A DNA stretch of 36,079 nt from the NCBI GenBank assembly GCA_023247235.1, contig JAHFGW010000005.1, positions 1-36,079 on the forward strand, in the 5' to 3' direction. Origin of the DNA: Candidatus Omnitrophota bacterium. GTDB taxonomy: Bacteria; Omnitrophota; Gorgyraeia; Aquiviventales; Aquiviventaceae. The notes beneath the pieces are model-generated. The model worked only from the letters and a program-made list of their open reading frames with translations. It was not told the DNA's origin and ran no database searches. Shown one piece after another: positions 1 to 36,079 of this stretch (within the stretch, counting starts at the first letter, position 1; every line of letters begins with the position of its first letter). Made by a program: the position numbers and the translations under genes.

Positions 1-183
1 GGGAGCCAATTTGGACTCGAACCTGAGCCCCTTGAGGCGCACCTCTTGCAGCAAGGGGCTCAGGTTTTTATCATTGTACCGACGCCCCTCACGCCGAGCT
101 ACTTCGAGCGCATGGCGGGATGCCTTGGAACCGGCGGGAAGGTCAAGGTGGTCATCGCCAATCCGAGCCAGACGATTCTATGA
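1..183 (+). CDS. C-terminal end of an unrecognised protein (partial)
   Basis: Frame 1 is open from the window edge to a TGA at 181-183, giving the last 60 residues of a protein that starts outside the window. The residues look like normal globular protein, with a buried-strand-like stretch VFIIVPTPLTPSYF and a second KVKVVIAN, and an acceptable amino-acid balance. I do not recognise the family. A strong hairpin followed by a T-run lies inside this frame (20-69), which is odd for an expressed gene and is the main reason for doubt. The stop overlaps a tiny ATG frame at 180. Confidence 0.4.
   Translation, partial: GSQFGLEPEPLEAHLLQQGAQVFIIVPTPLTPSYFERMAGCLGTGGKVKVVIANPSQTIL
20..69 (+). terminator. 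Terminator-like hairpin inside the partial gene
   Basis: A perfect 15-bp inverted repeat (20-34 with 52-66) encloses a 17-nt loop and is followed by TTTTT at 65-69, the form of a Rho-independent terminator reading rightward. The loop is longer than usual, and the hairpin lies in an apparently coding frame, so it may be a coincidence of codon sequence or a transferred repeat. Confidence 0.3.
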
Positions 184-250
184 AGTCGCAGGAGCACGAA
201 GACCTGCACCATCACTAAGCCACGGTGGCCTGACGAGGAGGAACGGGGAG

Positions 251-649
251 ATGAAGCACCTACGACGAGGGATGGTGGCCACACTGCTGCTCATGAGTCC
301 GGTGTCTGTGTGGGCCCAAGGGGAACACGAACATGAGCATGACCACGCGCACGGCAAGGGTGTTCAGGAGATTACCATCAAAGGGGAATTGGTGGATTCA
401 CTCTGCTACGTCGCCATGGCGGCTAAGGGCACTGGGCATAAACAGTGCGCGATCGACTGCGCGAAGGCCGGTATTCCGATCAGCATGCTGGAAGACGGGA
501 CGGGCAAGCTGTACACCGTGCTGCCCAAAGAAGACAAAACCGGCTATCCGGCCAGCGTCATCAACAAAATGGGCGAGACGGTGACCCTGAAAGGCGATCT
601 CTATGAGACGGGGGGCCAGCGCTACGTGACCGTCGAATCGGTGGAGTAA
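251..649 (+). CDS. Secreted His-rich protein of unknown function
   Basis: 132 residues. An N-terminal signal peptide (MKHLRRGMVATLLLM then SVWAQ, cleavage after about residue 23) points to export. Directly after it comes a His/Glu/Asp run, GEHEHEHDHAHGKG, the kind of stretch that often binds Zn, Cu or Ni. The remaining domain has conserved-looking Cys residues (SLCYVAM, HKQCAIDCAKAG) followed by ISMLEDGTGKLY, resembling small periplasmic proteins found near heavy-metal or respiratory genes; I know no firm function. The start is set by GAGGAGG about 9 nt upstream; the frame is open further upstream, but those residues are Arg-rich shadow. The next gene, a DUF2231 membrane protein, begins 5 nt after the stop, so the two are probably co-transcribed. 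Metal binding is inferred from composition only. Confidence 0.75.
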   Translation: MKHLRRGMVATLLLMSPVSVWAQGEHEHEHDHAHGKGVQEITIKGELVDSLCYVAMAAKGTGHKQCAIDCAKAGIPISMLEDGTGKLYTVLPKEDKTGYPASVINKMGETVTLKGDLYETGGQRYVTVESVE

Positions 650-654
650 CGGCC

Positions 655-1125
655 ATGTTGCCCGGAGCGCAGCACCTGCAGAACCTCCACCCGCTCGTTA
701 TTCACTTTCCCCTCGCGTTGCTGATGGGTGCGGCGCTCCTGTACGTGGCGGCGTGGCTGTTGAAGCGCGACAGCTTCGCGCACTCGGCGTTTATGGTGCT
801 GGTGCTGGGCGCGCTGTCTCTTGCGGTGGCCGTGGCGACCGGCCTCTACGCCGAGCAGGGCGTGATGCTGTCTCTCTCGGTCCGTGAGCATCTGCTCCAG
901 CCGCACAAGACTGCCATGCTGGCGACCTTAGCCATCTGCACGATGCTGACCGTCTGGGCGGTGGTCGCTCGGCCCTTTCCCACGAAAGGAAGACCGCTGT
1001 TTCTGCTCCTGTTGCTCATGATGATTGGCGTCATGACGGTGGGAGCCGACTTCGGCGGGCGGATGGTGTATGACTACAACGCCGGTGGGACTGCGTGCCG
1101 CCAACCGATCCGGTTTACGAAATAA
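655..1125 (+). CDS. DUF2231-type inner-membrane protein
   Basis: 156 residues with four hydrophobic helices (about 14-34, 44-66, 88-105 and 112-130). It opens with NLHPLVIHFPLALLM and ends with DFGGRMVYDYNAGG, both hallmarks of DUF2231 (PF09990). These four-helix proteins are often found beside c-type cytochromes or cupredoxins, and the conserved His residues suggest haem or metal binding, though the function is unknown. It follows the His-rich secreted protein by 5 nt and probably forms a two-gene unit with it. It converges on the MFS gene, whose stop lies 68 nt further on. Confidence 0.82.
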   Translation: MLPGAQHLQNLHPLVIHFPLALLMGAALLYVAAWLLKRDSFAHSAFMVLVLGALSLAVAVATGLYAEQGVMLSLSVREHLLQPHKTAMLATLAICTMLTVWAVVARPFPTKGRPLFLLLLLMMIGVMTVGADFGGRMVYDYNAGGTACRQPIRFTK

Positions 1126-1192
1126 GTCGGCGAGGAGAATCGTATGGACTGCTCTTTGTTAGCACGACTATGTTCAGTCTCCAAAGCCTGCC

Positions 1193-2392
1193 CTACACGC
1201 GAGTGGCCAGTTCCTGTCGTTCCTCTGGAGGTTTGAGGTGGCGGAATGCTCGGTACAGCAACAGGTCATACGCGACCTTCAAGCCTGGTCCCACGACAAG
1301 CGGCGCCGAAAGTGACAGGTTCCGCATGAGTGATCCCGCAAACGCCGGCGCCACGGCCCACGCCACGCTGCGCGTGAGGTTCGTGACTCCAGCCGCCCGC
1401 ACGCGCTCCTCTTTCTTGACGACCGCTACGATGTAGGACTGTCGCGTGGGCACATCCATCTCCACGAGCGATTCTCGGAGGAGAAATAGCGCGACGGCCA
1501 CTGGAAGGGTTGGAGCCAATGGCACGGTCATCAACAGGACACTGGACGGCAGATGGGTAAACACCATGGTATTGACCAAGCCGATGCGTTTGGCGATCCA
1601 GGCCGCCCCTAAGTGAGAAAGCCCATTGGCAATTCGGACAACAAAAAAGAGCGGAGCCAACACGGCCTCAGTCACACCAAAACGTTTAAAAAACCAGTAG
1701 CTCAGCATCGCGGTGGTCAGGAACCCCCCGCCGAGACTGTCGAGCCCGGAGAGCGCCGCGAACTTAGCGACGATGGGCCGCGAGGAAGGGGAGAGCCGCT
1801 GATTGGTGAGGGGCGTTTGCAACTCTACAGAGGATGAAAGGCACAACGCCAGCACGCCGGCCACGAGGCACAAGACCGCATAGCACCCCCAGGTCCATTG
1901 ATACGAACCGAGCACGGAGGCATTCGTCTGCGCACGAAACAGCGCGGGGAGACCTCCGAGCAACGATCCGATCGCGTGTCCCGCATCGATGGTCAGGTTG
2001 TACCACGCAAACGCGGTGGTCCGTTGACTCGACGTGACGATTTGTGGCAGCATCGCCTGCTCGACGGTCAAACCCGCCCCGCGGTCTCGGCCCATCCCGT
2101 TGACCATGCCCAACAGCACGCCGGCCATCACCATCGAAGCTTGGGTGGCGTACGCGAGTGCCACGCCCCCAGCCGCCATGAGTGCCGCCAAGATCACGAG
2201 CGTCGTTCGTCGCCCTAGGCGATCCGCCACAGCTGTGACCAGCGCGGTGCCCATGGCACATCCGGCGAGACCGAGCGACACCGTCAACCCCAGAGCCGAC
2301 GCATCGAAGTGCAGATGGGCGAGATACATGGCGAGAACCACACCAGACATGCCGACGGCGGTGGCTCGAATGCCGGCCGATGCGAGGATCAA
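1193..2392 (-). CDS. Major facilitator superfamily transporter
   Basis: About 399 residues and 10-12 hydrophobic helices. The loop ADRLGRRTTLVI between helices 2 and 3 is the MFS motif A (GxxxDRxGRR), and a central hydrophilic linker near residues 200-215 divides the two halves. Substrate is not readable; relatives include drug or metabolite exporters. The listed start is a TTG that overlaps the stop of the small upstream frame (TTGA), which would allow coupled translation. A CTG at 2410 lies 8 nt after a good GGAGG and would add RIDQRL, a typical cytoplasmic start for this family, so it is a serious alternative. The gene faces away from its right neighbour and converges on the DUF2231 gene. 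Confidence 0.85.
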   Translation of the reverse strand: MILASAGIRATAVGMSGVVLAMYLAHLHFDASALGLTVSLGLAGCAMGTALVTAVADRLGRRTTLVILAALMAAGGVALAYATQASMVMAGVLLGMVNGMGRDRGAGLTVEQAMLPQIVTSSQRTTAFAWYNLTIDAGHAIGSLLGGLPALFRAQTNASVLGSYQWTWGCYAVLCLVAGVLALCLSSSVELQTPLTNQRLSPSSRPIVAKFAALSGLDSLGGGFLTTAMLSYWFFKRFGVTEAVLAPLFFVVRIANGLSHLGAAWIAKRIGLVNTMVFTHLPSSVLLMTVPLAPTLPVAVALFLLRESLVEMDVPTRQSYIVAVVKKEERVRAAGVTNLTRSVAWAVAPAFAGSLMRNLSLSAPLVVGPGLKVAYDLLLYRAFRHLKPPEERQELATRV

Positions 2393-2643
2393 CCGCTGAT
2401 CAATGCGCAGGAGATGGTCCTCCGGGAGGCTGGGCGGTTGTCGGTCCTGTCGGTATCACGTTGGGCAAGTACGTGGGTCCCACTGGGCGCGTGCGGCGCA
2501 GTCTGCACCATCCAATGGCCTACCCGCCCTTCTCCCGTCCGACCAAATGAGAAACCCGCCGGCGGCTCCCCGACTTTGGCCACCGCGGCAACACGGTCAG
2601 CTGGTCCAAAGAGGAAAACCGCCTCCCGATCAACGAACTTCAT
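2389..2643 (-). CDS. Small hypothetical protein upstream of the MFS gene
   Basis: 84 residues starting MKFVDREAVFLFGPAD; I recognise no family. The start is well supported: AGGAGGG lies 5 nt upstream of the ATG, and a TATAAT lies a few bases before that. The C-terminal third (rich in R, T, S and D) looks less like folded protein, so the coding region could be a leader peptide, or the front of a gene frameshifted relative to the transporter. Its stop overlaps the TTG start of the MFS gene by 4 nt, consistent with an operon. Confidence 0.4.
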   Translation of the reverse strand: MKFVDREAVFLFGPADRVAAVAKVGEPPAGFSFGRTGEGRVGHWMVQTAPHAPSGTHVLAQRDTDRTDNRPASRRTISCALISG

Positions 2644-3026
2644 GATGACCCTCCTGCGCGTATTATAGAATGTTTTCAAATAACAACGGTGTCGAGCAAC
2701 TCCTAGGATGGGACCTCCTGATCGGTGATGTTTTCCAACCGGGCGATGTCGACCTGGTTTTTGGCCTCGCCCGACGCAAGGAGCGCCTGCCCCTCGATGG
2801 CCTCGCGGAGGCATTCGACCACCCGGGGCGTAGCGCCGAAAGTGATTACACGCAGACCTCAATCCGCTTGCGGTTCCACCGCCCGGTTGCTATCCCGATC
2901 GGGACTTCATCCAGAGGAGTGCACTTTGAGCCAACACTCCGGGGAGCTATGTTTCGTTCCCGGTCCTCCCGAGGCCAGCCAATTCAGTACCGTGTCCCAG
3001 GAATTCCGCGACAACCTGAGGGTCGA
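2644..3026. other. Gap between divergent genes, with a possible gene remnant
   Basis: No convincing complete gene. On the minus strand, 2703-2858 is open for 51 codons and includes VVECLREAIEG and NQVDIARLENITDQEVPS before a TAG. This reads more like real protein than the competing frames, but it is preceded by an in-frame TGA and has at best a GTG start at 2822. It could be the decayed end of a gene. The rightward frame across this stretch, open into the DUF2490 gene, looks like random sequence. Confidence 0.3.
2662..2667 (-). promoter_or_regulatory. -10 element for the small ORF/MFS unit
   Basis: Read on the minus strand this is TATAAT, identical to the sigma-70 -10 consensus, ending 7 nt before the AGGAGGG site of the small ORF. 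No good -35 hexamer lies 16-18 nt upstream, so the promoter is plausible but incomplete. It would give a very short 5' leader. Confidence 0.4.
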
Positions 3027-3749
3027 ATGGCTTCCATGATGTATCCGAAGAGGGGGCACGCTGGAAGTGGCCAACAGAAGGTCCTCTGGGTGGGGCTCGC
3101 AGCGAGCTGGCTGCTCCTCAGCCACACGCCTGTCACATGGGCCCGAGATGATTTCCAATCGTGGAACACGATTGAAATAAGCAAGCGAGTCGGTCCCCAG
3201 TGGGAACTCTTCTTCCTTCCCGAGATTCGGATCCGCGACGATGCCAGCGAGCTCTTCTACCATGAGTACCGGCAAGGTATTCGCTGGAAGCCATCGAAGT
3301 CCCTCCAAGTAGGGCTGAACTACCTCTTTGTCCGCAATGAGTCCTCTGGGAAACCGCGTGAGGAGCACACGGGGGAACTTGATGTCACACCCAAAGTGAC
3401 CGTGGCTCAGCTCAATCTCTCCGTCAGGGGACGCCTCGCGTTTCGGACGATTCAAGGAAGCTCCGGAGAACAGGAGTGGCAACTCCGGCTGATGCCCAAA
3501 ATGGCCTATTCCATACACTTGGTTGGCCGTACGATGACGCCGTACATCGCGGACGATGTGTTCTACGACTATACCCGCGATGCCTGGAACCAGAATCGGG
3601 TCTTCCTTGGTGTCACCGTTCCATGGGGGAAGTCGTTGGGCGCTGAGGTGAGCACGGATTGCTACTACATGCTGCAAAGCCAGCTCGGCTCGCGCCGTGA
3701 CTGGAGCAGCAACCACATTCTGGGGACGAAGCTGAGCGTGAAGTTTTGA
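3027..3749 (+). CDS. DUF2490-family outer-membrane protein
   Basis: 240 residues. A signal peptide (VLWVGLAASWLLLSHTPVTWA) ends near residue 39, and the mature part opens DDFQSWNTIEISKRVGPQW, followed by alternating strands (ELFFLPEIRIRDD, FYHEYRQGIRW, LQVGLNYLFVRNE) as in DUF2490 (PF10677). The last residue is Phe (LSVKF), the usual C-terminal signal for BAM-assembled barrels. Function of the family is unknown; its members are predicted 8-12 strand barrels. The frame is open far upstream, but a start at 3027, 3036 or 3039 is required for the signal peptide; GAGGG at 3018-3022 favours 3027. Confidence 0.78.
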   Translation: MASMMYPKRGHAGSGQQKVLWVGLAASWLLLSHTPVTWARDDFQSWNTIEISKRVGPQWELFFLPEIRIRDDASELFYHEYRQGIRWKPSKSLQVGLNYLFVRNESSGKPREEHTGELDVTPKVTVAQLNLSVRGRLAFRTIQGSSGEQEWQLRLMPKMAYSIHLVGRTMTPYIADDVFYDYTRDAWNQNRVFLGVTVPWGKSLGAEVSTDCYYMLQSQLGSRRDWSSNHILGTKLSVKF

Positions 3750-4046
3750 TGGCCAATGACGCGATCCCGACTGAGCGATTCGGCGTTGTCCCGTGCATCC
3801 TGAGCCAATTGCTTAGCTCTTTCGTCTCTCTCGGCACGTTTGGTTTCGGCGAGCCGATGGCGCTGGCGGGCTCTATGGCAGCGGGATGTGGTGGAGAAAC
3901 GTCGCTGGATGGCCAAGCAGCAGGACTAGCTGGCTTGCTGTTGTTCAAGGGCGTGCGGTAGGATAGTCGCCATATAGAATACGCTCCGAGCCGCTTGGCG
4001 GGACCCCTGAGCACCTTGAGCTTCAACGTTCTTTAGGAGTGCGAAC
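3750..4046. other. Intergenic region, no gene seen
   Basis: 297 bases between the DUF2490 gene and the next gene. Short frames exist on both strands, but none has a recognisable domain or a ribosome site. A TATAGAAT at 3973-3980 could be the -10 of the promoter for the gene at 4047; I see no matching -35. Confidence 0.5.
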
Positions 4047-4562
4047 ATGGCCGAAGAAACGAAGCATGACCTCCTGATCAAGCGGATCCAAATCTCCATT
4101 GGGATTTTGGTGGGGATCGTCAGCCTGGTCCTTGGGCTCTATAACGTGAAGAACACGGTGTTCTCGAAACAGGGAACCGGGCCGGGCGCGCTGTCACTCG
4201 TCCTCCATGGCGCGGAAGGAAGGCCGGTGCCTGGCGCCCGAATCGAGTTGCTCAATGACCGGAATGTGCTGGTCGCTGCCTCGGAGACCGACGCCAGCGG
4301 TCGATACCAGCGACAGGGGATGGAGGCCGGCAATTACAGCCTCAAGGTCAACAAGACTGGATTTGAGCCGGAGATTGTGGTGGTCGGTGTTCGCCCGAAA
4401 GACACGACGGAGCTGACCCTCGTGTTGCGGATGGCTGGGGGAAATCCGGTTCAATCGGCGCTCGAAGAGGTCGGCGCTGATTGGATCAAGCGGTGGGGGG
4501 CCACGCACGGCCCAGGCGAGGCAAAGCCGTCAGACGCGCCCACCCCAGACAACACGCCGTGA
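4047..4562 (+). CDS. Membrane-anchored carboxypeptidase-regulatory-like domain protein
   Basis: 171 residues. A short cytoplasmic start is followed by one membrane helix (ISIGILVGIVSLVLGLY, about 16-32). Residues 47-128 form a beta-sandwich of the CarboxypepD_reg type (PF13620): GRPVPGARIELLN, TDASGRYQRQGMEAGNYSLKV, ELTLVLRM. The tail is Pro/Asp-rich. Such domains are transthyretin-like folds used as binding or stabilising modules outside the cytoplasm. TTTAGGAG 8 nt before the ATG supports the start. It converges on the DUF1579 gene 52 nt away. No partner identifies its role. Confidence 0.75.
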   Translation: MAEETKHDLLIKRIQISIGILVGIVSLVLGLYNVKNTVFSKQGTGPGALSLVLHGAEGRPVPGARIELLNDRNVLVAASETDASGRYQRQGMEAGNYSLKVNKTGFEPEIVVVGVRPKDTTELTLVLRMAGGNPVQSALEEVGADWIKRWGATHGPGEAKPSDAPTPDNTP

Positions 4563-4614
4563 CCATCAAGGAATGACAAGAGGCCGGCTTGCTGTCGTGT
4601 GTGCTAGAGGTTGC

Positions 4615-5262
4615 TTACTGTGCGCGGGTGTAGCGGAGCTCAAGCGTCTTGAACTCGCGGCCATCCGGCGCGCGGCTGTAGCTCTCGTAGAGGCTGTGGT
4701 CCTGGTCAACGAGCTTCCACACGCTGCGAAACGGCCTGTGCGCCTCACCGGTCATCGGGCAGCTGAACTCACCTTGTTCCGTGAGGGTGCTCGTCGGCGC
4801 ATCAAACTGCCCGGTACCGTTCATCATGCCCGTGGCCATGTTGTCGAGCCACAGGGACTGGTATTCCTTGCGAATATTGTCGTAGCCCAGGACGCCGAGG
4901 CCCTCGAAAGGCGGCTGGCCCTCCCCCTGGCCGCGGACTTGTTGCTGCAGGAAGCGGCCGCCGAAGATGAGGCTGTTCGTGCTGGTCCCGGTCATGGATT
5001 CAGGCGGCGCCTCCGGGGCCATCCACCACTGCGCCGTGTAGGTCCATTGGCCGACGAGCGGTTCAAAGACCTTATGGCCTTCGGTTGGGCTGCCGAGCTT
5101 TTGCATGGCCTCCATGGCGGCCTGCTTGGCCGGATCCATCGCCGGTTCAGCGGATGCCGGCTGCGTCGGCTCTACTGCTCTCGGCTGCTCGGCCCTCGCC
5201 AGGCCCATGCCGACCGTTGACGCACATGCTAGACTGAGAGCGAACCGCACGACTCGATTCAT
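4615..5262 (-). CDS. Exported DUF1579-family protein
   Basis: 215 residues with a signal peptide (FALSLACASTVGMGLARA), a short Pro/Ala-rich linker, and then the DUF1579 (PF07617) domain from about residue 60: HKVFEPLVGQWTY, SLIFGGRFLQQQVRG, FEGLGVLGYDNIRKEYQSLW. The fold is probably lipocalin-like; the function is unknown. It starts in the gap shared with the PDZ gene and faces away from it. Nothing in the context points to a pathway. Confidence 0.82.
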   Translation of the reverse strand: MNRVVRFALSLACASTVGMGLARAEQPRAVEPTQPASAEPAMDPAKQAAMEAMQKLGSPTEGHKVFEPLVGQWTYTAQWWMAPEAPPESMTGTSTNSLIFGGRFLQQQVRGQGEGQPPFEGLGVLGYDNIRKEYQSLWLDNMATGMMNGTGQFDAPTSTLTEQGEFSCPMTGEAHRPFRSVWKLVDQDHSLYESYSRAPDGREFKTLELRYTRAQ

Positions 5263-5354
5263 GAATGGGCTCCTGTGGTTGACTGCGACACAACGCCTAG
5301 TACTTTAGCGGCTTTTGGCCTCTTACACAAGAGAGGCGCAATCGGGAGGCGCGA

Positions 5355-5606
5355 ATGGACCTGCGGCAGTCAAGCGGCGTGCTGGTCATCGCGGTCGAAC
5401 CGGACAGCCCGGCGCGGCGCGCGGGCCTTCGCGAAGGGGATGTCCTGATCCAGTTCGCGGAAGAGCCGGTGGCGGGCGTCGACGAGTTGCATCGCCTGTT
5501 AACGGAGCGCCGGGTGAATACGGCCACCGTCCTGACGGTCGTCAGGGGCAGCGAGCGCCTGGAGGTGCCGGTCGTGCCCACCGAATCACCGCCCCGCCGC
5601 GCCTAG
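5355..5606 (+). CDS. Stand-alone PDZ domain, possibly an HtrA remnant
   Basis: 83 residues, almost all one PDZ domain: GVLVIAVEPDSPARRAGLRE then GDVLIQF and DELHRLL. The sequence resembles the C-terminal PDZ of HtrA/DegP-type serine proteases. No signal peptide or protease domain precedes it, and no catalytic triad is present. GGGAGG lies 5 nt before the ATG, so the short form could be expressed as a cytoplasmic adaptor; equally it may be what is left of a protease gene whose front was deleted. The first residues (RQSSGVLV) correspond to the point where the PDZ normally begins in the full-length protein, consistent with either view. Confidence 0.65.
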   Translation: MDLRQSSGVLVIAVEPDSPARRAGLREGDVLIQFAEEPVAGVDELHRLLTERRVNTATVLTVVRGSERLEVPVVPTESPPRRA

Positions 5607-5620
5607 CCCGGCAATTTTGG

Positions 5621-5649
5621 TTGCGTCGGCGGCCCGACTCTTTTAACAT
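5621..5649 (+). promoter_or_regulatory. Candidate sigma-70 promoter for the small membrane protein
   Basis: TTGCGT at 5621-5626 and TAACAT at 5644-5649 are separated by 17 nt, the ideal sigma-70 spacing. Both hexamers are partial matches. It lies 23 nt upstream of the ATG at 5673. Confidence 0.35.
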
Positions 5650-5672
5650 AGGGGCGGGATTAGGGAGGCGGG

Positions 5673-6086
5673 ATGAACCTCAAGCGTTGGCTGGTTGCGG
5701 GCGGAGCGGCGTTCGTTGCGACGTTTAGTCTCGATTTCATTGCGCACGGGCGACTGCTCATGCCGCTCTACCAGCAGACGGCTGCGTTGTGGCGAACGCC
5801 GGATAGCTCGCATCAGATGATGTGGTTGATGACGTCGGGGCAGTTGCTCTTCGGGTTGGTCTTTGCGTGGATTTACGCCAGAGGCTATGAGCCCGGAAAA
5901 CCAGGGCTCGGTCAGGGCCTCCGCTATGGCTTTTTGATCGGGCTGCTCTTCGCCATTTCCTACCTTGGCGTGTGGTACGTCGTCCTGCCGATTCCCTTCG
6001 CGCTCGCGGCGGGATGGATGCTCTCCGTCATGGCGGACTGCCTGGCCGCCGGCGCAGCCGTAGGTTTGATCTATCGCACGAAGTAA
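5673..6086 (+). CDS. Small four-helix membrane protein
   Basis: 137 residues with four hydrophobic helices (about 6-27, 49-69, 83-101 and 109-132) and a conserved-looking loop YARGYEPGKPGLGQGLRYG between helices 2 and 3. Proteins of this shape are widespread in environmental genomes without known function; a relation to DUF1761-type proteins is possible but not certain. GGGAGG 4 nt upstream supports the ATG. It is followed by the zinc ribbon gene 53 nt later, on the same strand. Confidence 0.7.
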   Translation: MNLKRWLVAGGAAFVATFSLDFIAHGRLLMPLYQQTAALWRTPDSSHQMMWLMTSGQLLFGLVFAWIYARGYEPGKPGLGQGLRYGFLIGLLFAISYLGVWYVVLPIPFALAAGWMLSVMADCLAAGAAVGLIYRTK

Positions 6087-6139
6087 GGCATAGCACTAGC
6101 GGGCTCGTGCACGTCGACAGGGCGAACCAAGGAGGCACG

Positions 6140-6340
6140 ATGGCGTTTCATCCGGGTGGTGAATATGGTGGGAGCGGCGGATTTGGCGGGGGAGGGGGAT
6201 TCGGCGGGCGACCGCGGGAGATGCACAAGGCGACGTGCGCCGAGTGCCAGAAGGAGTGCGAAGTTCCCTTCAAGCCGAGCGGCGACCGGCCGGTCTACTG
6301 CAAGGAGTGCTTCTCGAAGCGCAAGGGAAGCGGGCGCTAA
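6140..6340 (+). CDS. CxxC-x17-CxxC zinc-ribbon protein
   Basis: 66 residues. The first 25 are Gly-rich (GGSGGFGGGGGFGG), followed by CAEC, exactly 17 residues, then CKEC, and a basic tail KRKGSGR. This is the pattern of the small zinc-ribbon family described as CxxC-x17-CxxC, with the internal PFKPSGDRPVY typical of it. Four Cys would hold one zinc. The basic tail and flexible Gly segment suggest nucleic-acid or protein binding, but the role is not known. AAGGAGG 5 nt upstream fixes the start. A strong terminator follows 14 nt after the stop. Confidence 0.82.
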   Translation: MAFHPGGEYGGSGGFGGGGGFGGRPREMHKATCAECQKECEVPFKPSGDRPVYCKECFSKRKGSGR

Positions 6341-6354
6341 CTGATCCACATGCC

Positions 6355-6388
6355 ATGGAGGCGTCCCGAAAGGGGCGCCTCCATTTTT
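6355..6388 (+). terminator. Rho-independent terminator after the zinc-ribbon gene
   Basis: Two 13-nt arms (6355-6367 and 6372-6384) pair with a single G-U wobble around a GAAA tetraloop and run into a TTTTT tract. This is a textbook intrinsic terminator. Confidence 0.88.
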
Positions 6389-6399
6389 CTTGCCTCCGG

Positions 6400-6428
6400 T
6401 TGCATCCGGGCGGCAGGCTTGCTAGAAT
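6400..6428 (+). promoter_or_regulatory. Sigma-70-like promoter for the DUF3332 lipoprotein gene
   Basis: TTGCAT at 6400-6405, a 17-nt spacer, and TAGAAT at 6423-6428. The -10 matches consensus at five of six positions. It begins 12 nt after the terminator T-tract, so transcription is reset between the two genes. Confidence 0.55.
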
Positions 6429-6477
6429 CCCTTAGGCGCACCAACGGAGAGAGGCCACCCCACCAGGAGGGAACGGA

Positions 6478-7020
6478 ATGAAGAGAGCGATTGCGGGGAT
6501 GCTCGCTGCCGGGTTGTTGGTGAGTGGGTGTACCGGGTCCTTTCAGCTGACGAGAAAGGTCTACCAGTTCCACCGGTCCCAGACCGACAAGTGGATGGAT
6601 GAGATTCTCTTCCTCGTGGTCGCGCTCCTGCCCGTCTACAGCTTGGCGTCGTTCGCCGATGCTGTCGTCTTCAACAGCATCGAGTTCTGGACCGGTAACA
6701 ATCCCGTCAGCTCCGCTGCGACCTCCTCGCAGGAGCGGCGGCGCACGGTGCGCGCAGGCAATCAAGAGCTCGTCATGTCGTACGCGCCGGGAACCGACCA
6801 GATCCTCTTGGCCTCGGCCACGGATGCCAAGGCTCCGACGTTGGTCCTGGAGCGTGGTCCGGATGGGGTGAGCGCGAAAGACGCCCACGGACAGCTCCTG
6901 TTCCGATCCATCACGACGCCGGACGGCGGCATCGCGGTCTATGACCCGCAGGCCCGCCTCGTCAAATCGTATTCAGCGGATGATGTGCGCCGGATTGCGT
7001 CGAGGGAGTTGACGCAGTAA
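6478..7020 (+). CDS. DUF3332-family lipoprotein
   Basis: 180 residues. The lipoprotein signal MKRAIAGMLAAGLLVSGC puts the acylated Cys at residue 18. The segment FQLTRKVYQFHRSQTDKW and a membrane helix (ILFLVVALLPVYSLASFADA) followed by NSIEFWTGNNPV match DUF3332 (PF11810). The second half is a soluble beta domain facing the periplasm. Function unknown. AGGAGG lies upstream of the ATG, and a promoter-like pair stands at 6400-6428. A terminator follows, so this gene is probably expressed alone. Confidence 0.85.
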   Translation: MKRAIAGMLAAGLLVSGCTGSFQLTRKVYQFHRSQTDKWMDEILFLVVALLPVYSLASFADAVVFNSIEFWTGNNPVSSAATSSQERRRTVRAGNQELVMSYAPGTDQILLASATDAKAPTLVLERGPDGVSAKDAHGQLLFRSITTPDGGIAVYDPQARLVKSYSADDVRRIASRELTQ

Positions 7021-7048
7021 CGCGCGTTGCACGGCAACGTCTTCGTGA

Positions 7049-7078
7049 AGCAGGGCGGGCTGGTCAGCCCGCCCTGCT
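7049..7078 (+). terminator. Strong hairpin after the DUF3332 gene
   Basis: A perfect 13-bp stem (7049-7061 with 7066-7078) closes a 4-nt loop GGTC. The following sequence is TGCGTTT rather than a clean T-run, so termination may be weaker than the stem suggests. The stem is symmetric and could act for either direction. Confidence 0.65.
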
Positions 7079-7093
7079 GCGTTTGAGAGTCGC

Positions 7094-8083
7094 ATGACCC
7101 CACGAGTATCACCCAACGGCCTCACGCTGGCGCGGGGGATCGCCCTGGCGCTGGTCGGCTTCATCGTGCTCAGCATGCTCGTCAATTTCGCCGCCCGGAC
7201 CGCGATCACCTGGGGCGGCTCACGGCTCTTGGGGACATACGTCAGCTTGAAGGGCTGCTCGGTCGGCATGCTCACCCAGCGCCTGACGCTGCGGCACCTG
7301 CGGATCGAGCAGCCCAAAGGGTTTGAGGGCGAGCCGCTCCTGGAGGCGCCCACGGCGTCCGTCCGGATCAATCTCTGGGAGCTCTGGCACGGACGCTGGC
7401 ATCTGCGCGAGGTGGTACTGGACGTGGACCGGATCGTGCTGCTGAAAAATCGCGAAGGCCGGCTCAACGTCGATGCCCTCAAGGTGATCAACGAGTCCTC
7501 CGCCTCCACCGCGAACGCGAAGAGCCCGGCGGTCGGGGCGGGTCCGGTTCGGCTGCCGGGGTTTCGGATTGACCGGCTGCGCCTGCGCATCGGCCGGGTG
7601 ATCGTGCGCGACGCCCAGCAAGGCGACCTGAAGGTCTATGAGGCCGTCATCCGCGAGAAGATCTTCACGAACCTCTCCAGTCCCCAGCAGCTCGTGGTGG
7701 TCGTGCTGGCGCACGCGATGGGGCCGACGGCGCTCAAGGGCGCCGGCCTTTCAGCGGCCGCGGCGTTATACGGCGCGGGGTTGTTGCCGGCCGGGGTCTT
7801 GGGCGTCGTGGCGGCCAAGGACAGCGCCTCGGCGGAATTTACGCGTGAGGGCGCCGGCCTGCTGGAACGCGTCGAGCGGTTCATGCGCGAGGCCGGCAAA
7901 GTGAAACGGGTGGATCGCAGACGCGGCGAGCTCTGGGCGTCGGTCCGCGGCTGTCACGTGTATGTCCGCGTGGAGCGTCTGGGCCGTCGCCGCAGCCGCG
8001 TGACGATCTCGGCCAGAAAACTGCTCTTGCCCAAGCCCGCGATCGCGGCCGGGCTGCTCTACGAACTGGCCAGTCGTTTGTAA
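7094..8083 (+). CDS. AsmA-like membrane-anchored protein
   Basis: 329 residues. One N-terminal membrane helix (GIALALVGFIVLSMLVNFAA) is followed by a periplasmic part with AsmA-like features: VSLKGCSVGMLTQRLTLRHL, ASVRINLWELWHGRWHLREV and LDVDRIVLLKNREGRLNVDA. This resembles the start of AsmA/TamB-type proteins, which help lipids or outer-membrane proteins cross the periplasm. A second hydrophobic hairpin (about 213-238) precedes a basic C-terminal domain (residues 245-329) whose fold I do not recognise. It is shorter than most AsmA proteins, which often exceed 600 residues. Its role is inferred from the N-terminal half only. Confidence 0.6.
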   Translation: MTPRVSPNGLTLARGIALALVGFIVLSMLVNFAARTAITWGGSRLLGTYVSLKGCSVGMLTQRLTLRHLRIEQPKGFEGEPLLEAPTASVRINLWELWHGRWHLREVVLDVDRIVLLKNREGRLNVDALKVINESSASTANAKSPAVGAGPVRLPGFRIDRLRLRIGRVIVRDAQQGDLKVYEAVIREKIFTNLSSPQQLVVVVLAHAMGPTALKGAGLSAAAALYGAGLLPAGVLGVVAAKDSASAEFTREGAGLLERVERFMREAGKVKRVDRRRGELWASVRGCHVYVRVERLGRRRSRVTISARKLLLPKPAIAAGLLYELASRL

Positions 8084-8118
8084 CGCACGGGCGTCACGAT
8101 CCGCGTAGGGGGGACGCG

Positions 8119-8567
8119 ATGCGGGGTCTTGCGCTTGGGTTGGTGAGTCTGCTGTGGGCCACGGGCGCGCACGCCGCGCTCCATACCGAACCCATCGAGT
8201 ATCAACACGGGGAGGCGGTGCTGGAGGGGTTTCTGGCATATGACGACGCGACGCAGGACACGCGTCCCGGCGTGCTGGAGGACTGCAGACGCCGCAGCCA
8301 GCCGCGCCCGGGAGCGTGAAGAGCAAAATCCTCGTGTTCCATGGCGCGCAGGACAAGGCCGTGACCCAGGCCGAGCTGGCGGCGTTTGAGCACGAAATGC
8401 ACGCGGCCGGCGCGGACTACCGCGTGATGCAATACCCCGATGCGGTCCACAGCTTCACGGTGCCTGAGTCCGGCAACGACCCCTCGAAGGGGATCGCCTA
8501 CAACGCGCAGGCCGATGCCGATTCCTGGCAGGAGCTGGTGCGTTTCTTGGAAGACACCCTGCGCTAA
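8119..8567 (+). pseudogene. Dienelactone hydrolase gene with internal deletion
   Basis: The first part (8119 onward) encodes a signal peptide (LALGLVSLLWATGAHAA) and LHTEPIEYQHGEAVLEGFLA, the start of an exported dienelactone hydrolase (PF01738). The last part, in another frame from about 8280, encodes SKILVFHGAQDKAVT, YRVMQYPDAVHSFT and SWQELVRFLEDTL, the C-terminal third carrying the catalytic Asp (GAQD) and His (VHSF). About 110-130 central residues, including the nucleophile Cys/Ser region, are absent, and the frame changes at the junction near 8275-8285. A GTG at 8316 could start a fragment, but no active enzyme can result. The gene converges on the glycosyltransferase, ending 3 nt from its stop. 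Confidence 0.8.
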
Positions 8568-8569
8568 GG

Positions 8570-9814
8570 CTAAGCGTCAGGAAACCCCACGCGTCGCTGG
8601 CGCCCGAGCCACGCCAAGAGCGCCAGCGCGAACCACGGAGCCGTCATCACCACTAAAAAGACGTACTCCTCGGAGGCGATCCGCTTGATGCCGAACAGGA
8701 GCCAGGCTTTGCGATGCGTCAACCAACTCATCATGAGCACCGCCAGGAGGAGCACGCCTGAGGGCGCATCACGGAGTATTCGGCGCAGCCGGGTGGCCAG
8801 GAGCGACATCGCGATTAGCAGCGGAGCCACCAGCACCGTGTACGTCGCCAGCCAGGCGGTGGGAGAAAAGAGCGCGGCCATGAGGATCAGCATCGCGCTA
8901 TCAAGGACCAAATGGACACGGCTCTGCCGCGCGCGCGAGCTCACGACCAGCCAACCGAACAGCGCCACTTCGACAAGCAGCGCCAGCCCCACGGCCACCG
9001 GGCCGGGCATGCTCACAAGGTGAAGCGGATAGGCATCGGCCGTCAGGTAGCGGGTACAGAGCGCGACGAAGGACTGGGCGCCGATCTCAAACGCCCGCGT
9101 CGGCGCGCTGGCGGCAAGCGTCTGGAGCCAGGTTGCCAAGGGCTTCCAGGGCGCCTGCGGGGCTAAGCACCAGGAGCCGGCCACGTTGAATACCGCGGCG
9201 TATGCCAGGATCTGGCCCGCCAGCTTCCACCGCCGCGTGAGAAGAAAGTAGGCGACAAACAGGAGCGCTGGGAGCTTGAGCGAGATCGCCAGCGCGAAAC
9301 TGATTGCGCCCAGCCAGAGCCGATTCGCCAGCACGCCGTAGACGCCTAGGACCATCAGCAGGACCCAGACGGTGTCTGTTTGCCCGTTTAGGAACTCTTC
9401 GTTCAGCACGCGGGTGAGCAGCAGGGTGGCGGCGATCGGCGCCCACGCCCAACTTGAGAGACCCGCCAGCCTGCAAACCCGCTGCGTGAGCGCACAGGCT
9501 GCGATGAAGGCTGCGACACTGACCGTGGTCCACAGGACGCTGCCCGCGTGGCTGGAGAGCACGGCGAACGGCACCCAGGCGAAGGCCCACACCGGGGCGT
9601 ACTTGAAGAGCGCCAGGGATGAGTAGGTCGGCGCGTAGAGCTGGTCCGCCTGGCCATGCAGCACGCGCAGGGCAACCGTGCGATAGACTTCGAAATCCAT
9701 GAGAAAGGGTGGATGAGCCAGGAAGTTGCCTGAGTATCGCAGCAGCAGGACGATCGCTAAGAGCAGGAGCGCGACGGTCTGCAGGGTGAGCTTGCGCCAG
9801 CGGGGACACGCCAT
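8570..9814 (-). CDS. GT87/DUF2029-like membrane glycosyltransferase
   Basis: About 414 residues with 10-12 hydrophobic helices. The first periplasmic loop has FLMDFEVYRTVALRVLHG, where the acidic pair after helix 1 corresponds to the catalytic region of GT-C fold transferases; later comes FKYAPVWAFAWVPFA and the FALAISLKLPALLFVAYFLL segment typical of DUF2029 (GT87, relatives of polyprenyl-phosphate-mannose mannosyltransferases). It probably adds a sugar from a lipid-phosphate donor on the outer face of the inner membrane. The frame is open further upstream, but those residues are not membrane-like. ATG at 9814 or 9823 are the reasonable starts; neither has a good ribosome site. Confidence 0.75.
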   Translation of the reverse strand: MACPRWRKLTLQTVALLLLAIVLLLRYSGNFLAHPPFLMDFEVYRTVALRVLHGQADQLYAPTYSSLALFKYAPVWAFAWVPFAVLSSHAGSVLWTTVSVAAFIAACALTQRVCRLAGLSSWAWAPIAATLLLTRVLNEEFLNGQTDTVWVLLMVLGVYGVLANRLWLGAISFALAISLKLPALLFVAYFLLTRRWKLAGQILAYAAVFNVAGSWCLAPQAPWKPLATWLQTLAASAPTRAFEIGAQSFVALCTRYLTADAYPLHLVSMPGPVAVGLALLVEVALFGWLVVSSRARQSRVHLVLDSAMLILMAALFSPTAWLATYTVLVAPLLIAMSLLATRLRRILRDAPSGVLLLAVLMMSWLTHRKAWLLFGIKRIASEEYVFLVVMTAPWFALALLAWLGRQRRVGFPDA

Positions 9815-9906
9815 GGGGGGCATTGTAGCACCCCGGGCCAGCCGGCAAATAGCCGCGTCTTGAGACGGCGTGGGACTCCTCTGGGCTGGCTGCAGGTGGG
9901 AAATTA

Positions 9907-9915
9907 TGCTACAGT
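9907..9915 (+). promoter_or_regulatory. Extended -10 promoter candidate for the FKBP gene
   Basis: TGC followed by TACAGT forms an extended -10 element (TGn before the hexamer), which can work without a strong -35. It lies 50 nt before the GTG start. Confidence 0.35.
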
Positions 9916-9965
9916 GGCGCGAAGTCGTAGAGCGCCATCGACAACAACGCAGGGAGGGTGCATCG

Positions 9966-10523
9966 GTGAGGGGCGTGCGAGGAGTCGAAATCATCCTGGG
10001 AGTTGCGGCTGCATGCTGGGCGACGATGGGGGTTGCCGCAGAGCCTGCGCCGAAGGCGGCGGACGCTCCAGCCACAGAGGCCACGCTGCCGCCGACCATC
10101 CAGGACGGCAGCACCGTGGAAATCGACTATACGTTGACCGTGGACGGAGCAGTGGTGGATTCCAATCAGGGCGGCAAGCCGCTGAGCTACGTGCAGGGGC
10201 GCGGCCAGCTGATCCCCGGCCTTGAGCGCCAATTGGCGGGGTTAAGCGCCGGCGAGTCCCGCGATGTGACGGTGAAGCCGGAAGATGGCTACGGCCGGCC
10301 GGACCCCGACGCCTTTGTCACGGTGTCCAAGGCGCAGTTGCCGGCAGGCGTCACGCCGGAAATCGGGATGGTGCTGCAGGGCACGGGTCCTGAAGGCCAG
10401 CCGTTTCCAGCGCGGGTGCACAAGGTCGCGGAGCATGACGTGACGCTCGATCTCAATCACCCCTTGGCTGGCAAGACGCTTCAATTCAAGGTCACCGTCG
10501 TCACAGTCACTCCCGCCCCCTAA
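9966..10523 (+). CDS. Exported SlyD-type FKBP peptidyl-prolyl isomerase
   Basis: 185 residues from a GTG. A signal peptide (VEIILGVAAACWATMGVAAEP) is followed by a Pro/Ala linker and an FKBP domain: STVEIDYTLTVDGAVVDSN, PLSYVQGRGQLIPGLERQL, ESRDVTVKPEDGYG. Between FKBP strands sits the SlyD-type insert-in-flap chaperone region (AQLPAGVTPEIGMVLQ, VTLDLNHPLAGKTLQF). It would catalyse cis-trans isomerisation at proline and assist folding in the periplasm. The metal-binding His tail of E. coli SlyD is absent. GGGAGG lies 8-9 nt before the GTG; a start at 9906 would remove the signal peptide's position at the N-terminus, so GTG at 9966 is preferred. lpxD follows 36 nt later. Confidence 0.88.
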   Translation: MRGVRGVEIILGVAAACWATMGVAAEPAPKAADAPATEATLPPTIQDGSTVEIDYTLTVDGAVVDSNQGGKPLSYVQGRGQLIPGLERQLAGLSAGESRDVTVKPEDGYGRPDPDAFVTVSKAQLPAGVTPEIGMVLQGTGPEGQPFPARVHKVAEHDVTLDLNHPLAGKTLQFKVTVVTVTPAP

Positions 10524-10559
10524 GCCGGCGTTGGTCTAGATCCTACAGGCTCTAATCTC

Positions 10560-11621
10560 ATGCAGCATGCTCTCAAAGCCCTCGCAATCTTGTTGGATGG
10601 CCGCCTGATTGGAGATGGCAGCCTTCTGATTCGGGGCGTGAGCAGCCTCGAGGCGGTGGGTGAGGGCGAGATGACGTTCGCGGAGGACGAGCGCCGACTC
10701 CAGCAAGCCTTACAAAGCCGCGCGGCGGCGATCGTGGTCCGCTCCACCGTGAAAGAGTTGGCAGGCCGCTCCGGCATTAGCGTGAAGGATCCCAAGCTCG
10801 CCTTCGCGCTGCTCTTGGAGCTGTTTCATCCGGCAGCCATCGCGCAAGGCGTGGTGCACCCGACGGCGGTCCTGGGTGAGGGCATCGAGTTGAGCCAGCC
10901 GGTCGATATCCACGCGCATGCGGTCATCGGCCATCGAGTCCGCATCGGACGAGGCACGATCATCGAGGCGGGCGCGTACCTTGGCGATGACGTGACGCTG
11001 GGAGAACGCTGTCTGATCGGCCCGAACGCCGTGATTTACCGCCAGACGGTCATCGGGCATCGCGTCAGCATCCACGGCAGCTCGGTGATCGGCGGCGAGG
11101 GGTTCGGGTATGTCTTTGACGGGGGCCACTACGTCAAAATTCCCCAGATTGGCAACGTCGTCATCGAAGACGACGTCGAAATCGGCTGCAATGTCTGCGT
11201 AGATCGCTCGACGATCGGCTCCACGGTGATCCAGCGCGGGACGAAGATCGACAACCTCGTTCAAGTCGCCCATAACAACCGGATCGGCCAGCACGTGATC
11301 CTGGCGGGCCAAGTGGGCCTCGCGGGCAGCGTCAGCATCGGCGATTACAGTACGCTAGGCGGCAAGGTCGGCGTCATCGATCACATCGTCTTGGGCCCGC
11401 GCACCCAGGTCGGGGCAGGCAGCCTCGTGACCAAGTCCATGCCACAGGGCGGAACGCTCTGGGGCAATCCTGCGCGCGATCTCCAGCAAATTAAACGGCA
11501 GTTGGCGGCCGTCGGCCGGCTGCCCGCCCTCCTCAAGACCACCGCGAACGCGGTCGCGCGCCTGGTGCGCATTGAGACGCGCCTGGGCCATAGCAAACCC
11601 CGCCGACGCCGTTCGAAGTGA
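10560..11621 (+). CDS. lpxD: UDP-3-O-acylglucosamine N-acyltransferase
   Basis: 353 residues, a normal length. It transfers a 3-hydroxyacyl chain from acyl carrier protein to UDP-3-O-acyl-glucosamine, the third step of lipid A synthesis in the cytoplasm. An N-terminal uridine-binding domain (to about residue 95) is followed by a left-handed beta helix of hexapeptide repeats (VVHPTAVLGEGIEL, AVIGHRVRIGRGTII, SSVIGGEGFGYVFDGG). The catalytic His is H238 in VAHNNRIG. A C-terminal helix ends in a basic tail KPRRRRSK. It implies an outer membrane with lipopolysaccharide. It stands alone here rather than in the usual bamA-skp-lpxD-fabZ cluster. The next gene starts directly after its stop. Confidence 0.95.
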   Translation: MQHALKALAILLDGRLIGDGSLLIRGVSSLEAVGEGEMTFAEDERRLQQALQSRAAAIVVRSTVKELAGRSGISVKDPKLAFALLLELFHPAAIAQGVVHPTAVLGEGIELSQPVDIHAHAVIGHRVRIGRGTIIEAGAYLGDDVTLGERCLIGPNAVIYRQTVIGHRVSIHGSSVIGGEGFGYVFDGGHYVKIPQIGNVVIEDDVEIGCNVCVDRSTIGSTVIQRGTKIDNLVQVAHNNRIGQHVILAGQVGLAGSVSIGDYSTLGGKVGVIDHIVLGPRTQVGAGSLVTKSMPQGGTLWGNPARDLQQIKRQLAAVGRLPALLKTTANAVARLVRIETRLGHSKPRRRRSK

Positions 11622-11891
11622 GTGGCCGTGGGTGAGTCGCCCGAGGCACTCCTGCAGTGGATGGGTCGCGGCTTCGCGCTGCTGGCCGCCCTCACCTTCC
11701 TGTTCGGCCTTTTTAGCGCCCTGCGGCCCCAGCGGTCCATCGCGCTCTATCAGTGGATCATGGCCCGTTGTAATTGGCGGGTGACGCCGATCGATGTACG
11801 GCGCGAGCTGCGTACGACCTCGCTCCTGGGCCTCTGTCTCGTGGTCCTCGGTCTGTTGCTAGCCGGCATCGTGTGGGTGAATGCCCGTTGA
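11622..11891 (+). CDS. Two-helix membrane protein of unknown function
   Basis: 89 residues from a GTG that directly follows the lpxD stop; a GTG at 11628 is an alternative. Two membrane helices (about 17-35 and 68-86) flank a basic loop with ALYQWIMARCNWRVTPIDVR. No family recognised. The zero spacing suggests translational coupling to lpxD. Confidence 0.6.
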   Translation: MAVGESPEALLQWMGRGFALLAALTFLFGLFSALRPQRSIALYQWIMARCNWRVTPIDVRRELRTTSLLGLCLVVLGLLLAGIVWVNAR

Positions 11892-11918
11892 ACGCCCGCA
11901 CGCTGCCGTCTCCGTGGC

Positions 11919-12364
11919 ATGAGCGCCTTCAAGACCGACTGCCTCATCGTGGGCGCGGGCATCGGCGGGGCCGTGCTCGCCTTGGCGCTGGCCCGAGCGG
12001 GCCGCTGCTGGCCATCTCGCGGGATGCGGAAGGGGCGTTCGCCGAAGGCCTGGCGGTACGTGGGTGGGATTTTCTTTTCTATGCGACGTTCGGCGTTGTG
12101 GTCACCAGCTCCGTCGAGCTGGCCGGGGTGCTGCTCGTCTTTTCGTTCCTCATCGTGCCGGCCATCTGCGGGGTTCTGCTCGGACGGACCATCGGTGCGA
12201 GACTGACAATCGGATGGGTGGTGGGGCTGCTCACGAGCATGGCGGGAATCATCGCCTCCTACGTGTGGGATCTGCCCACGGGCGCTACAGTCGTGTGCGC
12301 CTTTGGGGTGTCGCTGGCGCTGTGTGCATTGGCGCGCTGGCTCAGCTTGCACCAGCCCGCCTAA
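11919..12364 (+). pseudogene. Chimera: flavoprotein start fused to the end of a metal ABC permease
   Basis: From ATG 11919 the frame encodes CLIVGAGIGGAVLALALARA, the dinucleotide-binding GxGxxG start of an FAD-dependent oxidoreductase. At about 11995-12008 the match ends. From there a different frame encodes the C-terminal third of an ABC-3 permease (PF00950, ZnuB/MntB-like): LLAISRDAEGAFAEGLAVRG, WDFLFYATFGVVVTSS, LLVFSFLIVPAICGVLLG, then three helices to a TAA at 12364. Both partners are incomplete and out of frame with each other, so no functional product is expected. The simplest origin is a deletion that removed most of the flavoprotein gene and the front of the permease gene; the shared GC-rich bases at the junction would suit microhomology. 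Confidence 0.75.
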
Positions 12365-12454
12365 TCGGCTGGGCGGTAGGTTCTTGGCTCACCGAGCATG
12401 ACCGGCCTTTGCTCCGGCGCCCAGGCTTCGTGGTATGATACCGTGCTCGGTCCG

Positions 12455-14182
12455 ATGACACGCCTAGGACGCCTCCTCGGTTCATTGCAGATCGCCGTGC
12501 CGCTCCTGATCGCCATTGCGTTCGTGCTGGCTTGGGGCACGATCTACGAAGCGCGATTCGGGACGGCCGCGGTGCAGCGCTTTGTCTATCAGGCCTGGTG
12601 GTTCCAAACCCTCCTGGCGTTTCTGGCGCTCAACCTGGCCCTGGCGGCGCTTGAGCGCTGGCCGTGGAAGCGCCGCCATACCCCCTTCGTCTTGGCCCAC
12701 ATCGGGATTATCTTGATTCTTTTTGGCGGGATTCTCGGAGGCCACTGGGGCTTGGCCGGGCAGCTTGTCATTCCGGAAGGGAAATCGGAGCGGGTCTTGG
12801 AGCTGCCCGAGCATGTGCTGGTCGTCTCGCAACCCAATCCGGGCGTGCCCCACATGCTGCCGACCCAGTTCGAGGCGACGGCGTGGGTTCACGAGCCGCG
12901 CACGCAGTTCCAGGTTCCGCTCAGACGCGGCCGCCTGGACCTGGTGGTGGACCGCTACTATCCCGATGCGCAAGCCGAGGAACGAGTCAGCGACGACGCC
13001 GACCAGGAGCATCCGGGCCTGGAGGTGGCTTTGCGTCATGAGAACCAAGAGGATCGCGTGTGGCTGTTTCCGAGGGATCCGGAGCGGTTCGGCCTCCGCT
13101 GGGGCCAGGCGCGAGTCCTGGCGCTTGAACCCGGCGATGACGCGGCGCTTGCGCGACTCCTGAGCGCGCCCGACGGCGCTGGGTCGCCTCGCGGCATCGT
13201 GAGTCTCCAATTCGCCGGGCAATCGCAGCCCGTGGAGCTGCCGGTGCCCCAGCGCGCCGACGGGCCGGTGCCGGTCCCCGGCACGCCGTATCAGCTGCAG
13301 TTCAAGGACTACTTCCCGGATTTTGTCATCGCCGAGCAGGGGCCAGCGAGCCGCACGGATGAGCCGAACAACCCGGCGGTCTCCTTCACTCTCCAGGGGC
13401 CGGAGGGCACCGAGCCTTACCTGCTGTTTGCGCTGCATCCGGAAATCGGCGCCATGCACGGCTGGCAGCACCGGATCCGCGTGGACGCCCGCTACCGCCA
13501 TCCGGCCGCCGACGCGCTGCCGCCCAATGCGATCGCGCTCCTGCGCACGCCCGGCGGAGACCTGATGGGGGTCTTGACCGGTCCGGACGGAACCCGCCAG
13601 CGCCTTGATCGTGTGGAGCAGGGCACGTCGTATACGCATCCCACGCTGGGCTATGAATTCACGGTGGTGACTATGGCCACGCGCGCCCGGCGGTCGGTCG
13701 CCTTCAGGAATCGCAGCAACGAGGTCCGGCAGGAGGCGGTTCACGTCGTCGCCGACGACGGCCGGCGTCGCGCTGAAGGATGGATCCCGCTGCAGGGATC
13801 GATCGAGCTGGCGATGGCCGATGAGCCGGTCCATATCGAGTATCGGCCGGCCCAACGAGAGCTGCCCATGACGGTGAAGCTGCTCGACTTTCGCAAGATC
13901 GACTATCCCGGCACCTCCATGGCGCAGGGGTTTGAGAGCGATGTCGAGCTGAGTGATCCGCAGCGCGGCCTCGTGCTCATGCGCACGATCCGCATGAATC
14001 ATCCTCTGCGCTACCGCGGCTTCAGCTTCTATCAAGCCAGCTACGTGCCGGGTGCAGTCGACACGACGGTCCTGTCTGTACGCAGCGATCCCGGCACCCC
14101 ATTTGTGTACACCGGATTTCTCATCGTGATCGCCGGCATCGTCAGCCTGTTTCTCGTCCCGCGTCCGAACAGCATCCCATGA
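12455..14182 (+). CDS. resB: Cytochrome c biogenesis protein ResB (system II)
   Basis: 575 residues. Three N-terminal membrane helices (SLQIAVPLLIAIAFVLAWGT, WWFQTLLAFLALNLALAAL, FVLAHIGIILILFGGILGG), a periplasmic domain of about 400 residues, and a last helix near the C-terminus (FLIVIAGIVSLFLVP). The segment ending MNHPLRYRGFSFYQASY is the ResB hallmark (PF05140). With CcsA it forms the haem-export and apocytochrome ligation complex. An ATG at 12398 is in frame but has a polar N-terminus; 12455 gives the usual short cytoplasmic start. The stop overlaps the ccsA ATG (ATGA), so the pair is translated together. Confidence 0.9.
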   Translation: MTRLGRLLGSLQIAVPLLIAIAFVLAWGTIYEARFGTAAVQRFVYQAWWFQTLLAFLALNLALAALERWPWKRRHTPFVLAHIGIILILFGGILGGHWGLAGQLVIPEGKSERVLELPEHVLVVSQPNPGVPHMLPTQFEATAWVHEPRTQFQVPLRRGRLDLVVDRYYPDAQAEERVSDDADQEHPGLEVALRHENQEDRVWLFPRDPERFGLRWGQARVLALEPGDDAALARLLSAPDGAGSPRGIVSLQFAGQSQPVELPVPQRADGPVPVPGTPYQLQFKDYFPDFVIAEQGPASRTDEPNNPAVSFTLQGPEGTEPYLLFALHPEIGAMHGWQHRIRVDARYRHPAADALPPNAIALLRTPGGDLMGVLTGPDGTRQRLDRVEQGTSYTHPTLGYEFTVVTMATRARRSVAFRNRSNEVRQEAVHVVADDGRRRAEGWIPLQGSIELAMADEPVHIEYRPAQRELPMTVKLLDFRKIDYPGTSMAQGFESDVELSDPQRGLVLMRTIRMNHPLRYRGFSFYQASYVPGAVDTTVLSVRSDPGTPFVYTGFLIVIAGIVSLFLVPRPNSIP

Positions 14183-15897
14183 AACGCGCCCTGGCCGTCG
14201 CCGCGCTCGTCTGGGGGTTCGTCGCGATCGCCGCCGCGGAGTCCATGTCGTCCGGGACGCTGGAGGCCATTCGGCTGATCGCGATCCAGCACCACGGCCG
14301 GCACAAGCCATTTGACAGCTTCGCGCGCGAGACGCTGGATCAAGTGACCGGGGCCCTGCGGTGGAAGGGGCAGGACCCTGTGGCCACGGCGCTGTCGATT
14401 ATGGCGCAGCCGGAATGCTGGCAAGCCGGGCCGCTCATTGCCATTCCGTTTGTGCCGTTACGGGAAGCGCTCGGCTTGGATCGGCAGACGACGCACGTGT
14501 CGTATGACGAGCTGATCGCCTCGCGCGCGTTGATGCGCCGCTTGCCGCCGATCGTCGCCAAGCAACAGCGCGACGAGAAACTCACGATGCTCGAGCAAGA
14601 AACGATGGATGCCTATGAGCGCTTCGTGGCGCTCAGCGGGCTGTTGGAGCAGCGCCTGGACCTGGTACCGCCTCCTCAAGGCTCGGACGCTATGAGCTGG
14701 CAGCCCATCTTGCAACCTGAGGGACAGCCGCCGGCGATCCGGCAGCGTCTGCGCGCGCAGTGGACGGCCTTGGTGAGGGCGCTGCGTGAGGGTCAGGCTG
14801 CGCCGACGGCGGCGCGGGAGCTGGCGAGCGCTCTGCGAGCCGCGAATCCGTCGGCGTATCCTGCGGCGTGGCGACTGCGGCTGGAAATCCTCTACAATCA
14901 CCTCGCGCCCTTTGCGCTGGCGCGCTTCTTGTACGCGCTGGCGGCCCTGGCGTTCCTGCTCGGCCTCTGGAGCCTCCCGGGTGTAACCGCCGCGTCCCAG
15001 GGCCCACGTCCCATGCGAGGCGACACCCCATCCACGCGAACGACTCGCTTCGCACAAGCCGGGGGGCGCCTGCGGCCCGCGCTCAGGCTCGGCCAAGGCC
15101 TGTTCGTCGCAGCCTTTGTGGTGCACGGCGCAGGGATTGCCAGCCGTGTCGTGTTGGGCGGCCGCCCGCCGGTGTCGAACTTCTTCGAGACGATGCTCTG
15201 GCTGCCGTTCGTCGCCGTCGCGCTGGCGTTCGTGTTCGGTCGGATCTACCGGGTGGCGTATTTCGGATTGGCGGCCGCCATCCTGTCCTCCGTCACGCTG
15301 CTGCTGGCCGATCGGCTGCCGCTGGACTCAAGCATTTCGCCGGTCGTAGCGGTGTTGCGCAGCAATCTCTGGCTCACCATCCATGTGCTGACGATTGTGG
15401 CCAGTTATGGTGCGCTGGCCCTGGCGACCGCCATGGCCCACGTCTATGGCGTGGTCTTGCTGGCGCGCCGCGGAACCCAGGCGACGTTGGCGGCGCTGGA
15501 GACGTTTCTGTATCGCGCGATTCAAGTGGGCGTGGTGCTGCTGGCCGGCGGCATCATGCTGGGGGCGGTGTGGGCCAACGCCTCCTGGGGACGCTATTGG
15601 GGGTGGGATCCGAAGGAGACGTGGGCGCTCATTACGCTGCTGTGGTTCCTGGCGGTGCTGCATGGGCGGTTTGCCGGGTGGCTGCGCGGGCCGGCGCTGG
15701 CGGTGGTCACCATCGGCGGCTTCTTCTTGCTGCTCATGACGTACTATGGAGTCAGTTTCTACCTGGTCGGGTTGCATAGCTACGCAGGCGGACATGCCAA
15801 GCCCATTCCCCCGCTATTGATCGGCTACCTCATCGCCGAGGCCACCTTCATGGTTGCGGTGGCGCTCGTGGCGCGCCGACGAGTTCGTAGTTCGTAG
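14179..15897 (+). CDS. ccsA: Cytochrome c assembly protein CcsA/ResC with long periplasmic N-terminus
   Basis: 572 residues. The C-terminal two thirds is the haem-handling CcsA domain (PF01578) with the tryptophan-rich WWD motif ASWGRYWGWDPKETWALI (about 468-485) and external His residues including VVHGAG, TIHVLT and GLHSYAGG. Before it lie a signal peptide (ALAVAALVWGFVAIAAA) and about 220 periplasmic residues starting with AIQHHGRHKPFDSFAR, a form seen in some system II proteins. It delivers haem to apocytochromes outside the membrane with ResB. The last four codons and the stop lie inside a 7-bp tandem repeat (15882-15909), so the VRSS end was probably supplied by the repeat. Confidence 0.92.
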   Translation: MKRALAVAALVWGFVAIAAAESMSSGTLEAIRLIAIQHHGRHKPFDSFARETLDQVTGALRWKGQDPVATALSIMAQPECWQAGPLIAIPFVPLREALGLDRQTTHVSYDELIASRALMRRLPPIVAKQQRDEKLTMLEQETMDAYERFVALSGLLEQRLDLVPPPQGSDAMSWQPILQPEGQPPAIRQRLRAQWTALVRALREGQAAPTAARELASALRAANPSAYPAAWRLRLEILYNHLAPFALARFLYALAALAFLLGLWSLPGVTAASQGPRPMRGDTPSTRTTRFAQAGGRLRPALRLGQGLFVAAFVVHGAGIASRVVLGGRPPVSNFFETMLWLPFVAVALAFVFGRIYRVAYFGLAAAILSSVTLLLADRLPLDSSISPVVAVLRSNLWLTIHVLTIVASYGALALATAMAHVYGVVLLARRGTQATLAALETFLYRAIQVGVVLLAGGIMLGAVWANASWGRYWGWDPKETWALITLLWFLAVLHGRFAGWLRGPALAVVTIGGFFLLLMTYYGVSFYLVGLHSYAGGHAKPIPPLLIGYLIAEATFMVAVALVARRRVRSS

Positions 15898-15909
15898 TTC
15901 GTTGTTCAT
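15882..15909 (+). repeat. Heptamer tandem repeat, four units
   Basis: AGTTCGT three times and TGTTCAT once, head to tail. The repeat contains the stop codon of ccsA (15895-15897) and the codons just before it. Confidence 0.85.
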
Positions 15910-15986
15910 AGGAGACCCTACCCTGCAAGCAGGATGGAGTTGGCGTGGGAAGCACCGTCATCAACCGCCCATCCTTGGATTGTGCT

Positions 15987-16014
15987 CCGAACACCGAACA
16001 CCGAACACCGAACT
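15987..16014 (+). repeat. Heptamer tandem repeat, four units, opposite sense
   Basis: CCGAACA three times and CCGAACT once. Its reverse complement (TGTTCGG) closely matches the AGTTCGT unit about 80 nt upstream, so the two arrays could fold into a large imperfect hairpin between ccsA and uppP. Confidence 0.85.
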
Positions 16015-16023
16015 CGCAACGGC

Positions 16024-16833
16024 ATGATCGGTCCGTGGCAGGCGGTGGTGCTGGGCGTCGTGGAGGGTCTGACGGAGTATCTCCCCATCTCCTCGACCGG
16101 GCACTTGATCCTCGTCTCCTCCTGGCTCGGCCTGTCGGAGGAGGGGGTCAAGACCTTCGAGGTGGTGATTCAAGCCGGCGCCGTCGCGGCGGTGCTCGGC
16201 CTGTACCGGGCGCGCGTCAGGTCCATGATCCTGGGGCTGTGGGGCAGGGACGGGGAAGGCCGCGCGCTGCTGGGCAATTTGGCGCTCAGTTTCCTGCCGG
16301 CGGCCGCGGTGGGCCTGCTCCTGCACGACGTCATCAAAGCGCGGCTGTTCGGCGTCGGGCCGGTGCTCCTCGCGCTGGCGCTGGGCGGAGCCGTCATGAT
16401 TGTTGCAGAGCGAGGATTGACGCGCGAGGCGCACACCTCGACCAGGACATTAGCCTCTCTGCGCAGCCGCGACGCGCTGCTGATCGGTTTGGCCCAATGC
16501 CTCGCCTTGTGGCCCGGCATGTCCCGGGCGATGGTCACGATCCTGGCGGCGATGCTGCTGGGCCTGCCGCCTGTCGTCGCGGCCGAGTATAGCTTTCTCC
16601 TGGCCTTGCCAACCCTTGGAGCGGCGGCGGCGCTGGATTTCGCCCAGCACGGCTCCCTGTTGTTCGAGGCCGTGAGCCCTGGAACGGCCTTGTGCGGGTT
16701 CGCCACGGCGGCGCTGGTGGCCGCCCTGGCGGTTCAGAGCTTCGTTCGCTACCTCACCCGGCGCGGCCTGGAGCCCTTCGGGTGGTACCGGCTGGGATTG
16801 GCCGGTGTCGTGTGGTGGAGCAGGGCCGGCTGA
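16024..16833 (+). CDS. uppP: Undecaprenyl-diphosphate phosphatase
   Basis: 269 residues with seven to eight membrane helices (PF02673, BacA). It removes a phosphate from undecaprenyl diphosphate so that the carrier lipid can be reused for peptidoglycan and O-antigen; overproduction gives bacitracin resistance in known cases. The first motif VVEGLTEYLPISSTGHLIL (from about residue 12) carries both catalytic Glu and the SSTGH segment. The second motif is changed: PGMSRAMVTI, where most members have PGxSRSGxT. The Arg is kept. ATG 16024 gives the normal start MIGPWQAVVLGV; no ribosome site is visible, and the frame stays open upstream through the heptamer array to 15934. Confidence 0.9.
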   Translation: MIGPWQAVVLGVVEGLTEYLPISSTGHLILVSSWLGLSEEGVKTFEVVIQAGAVAAVLGLYRARVRSMILGLWGRDGEGRALLGNLALSFLPAAAVGLLLHDVIKARLFGVGPVLLALALGGAVMIVAERGLTREAHTSTRTLASLRSRDALLIGLAQCLALWPGMSRAMVTILAAMLLGLPPVVAAEYSFLLALPTLGAAAALDFAQHGSLLFEAVSPGTALCGFATAALVAALAVQSFVRYLTRRGLEPFGWYRLGLAGVVWWSRAG

Positions 16834-17008
16834 AGAGTCGGCGGGTGGGGGATAAATTTTTCGCTGGACGGGGCTGTCACACCGTTTGCTACCATAGAGC
16901 CCTGTCCGACGCCTGCCCGGCGACCACCCCGCTGGCCGAGGCCTGGATGGGCGCATCAGGTTCGTCTGGACCATGGCAGGTTTCGAGGCTCGGCGTGGGG
17001 GATAACCC

Positions 17009-18523
17009 ATGTGGATCACCATCCTGAATATCCTGCAAGGCCTTGGCTGGACCGCCCTTGGCGGTTTCAGCCTACACACGTTGTGGCTGCTGAGCGTGTG
17101 GCTGCGCCGCTGGCGAAACATCCCGCAGCCGCGCAGCCGCTTTGAGTCCTTGCCCCGCGTGACCGTGCAGTTGCCCATCTTCAACGAGCGCTATGTCGTC
17201 CGGCGCTTGCTTGAGGCCGCGGCCCGCCTGGACTATCCGAAGGATCGGCTTGAAATCCAGCTCCTCGATGACTCCACCGATGACACGCCGGAGCTGGCCG
17301 CTCGGTACGTGGCGGCGTTGCGGGCCGAAGGCTATGCGGTGCATCATGTGCGCCGCGCGCACCGCGACGGCTACAAAGCCGGCGCCCTCGCCGAGGGCCT
17401 GCGCAGCGCGACCGGCGAGTTCATTGCGCTCTTCGACGCGGATTTCGTTCCGCCCGCGGACTTTCTGCGCCGGACGGTGCACTACTTCACCGACCCCGGC
17501 GTCGGCATGGTCCAGACTCGATGGGGCCACCTCAATCGCGAGGCCTCGTTTCTCACGCGCGCACAGGCCCTCATGCTCGATGGGCACTTTCTGATCGAGC
17601 AGGTGGCCCGCGCCCAGGCGGGCGTCTTCTTCAATTTCAATGGCTCCGCCGGCATCTGGCGCGCCACAGCCATTCTGGAGGCCGGCGGCTGGCAATCCGA
17701 CACGCTGGCGGAGGATATTGACCTGAGCTACCGGGCGCTGTTGCGAGGATGGCGTTTTATCTATCTGTCGGATGTGGTGGTGCCGGCGGAGCTGCCGATG
17801 GATATGGGCAGCCTGAAGATCCAGCACCGACGATGGGCCCAGGGATCGATTCAGGCTGCGCTGAAGCTGTTGCCGGACGTGCTGCGCAGCCGCCAGCGGT
17901 TGCGCGTGAAAATCGCCGCGGTCTTTCACTTCGGCAACTGGTTCCACTACCCCCTGGGCCTGATGGCCGCCGCCCTCATCTTGCCGCAGCTGTTGGTCAG
18001 CCGCCAGCCGCTGGGACTCTCCTCGGCCGGCATTTGGGGCAGCGCCATGAGTTTGCTGCTGGTGGGCACGACGATGCTGTTCCATCTTGCGGCGCAATGG
18101 CGGGCCGGCAAGCTGCGCTGGGCGCTCTTGTTTGAGCTGCCGATGCTCATGGCGGTCAGCGTCGGGTTGGCGGTCAACAATAGCCTGGCGATCTGGAATG
18201 CCCTCCGGGGCGCGTCCTGGTCGTTTCAACGCACGCCCAAATACGGAGACCGGACCACGAGCCCCGCCCATCCAGGCTACCGTCCAGCCGGGACCGCGTG
18301 GGGCTGGACGGAGCTCGTGCTCGGCGCGTACCTCAGCGTCGCGCTGGCCTACGCGACCATCCACGCGGTGTACAGCTTAGTCCCGTTCCTTCTTCCAGTG
18401 TCCGCCGGGTTTCTCTATTCCGGGTTCAGCGCGGTGGCCCCCGGCATGTCCTACCGCGCGGCCCCCGACGGCCAGCCGAGCCTGGTGTCGGTGGAGCCAG
18501 CGGATATCCGTTGGCAGCCCTAG
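17009..18523 (+). CDS. Cellulose-synthase-like family 2 glycosyltransferase
   Basis: 504 residues. A membrane helix (residues 5-31) precedes a GT-A catalytic domain with all processive-enzyme motifs: VQLPIFNERYVVRRLLEA, DDSTDD (D87), FDADF (D143, D145), LAEDIDLS (E235, D236) and QHRRW (272-276). Three to five helices follow (from about residue 308). Its relatives include bacterial beta-glucan and glucomannan synthases and plant CslA/CslC; the product here cannot be read. No PilZ domain is present, so no c-di-GMP control is evident. It stands just before phoB, 71 nt away, and could make a phosphate-free exopolysaccharide or a glycolipid. Confidence 0.88.
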   Translation: MWITILNILQGLGWTALGGFSLHTLWLLSVWLRRWRNIPQPRSRFESLPRVTVQLPIFNERYVVRRLLEAAARLDYPKDRLEIQLLDDSTDDTPELAARYVAALRAEGYAVHHVRRAHRDGYKAGALAEGLRSATGEFIALFDADFVPPADFLRRTVHYFTDPGVGMVQTRWGHLNREASFLTRAQALMLDGHFLIEQVARAQAGVFFNFNGSAGIWRATAILEAGGWQSDTLAEDIDLSYRALLRGWRFIYLSDVVVPAELPMDMGSLKIQHRRWAQGSIQAALKLLPDVLRSRQRLRVKIAAVFHFGNWFHYPLGLMAAALILPQLLVSRQPLGLSSAGIWGSAMSLLLVGTTMLFHLAAQWRAGKLRWALLFELPMLMAVSVGLAVNNSLAIWNALRGASWSFQRTPKYGDRTTSPAHPGYRPAGTAWGWTELVLGAYLSVALAYATIHAVYSLVPFLLPVSAGFLYSGFSAVAPGMSYRAAPDGQPSLVSVEPADIRWQP

Positions 18524-18594
18524 CGCCAGTTCCGCGGCTCGGTTCGACTGCTTCACCGTGATCCTCGGCGCGTCAGGCGCCTTGACGCCCCAGC

Positions 18595-19293
18595 ATGCTC
18601 AAAGACAAGATTCTCGTGGTGGACGACGAGACCAGCATTGTCCAAACGCTGACGTATTGTCTCCAGAAGGAGGGGTTCCGCACGGTCGTTGCCTACGACG
18701 GAGTCAAGGGGCTGGAGCTTGCCCGGCGCGAAGGGGTGAATCTCATTTTGCTGGACTGGATGCTGCCCGAAATGGACGGGCTGGAAGTGTGCCGACAGCT
18801 TAAGCGCGACGACAAGACCCGATCCATCCCCGTGGTCATGCTGACGGTCAAATCCGAAGAGACCGACAAGATCCTCGGGCTTGAAATGGGCGCTGATGAC
18901 TACATCACCAAGCCCTTCAGTCCCCGCGAACTGGTCGCCCGCGTGAAGGCCATTTTGCGCCGCTACCAGGCCCCGGCAGACCCGGAAGAACGCCTGCAAT
19001 TGGACACCGCCGTGATCGATTGGGGCCGCCACACCGTCTCCGTGGGGAGCAAGCCGGTCGAGTTGACGGCGAAGGAGTTCGAGCTGCTCAAAGCGCTGGT
19101 GGACGCCAAGGGGCGCGTGCTGACCCGTCCTATCCTGCTCGATCGCGTCTGGGGCTATGAGCGCTCCCTGGAAATCGAGACGCGCACCGTGGACCTGCAC
19201 ATCAGCCAACTCCGCCGCAAGCTGGGCAAGGCCGGCCGGCGGATTCTCACGATCAAGAACGCCGGATACCGGATCGCGCTCGACGACGCATGA
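18595..19293 (+). CDS. phoB: Phosphate regulon response regulator PhoB
   Basis: 232 residues. A receiver domain (ILVVDDETSIVQTL; phospho-acceptor D54 in LILLDWMLPEMDG; switch Thr in VVMLTVKS; Lys in ITKPFSPREL) is followed by an OmpR-type winged helix (ELTAKEFELLKALV, LLDRVWGYE, RTVDLHISQLRRKLG). It binds direct repeats 11 nt apart and activates genes under phosphate limitation. Two such sites occur downstream in this window. Its TGA overlaps the phoR ATG (ATGA). I see no PHO box in the 71-nt gap upstream, which contains a small GCGTCA/TGACGC hairpin near 18570. Confidence 0.93.
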   Translation: MLKDKILVVDDETSIVQTLTYCLQKEGFRTVVAYDGVKGLELARREGVNLILLDWMLPEMDGLEVCRQLKRDDKTRSIPVVMLTVKSEETDKILGLEMGADDYITKPFSPRELVARVKAILRRYQAPADPEERLQLDTAVIDWGRHTVSVGSKPVELTAKEFELLKALVDAKGRVLTRPILLDRVWGYERSLEIETRTVDLHISQLRRKLGKAGRRILTIKNAGYRIALDDA

Positions 19294-20657
19294 TGCGCGG
19301 CCGGGTCCGCCCTCCCCGACGCTTCGAGGCGACGACGTTGGTGACCATGACCAGCGTCATCGCCTTGGCGCTTGCCGGCGCGCGGCTTAGCGGCGCGTGG
19401 CAGGTCGGTCTTGTGATCGGCCTGCTGCTGGCGCTCGCCCTGACGTGCTGGCTTGCCCGTCGGATCATCCACCCTGTCAGACGCCTGACCGCGTTGGCGC
19501 AAGCCGTCTCGCGCGGCGAGCCCGCCGCCGCGGCTCCCATCGGGGGCGCCCCCGAGGTGCATGCGTTGGGCCAGGCGGTCACCATGATGGCCCAGGCGCT
19601 TCAGCGCCAAATGCACAGCTTGGCATCCGAACGCAACCAAGCCCGGGCGATCGTGGAAAGCATGGCCGAAGGCGTCATTGCGCTCGATCGCCAAGGCCGC
19701 GTGCTGCTCATGAATCCGTCGGCGGCGCGCCTGTTTCAAGCGGATGCGTCGCGGTCACTGGGCCGCTCGCTCTTGGAATCCGTGCGACAACCGGCGCTGG
19801 ATGACCTCATGCGCCAAGCCACATCCAGCGGGACCAGCCGCATGAGCGAGCTCACCGTGCTGCAACCGATTGAGCGGACGCTGAAGGTCCATGCGGTGCC
19901 GTGCGATCCGATTGAGCCGGGCGGGCCGGAGCTGGTCCTGGTCGTGCAAGACGTGACGGAGCTATATCGCTATGAACGGCTGCGCAAGGAATTCGTGGCG
20001 AATGTGTCGCATGAGCTTAAGAGTCCTTTAACCGCCATCCGCGGGCTCACGGAGACGCTGCGCGAAGGGGCCTTGCAGGATCCTGCGCATGGCCAGCAGT
20101 TCTTGGGTCTCATTGAGCAGGAGACCGCGCGGCTCAGCCGACTGATCGATGACCTGTTGGAGTTGGCGCAGCTGGAGTCCGGCCAGGGGCCGCGTCCCAC
20201 GCAGCGCGTCGAGCTGGGGGCGCTGATCGACGAGATGCTCCCGGCGCTGCAGGCAAAGGCTCGACCGCGTCAGATCACCATCGAGGCGCACCTTGATCGG
20301 TCGTGGCAGGTGGGAGTCGATGCGGACTGGCTGCGCCGCATCCTGCGGAATCTGCTCGATAATGCGGTGGCCTACAACCGCGAGGGCGGCACCGTCACCG
20401 TGACCGTCCAGCCGGAGTCAGGCTGGGCGCGCGTCGCGGTGGCGGATACCGGCCTCGGGATTCCGGCGGAGGATTTGCCCCGCGTCTTTGAGCGCTTTTA
20501 CCGGGTCGATAAAGCCCGCTCGCGCGAATCAGGCGGCACGGGTCTGGGCTTGGCCATCGTCAAGCATGCCGTCGAATCCTACGGCGGCGCCGTCGCGGTG
20601 GAGAGCCAACTCGGCCGCGGATCGACCTTCACCTTCACCATCCCGCTCGCCTCGTAG
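19290..20657 (+). CDS. phoR: Phosphate regulon sensor kinase PhoR
   Basis: 455 residues. Two close N-terminal helices (about 14-29 and 35-52) with almost no periplasmic loop, then a HAMP linker, a PAS domain (IVESMAEGVIALDRQGRVLL, from about 120), HisKA with H241 in FVANVSHELKSPLTAI, and HATPase_c with NLLDNAV, DTGLGIP and GTGLGLAI. Lack of a sensing loop fits PhoR, which reads the state of the Pst transporter through PhoU rather than sensing phosphate itself. It overlaps phoB by 4 nt. The broken porin and pst genes that follow are its likely targets. Confidence 0.92.
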   Translation: MMRGRVRPPRRFEATTLVTMTSVIALALAGARLSGAWQVGLVIGLLLALALTCWLARRIIHPVRRLTALAQAVSRGEPAAAAPIGGAPEVHALGQAVTMMAQALQRQMHSLASERNQARAIVESMAEGVIALDRQGRVLLMNPSAARLFQADASRSLGRSLLESVRQPALDDLMRQATSSGTSRMSELTVLQPIERTLKVHAVPCDPIEPGGPELVLVVQDVTELYRYERLRKEFVANVSHELKSPLTAIRGLTETLREGALQDPAHGQQFLGLIEQETARLSRLIDDLLELAQLESGQGPRPTQRVELGALIDEMLPALQAKARPRQITIEAHLDRSWQVGVDADWLRRILRNLLDNAVAYNREGGTVTVTVQPESGWARVAVADTGLGIPAEDLPRVFERFYRVDKARSRESGGTGLGLAIVKHAVESYGGAVAVESQLGRGSTFTFTIPLAS

Positions 20658-20685
20658 TTCCCGCTCCACGCGGTTTTACCCACTC

Positions 20686-20739
20686 CTTACCTCGCCCTCA
20701 AACCATCCTGACGCGCCTGCTGTAGCGTCGGAGTATCTG
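20686..20739 (+). promoter_or_regulatory. PHO box and -10 before the porin gene
   Basis: CTTACC (20686), CTCAAA (20697) and CTGACG (20708) begin exactly 11 nt apart, the helical-turn spacing of PhoB-bound direct repeats. A -10-like TATCTG begins 26 nt after the third repeat start, the same distance as at pstS. No usual -35 is needed when PhoB is bound. The hexamers vary more than those at pstS. The 5' leader to the porin ATG would be about 140 nt. Confidence 0.55.
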
Positions 20740-20888
20740 TACTGCCAATCCGCGCTGCACGAAGTCGTCACGGCGCTGCGCCGTCTGCGGCGGGTGTCAG
20801 GCATGGGGGAGTCATCGACGTCATCATGAATCAACATTCAACGAGCAGCCGCGGAGATCCCCGCGGCACGACACAAGGAGGTAAGGAG

Positions 20889-21746
20889 ATGAAGTGGAGG
20901 GTCTGGATGGTTGTGGGAGTGTTCGCCCTTGGCGCTCTTCCCGGGGCGGCGGGGGCGACCAGTGAGGTGACATCCTCTTAGACAAGTTGGTCGAGAAGGG
21001 TGTGCTCAGCAAGGTGGATGCGGGGCTGATCCGTCGGGAGATTTCCGAGAGCAAGGAGCCCCGCGACAAGCAGATTGCGAAGGACGTCGTCCCGGCCTGG
21101 GCCCGCAACTGGTCGTGGAAGGGCGACCTGCGGCTGCGCGATGAAAGCCGCAATCGGGTGGGGACGGGCAATGATGTCCACCGCCAGCGCATTCGGCTGC
21201 GTGTCGGGGCCGACGGCAAGGTCAATGATCAGCTCAAAGCCGGGTTCCGGATCGCCACGGGCAGCACGTCCGATCCGATCTCGACGAACCAGAGCTTCAA
21301 TAAGAAAACCCTCGTGTTGGATCTGGCATATCTGAGCTACACGCCCGAAGTTCCTGGCCTTGATAAGACGGCGGTGATCGGCGGCATCATGGAGAACCCG
21401 CTGTGGACCGTGGGGCCGCTCGTCTGGGACAGTGATCTGAGCTGGGACGGCGGGGCGGTGAAAGGCAGCAAGACCTTCGGGGCGGCCGAGGTCTTTATGA
21501 ACGGCGGAGCGTTTGCGCTCGATACGGATGAAACTGAAGCAGCTCGAGGCCAATGCGGCGTTCGATGCGTTTGCCGATTCTGACTTCACCGGCGGTGGGA
21601 CGAACAACCACGGCCACGTCTTCTGGGTCACGTTGGGCACGCTGAAGCACTCCACGCTGGGATTGAAATACCTGATGGGCGAGAACCTGAAGGGGGCCAA
21701 GGTGAAGGAGGATCGTGCTCAGCTGGATTGGGTGACGAAGTTCTGA
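20889..21746 (+). pseudogene. Porin_5-like outer-membrane porin, frameshifted and internally deleted
   Basis: The start is strong: AAGGAGG and GGAG before ATG 20889, then a signal peptide (WMVVGVFALGALPGAAGA). One base appears lost near 20965-20970, where the frame hits TAG after EVTSS while another frame continues DILLDKLVEKGVLSK. That second frame carries WSWKGDLRLRDESRNR and later SDLSWDGGAVKG, typical of putative porins (PF16930), and fails near 21525. The true C-terminus is in a third frame, KLKQLEANAAFDAFADS to QLDWVTKF, with a terminal Phe. Full-length relatives are around 400 residues or longer, so more than 100 residues appear missing at the second break. Its place between phoR and pstS, behind a PHO box, suggests a phosphate-starvation porin that is now lost. 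Confidence 0.78.
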
Positions 21747-21751
21747 GTGGC

Positions 21752-21805
21752 CTTACACAGAACTTACAAAGACGTCACGGGCCGTGTACGTTCCGCGGCT
21801 ATACT
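21752..21805 (+). promoter_or_regulatory. PHO box and -10 before pstS
   Basis: CTTACA (21752), CTTACA (21763) and GTCACG (21774) stand exactly 11 nt apart. TATACT (21800-21805) begins 26 nt after the start of the third repeat and matches the -10 consensus at five of six positions. The third repeat occupies the place of the -35. This is the strongest regulatory site in the window and should drive pstSCAB-phoU under PhoB. Confidence 0.8.
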
Positions 21806-21841
21806 CAGCATAGCTTGAGGGAGACGATGAGGAGGCACCAC

Positions 21842-22813
21842 ATGCGCAACCGATGGACAATGGCAACCGCCATGGCGCTCGCGCTTCTAGGCGGGGGGAC
21901 GATCGGCGTGGCCGAAACGGTGCAGCTGCATTCCAGCCTGCCCATGTATCAGCCGGTCGGCGGGGTGGCCGGGAACTTGAGCAGTGTCGGGTCCGACACC
22001 CTGAACAACCTCATGACGTATTGGGCGGAGGGCTTCGCGAAGCACTACCCCAACATCAAGATTCAGATTGAGGGGAAGGGATCCGGCACGGCGCCTCCGG
22101 CGCTCATCTCCGGGACCGCTCAGTTGGGTCCGATGTCGCGCCCGATGAAGGCGAGCGAGATGGACGCGTTTGAAAAGAAGTACGGCTACAAGCCGACCGC
22201 GATCGGGGTGGCCCTCGATGCCCTGGCCGTGTTCGTGAACAAGGACAATCCGATCCAAGCCCTCAACATCGCGCAGGTGGACGGCATCTTTTCCAGCACG
22301 CGCGCCTGCGGGGGATCGAATATCGGCCGCTGGGACCAGCTCGGCCTCACCGGGGAATGGGCGCGGCCGATCAGCCTGTATGGACGCAACTCGGCCTCCG
22401 GGACCTATGGCTACTTCAAGGAACACGCCCTCTGCAAGGGCGACTACAAGGGTTCCGTGAAGGAGCAACCAGGCTCCGCGACGGTCGTGGAAGGCGTGAC
22501 GAATGATCGGTTCGGCGTCGGCTACAGCGGCATCGGGTACAAGACGGCCGGCGTCCGCGCCGTCCCTCTGTCGGCCCTGGGCAGCACGAAGCCCATCGAA
22601 GCCGCGGCCGACAATGTCTATGAAGGCACCTATCCGTTGAGCCGCCACCTCTACATCTACGTGAACCGGGCCCCGAGCAAGCCGCTGGACCCGTTGGCGG
22701 AACAGTTCCTTCGCTACGTCCTGAGCCAAGAAGGCCAAGACGTCGTCGTGAAGGATGGCTATGTGCCCTTGCTCCCGGAGATCGTCCAAGTGGAGCTGAA
22801 GAGGCTGGAGTAG
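21842..22813 (+). CDS. pstS: Phosphate ABC transporter substrate-binding protein PstS
   Basis: 323 residues. A signal peptide (WTMATAMALALLGGGTIGVAE) is followed by a periplasmic binding domain (PF12849): SSVGSDTLNNLMTYWAEGF, IQIEGKGSGTAPPALISGTA, GPMSRPMKASE and LYGRNSASGTYGYFKE. The SDT, GSGT/GTA and RNSASGTYG segments line the phosphate pocket. It captures inorganic phosphate and hands it to PstCA. GAGGAGG 6-7 nt before the ATG supports 21842; an ATG at 21827 is possible. The PHO box at 21752 lies directly upstream. pstC starts on the base after its stop. Confidence 0.93.
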   Translation: MRNRWTMATAMALALLGGGTIGVAETVQLHSSLPMYQPVGGVAGNLSSVGSDTLNNLMTYWAEGFAKHYPNIKIQIEGKGSGTAPPALISGTAQLGPMSRPMKASEMDAFEKKYGYKPTAIGVALDALAVFVNKDNPIQALNIAQVDGIFSSTRACGGSNIGRWDQLGLTGEWARPISLYGRNSASGTYGYFKEHALCKGDYKGSVKEQPGSATVVEGVTNDRFGVGYSGIGYKTAGVRAVPLSALGSTKPIEAAADNVYEGTYPLSRHLYIYVNRAPSKPLDPLAEQFLRYVLSQEGQDVVVKDGYVPLLPEIVQVELKRLE

Positions 22814-25135
22814 ATGACCTCGTCCCTCATTGTTGCGTCCCCACCAACAACGACGGAGCGGGTACGGAACTTGGGGACGTTTTTATTTTTCTGGAGGAGG
22901 AAACGTAGAAAAATAGAACCGTCCCCAAGTTCCTCCGCGCTGGTCTTCCGGCGCCGTGTCGCCCTCATCGACCGGATCGCCCGCGGGCTGATTTCGATCA
23001 GCGGGATCGGGATTATCGCGGCGGTCCTCGGCATCGGGTTGTTTCTCCTGCTCGAAATCCTGCCGCTCTTCGCGGGCACCCGGGTGCAGGCCGGCCGCTC
23101 GCAGGCGTTCTTGTCTGATGGGGAGTCCGCCCAGCTCGTCCTGGTGGATGAACATCAGGAGATGGTGGCGGCGCTGGCCGAGGAACCGACGCTGGTGGTC
23201 GCCTCCTTGCTTCGGCCGCAGCCGCTAGAACACGTGGCCATTCCAGGCTTGGCCGGCCAGCGCGTCACGTCAGGATCACAGATCCTGCGGCAGTCGACCG
23301 TCGCCCTGGGCACCGCGCAGGGCACGGTGTGGATCGGGACCATAGACTTTCAGGCCGTCTTTGAGGGCGGGCGGCGCACCATGCATCCGGTGGTGACGGC
23401 TGAGACGCAGTTCGAGGCCATCCCCGGACATCGCATCACGCAACTAGCCTATCGACACACCGACACTCGGGCGCTGGCCGCCGCCCTCACCGACGCCGGG
23501 CCGCTGATTGTCACGCGGATCGCGATCGATCAGCCCGTGGTCGGCCCGGCCCGACGAACGCTCGACGGCCTGCGCATCCCGCTGGAAGCCGGGGCCCACC
23601 CGACCACTCTCCTCATCAACGGACCGTGCACGGAGCTCCTCGTAGGCACCAGCGAAGGCCAGCTGCTGCGCTGGGAGATTCCGGGCGAGGGGTCGCCGAA
23701 GCTGCTGGAAACCATTGAGGTCGCTCCCAATGACTCCGTCACGTCGATGGCGTACCTGCTGGGAGATCGGTCGATCGCGATCGGCACCTACGCGGGCAAG
23801 GTGGCCACGTGGTCTCCGGTGCGAGACGAAGCCGGGTCAGAGGTCCGCCTGAGGCGGATTCATACCTTTCCGACGCAGGACGCCCCCGTGAGACTCCTGA
23901 TTGCCTCGCCGCGCGACAAGGGGTTCATCAGTGTGTCGCGGGACGGCGCCGCGCAGTTACATTACATGACGACGGAGCGCACGCTGGCTCGTTGGCCCCT
24001 TCACGGAGAGCCGGTCGTCGGCTGGATGGCCCCCAAGGCCAACGGGCTCGTCCTGATCGATGGGGCCGGCACGCTGCGCCACTGGCGGATCGACAACCCG
24101 CATCCGGAGTTCAGCTGGCGCGCGCTGTTCGCTCCGATCTGGTACGAGGGCTACACCAGGCCGGCGTACATCTGGCAATCGACCGGAACGGATGATGCCG
24201 AACCCAAATTGAGCCTGGTGCCGTTAGCCTTCGGCACGCTCAAGGGGACGGTCTACGCCTTGTGCTTCGCCATTCCGCTGGCCCTGTTCGGCGCGCTCTA
24301 CTGTTCGCAGTTTCTGGACAAGTCGCTCCGTAATCCCATTAAGTCCACCATTGAGCTGATGGCCGTGCTGCCCAGCGTCGTCCTCGGCTTCGTCGCCGGA
24401 GTGGTGATGGCGCCGCTGGTTCAACAGCATCTGGTCGCGGTGCTGGCGATGCCGGTGCTCATGCCCCTGGTCGCGATGGGCACTCTCGGCGGCCTGCACG
24501 CGCTGCCGATCCCGCGCCTCCGGGCGTTGGCGCAGCGCAGGGAATTCTGGGTCTTGTCGGCCGGCGCGGTGCTGGGAGTCGGGGTGGCGGGATGGCTTGG
24601 TCCGAGTTTGGAGCGCGCATGCTTTGGCGGCAGCGTCGAAACGTGGCTGCAGGCGATGGGCACGCACTACGATCAGCGCAATGCGCTCGTCGTCGGCTGG
24701 GCGATGGGATTTGCGGTGATTCCGATTATCTTCACGATCTGCGAGGACGCCTTCTCGGCGGTTCCGAAGCACCTCGTGGGGGCGTCCTTGGCCTGCGGCG
24801 CCTCCGCCTGGCAGACGGCGTGGCGTGTGGTGCTCCCGGCCGCGGGCTCAGGCGTGTTCTCCGCGATCATGGTCGGCTTCGGCCGGGCGGTGGGCGAGAC
24901 GATGATTGTGCTGATGGCGACCGGGAACACGCCGATCATGGACTGGACGGTCTTCAACGGGTTTCGCGCCCTCTCGGCCAATATCGCCGTCGAAATACCC
25001 GAAGCCCCCCATGGCGACACGCTCTACCGCGTGCTGTTCGTGTCGGCGCTCCTGTTGTTCGGCATCACCTTCATCGTCAACACCGCCGCGGAGCTGATCC
25101 GGATGCGACTCCGGCGGCAATTGCATGGACTGTAG
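22814..25135 (+). CDS. pstC: Phosphate ABC transporter permease PstC, long form
   Basis: 773 residues, against about 320 for E. coli PstC. A cytoplasmic start is followed by helix 1 (GLISISGIGIIAAVLGIGLF, about 58-77), a periplasmic domain of some 380 residues with beta-propeller-like repeats (LLINGPCTELLVGTSEGQLL, SMAYLLGDRSIAIGTYAG, FISVSRDGAAQLHY), then the permease core from about residue 470 with the coupling loop VGASLACGASAWQTAWRVVL. Long PstC proteins of this layout are known in several proteobacteria. Residues 18-40 are encoded by a palindromic element (22866-22933). The start codon follows the pstS stop without a gap, with GGAG 5 nt before it. Confidence 0.9.
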   Translation: MTSSLIVASPPTTTERVRNLGTFLFFWRRKRRKIEPSPSSSALVFRRRVALIDRIARGLISISGIGIIAAVLGIGLFLLLEILPLFAGTRVQAGRSQAFLSDGESAQLVLVDEHQEMVAALAEEPTLVVASLLRPQPLEHVAIPGLAGQRVTSGSQILRQSTVALGTAQGTVWIGTIDFQAVFEGGRRTMHPVVTAETQFEAIPGHRITQLAYRHTDTRALAAALTDAGPLIVTRIAIDQPVVGPARRTLDGLRIPLEAGAHPTTLLINGPCTELLVGTSEGQLLRWEIPGEGSPKLLETIEVAPNDSVTSMAYLLGDRSIAIGTYAGKVATWSPVRDEAGSEVRLRRIHTFPTQDAPVRLLIASPRDKGFISVSRDGAAQLHYMTTERTLARWPLHGEPVVGWMAPKANGLVLIDGAGTLRHWRIDNPHPEFSWRALFAPIWYEGYTRPAYIWQSTGTDDAEPKLSLVPLAFGTLKGTVYALCFAIPLALFGALYCSQFLDKSLRNPIKSTIELMAVLPSVVLGFVAGVVMAPLVQQHLVAVLAMPVLMPLVAMGTLGGLHALPIPRLRALAQRREFWVLSAGAVLGVGVAGWLGPSLERACFGGSVETWLQAMGTHYDQRNALVVGWAMGFAVIPIIFTICEDAFSAVPKHLVGASLACGASAWQTAWRVVLPAAGSGVFSAIMVGFGRAVGETMIVLMATGNTPIMDWTVFNGFRALSANIAVEIPEAPHGDTLYRVLFVSALLLFGITFIVNTAAELIRMRLRRQLHGL
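22866..22933 (+). repeat. Palindromic element, copy A, inside pstC
   Basis: Perfect 14-nt outer arms (22866-22879 and 22920-22933, core GGGGACG/CGTCCCC) continue inward as an AT-rich near-palindrome, TATTTTTCT against AGAAAAATA, with two mismatches. The loop is about 14 nt. The element is in frame with pstC and codes for NLGTFLFFWRRKRRKIEPSP. Confidence 0.85.
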
Positions 25136-25144
25136 AGGCGTGCG

Positions 25145-26803
25145 ATGACCCCGGCGCGTCCCGCACGGCCCGGCCGGCGCCCGCGGCGATTTGACCGCAT
25201 TCCCATCTGGTTCACCGGCAGCTTGCTCGGCATCGCCTTGCTGATGATCGTCGGCTTGCTCGGGTTGATCATGGCGCGGGGTTTGGGGACTTTTTGGCCT
25301 TGGCCCTTGTGGGAGGTCAGCGTCGCTGACGGCACTCGCTATCTTGGCCTGGTGCACCGCACGGAGCTGATCCCCCAGCCGGCGGAGCGATCCGAGAGCC
25401 CGGCGCGCAGGACCCTCTATCGGATCGGCAACCGCGACGTGTATGGGCTGGATTTCGTCTGGGTCGACGACGCGCAGATAACGCACCGGACTCGACCGAC
25501 CGAGGCCGTCGTCTTGGAACGGTTAGAGTGGGGGCCTTTCTACGGGTTCGTGCAGAGCGTGCGGACGCCCATCCAGGCCGTCCAGGACGACCCGGCGCGT
25601 CGCTGGGAGACTCTGCGCCGTGAGCTGCCGCCTGCCCGTCGGCGCGCTCGCGCCATCAGGTACATCGAGCGGCGGGTCGTCGGCAACATCAATACCGCGA
25701 TGGAGCGGCATCGGCTGGCCTTGCGACGCTTGGAGCTCCGGCACGCGTTGGCGAACCCGTTGGGCCAGGCGCAGCAGCGCCGGCATGAGGCAGCGATAGC
25801 AGACTTGAACGCCCGCTATGCGCGGGTGGCGGCAGACCTTCGAGCCAAGCGGCAGGAGGATGCGCAGTCCCGCGCCGTCTTCGCCTCCATCGATGGCCAC
25901 GTGATAGACCTGCCGATGTCCGCCATTGTCCGGGTTTACCGGCCGAATCGGCTCTCAGTGCCTGGCCGCGTTGGCGTCTATCTCGACCGCCTCAGAGAAT
26001 TTGTGTTCGACCCTCCGCGGGAAGCCAATTCGGAGGGCGGGGTAGCGCCGGCCATCTTCGGCACGGTGATGATGACGTTGCTCATGAGCCTGGTCGTGGT
26101 TCCGCTCGGAATCCTTGCGGCCCTGTATCTCCATGAGTATGCGCGCCAAGGGTGGCTGGTCTCCAGCGTGCGAATTGCCGTGAACAATCTCGCCGGCGTC
26201 CCATCCATTGTCTTCGGAGTCTTTGGCCTGGGGTTCTTCTGTTACTTCCTCGGCGGCACGATCGATCACCTGTGGTTTCCCGAGCGGCTGCCGACTCCCA
26301 CATTCGGCGGGGGCGGCATCCTATGGGCATCGCTCACCTTGGCTCTGCTGACCGTTCCCGTGGTGATCGTGGCCACCGAGGAAGCGCTGGCCGCGGTGCC
26401 CAACGGCCTGCGGGAGGCGTCCTTAGCGTGCGGAGCGACGAAGTTCCAAACGATCTGGCGCGTCGTGCTGCCCTCGGCGGTGCCGGGCGTGCTGACGGGG
26501 ACCATCCTGGCGATGGCGCGCGGCGCCGGCGAAGTGGCGCCGCTCATGATCACCGGCGTCGTAAAGCTCGCCCCGGACCTACCGATTGACCAGGTCGCCC
26601 CATTCCTGCACCTGGAGCGCAAATTCATGCACCTGGGGTTCCACATCTACGATGTCGGATTCCAATCGCCCAATGTCGAAGCGTCCAAGGCCATGGTGTA
26701 CATGACGACCCTCCTGCTGTTGGGGGTGGTCGTGTGCCTGAATCTGGCCGCGATGCAGATCCGCGGACGGCTCCGGGCGAAACTCGGGGGAGGAGACGTA
26801 TGA
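25145..26803 (+). CDS. pstA: Phosphate ABC transporter permease PstA, long form
   Basis: 552 residues, against about 300 for E. coli PstA. Helix 1 ([20 protein letters not shown]) is followed by a periplasmic insert of about 250 residues with a charged, Arg/Ala/Leu-rich stretch (about 158-245) that looks like a long coiled coil. The permease core starts near residue 300 ([20 protein letters not shown]) and includes the coupling loop [20 protein letters not shown] and [12 protein letters not shown]. It pairs with the long PstC. The extra domains of both may meet in the periplasm. It starts 9 nt after the pstC stop. Confidence 0.9.
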
Positions 26804-26819
26804 GGCGGGAGAACTCGCG

Positions 26820-27668
26820 ATGAGGCCAGGGCTTCTGCTCGCGGTGGGGCGGCCACTGGCCGTGCCTCGGCCCGTAGGCCCTGGCGGAAGCCTCCGAGCC
26901 GGCGAGGGACCGCCGCCGACGGCCATCGACCTCGAAACCGTGAGCGTCTGGTATGGCAAGGTCCAAGCCATTCACAACGTGGGCATGCAGATTCCTGAGC
27001 GGCGGATCACGGCCTTGATCGGACCCTCCGGCTGCGGCAAGTCCACCCTGATTCGATGTCTCAACCGCCTGAACGACCTCATTGAGGGCATCCGGATTGA
27101 GGGACACATTCGGCTCCATGGCCAAGACATCCATGATCCGACTCTGGATGTGATTGAGCTGCGCAAGCGCGTGGGCATGGTCTTTCAGAAATCCAACCCG
27201 TTCCCGAAGTCGATCTACGAGAACGCCGCCTACGGCTTGCGCGTCAACGGAGAACACCGCCGCGCGGTCCTCGATCAGGTGATCGAGCAAAGCCTGCGGC
27301 GTGCCGCGCTGTGGGAGGAAGTCAAAGATCGGCTGCACACCAACGCCTTGCGCCTGTCCGGAGGCCAGCAACAGCGCCTGTGCATCGCGCGCGCGATCGC
27401 CGTCGAGCCAGAGGTGCTGCTCCTGGATGAGCCATGCTCGGCGCTCGATCCGATCGCCACGGCGAAGATCGAAGAGCTGCTCTACAGCTTGAAGGAACGC
27501 TACACCATCGTCATCGTCACGCATAATATGCAGCAGGCCGCCCGGGTGTCGGATGACACCGGGTTCCTCTTGATGGGGGAGCTCATTGAATTCGGTGCCA
27601 CCGACACGCTGTTCACGACGCCGCAGGATGCGCGGACAGAAGCCTACATTACGGGTCGGTTCGGATGA
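26820..27668 (+). CDS. pstB: Phosphate ABC transporter ATPase PstB
   Basis: 282 residues. Walker [10 protein letters not shown] (68-76), Q-loop [19 protein letters not shown], signature [16 protein letters not shown], Walker B VLLLDEP and H-loop VTHNM are all intact. About 35 poorly conserved N-terminal residues precede the usual start of the family ([19 protein letters not shown]). It energises phosphate uptake through PstCA and, with PhoU, signals transport status to PhoR. GGGAG lies 7-8 nt before the ATG, 16 nt after pstA. Confidence 0.95.
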
Positions 27669-27686
27669 GGCGGCCGGAGGCGTCAC

Positions 27687-27715
27687 TTGACACCCACAGG
27701 CTCGATGCGACAATG
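27687..27715 (+). promoter_or_regulatory. Possible internal promoter before phoU
   Basis: TTGACA at 27687-27692 is a perfect -35 hexamer; GACAAT or ACAATG, 16-17 nt later, is a weak -10. It could give phoU some expression independent of the PHO box. Confidence 0.35.
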
Positions 27716-27728
27716 AGGCAAGGCCGCG

Positions 27729-28391
27729 ATGCAACGTCAGATTGATTTAGAACTGGCCCAATTAAAAAATGCGCTGCTGCGCATGGGCAGCCTCGCCGAG
27801 CAGGCGATCGGCCTGGCGGTCAAAGCGCTGGTCAGCCGGGATGCCGGGATGGCCGGCCAGGTGGTCGGGTCCGACGAGGCGATCAACCGGCTCGAGGTGG
27901 AAATCGACGAGCTGTGCCTGCGCACGATGGCCCGATATCAGCCCGAGGCCCGCGACTTGCGCTTCTTGGCCATGGCCTTGAAGATCAACAACGATCTGGA
28001 ACGCATGGGAGACCAGGCGGTCAATATCGCGGAGCGCACCTCGGACTTGCTTAAGGAGCCGCTCCTGAAGCCCCTCATCAACATCCCCCGCATGGCGGAT
28101 ATCGTGCAGCGGATGGTCCACGACAGCCTGGACGCGTTTGTGCGGCGGGACGTGGAGCTGGCGCGCCAGGTCTGTCGCCAGGATGACGAGGTGGACCGCT
28201 ACGACGATCAGCTCTTTCGGGAACTGCTCACGTACATGATGGAAGACCCCAAGGCCATCACCCGAGCCGTTAACCTGATCCTCATCAGCCGGCACCTGGA
28301 GCGCATCGCGGACCACGCGACGAATATCGCCGAGGACGTGGTCTACCTCGTGCAAGGCAAGACCATCAAGCACCACCTCGCCGGCGAATAG
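27729..28391 (+). CDS. phoU: Phosphate signalling protein PhoU
   Basis: 220 residues, two PhoU three-helix repeats (PF01895). The repeat signatures LRFLAMALKINNDLERMGDQ then AVNIAERT, and AVNLILISRHLERIADHATN then IAEDV, carry the E/D residues that bind metal clusters. It is a peripheral protein that keeps PhoR in its inhibitory state when phosphate is plentiful and limits uptake by Pst. It ends the pst operon; a palindromic element follows 10 nt after the stop. Confidence 0.95.
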   Translation: MQRQIDLELAQLKNALLRMGSLAEQAIGLAVKALVSRDAGMAGQVVGSDEAINRLEVEIDELCLRTMARYQPEARDLRFLAMALKINNDLERMGDQAVNIAERTSDLLKEPLLKPLINIPRMADIVQRMVHDSLDAFVRRDVELARQVCRQDDEVDRYDDQLFRELLTYMMEDPKAITRAVNLILISRHLERIADHATNIAEDVVYLVQGKTIKHHLAGE

Positions 28392-28401
28392 CTGCGGCGA
28401 C

Positions 28402-28461
28402 AAGGGGACGTTTTGATTTTTGCCGTAGTGCCTGCGGCAGCAAAAATCGAAATGTCCCCTT
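28402..28461 (+). repeat. Palindromic element, copy B, after phoU
   Basis: Left arm starts AAGGGGACGTTTTGATTTTTGC; the right arm read in reverse complement starts AAGGGGACATTTCGATTTTT, so the arms differ at two positions. The inner part (GCCG...CGGC) extends the stem. The transcript would form a hairpin followed by TTCTC, so it might also limit read-through from phoU. Confidence 0.85.
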
Positions 28462-28468
28462 TCTCGCT

Positions 28469-28483
28469 CTGCTAAGATAGCAG
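28469..28483 (+). promoter_or_regulatory. Operator-like inverted repeat at the ugpQ promoter
   Basis: CTGCTA, AGA, TAGCAG: a perfect 6-3-6 inverted repeat that contains a -10-like TAAGAT (28473-28478) and ends 6 nt before the ugpQ start. A repressor bound here would block the promoter. No Shine-Dalgarno is obvious in the short leader. Confidence 0.35.
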
Positions 28484-28489
28484 ATAGCC

Positions 28490-29176
28490 ATGCAAATCAT
28501 CGCCCACCGAGGCGCCAGCGCCGAGCGTCCCGAAAACTCCCTCCTGGCCGTCGAACGCGCGCTGGAGGTCGGCGTCGATGCGATCGAGCTCGATCTGTTG
28601 TGCTCCAAGGATGGCCGCCTGATCATCCGCCACGATGACCTCGTGCAACAGGCCGGCCGCTGGCACTACGTCCGCGAGCTGACGTTGGCCGAGCTACAAC
28701 AAGTCGATCTCGGGGCCGGCGAGCGGATCCCAACCCTCGAGCAGGCCCTCGAGCGCCTGAGGGCCCGCTGCCCGCTGTTTCTGGACCTCAAAGCCCCGGG
28801 CCTGGCGACGCGGCTCGCCGACTTCCTGCGCCGTCACTCCGGTCGCGCCTCCATCCATGTCACGTCCGCGCTGCACGCGGAAATCGCTGAGATCGCCCGG
28901 TTGCGCCCGGATCTGGAGCGTTCCATTGTGGTGGGGTCGTTGCCCCTGCGGTGCGAGGGGCTGACGCGCCAGGTGGGCACGACGCAGCTCAGCCTGCCAC
29001 GCAGCTGTCTCGAGCAGGCCGTGGTCGAGCACCTCCGCGCCGAAGGCCTGCGGATTCGGGCGTACCCGGTGAATCTCCGTCGCGAGGCCGAGACGTTCGC
29101 GGCCTGGGGCGTGGAGGGCATTTTCACCGACGATCCGGCCGTCATGCGGCCGCTGCGCGGCACCCCCACACCATGA
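28490..29176 (+). CDS. ugpQ: Glycerophosphodiester phosphodiesterase
   Basis: 228 residues, a cytoplasmic GDPD of the UgpQ type (PF03009) with no signal peptide. H6 and R7 (AHRGASAERPEN), E33 and D35 (DAIELDL) and H48 (RHDD) form the active site with its divalent metal; the C-terminal GVEGIFTDDP closes the barrel. It hydrolyses glycerophosphodiesters from phospholipid head-groups to glycerol 3-phosphate and an alcohol. The stop overlaps the glpK start (ATGA), so its product feeds the next enzymes. It lies downstream of phoU, in keeping with phosphate scavenging. No transporter for glycerophosphodiesters is present here. Confidence 0.92.
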   Translation: MQIIAHRGASAERPENSLLAVERALEVGVDAIELDLLCSKDGRLIIRHDDLVQQAGRWHYVRELTLAELQQVDLGAGERIPTLEQALERLRARCPLFLDLKAPGLATRLADFLRRHSGRASIHVTSALHAEIAEIARLRPDLERSIVVGSLPLRCEGLTRQVGTTQLSLPRSCLEQAVVEHLRAEGLRIRAYPVNLRREAETFAAWGVEGIFTDDPAVMRPLRGTPTP

Positions 29177-30657
29177 TCCTTGCCATCGACCAGGGCACGA
29201 CCGGCACGACAGTGCTGCTCGTGGACCGACGGTGGCGCGTGATCGCGCGCGCCTACGCGGAGCTGCCTCAGCACTATCCGCGTCCGGGCTGGGTCGAGCA
29301 CCGTCCGCAGGAAATTCTCGATGTCACCAGGCGCGTGATCCGGGCGGCGCTGGCCGCAGGGCGCATTCGCCCAAGCCGCCTGGCGGCGATTGGCATCACG
29401 AATCAGCGTGAGACGACGCTGCTCTGGGATCGACGCACGGGCCGGCCGGTGGCGAATGCCGTGGTCTGGCAGTGCCGCCGCAGCGCGCCGCTGTGCGACG
29501 CGCTCAAGGCGCGCGGCCTCGAACCGCGCATTCGCCGACGCACCGGCCTGGTTCTGGACGCCTACTTCTCGGGCACGAAAATCCGGTGGCTGCTGGACCA
29601 CGTGCCCGGCGCGCGGCGCCGGGCCGAGCGCGGCGAACTCGCCTTCGGCACGGTCGACACCTGGCTGTTGTGGCAGCTCACGGGCGGCAAGGTCCACGCG
29701 ACCGATTTCACGAACGCGTCGCGCACGCTCCTCTACAACATCCACACGCATCGCTGGGACCCCGCGCTGCTGGGCCTGTTTCGGGTCCCTGCGTCGCTGT
29801 TGCCCCAGGTCAACCCCCCGGCGGGTGTCTTCGGGCGCACCAGCCCGCGCGGCTGGCTCCCCGCGGGCATTCCCATTGCCGGGATGGCGGGGGATCAGCA
29901 GGCCTCGATGGTGGGCCATGGCTGCCTGGCGCCGGGGACCGCGAAGAATACGTATGGCACCGGATGCTTTCTCTTGCTGCACACGGGCCGCAAGCCGGTG
30001 ACGAGCCGTCACGGGCTGCTGACCACGCTGGTGTATGACGGCACCGCCCAGCCCGCGTATGCCTTGGAGGGCAGCGTGTTCATTGCCGGCGCCGCCATCC
30101 AATGGCTGCGGGATGAGCTGCGGCTCATCGCAAGCGCCGCCCAGACCGAGGCGATCGCGCGGCGCATCCCAGACACCGGGGGCGTCTATGTCGTCCCCGC
30201 GTTCGTCGGGCTGGGCGCGCCGTATTGGGACATGGGGGCGCGCGGCGCCATCGTCGGGCTGACGCGCGGCTCGGACCGCCACGCGCTGGTACGGGCCACT
30301 CTGGAATCGCTCGCCTATCAGACGCGCGACGTCGTGGACGCCATGCAGCGCGACAGCGGCATCACGCTGCGTGAACTGCGGGTCGATGGAGGGGCGGCCC
30401 AGAACGATTGGCTGATGCAATTTCAAGCGGACTTGCTTGGCATCCCGGTGCGCCGGCCGCCGCTCATCGCCAACACCGGACGGGGCGCGGCCTTTCTCGC
30501 CGGCGTCGGCATCGGCTGGTGGAGGGCGCAAGATCACGCGCGCCTTGGCGAGCGGGCCGGCCGCATGTTTCGGCCCCGGATGCGCGCCGTTGAGCGTCGG
30601 CGGCGCTACGCCGGCTGGCAGGACGCGGTGGCGCGCGTGCGCTCCCGGGGTTCGTAA
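29173..30657 (+). CDS. glpK: Glycerol kinase
   Basis: 494 residues (FGGY family). ILAIDQGTTGTTVLLVD is the N-terminal phosphate-binding loop; ITNQRETTLLWDRRTGRP, VWQCRRS, TDFTNASRTLLYNI, GMAGDQQAS and NTYGTGCFLLLHTG follow in the expected order. The C-terminal domain has LRVDGGAAQNDWLMQFQADL. It phosphorylates glycerol to glycerol 3-phosphate using ATP. It overlaps ugpQ by 4 nt and is followed by glpD 17 nt later, giving a three-gene catabolic unit. The expected allosteric-site residues were not checked. Confidence 0.95.
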   Translation: MILAIDQGTTGTTVLLVDRRWRVIARAYAELPQHYPRPGWVEHRPQEILDVTRRVIRAALAAGRIRPSRLAAIGITNQRETTLLWDRRTGRPVANAVVWQCRRSAPLCDALKARGLEPRIRRRTGLVLDAYFSGTKIRWLLDHVPGARRRAERGELAFGTVDTWLLWQLTGGKVHATDFTNASRTLLYNIHTHRWDPALLGLFRVPASLLPQVNPPAGVFGRTSPRGWLPAGIPIAGMAGDQQASMVGHGCLAPGTAKNTYGTGCFLLLHTGRKPVTSRHGLLTTLVYDGTAQPAYALEGSVFIAGAAIQWLRDELRLIASAAQTEAIARRIPDTGGVYVVPAFVGLGAPYWDMGARGAIVGLTRGSDRHALVRATLESLAYQTRDVVDAMQRDSGITLRELRVDGGAAQNDWLMQFQADLLGIPVRRPPLIANTGRGAAFLAGVGIGWWRAQDHARLGERAGRMFRPRMRAVERRRRYAGWQDAVARVRSRGS

Positions 30658-30674
30658 CCTAGCCGGCGCATCCC

Positions 30675-32276
30675 ATGCAGCGCGCGGAGCTTCTCGCCCA
30701 GCTCGGGGCGCAACGCTTCGATGTCCTGGTGATCGGCGGCGGCATTGTCGGGGCCGGCATCGCGCGCGATGCGGCGCTGCGGGGCCTGCGGGTCGCGCTC
30801 ATCGAGCAGGGCGACTTCGCCAGCGGCACCAGCTCCAAAACCTCCAAGCTCATCCACGGCGGGCTGCGCTACCTCGAGCACGGGCATCTCGGCTTGGTGC
30901 GCGAGAGCCTGCGCGAGCGTCGCATCCTGCGCCGCATCGCCCCGGCGCTGGTCACCCCGCTCTCCCTGCTGCTGCCGGTGTTCCAGGGCGATCGACGCGC
31001 GCCCTGGATGATCCAACTGGGTTTGTGGATCTACGCGCTGCTGGCGTGGCAGGATCGGCTCGAGCGTTACCGGATGGTGTCGGCCCGCCAGGCGCTGAAG
31101 CTTGAACCGGCGCTGCAGCCGGAGGGATTGCGGGCCGCCGGACTGTACGCGGACTGCCAGATGGACGACGCGCGGCTGTGCCTGGTCAACATCCTCCAGG
31201 CGGTGGAGCACGGCGCGGTGTGTTGCAACTATGTCCGTTTCCGCGCCTTTCTGAAAACCGACCAGCGACCGTGCGGCGCGATCGGCGAGGACGTGCGGAC
31301 GGGCCGCGCCTACGCGATCCAAGCACGCGTGGTGGTCAACGCGACCGGGCCCTGGGCAGATCGGATCCGGCGATTCAGCGATGCGAAATGTCCCGAGCGC
31401 CTCGCCCCCACCAAGGGGATTCACCTGGTGTTGCCGCGCGCGGGCCTTCGCCACGGGTTGTTCATTCAAGGACGGCGCGCGGCCGGCCGCATGCTGTTCG
31501 TGCTGCCGTGGGGGCAGCAGACGCTCGTGGGCACGACGGAATCGCCGGTGGGCACGTCGCTTGAGCACTTGCACGCCAGCGCCGAAGAAGTCGGCTACCT
31601 GTTGAGCGAGTTCAACCGCGTGCTCCCGCAGGCCCGCATGAGGGAGCAGGACATCGTCGGGACGTTCGCGGGGGCGCGCCCGTTGCTCGGATTCTCCGGC
31701 TCGCCGCAGGCCGCTTCACGAGAGCATCGCCTGGAGATTGATCGCCTGGGCCTGGTGAGCGTCCTGGGCGGCAAGTACACCACCTCCCGCCGGATGGCGC
31801 AACAGACGGTGGATGTGGTCGTGCGCCGCTATCGCTTGGCGGCGCGCCGGTGCCAGACCGCGCGCCTGCCCCTGGTCGGAGGGGAGATGGACGCGGCCGA
31901 ACATGCCCTGCGGGCGGCCAGCGCGCTTGAGACGCCGGCCCTAGGACGCTTGCTGATCCGCTATGGCCCCAGGGCGCGCGAGCTGCTGCGGTTGCTTGAG
32001 GAGGACTACTCGCTGGCACAGCCGGTCTGCGCCCACCACGACGTCCTGCAGGTGGAGCTGGCGCATGCGCTGCGCGGGGAGCTCGCCTGCTCGATCACCG
32101 ATGTGCTGGCTCGCCGCACGCGGATCGTCTGGAGCGCCTGCCACGGCCTGGAGGCGTTGCCGCGGATTGCGGAGCTATGCCAGCGCTATGGGGGGATGGG
32201 TCCGGAAGAGGTCGCGCGGCAGCGCCAGGAGTACGAACGGTGTATCGCTGAGAGCCTGAGTTTTCGCTCGGAGTGA
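30675..32276 (+). CDS. glpD: Aerobic glycerol-3-phosphate dehydrogenase
   Basis: 533 residues. The FAD-binding start FDVLVIGGGIVGAGIARDAA is followed by SSKTSKLIHGGLRYLEHGHL, ATGPWADRIR, PTKGIHLVLPR, VLPWGQQTLVGTTE and VLGGKYTTSRRMAQ, all hallmarks of GlpD. It is a flavoprotein on the inner face of the membrane that oxidises glycerol 3-phosphate to dihydroxyacetone phosphate and passes electrons to quinone. It completes the ugpQ-glpK-glpD route. A palindromic element with a T-run begins 3 nt after the stop and may terminate the transcript. Confidence 0.95.
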   Translation: MQRAELLAQLGAQRFDVLVIGGGIVGAGIARDAALRGLRVALIEQGDFASGTSSKTSKLIHGGLRYLEHGHLGLVRESLRERRILRRIAPALVTPLSLLLPVFQGDRRAPWMIQLGLWIYALLAWQDRLERYRMVSARQALKLEPALQPEGLRAAGLYADCQMDDARLCLVNILQAVEHGAVCCNYVRFRAFLKTDQRPCGAIGEDVRTGRAYAIQARVVVNATGPWADRIRRFSDAKCPERLAPTKGIHLVLPRAGLRHGLFIQGRRAAGRMLFVLPWGQQTLVGTTESPVGTSLEHLHASAEEVGYLLSEFNRVLPQARMREQDIVGTFAGARPLLGFSGSPQAASREHRLEIDRLGLVSVLGGKYTTSRRMAQQTVDVVVRRYRLAARRCQTARLPLVGGEMDAAEHALRAASALETPALGRLLIRYGPRARELLRLLEEDYSLAQPVCAHHDVLQVELAHALRGELACSITDVLARRTRIVWSACHGLEALPRIAELCQRYGGMGPEEVARQRQEYERCIAESLSFRSE

Positions 32277-32278
32277 AC

Positions 32279-32341
32279 AATGGGGACGTTGCGATATTGT
32301 GCTCCCGCGCGACCTCTGGCAAAAATCGAAACGTCCCCATT
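32279..32341 (+). repeat. Palindromic element, copy C, between glpD and the methyltransferase gene
   Basis: Arms AATGGGGACGTT (from 32279) and AACGTCCCCATT (to 32341) pair perfectly, and the inner AT-rich part pairs with a few mismatches. The right arm (AAAAATCGAAACGTCCCC) is nearly identical to copy B. TTTTTCT directly follows the last C of the stem, so the transcript would resemble an intrinsic terminator for glpD. Confidence 0.85.
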
Positions 32342-32346
32342 TTTCT

Positions 32347-33303
32347 ATGCGTAGTGAAGTCAAAGCGCTGCCGGCGGAATTCCTCGAACGCTTGCGTCGA
32401 ATACTTCCCTCCAGCCAGTTCGATACGGTCGCCAACACGTTCGCCGAGCCCAAGCCCACGACCTTCCGAGTGAATACGCTCAAAGCGACCACAGCCGACG
32501 TGCGGGCTGAGCTGGAGGGCGTAGGGTTTCGGCTGAAGGGAGTGGCCTGGTATCCGGACGCCTTCGTGATGGAGACAGGCCGGTTGCGCGAGCTCCAAGA
32601 GACGGCCGCCTACCAGCAGGGCGGCCTCTATGTGCAAAGCCTCTCCAGTATGCTGCCGCCGCTCGTCCTGGGGCCACAGCCCCATGAGGAGGTGCTGGAT
32701 CTTGCCGCGGCCCCGGGCAGCAAGACGACCCAAATGGCCTGCCTCATGCGCGGAGCAGGGCGGCTCGTCGCCATTGATAACAATCGCGTGCGCTTCTACA
32801 GGCTGCGCGCGAACCTGGCGCTGCAGGACGCCCGGAACGTCGAGCCGCTCCTGCGGGCCGGCGAGGCGGCCGGGCGCATGTTCCCGGACCGCTTTGACCG
32901 GGTGCTGGTGGATGCTCCGTGCAGCGCCGAGGGCCGCTTTGACGTTCGGGAGCCCGCCTCGTATCGCTATTGGCGGCCGGGGAAAATTCATGAGATGGTC
33001 CGCAAGCAGCGACGGCTTCTGGCGGCGGGCCTGGCCGCGCTGCGGCCCGGCGGCCTGCTGGTCTATTCGACGTGCACGTTCGCTCCGGAAGAAAACGAGG
33101 GCGTGGTGAGCTGGGCGTTGGCGTCCTGGGGGGAGACGGTGGCCTTGGAGCCTGTTGAGTTGCCCGGCCCGCAGGCGCAGCCGGGGTTGACTCGATGGCA
33201 GGACGTCCAATTTCAGCCGGCGATGCGCGCCACCGCGCGCATCCTGCCGAGCGCGCAGATGGAAGGATTCTTTCTCGCGCGCCTGCGCAAGAAGAGTTCA
33301 TAG
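32347..33303 (+). CDS. RsmF/NSUN-type RNA cytosine-5 methyltransferase
   Basis: 318 residues. The SAM-binding motif VLDLAAAPGSKTTQMA, VLVDAPCSAEGRF with one catalytic Cys, and LVYSTCTFAPEENEGVV with the second are typical of the Nol1/Nop2/Sun family. It should methylate C5 of a cytosine in rRNA or tRNA. The N-terminal domain (about 1-100) has FRVNTLKATTADVRAEL, but the extra C-terminal RNA-binding domains of E. coli RsmF are lacking. The ATG at 32347 lies 5 nt after palindrome copy C and has no ribosome site; a GTG inside the element (32299) is in frame. The last codons and stop lie in a heptamer repeat. Confidence 0.88.
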   Translation: MRSEVKALPAEFLERLRRILPSSQFDTVANTFAEPKPTTFRVNTLKATTADVRAELEGVGFRLKGVAWYPDAFVMETGRLRELQETAAYQQGGLYVQSLSSMLPPLVLGPQPHEEVLDLAAAPGSKTTQMACLMRGAGRLVAIDNNRVRFYRLRANLALQDARNVEPLLRAGEAAGRMFPDRFDRVLVDAPCSAEGRFDVREPASYRYWRPGKIHEMVRKQRRLLAAGLAALRPGGLLVYSTCTFAPEENEGVVSWALASWGETVALEPVELPGPQAQPGLTRWQDVQFQPAMRATARILPSAQMEGFFLARLRKKSS

Positions 33304-33308
33304 TTCGG
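33295..33308 (+). repeat. Heptamer repeat, two units, at the methyltransferase stop
   Basis: AGTTCAT then AGTTCGG, the same family as the AGTTCGT array at the end of ccsA. It again provides the final Ser-Ser and the TAG stop of the gene before it. Confidence 0.6.
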
Positions 33309-33407
33309 TGTAAGAAAGAGACGGAACAGCGCCGCTGGATGGCGGGTCTCGACGCCGCGCCTGGCGCGGGTATAGAATACGACCATGGAACCGAGGAGGG
33401 AACCTCG

Positions 33408-34043
33408 ATGGCCCTGACCCCATCCACGATGATCCCGCTTGGCACGCCGGCGCCGGAGTTCTCCTTGCCGGACGTCGTCTCCGGCCAGACGATCACCTTG
33501 GCGACATTCGCCAACCAGAAGGCGCTGCTGGTCATGTGGATCTGCCAGCACTGTCCCTACGTCCAGCACGTCAAGGACGAGCTGGCGCGGCTTGGCCAGG
33601 ACTATGCGCGCCAGAGCGTGGGGATCGTCGCCATGTCCGCCAATGACGCCGAACGCTATCCGGATGACGCGGCGCCCAAGCTGGCAGCGATGGCCAAGGC
33701 CCTGGGCTTCACGTTTCCGTTTTGCTACGACCAGAGCCAGGAGACGGCGAAGGCCTACTCGGCCGCCTGCACGCCGGACTTCTTCCTGTTTGGAGCGGAC
33801 CGGCGCCTCGCCTACCGAGGCCAGCTCGATGACAGCCGGCCGGGCAACGGCCAGCCGGTGACCGGGCGCGATCTGCGCGCGGCGATTGACGCGTTGCTCA
33901 CCGGACGGCCGGTGAATCCGGCTCAGCAGCCCAGCATCGGCTGCGGCATCAAGTGGAAGCCCGGGCAGGAGCCTGCCTATCTGAGCCGGCCAAGCGCCGC
34001 CCGCCCTACGCCCAGCGGGGGCGGGGGGGCCCGCGCCTCCTAG
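33408..34043 (+). CDS. PRX-like thioredoxin-fold protein with CxxC
   Basis: 211 residues, no signal peptide. The AhpC/TSA fold is seen in APEFSLPDVVSGQTITLATF, LLVMWICQHCPYVQHVKDEL (C46 and C49), VGIVAMSANDAERYPDD and ACTPDFFLFGADRRLAYRGQ. The Cys pair CQHC sits where a peroxiredoxin has its peroxidatic Cys, as in the PRX-like group (cd02969); a thiol-disulfide role in the cytoplasm is likely. The C-terminal 30 residues are Pro/Gly/Ala-rich and disordered-looking. GAGGAGGG about 7 nt before the ATG fixes the start. The histidine kinase follows 54 nt later. Confidence 0.85.
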   Translation: MALTPSTMIPLGTPAPEFSLPDVVSGQTITLATFANQKALLVMWICQHCPYVQHVKDELARLGQDYARQSVGIVAMSANDAERYPDDAAPKLAAMAKALGFTFPFCYDQSQETAKAYSAACTPDFFLFGADRRLAYRGQLDDSRPGNGQPVTGRDLRAAIDALLTGRPVNPAQQPSIGCGIKWKPGQEPAYLSRPSAARPTPSGGGGARAS

Positions 34044-34059
34044 TCCCGCAAGCCGCGTA

Positions 34060-34068
34060 TGCTATACT
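34060..34068 (+). promoter_or_regulatory. Extended -10 promoter before the histidine kinase
   Basis: TGC followed by TATACT is an extended -10 element, 29 nt before the kinase ATG. No clear -35 is present, as is usual for this type. Confidence 0.45.
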
Positions 34069-34097
34069 GAGGGCGCTTTGGAGCTCCCTGCGACATC

Positions 34098-35087
34098 ATG
34101 ACCCCTCCGGAAAAAGAGCAGCGTGCGCGCCAGCGGCGCCTCGATCCGCTTGAAGAGCTGCGCGCCTCCACCGAGGCGTGGCTTTCCCAGTTCAATATCG
34201 CCTTCGCGCTGATGAGCATCATCCCGTTGCTCATCTGCTGCTACCTGATCACCGTAAAATTCTTCTCGCTCAGCATCCTGGCCGGGATCAATGGGATGTA
34301 TTTCCTCTTCGCGGTCATCCTGGCGTTGCTTGGCCTGCTCGCAGGCCGCCAGGTCATCCGGACCGTGATTCGACGACTCCTCGACGCGAATGAGCGGATG
34401 GACCGGTTCCAGACCATGCAGTCGGAGTTCGTCCACCACGTCGCGCACGAGTTCCGCTCGCCGCTGGCGATCATCAAAGGGGCGCTCGACAACCTGCGGG
34501 ACGGGCTGTACGGGACACTGACGTCCGAGCAGGTCGAGCCGCTGACCATGTCCAATCGCGAAGTCGCCCGCCTGCGGCGGGTCGTCGGGGATCTGTTGGA
34601 CATCGGCCAGATCGAGTCGGGCAAGCTCGCCCTCCACCGCGAGCTGCTAGTCCTGCAGGAGGTCTTGCGCGACGTCACGCAGGCCTGCCAGGCCCTGTCC
34701 ACCGAGCGCGGGTTGGCTCTGGAGCTGCAGGCACCGGAGCAACCCATCCGCGTGCACGCCGACCGTGACCGCCTGAGCCAGGTGTTCCTGAATCTCGTGA
34801 CGAACGCGATCAAATTCACCCCGCGCGGCGGGGTGCAGGTGCGGCTGACGCGCAACGGGGCCGCGACGCAAGTCGAGGTCGCCGATTCCGGGCGCGGCAT
34901 TGCGCGAGAAGATTTGGGACGGCTCTTCGTCAAGTTCGAGCGGGTCGGCGCCGGCGACCAGGAAGGCTCGGGGCTGGGACTCGCGATCGCCAAGGCGATC
35001 GTCGAGCTGCATGACGGGCGTATCTGGGTGGAAAGCGAGTCGAACCGCGGCAGCCACTTCTTCGTGCGGCTGCCGGCCGAGGGCTGA
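34098..35087 (+). CDS. Membrane sensor histidine kinase
   Basis: 329 residues. Two N-terminal helices (about 37-53 and 58-82), with barely any external loop, are joined by a short linker to HisKA (FVHHVAHEFRSPLAIIKGAL, H117) and HATPase_c (VFLNLVTNAIKF, VADSGRGI, GSGLGLAIAKAIVELHDGRI). With no PAS, GAF or large outer domain, its signal must come through the membrane, the short linker or a partner. Helix 1 contains adjacent Cys (LLICCYLI). It is followed 11 nt later by a receiver protein that is its likely partner. Confidence 0.88.
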   Translation: MTPPEKEQRARQRRLDPLEELRASTEAWLSQFNIAFALMSIIPLLICCYLITVKFFSLSILAGINGMYFLFAVILALLGLLAGRQVIRTVIRRLLDANERMDRFQTMQSEFVHHVAHEFRSPLAIIKGALDNLRDGLYGTLTSEQVEPLTMSNREVARLRRVVGDLLDIGQIESGKLALHRELLVLQEVLRDVTQACQALSTERGLALELQAPEQPIRVHADRDRLSQVFLNLVTNAIKFTPRGGVQVRLTRNGAATQVEVADSGRGIAREDLGRLFVKFERVGAGDQEGSGLGLAIAKAIVELHDGRIWVESESNRGSHFFVRLPAEG

Positions 35088-35098
35088 GCGAAGCTCGC

Positions 35099-35497
35099 AT
35101 GGGCGTGGCGACGGGGAAAACCGTGCTCTTTGCGGATGACGAAGAGAGCATGCGCAAGGTGCTGGAGCGGCGGCTGACGGCCTGGGGCTGCCGGCCCATC
35201 GCCGCGACGAACAGCCTTGACGCGGTCCGACTGGCGCGAGAGCGCCGGCCCGACCTGATTCTCCTCGATGACACCATGCCGGGGCTCACGGGTTTGGCGG
35301 CCTGCCACCAGCTCAAGCTCGGCGAGGACACCCGGCACATCCCCGTGCTGGTGCTGACCGCGCGGGATTCCCGCACGCTCGCCGCCGAAGTGCGGACGGC
35401 CGGCGCGGATGGATTCTTGCAGAAACCGTTTGAGTTTACCGAGCTGCTGCAGCTCATCGAGGGCGCGCTGGCGCAGCCGCAACCCCTGAGGAGTTAA
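35099..35497 (+). CDS. Single-domain response regulator
   Basis: 132 residues, all receiver domain: VLFADDEESMRKVL, phospho-acceptor D57 in LILLDDTMPG, VLVLTARDS and FLQKPFEFTEL. There is no output domain, so it acts through protein contact or as a phosphate relay to another component. Its start lies 11 nt after the kinase stop. The next redoxin starts 2 nt after its own stop, so all three are likely one transcript. Confidence 0.88.
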   Translation: MGVATGKTVLFADDEESMRKVLERRLTAWGCRPIAATNSLDAVRLARERRPDLILLDDTMPGLTGLAACHQLKLGEDTRHIPVLVLTARDSRTLAAEVRTAGADGFLQKPFEFTELLQLIEGALAQPQPLRS

Positions 35498-35499
35498 TC

Positions 35500-36079
35500 A
35501 TGCCGTACGGCAGGCGCAGGCGTGTCATGCTCTGGGGTCTGACGGGCGTCCTGGGACTGGTGGGAGCCTGGACCGCGCAGGCGGCGCTCGTCGGCCAGCC
35601 GGCGCCGGACTTCAGCCTAACCGATGCCCAGGGCCGCACGCGCACGCTCGGCGAGTTCAAGGGCCAGTTCGTGGTCCTGGAGTGGTTTAATCCGGCATGC
35701 CCTTTTGTCCGCAAGCACTATGGCAGCGGCAACATGCAGGGGCTTCAACGGACCTACACGGCGCGCGGCGTGCAGTGGCTCTCCGTGGACTCGGCCGCCG
35801 AGGGACGGCAGGGCTATCTGACGCCCGAGGAGGCGCAGCGGATCCTGCAAGAGCGGAATGCCGCCCCGACCGCGCTCTTGCTCGATCCGGACGGCGCCGT
35901 CGGCCGGCGCTACGAGGCCAAGACGACTCCGCATATGTTCATCATTGATCCGGACGGCGTGCTGATCTATGAGGGGGCCATCGACAGTATTCCGTCCGCG
36001 GATCCGGCCGATTTGGGGAAGGCGACCAACTACGTGGAAGCGGCGCTTGATGAGGCGATGGCCGGCAAGCCGGTTTCGA
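35500..36079 (+). CDS. Exported PRX-like redoxin (cut by window end)
   Basis: At least 193 residues; no stop before the window edge. GAGGAG 6 nt upstream supports the ATG. A basic start and hydrophobic segment (VMLWGLTGVLGLVGAWTAQA) form a signal peptide, followed by an AhpC/TSA fold: APDFSLTDAQGRTRTL, VLEWFNPACPFVRKHY, GVQWLSVDSAAEG and TTPHMFIIDPDGVLIYEG. Only one Cys (C67, in ACPFV) is in the active-site position, unlike the CQHC of the paralogue at 33408. This 'NPxCPFVxKHY' form is common in cd02969 proteins. It is the periplasmic counterpart of the cytoplasmic redoxin, with the two-component pair between them. Confidence 0.85.
   Translation, partial: MPYGRRRRVMLWGLTGVLGLVGAWTAQAALVGQPAPDFSLTDAQGRTRTLGEFKGQFVVLEWFNPACPFVRKHYGSGNMQGLQRTYTARGVQWLSVDSAAEGRQGYLTPEEAQRILQERNAAPTALLLDPDGAVGRRYEAKTTPHMFIIDPDGVLIYEGAIDSIPSADPADLGKATNYVEAALDEAMAGKPVS

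Follow-up and report, generated by a model that had tools for sequence, protein, structure and literature searches.

A mobile-like 68-bp palindrome has entered the permease gene pstC of a Candidatus Omnitrophota genome and is read in frame as part of the protein. We consider it likely (probability about 0.6) that this insertion supplies or reinforces a hairpin at the pstS/pstC boundary and thereby biases output towards the binding protein PstS. New here are the link between the palindrome and the terminal repeats of RAYT genes, a second copy within coding sequence, and the finding that hairpins are conserved in position at the pstS/pstC junctions of other genomes.

The palindrome in pstC and its family

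The window, which is the whole 36,079-nt stretch of DNA that was analysed, contains a pst operon and copies of the element family, arranged as follows.

21728..22813, + strand: pstS, phosphate-binding protein (Pfam PBP_like_2, E=2.9e-36; longest ORF)
22814..25135, + strand: pstC permease, 773 aa (BPD_transp_1; TIGR02138 PstC match just below cut-off; orthologue alignment)
22866..22933, + strand: 68-bp palindromic element in pstC, codons ~18-40 (predicted RNA hairpin, -38.5 kcal/mol)
22873..22926, + strand: 54-nt core GGGGAC...GTCCCC of the element family (family comparison)
22907..22926, + strand: right arm of the pstC copy, AGAAAAATAGAACCGTCCCC (19/20 identity to the downstream terminal inverted repeat of RAYT genes in G020, L065, and G027, L057)
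25145..26803, + strand: pstA, large variant, 552 aa (TIGR00974 above cut-off)
26820..27668, + strand: pstB ATPase (ABC_tran)
27729..28391, + strand: phoU (PhoU domain, E=3e-54)
28404..28459, + strand: family copy, intergenic, 12 nt 3' of the phoU stop
32282..32338, + strand: family copy, intergenic, 5 nt 3' of a glpD-like stop

The pstS stop codon, TAG at 22811-22813, directly adjoins the pstC ATG at 22814, and the real start of pstS is probably later than that of the longest ORF, for example at ATG 21843. The first ~45 codons of pstC encode a variable cytoplasmic N-terminus that is followed by TM1. PstC (773 aa) and PstA (552 aa), encoded at 22814-26803, are both much larger than usual. No Pfam family matched PstC between residues ~90 and 450, and several phyla have the large form.

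The palindrome, GGAACTTGGGGACG(...)CGTCCCCAAGTTCC, occupies exactly positions 22866-22933 inside pstC, begins 52 nt past the pstC ATG and extends from +52 to +120 relative to the pstS stop. The outer 14 nt of the arms are all paired, as are 25 of the 27 arm positions overall, with two mismatches. The minimum free energy of the predicted RNA was -38.5 kcal/mol compared to a mean of -15.3 for shuffled sequences (z = -8.46), and none of 200 shuffles equalled it. Neither an intrinsic terminator nor a promoter was found at the element by terminator and promoter scans, a U-run is absent 3' of the stem, and no known Rfam RNA was found within 21700-33400.

A covariance model was built from 20 GGGGAC...GTCCCC copies, and it matched 34 places at E<0.01 across the 1.34-Mb genome. 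The 20 aligned copies share an 18-pair stem with compensatory changes (24 cells altered on both sides, compared to a shuffled mean of 8.9). The majority of copies are no more than a few bases from the end of a gene, and only 2 of ~34, those in pstC and nuoL, are clearly genic. An earlier sequence-only reading of this DNA had described a 68-bp palindrome with perfect 14-nt arms in the pstC frame, placed the same family between genes at 28402 and 32279, and proposed a search for it elsewhere in the genome. The coordinates and arms were recovered, intergenic copies were found at 28404-28459 and 32282-32338, and the search returned the 34 places given above. When 59 genomes were searched with the model, abundant copies were found in four genomes of the same family (G002, G003, G018 and G024), and the others held few or none.

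Origin of the element and its insertion into pstC

In the TIRtron/TIRYT arrangement, GGGGWSAS terminal inverted repeats (TIRs) stand around Y1 genes (Di Nocera et al. 2013, PMC3733652). GAAAAATAGAACCGTCCCC, the TIR downstream of the two RAYT genes listed above, agreed at 19 of 20 bases with the right arm of the pstC copy; these genes belong to two related genomes and not to the host genome. TIRs of the same type stand at steady distances around many Y1 genes of relatives. GGGGAC-type motifs flanked 21 of 33 RAYT genes compared to 56 of 290 control pieces, which were similar in total length and unmatched in base composition. Covariance-model scans of the RAYT loci found little, with one match at E=2e-4, since each TIR stands alone on its side of the gene; it was direct comparison of the TIRs that gave the match. 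On the strength of this likeness, the pstC element probably derives from a RAYT-type Y1 element as a miniature form without transposase. The 68-bp palindrome would consist of the left and right terminal inverted repeats of a RAYT/TIRYT-type element, with a short loop between them and the gene absent.

A RAYT-type Y1 gene in the same genome, which the sequence-only reading had suggested looking for, was not found: the Y1 transposase (PF01797) had no match in the host genome (G000), a draft assembly that is 90.7% complete. Such a gene is an accompanying feature that is not demanded of non-autonomous copies. PF01797 was present in 47 of the 59 genomes searched among relatives. No Y1 transposase was found in G000, G003, G018 or G024, the genomes with the most element copies, and most relatives that bear Y1 genes are without this family. 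The split between element-rich and Y1-bearing genomes may have arisen because the mobiliser was lost, or may come from gaps that repeats leave in assemblies.

The family is a dispersed, multicopy palindrome with an arm that matches Y1-flanking repeats. It shares with the TIRYT/RAYT TIR repeats (PMC3733652) the small size and dispersal of its palindromes, their relation to TIRs, the GGGG-type motif and a position mostly just 3' of genes. It differs in that it belongs to Candidatus Omnitrophota, was found without a Y1 gene in its host assembly and has copies inside pstC and nuoL. The GTAG tetranucleotide that marks the palindrome foot in classical GTAG-REPs (RAYT REPs) is absent from both feet of the pstC copy. 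A RAYT gene in another genome (L194 1565-2574, G022:C120) is preceded by a family-like palindrome at ~190 bp and flanked on each side by GGGGACAGTATA half repeats. The host genome also holds a different palindrome, GGTGTCTGGCACC...GTGCCTGACACC (L097 1801-1857, G000:C3:3697-3753), similar to the GTGTCAGACAC repeats around other RAYT genes (L060, L069); judged by this resemblance, it is perhaps a second terminal-repeat family.

Translated in frame, the pstC palindrome reads RNLGTFLFFWRRKRRKIEPSPSS, and it is spanned by codons ~18-40, of which IEPSPSSSALVFR is an example peptide. The residues upstream of the element, VASPPTTTERVR, resemble those of relatives (for example VESPLPTAERSR in G011), and the residues downstream, FRRRVALIDRIAR, align throughout orthologues. 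In this PstC 44 residues precede F45, compared to 13-29 in orthologues for which we chose the likeliest start codons. The sequence-only reading had asked whether relatives lack residues 18-40, and orthologous N-termini are at least 15 residues shorter; the extent of the insertion is approximate, since the PstC N-terminus is too variable to fix its boundaries or a target-site duplication. A single other possible start occurs within the first 75 codons after ATG 22814, a TTG that belongs to the element itself, and the stretch from the element to TM1 has no start codon. The element is therefore translated, at least in most part. That a mobile-like palindrome landed behind the start codon and left pstC intact, as had been proposed, is borne out by the dispersed family, by the residues missing in relatives and by the likeness of the arm to RAYT TIRs. 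The element would have entered the unconstrained cytoplasmic N-terminus of PstC, with the gene staying open and ~20 extra residues being translated.

A second in-frame copy is located in nuoL (L003 1501-1588, G000:C6:14830-14917). It sits in a hypervariable loop of NuoL, where nine relatives are shorter and without the element, and directly behind its 3' arm part of that arm is repeated in tandem over 30 nt (GKMDMSPISVGKMDLSPIS). Copies of the element are open in 4.2 of the 6 reading frames on average. Rickettsia palindromic elements (Ogata et al. 2000, 2002, as relayed in PMC10969869) offer a parallel, since they too have entered protein genes in frame, among them housekeeping genes, and are translated. 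They are about 100-150 bp long, compared to 54-68 bp here, and are unrelated in sequence to the GGGGAC/GTCCCC consensus; the present family further differs in that so few of its copies are clearly genic and in that hairpins are conserved at the place where the pstC copy lies.

Hairpins at the pstS/pstC boundary in other genomes

The fold z-score at 64 pstS-pstC junctions from several phyla dipped 0 to +60 nt past the pstS stop (region minima versus control blocks, p=1e-21), the dip was also seen in Omnitrophota with the host genome left out (p=0.002), and the signal past the pstC stop was much weaker (p=9e-8); these p-values are optimistic because homologous loci share ancestry. The dip is kept in position, not in sequence. 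Unrelated hairpins occupy the same spot: that of G011 has 13-nt perfect arms, those of G045 and G004 are strong and lie inside pstC, and that of G012 lies in the leader. Among 65 loci, hairpins were clearly intergenic in 28 and inside pstC without an alternative start in 13; in the remaining 24 the placement depends on the start codon. Only weak hairpins were found at the boundary in four of nine Omnitrophota operons (L100, L101, L102 and L106). The G011 hairpin was considered as a dispersed repeat of its own genome, and this was rejected on finding it in a single place there; an element origin is therefore not general. No direct report of pstS-pstC hairpins was found in the open literature searched.

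Where the hairpins lie in coding sequence, selection in relatives is evident at the nucleotide level. Synonymous-codon resampling of the first 40 pstC codons gave z<-2 in 12 of 29 loci compared to 3 of 114 control regions within those genes (p=5e-7); observed and resampled sequences alike were scored by their best window. In a Dadabacteria/Desulfobacterota-like set, the arms of the coding hairpins covary, with 91% of cells paired and none of 500 shuffles as high. Codon-aligned columns 4-17 of these arms are GC, AU or UA, and the encoded residues switch A/T/S with L/F/I. At six loci (L112, L114, L127, L108, L113 and L138) the first codons of pstC hold a hairpin and covary (A/T/S with L/F/I, S/A with K/R).

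Since hairpins are kept at the same position in many relatives, a regulatory role for the pstC insertion is likely. The leading alternative is that the copy could be a neutral insertion, a selfish palindrome in a tolerant N-terminal stretch with no regulatory effect, as in the Rickettsia elements. The second in-frame copy in the NuoL loop, the ease of in-frame survival that follows from the open frames, the free variation of PstC N-termini and the location of most copies at other gene ends all agree with it, but unrelated hairpins have been kept at this position in many orthologues beyond the synonymous-codon expectation, and we regard neutrality as unlikely, though the most serious of the competing explanations.

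Predicted effect on the PstS to PstC ratio

The E. coli malE REP and the B. subtilis pstS/pst region provide stem-loop stabilisers after binding-protein genes. The pstC element shares with these, and with the Clostridial examples, a strong hairpin just 3' of the binding-protein gene (-38.5 kcal/mol here, behind pstS) at the head of an importer operon, and differs in that it lies inside the permease coding sequence and is transposon-derived. In Clostridia, stem-loops that follow binding-protein genes are reported to set the stoichiometry of ABC importers (PMC9045158).

The pstC mRNA would form a very strong hairpin 52 nt past the pstS stop, and this would supply or reinforce a boundary structure that is kept with unrelated sequences in many lineages. 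Most likely, the hairpin would serve as a decay boundary that shields the upstream pstS message from 3'-to-5' exonucleases, would perhaps also slow early elongation of pstC, and PstS would exceed PstC as a result. Tuning of the ratio of PstS to permease had been proposed in the sequence-only reading; it gains indirect comparative support from the junction dip, the synonymous-codon control and the covariation, and we infer from the comparison the effect itself, on mRNA stability and protein ratio, and the retention of this copy for it. Ribosomes translating pstC would unwind an in-frame hairpin, which weakens a pure exonuclease-block model.

The hairpin might instead act on pstC translation, by slower early elongation or membrane targeting, and not on decay of the pstS mRNA. 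Its position is suitable, in frame in the early coding region and, at 52 nt past the ATG, clear of the initiating ribosome; however, many hairpins of relatives are intergenic and precede the pstC start, where they are unable to slow elongation, and this explanation is improbable. Less probable again is partial termination of transcription at the pstS/pstC boundary. This mode of action has been proposed for ABC operons of Clostridia, and in R. cellulolyticum it is ascribed to stem-loops behind binding-protein genes (PMC9045158), but here the stem has no U-run 3' of it and the terminator scan found no terminator. A pstC start 3' of the element, which would leave it untranslated and which the sequence-only reading had offered as an alternative, has nothing for it beyond the closeness of the element to the start codon and was ruled out for want of a suitable start codon, the TTG inside the element being the sole candidate and the upstream residues resembling those of relatives.

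A wider reading, held tentatively and at somewhat less than even odds, is that the post-pstS hairpin is an old, sequence-independent working part of pst operons of this type across several phyla, often set in pstC codons that are selected for their RNA pairing and their protein product together, and that here a domesticated transposon palindrome supplies it and encodes part of the permease as well. The insertion of a mobile-like palindrome at the pstS/pstC boundary joins two subjects that are usually treated separately, the translation of mobile palindromes within proteins and the setting of importer subunit ratios by hairpins. If the proposed role is true, a mobile repeat could be co-opted for RNA regulation and for coding simultaneously, and the junction of pstS and pstC would offer a simple natural series of unique GC, intergenic and transposon-derived hairpins for testing binding-protein excess. 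The covarying coding hairpins suggest that protein-coding codons are held by RNA pairing.
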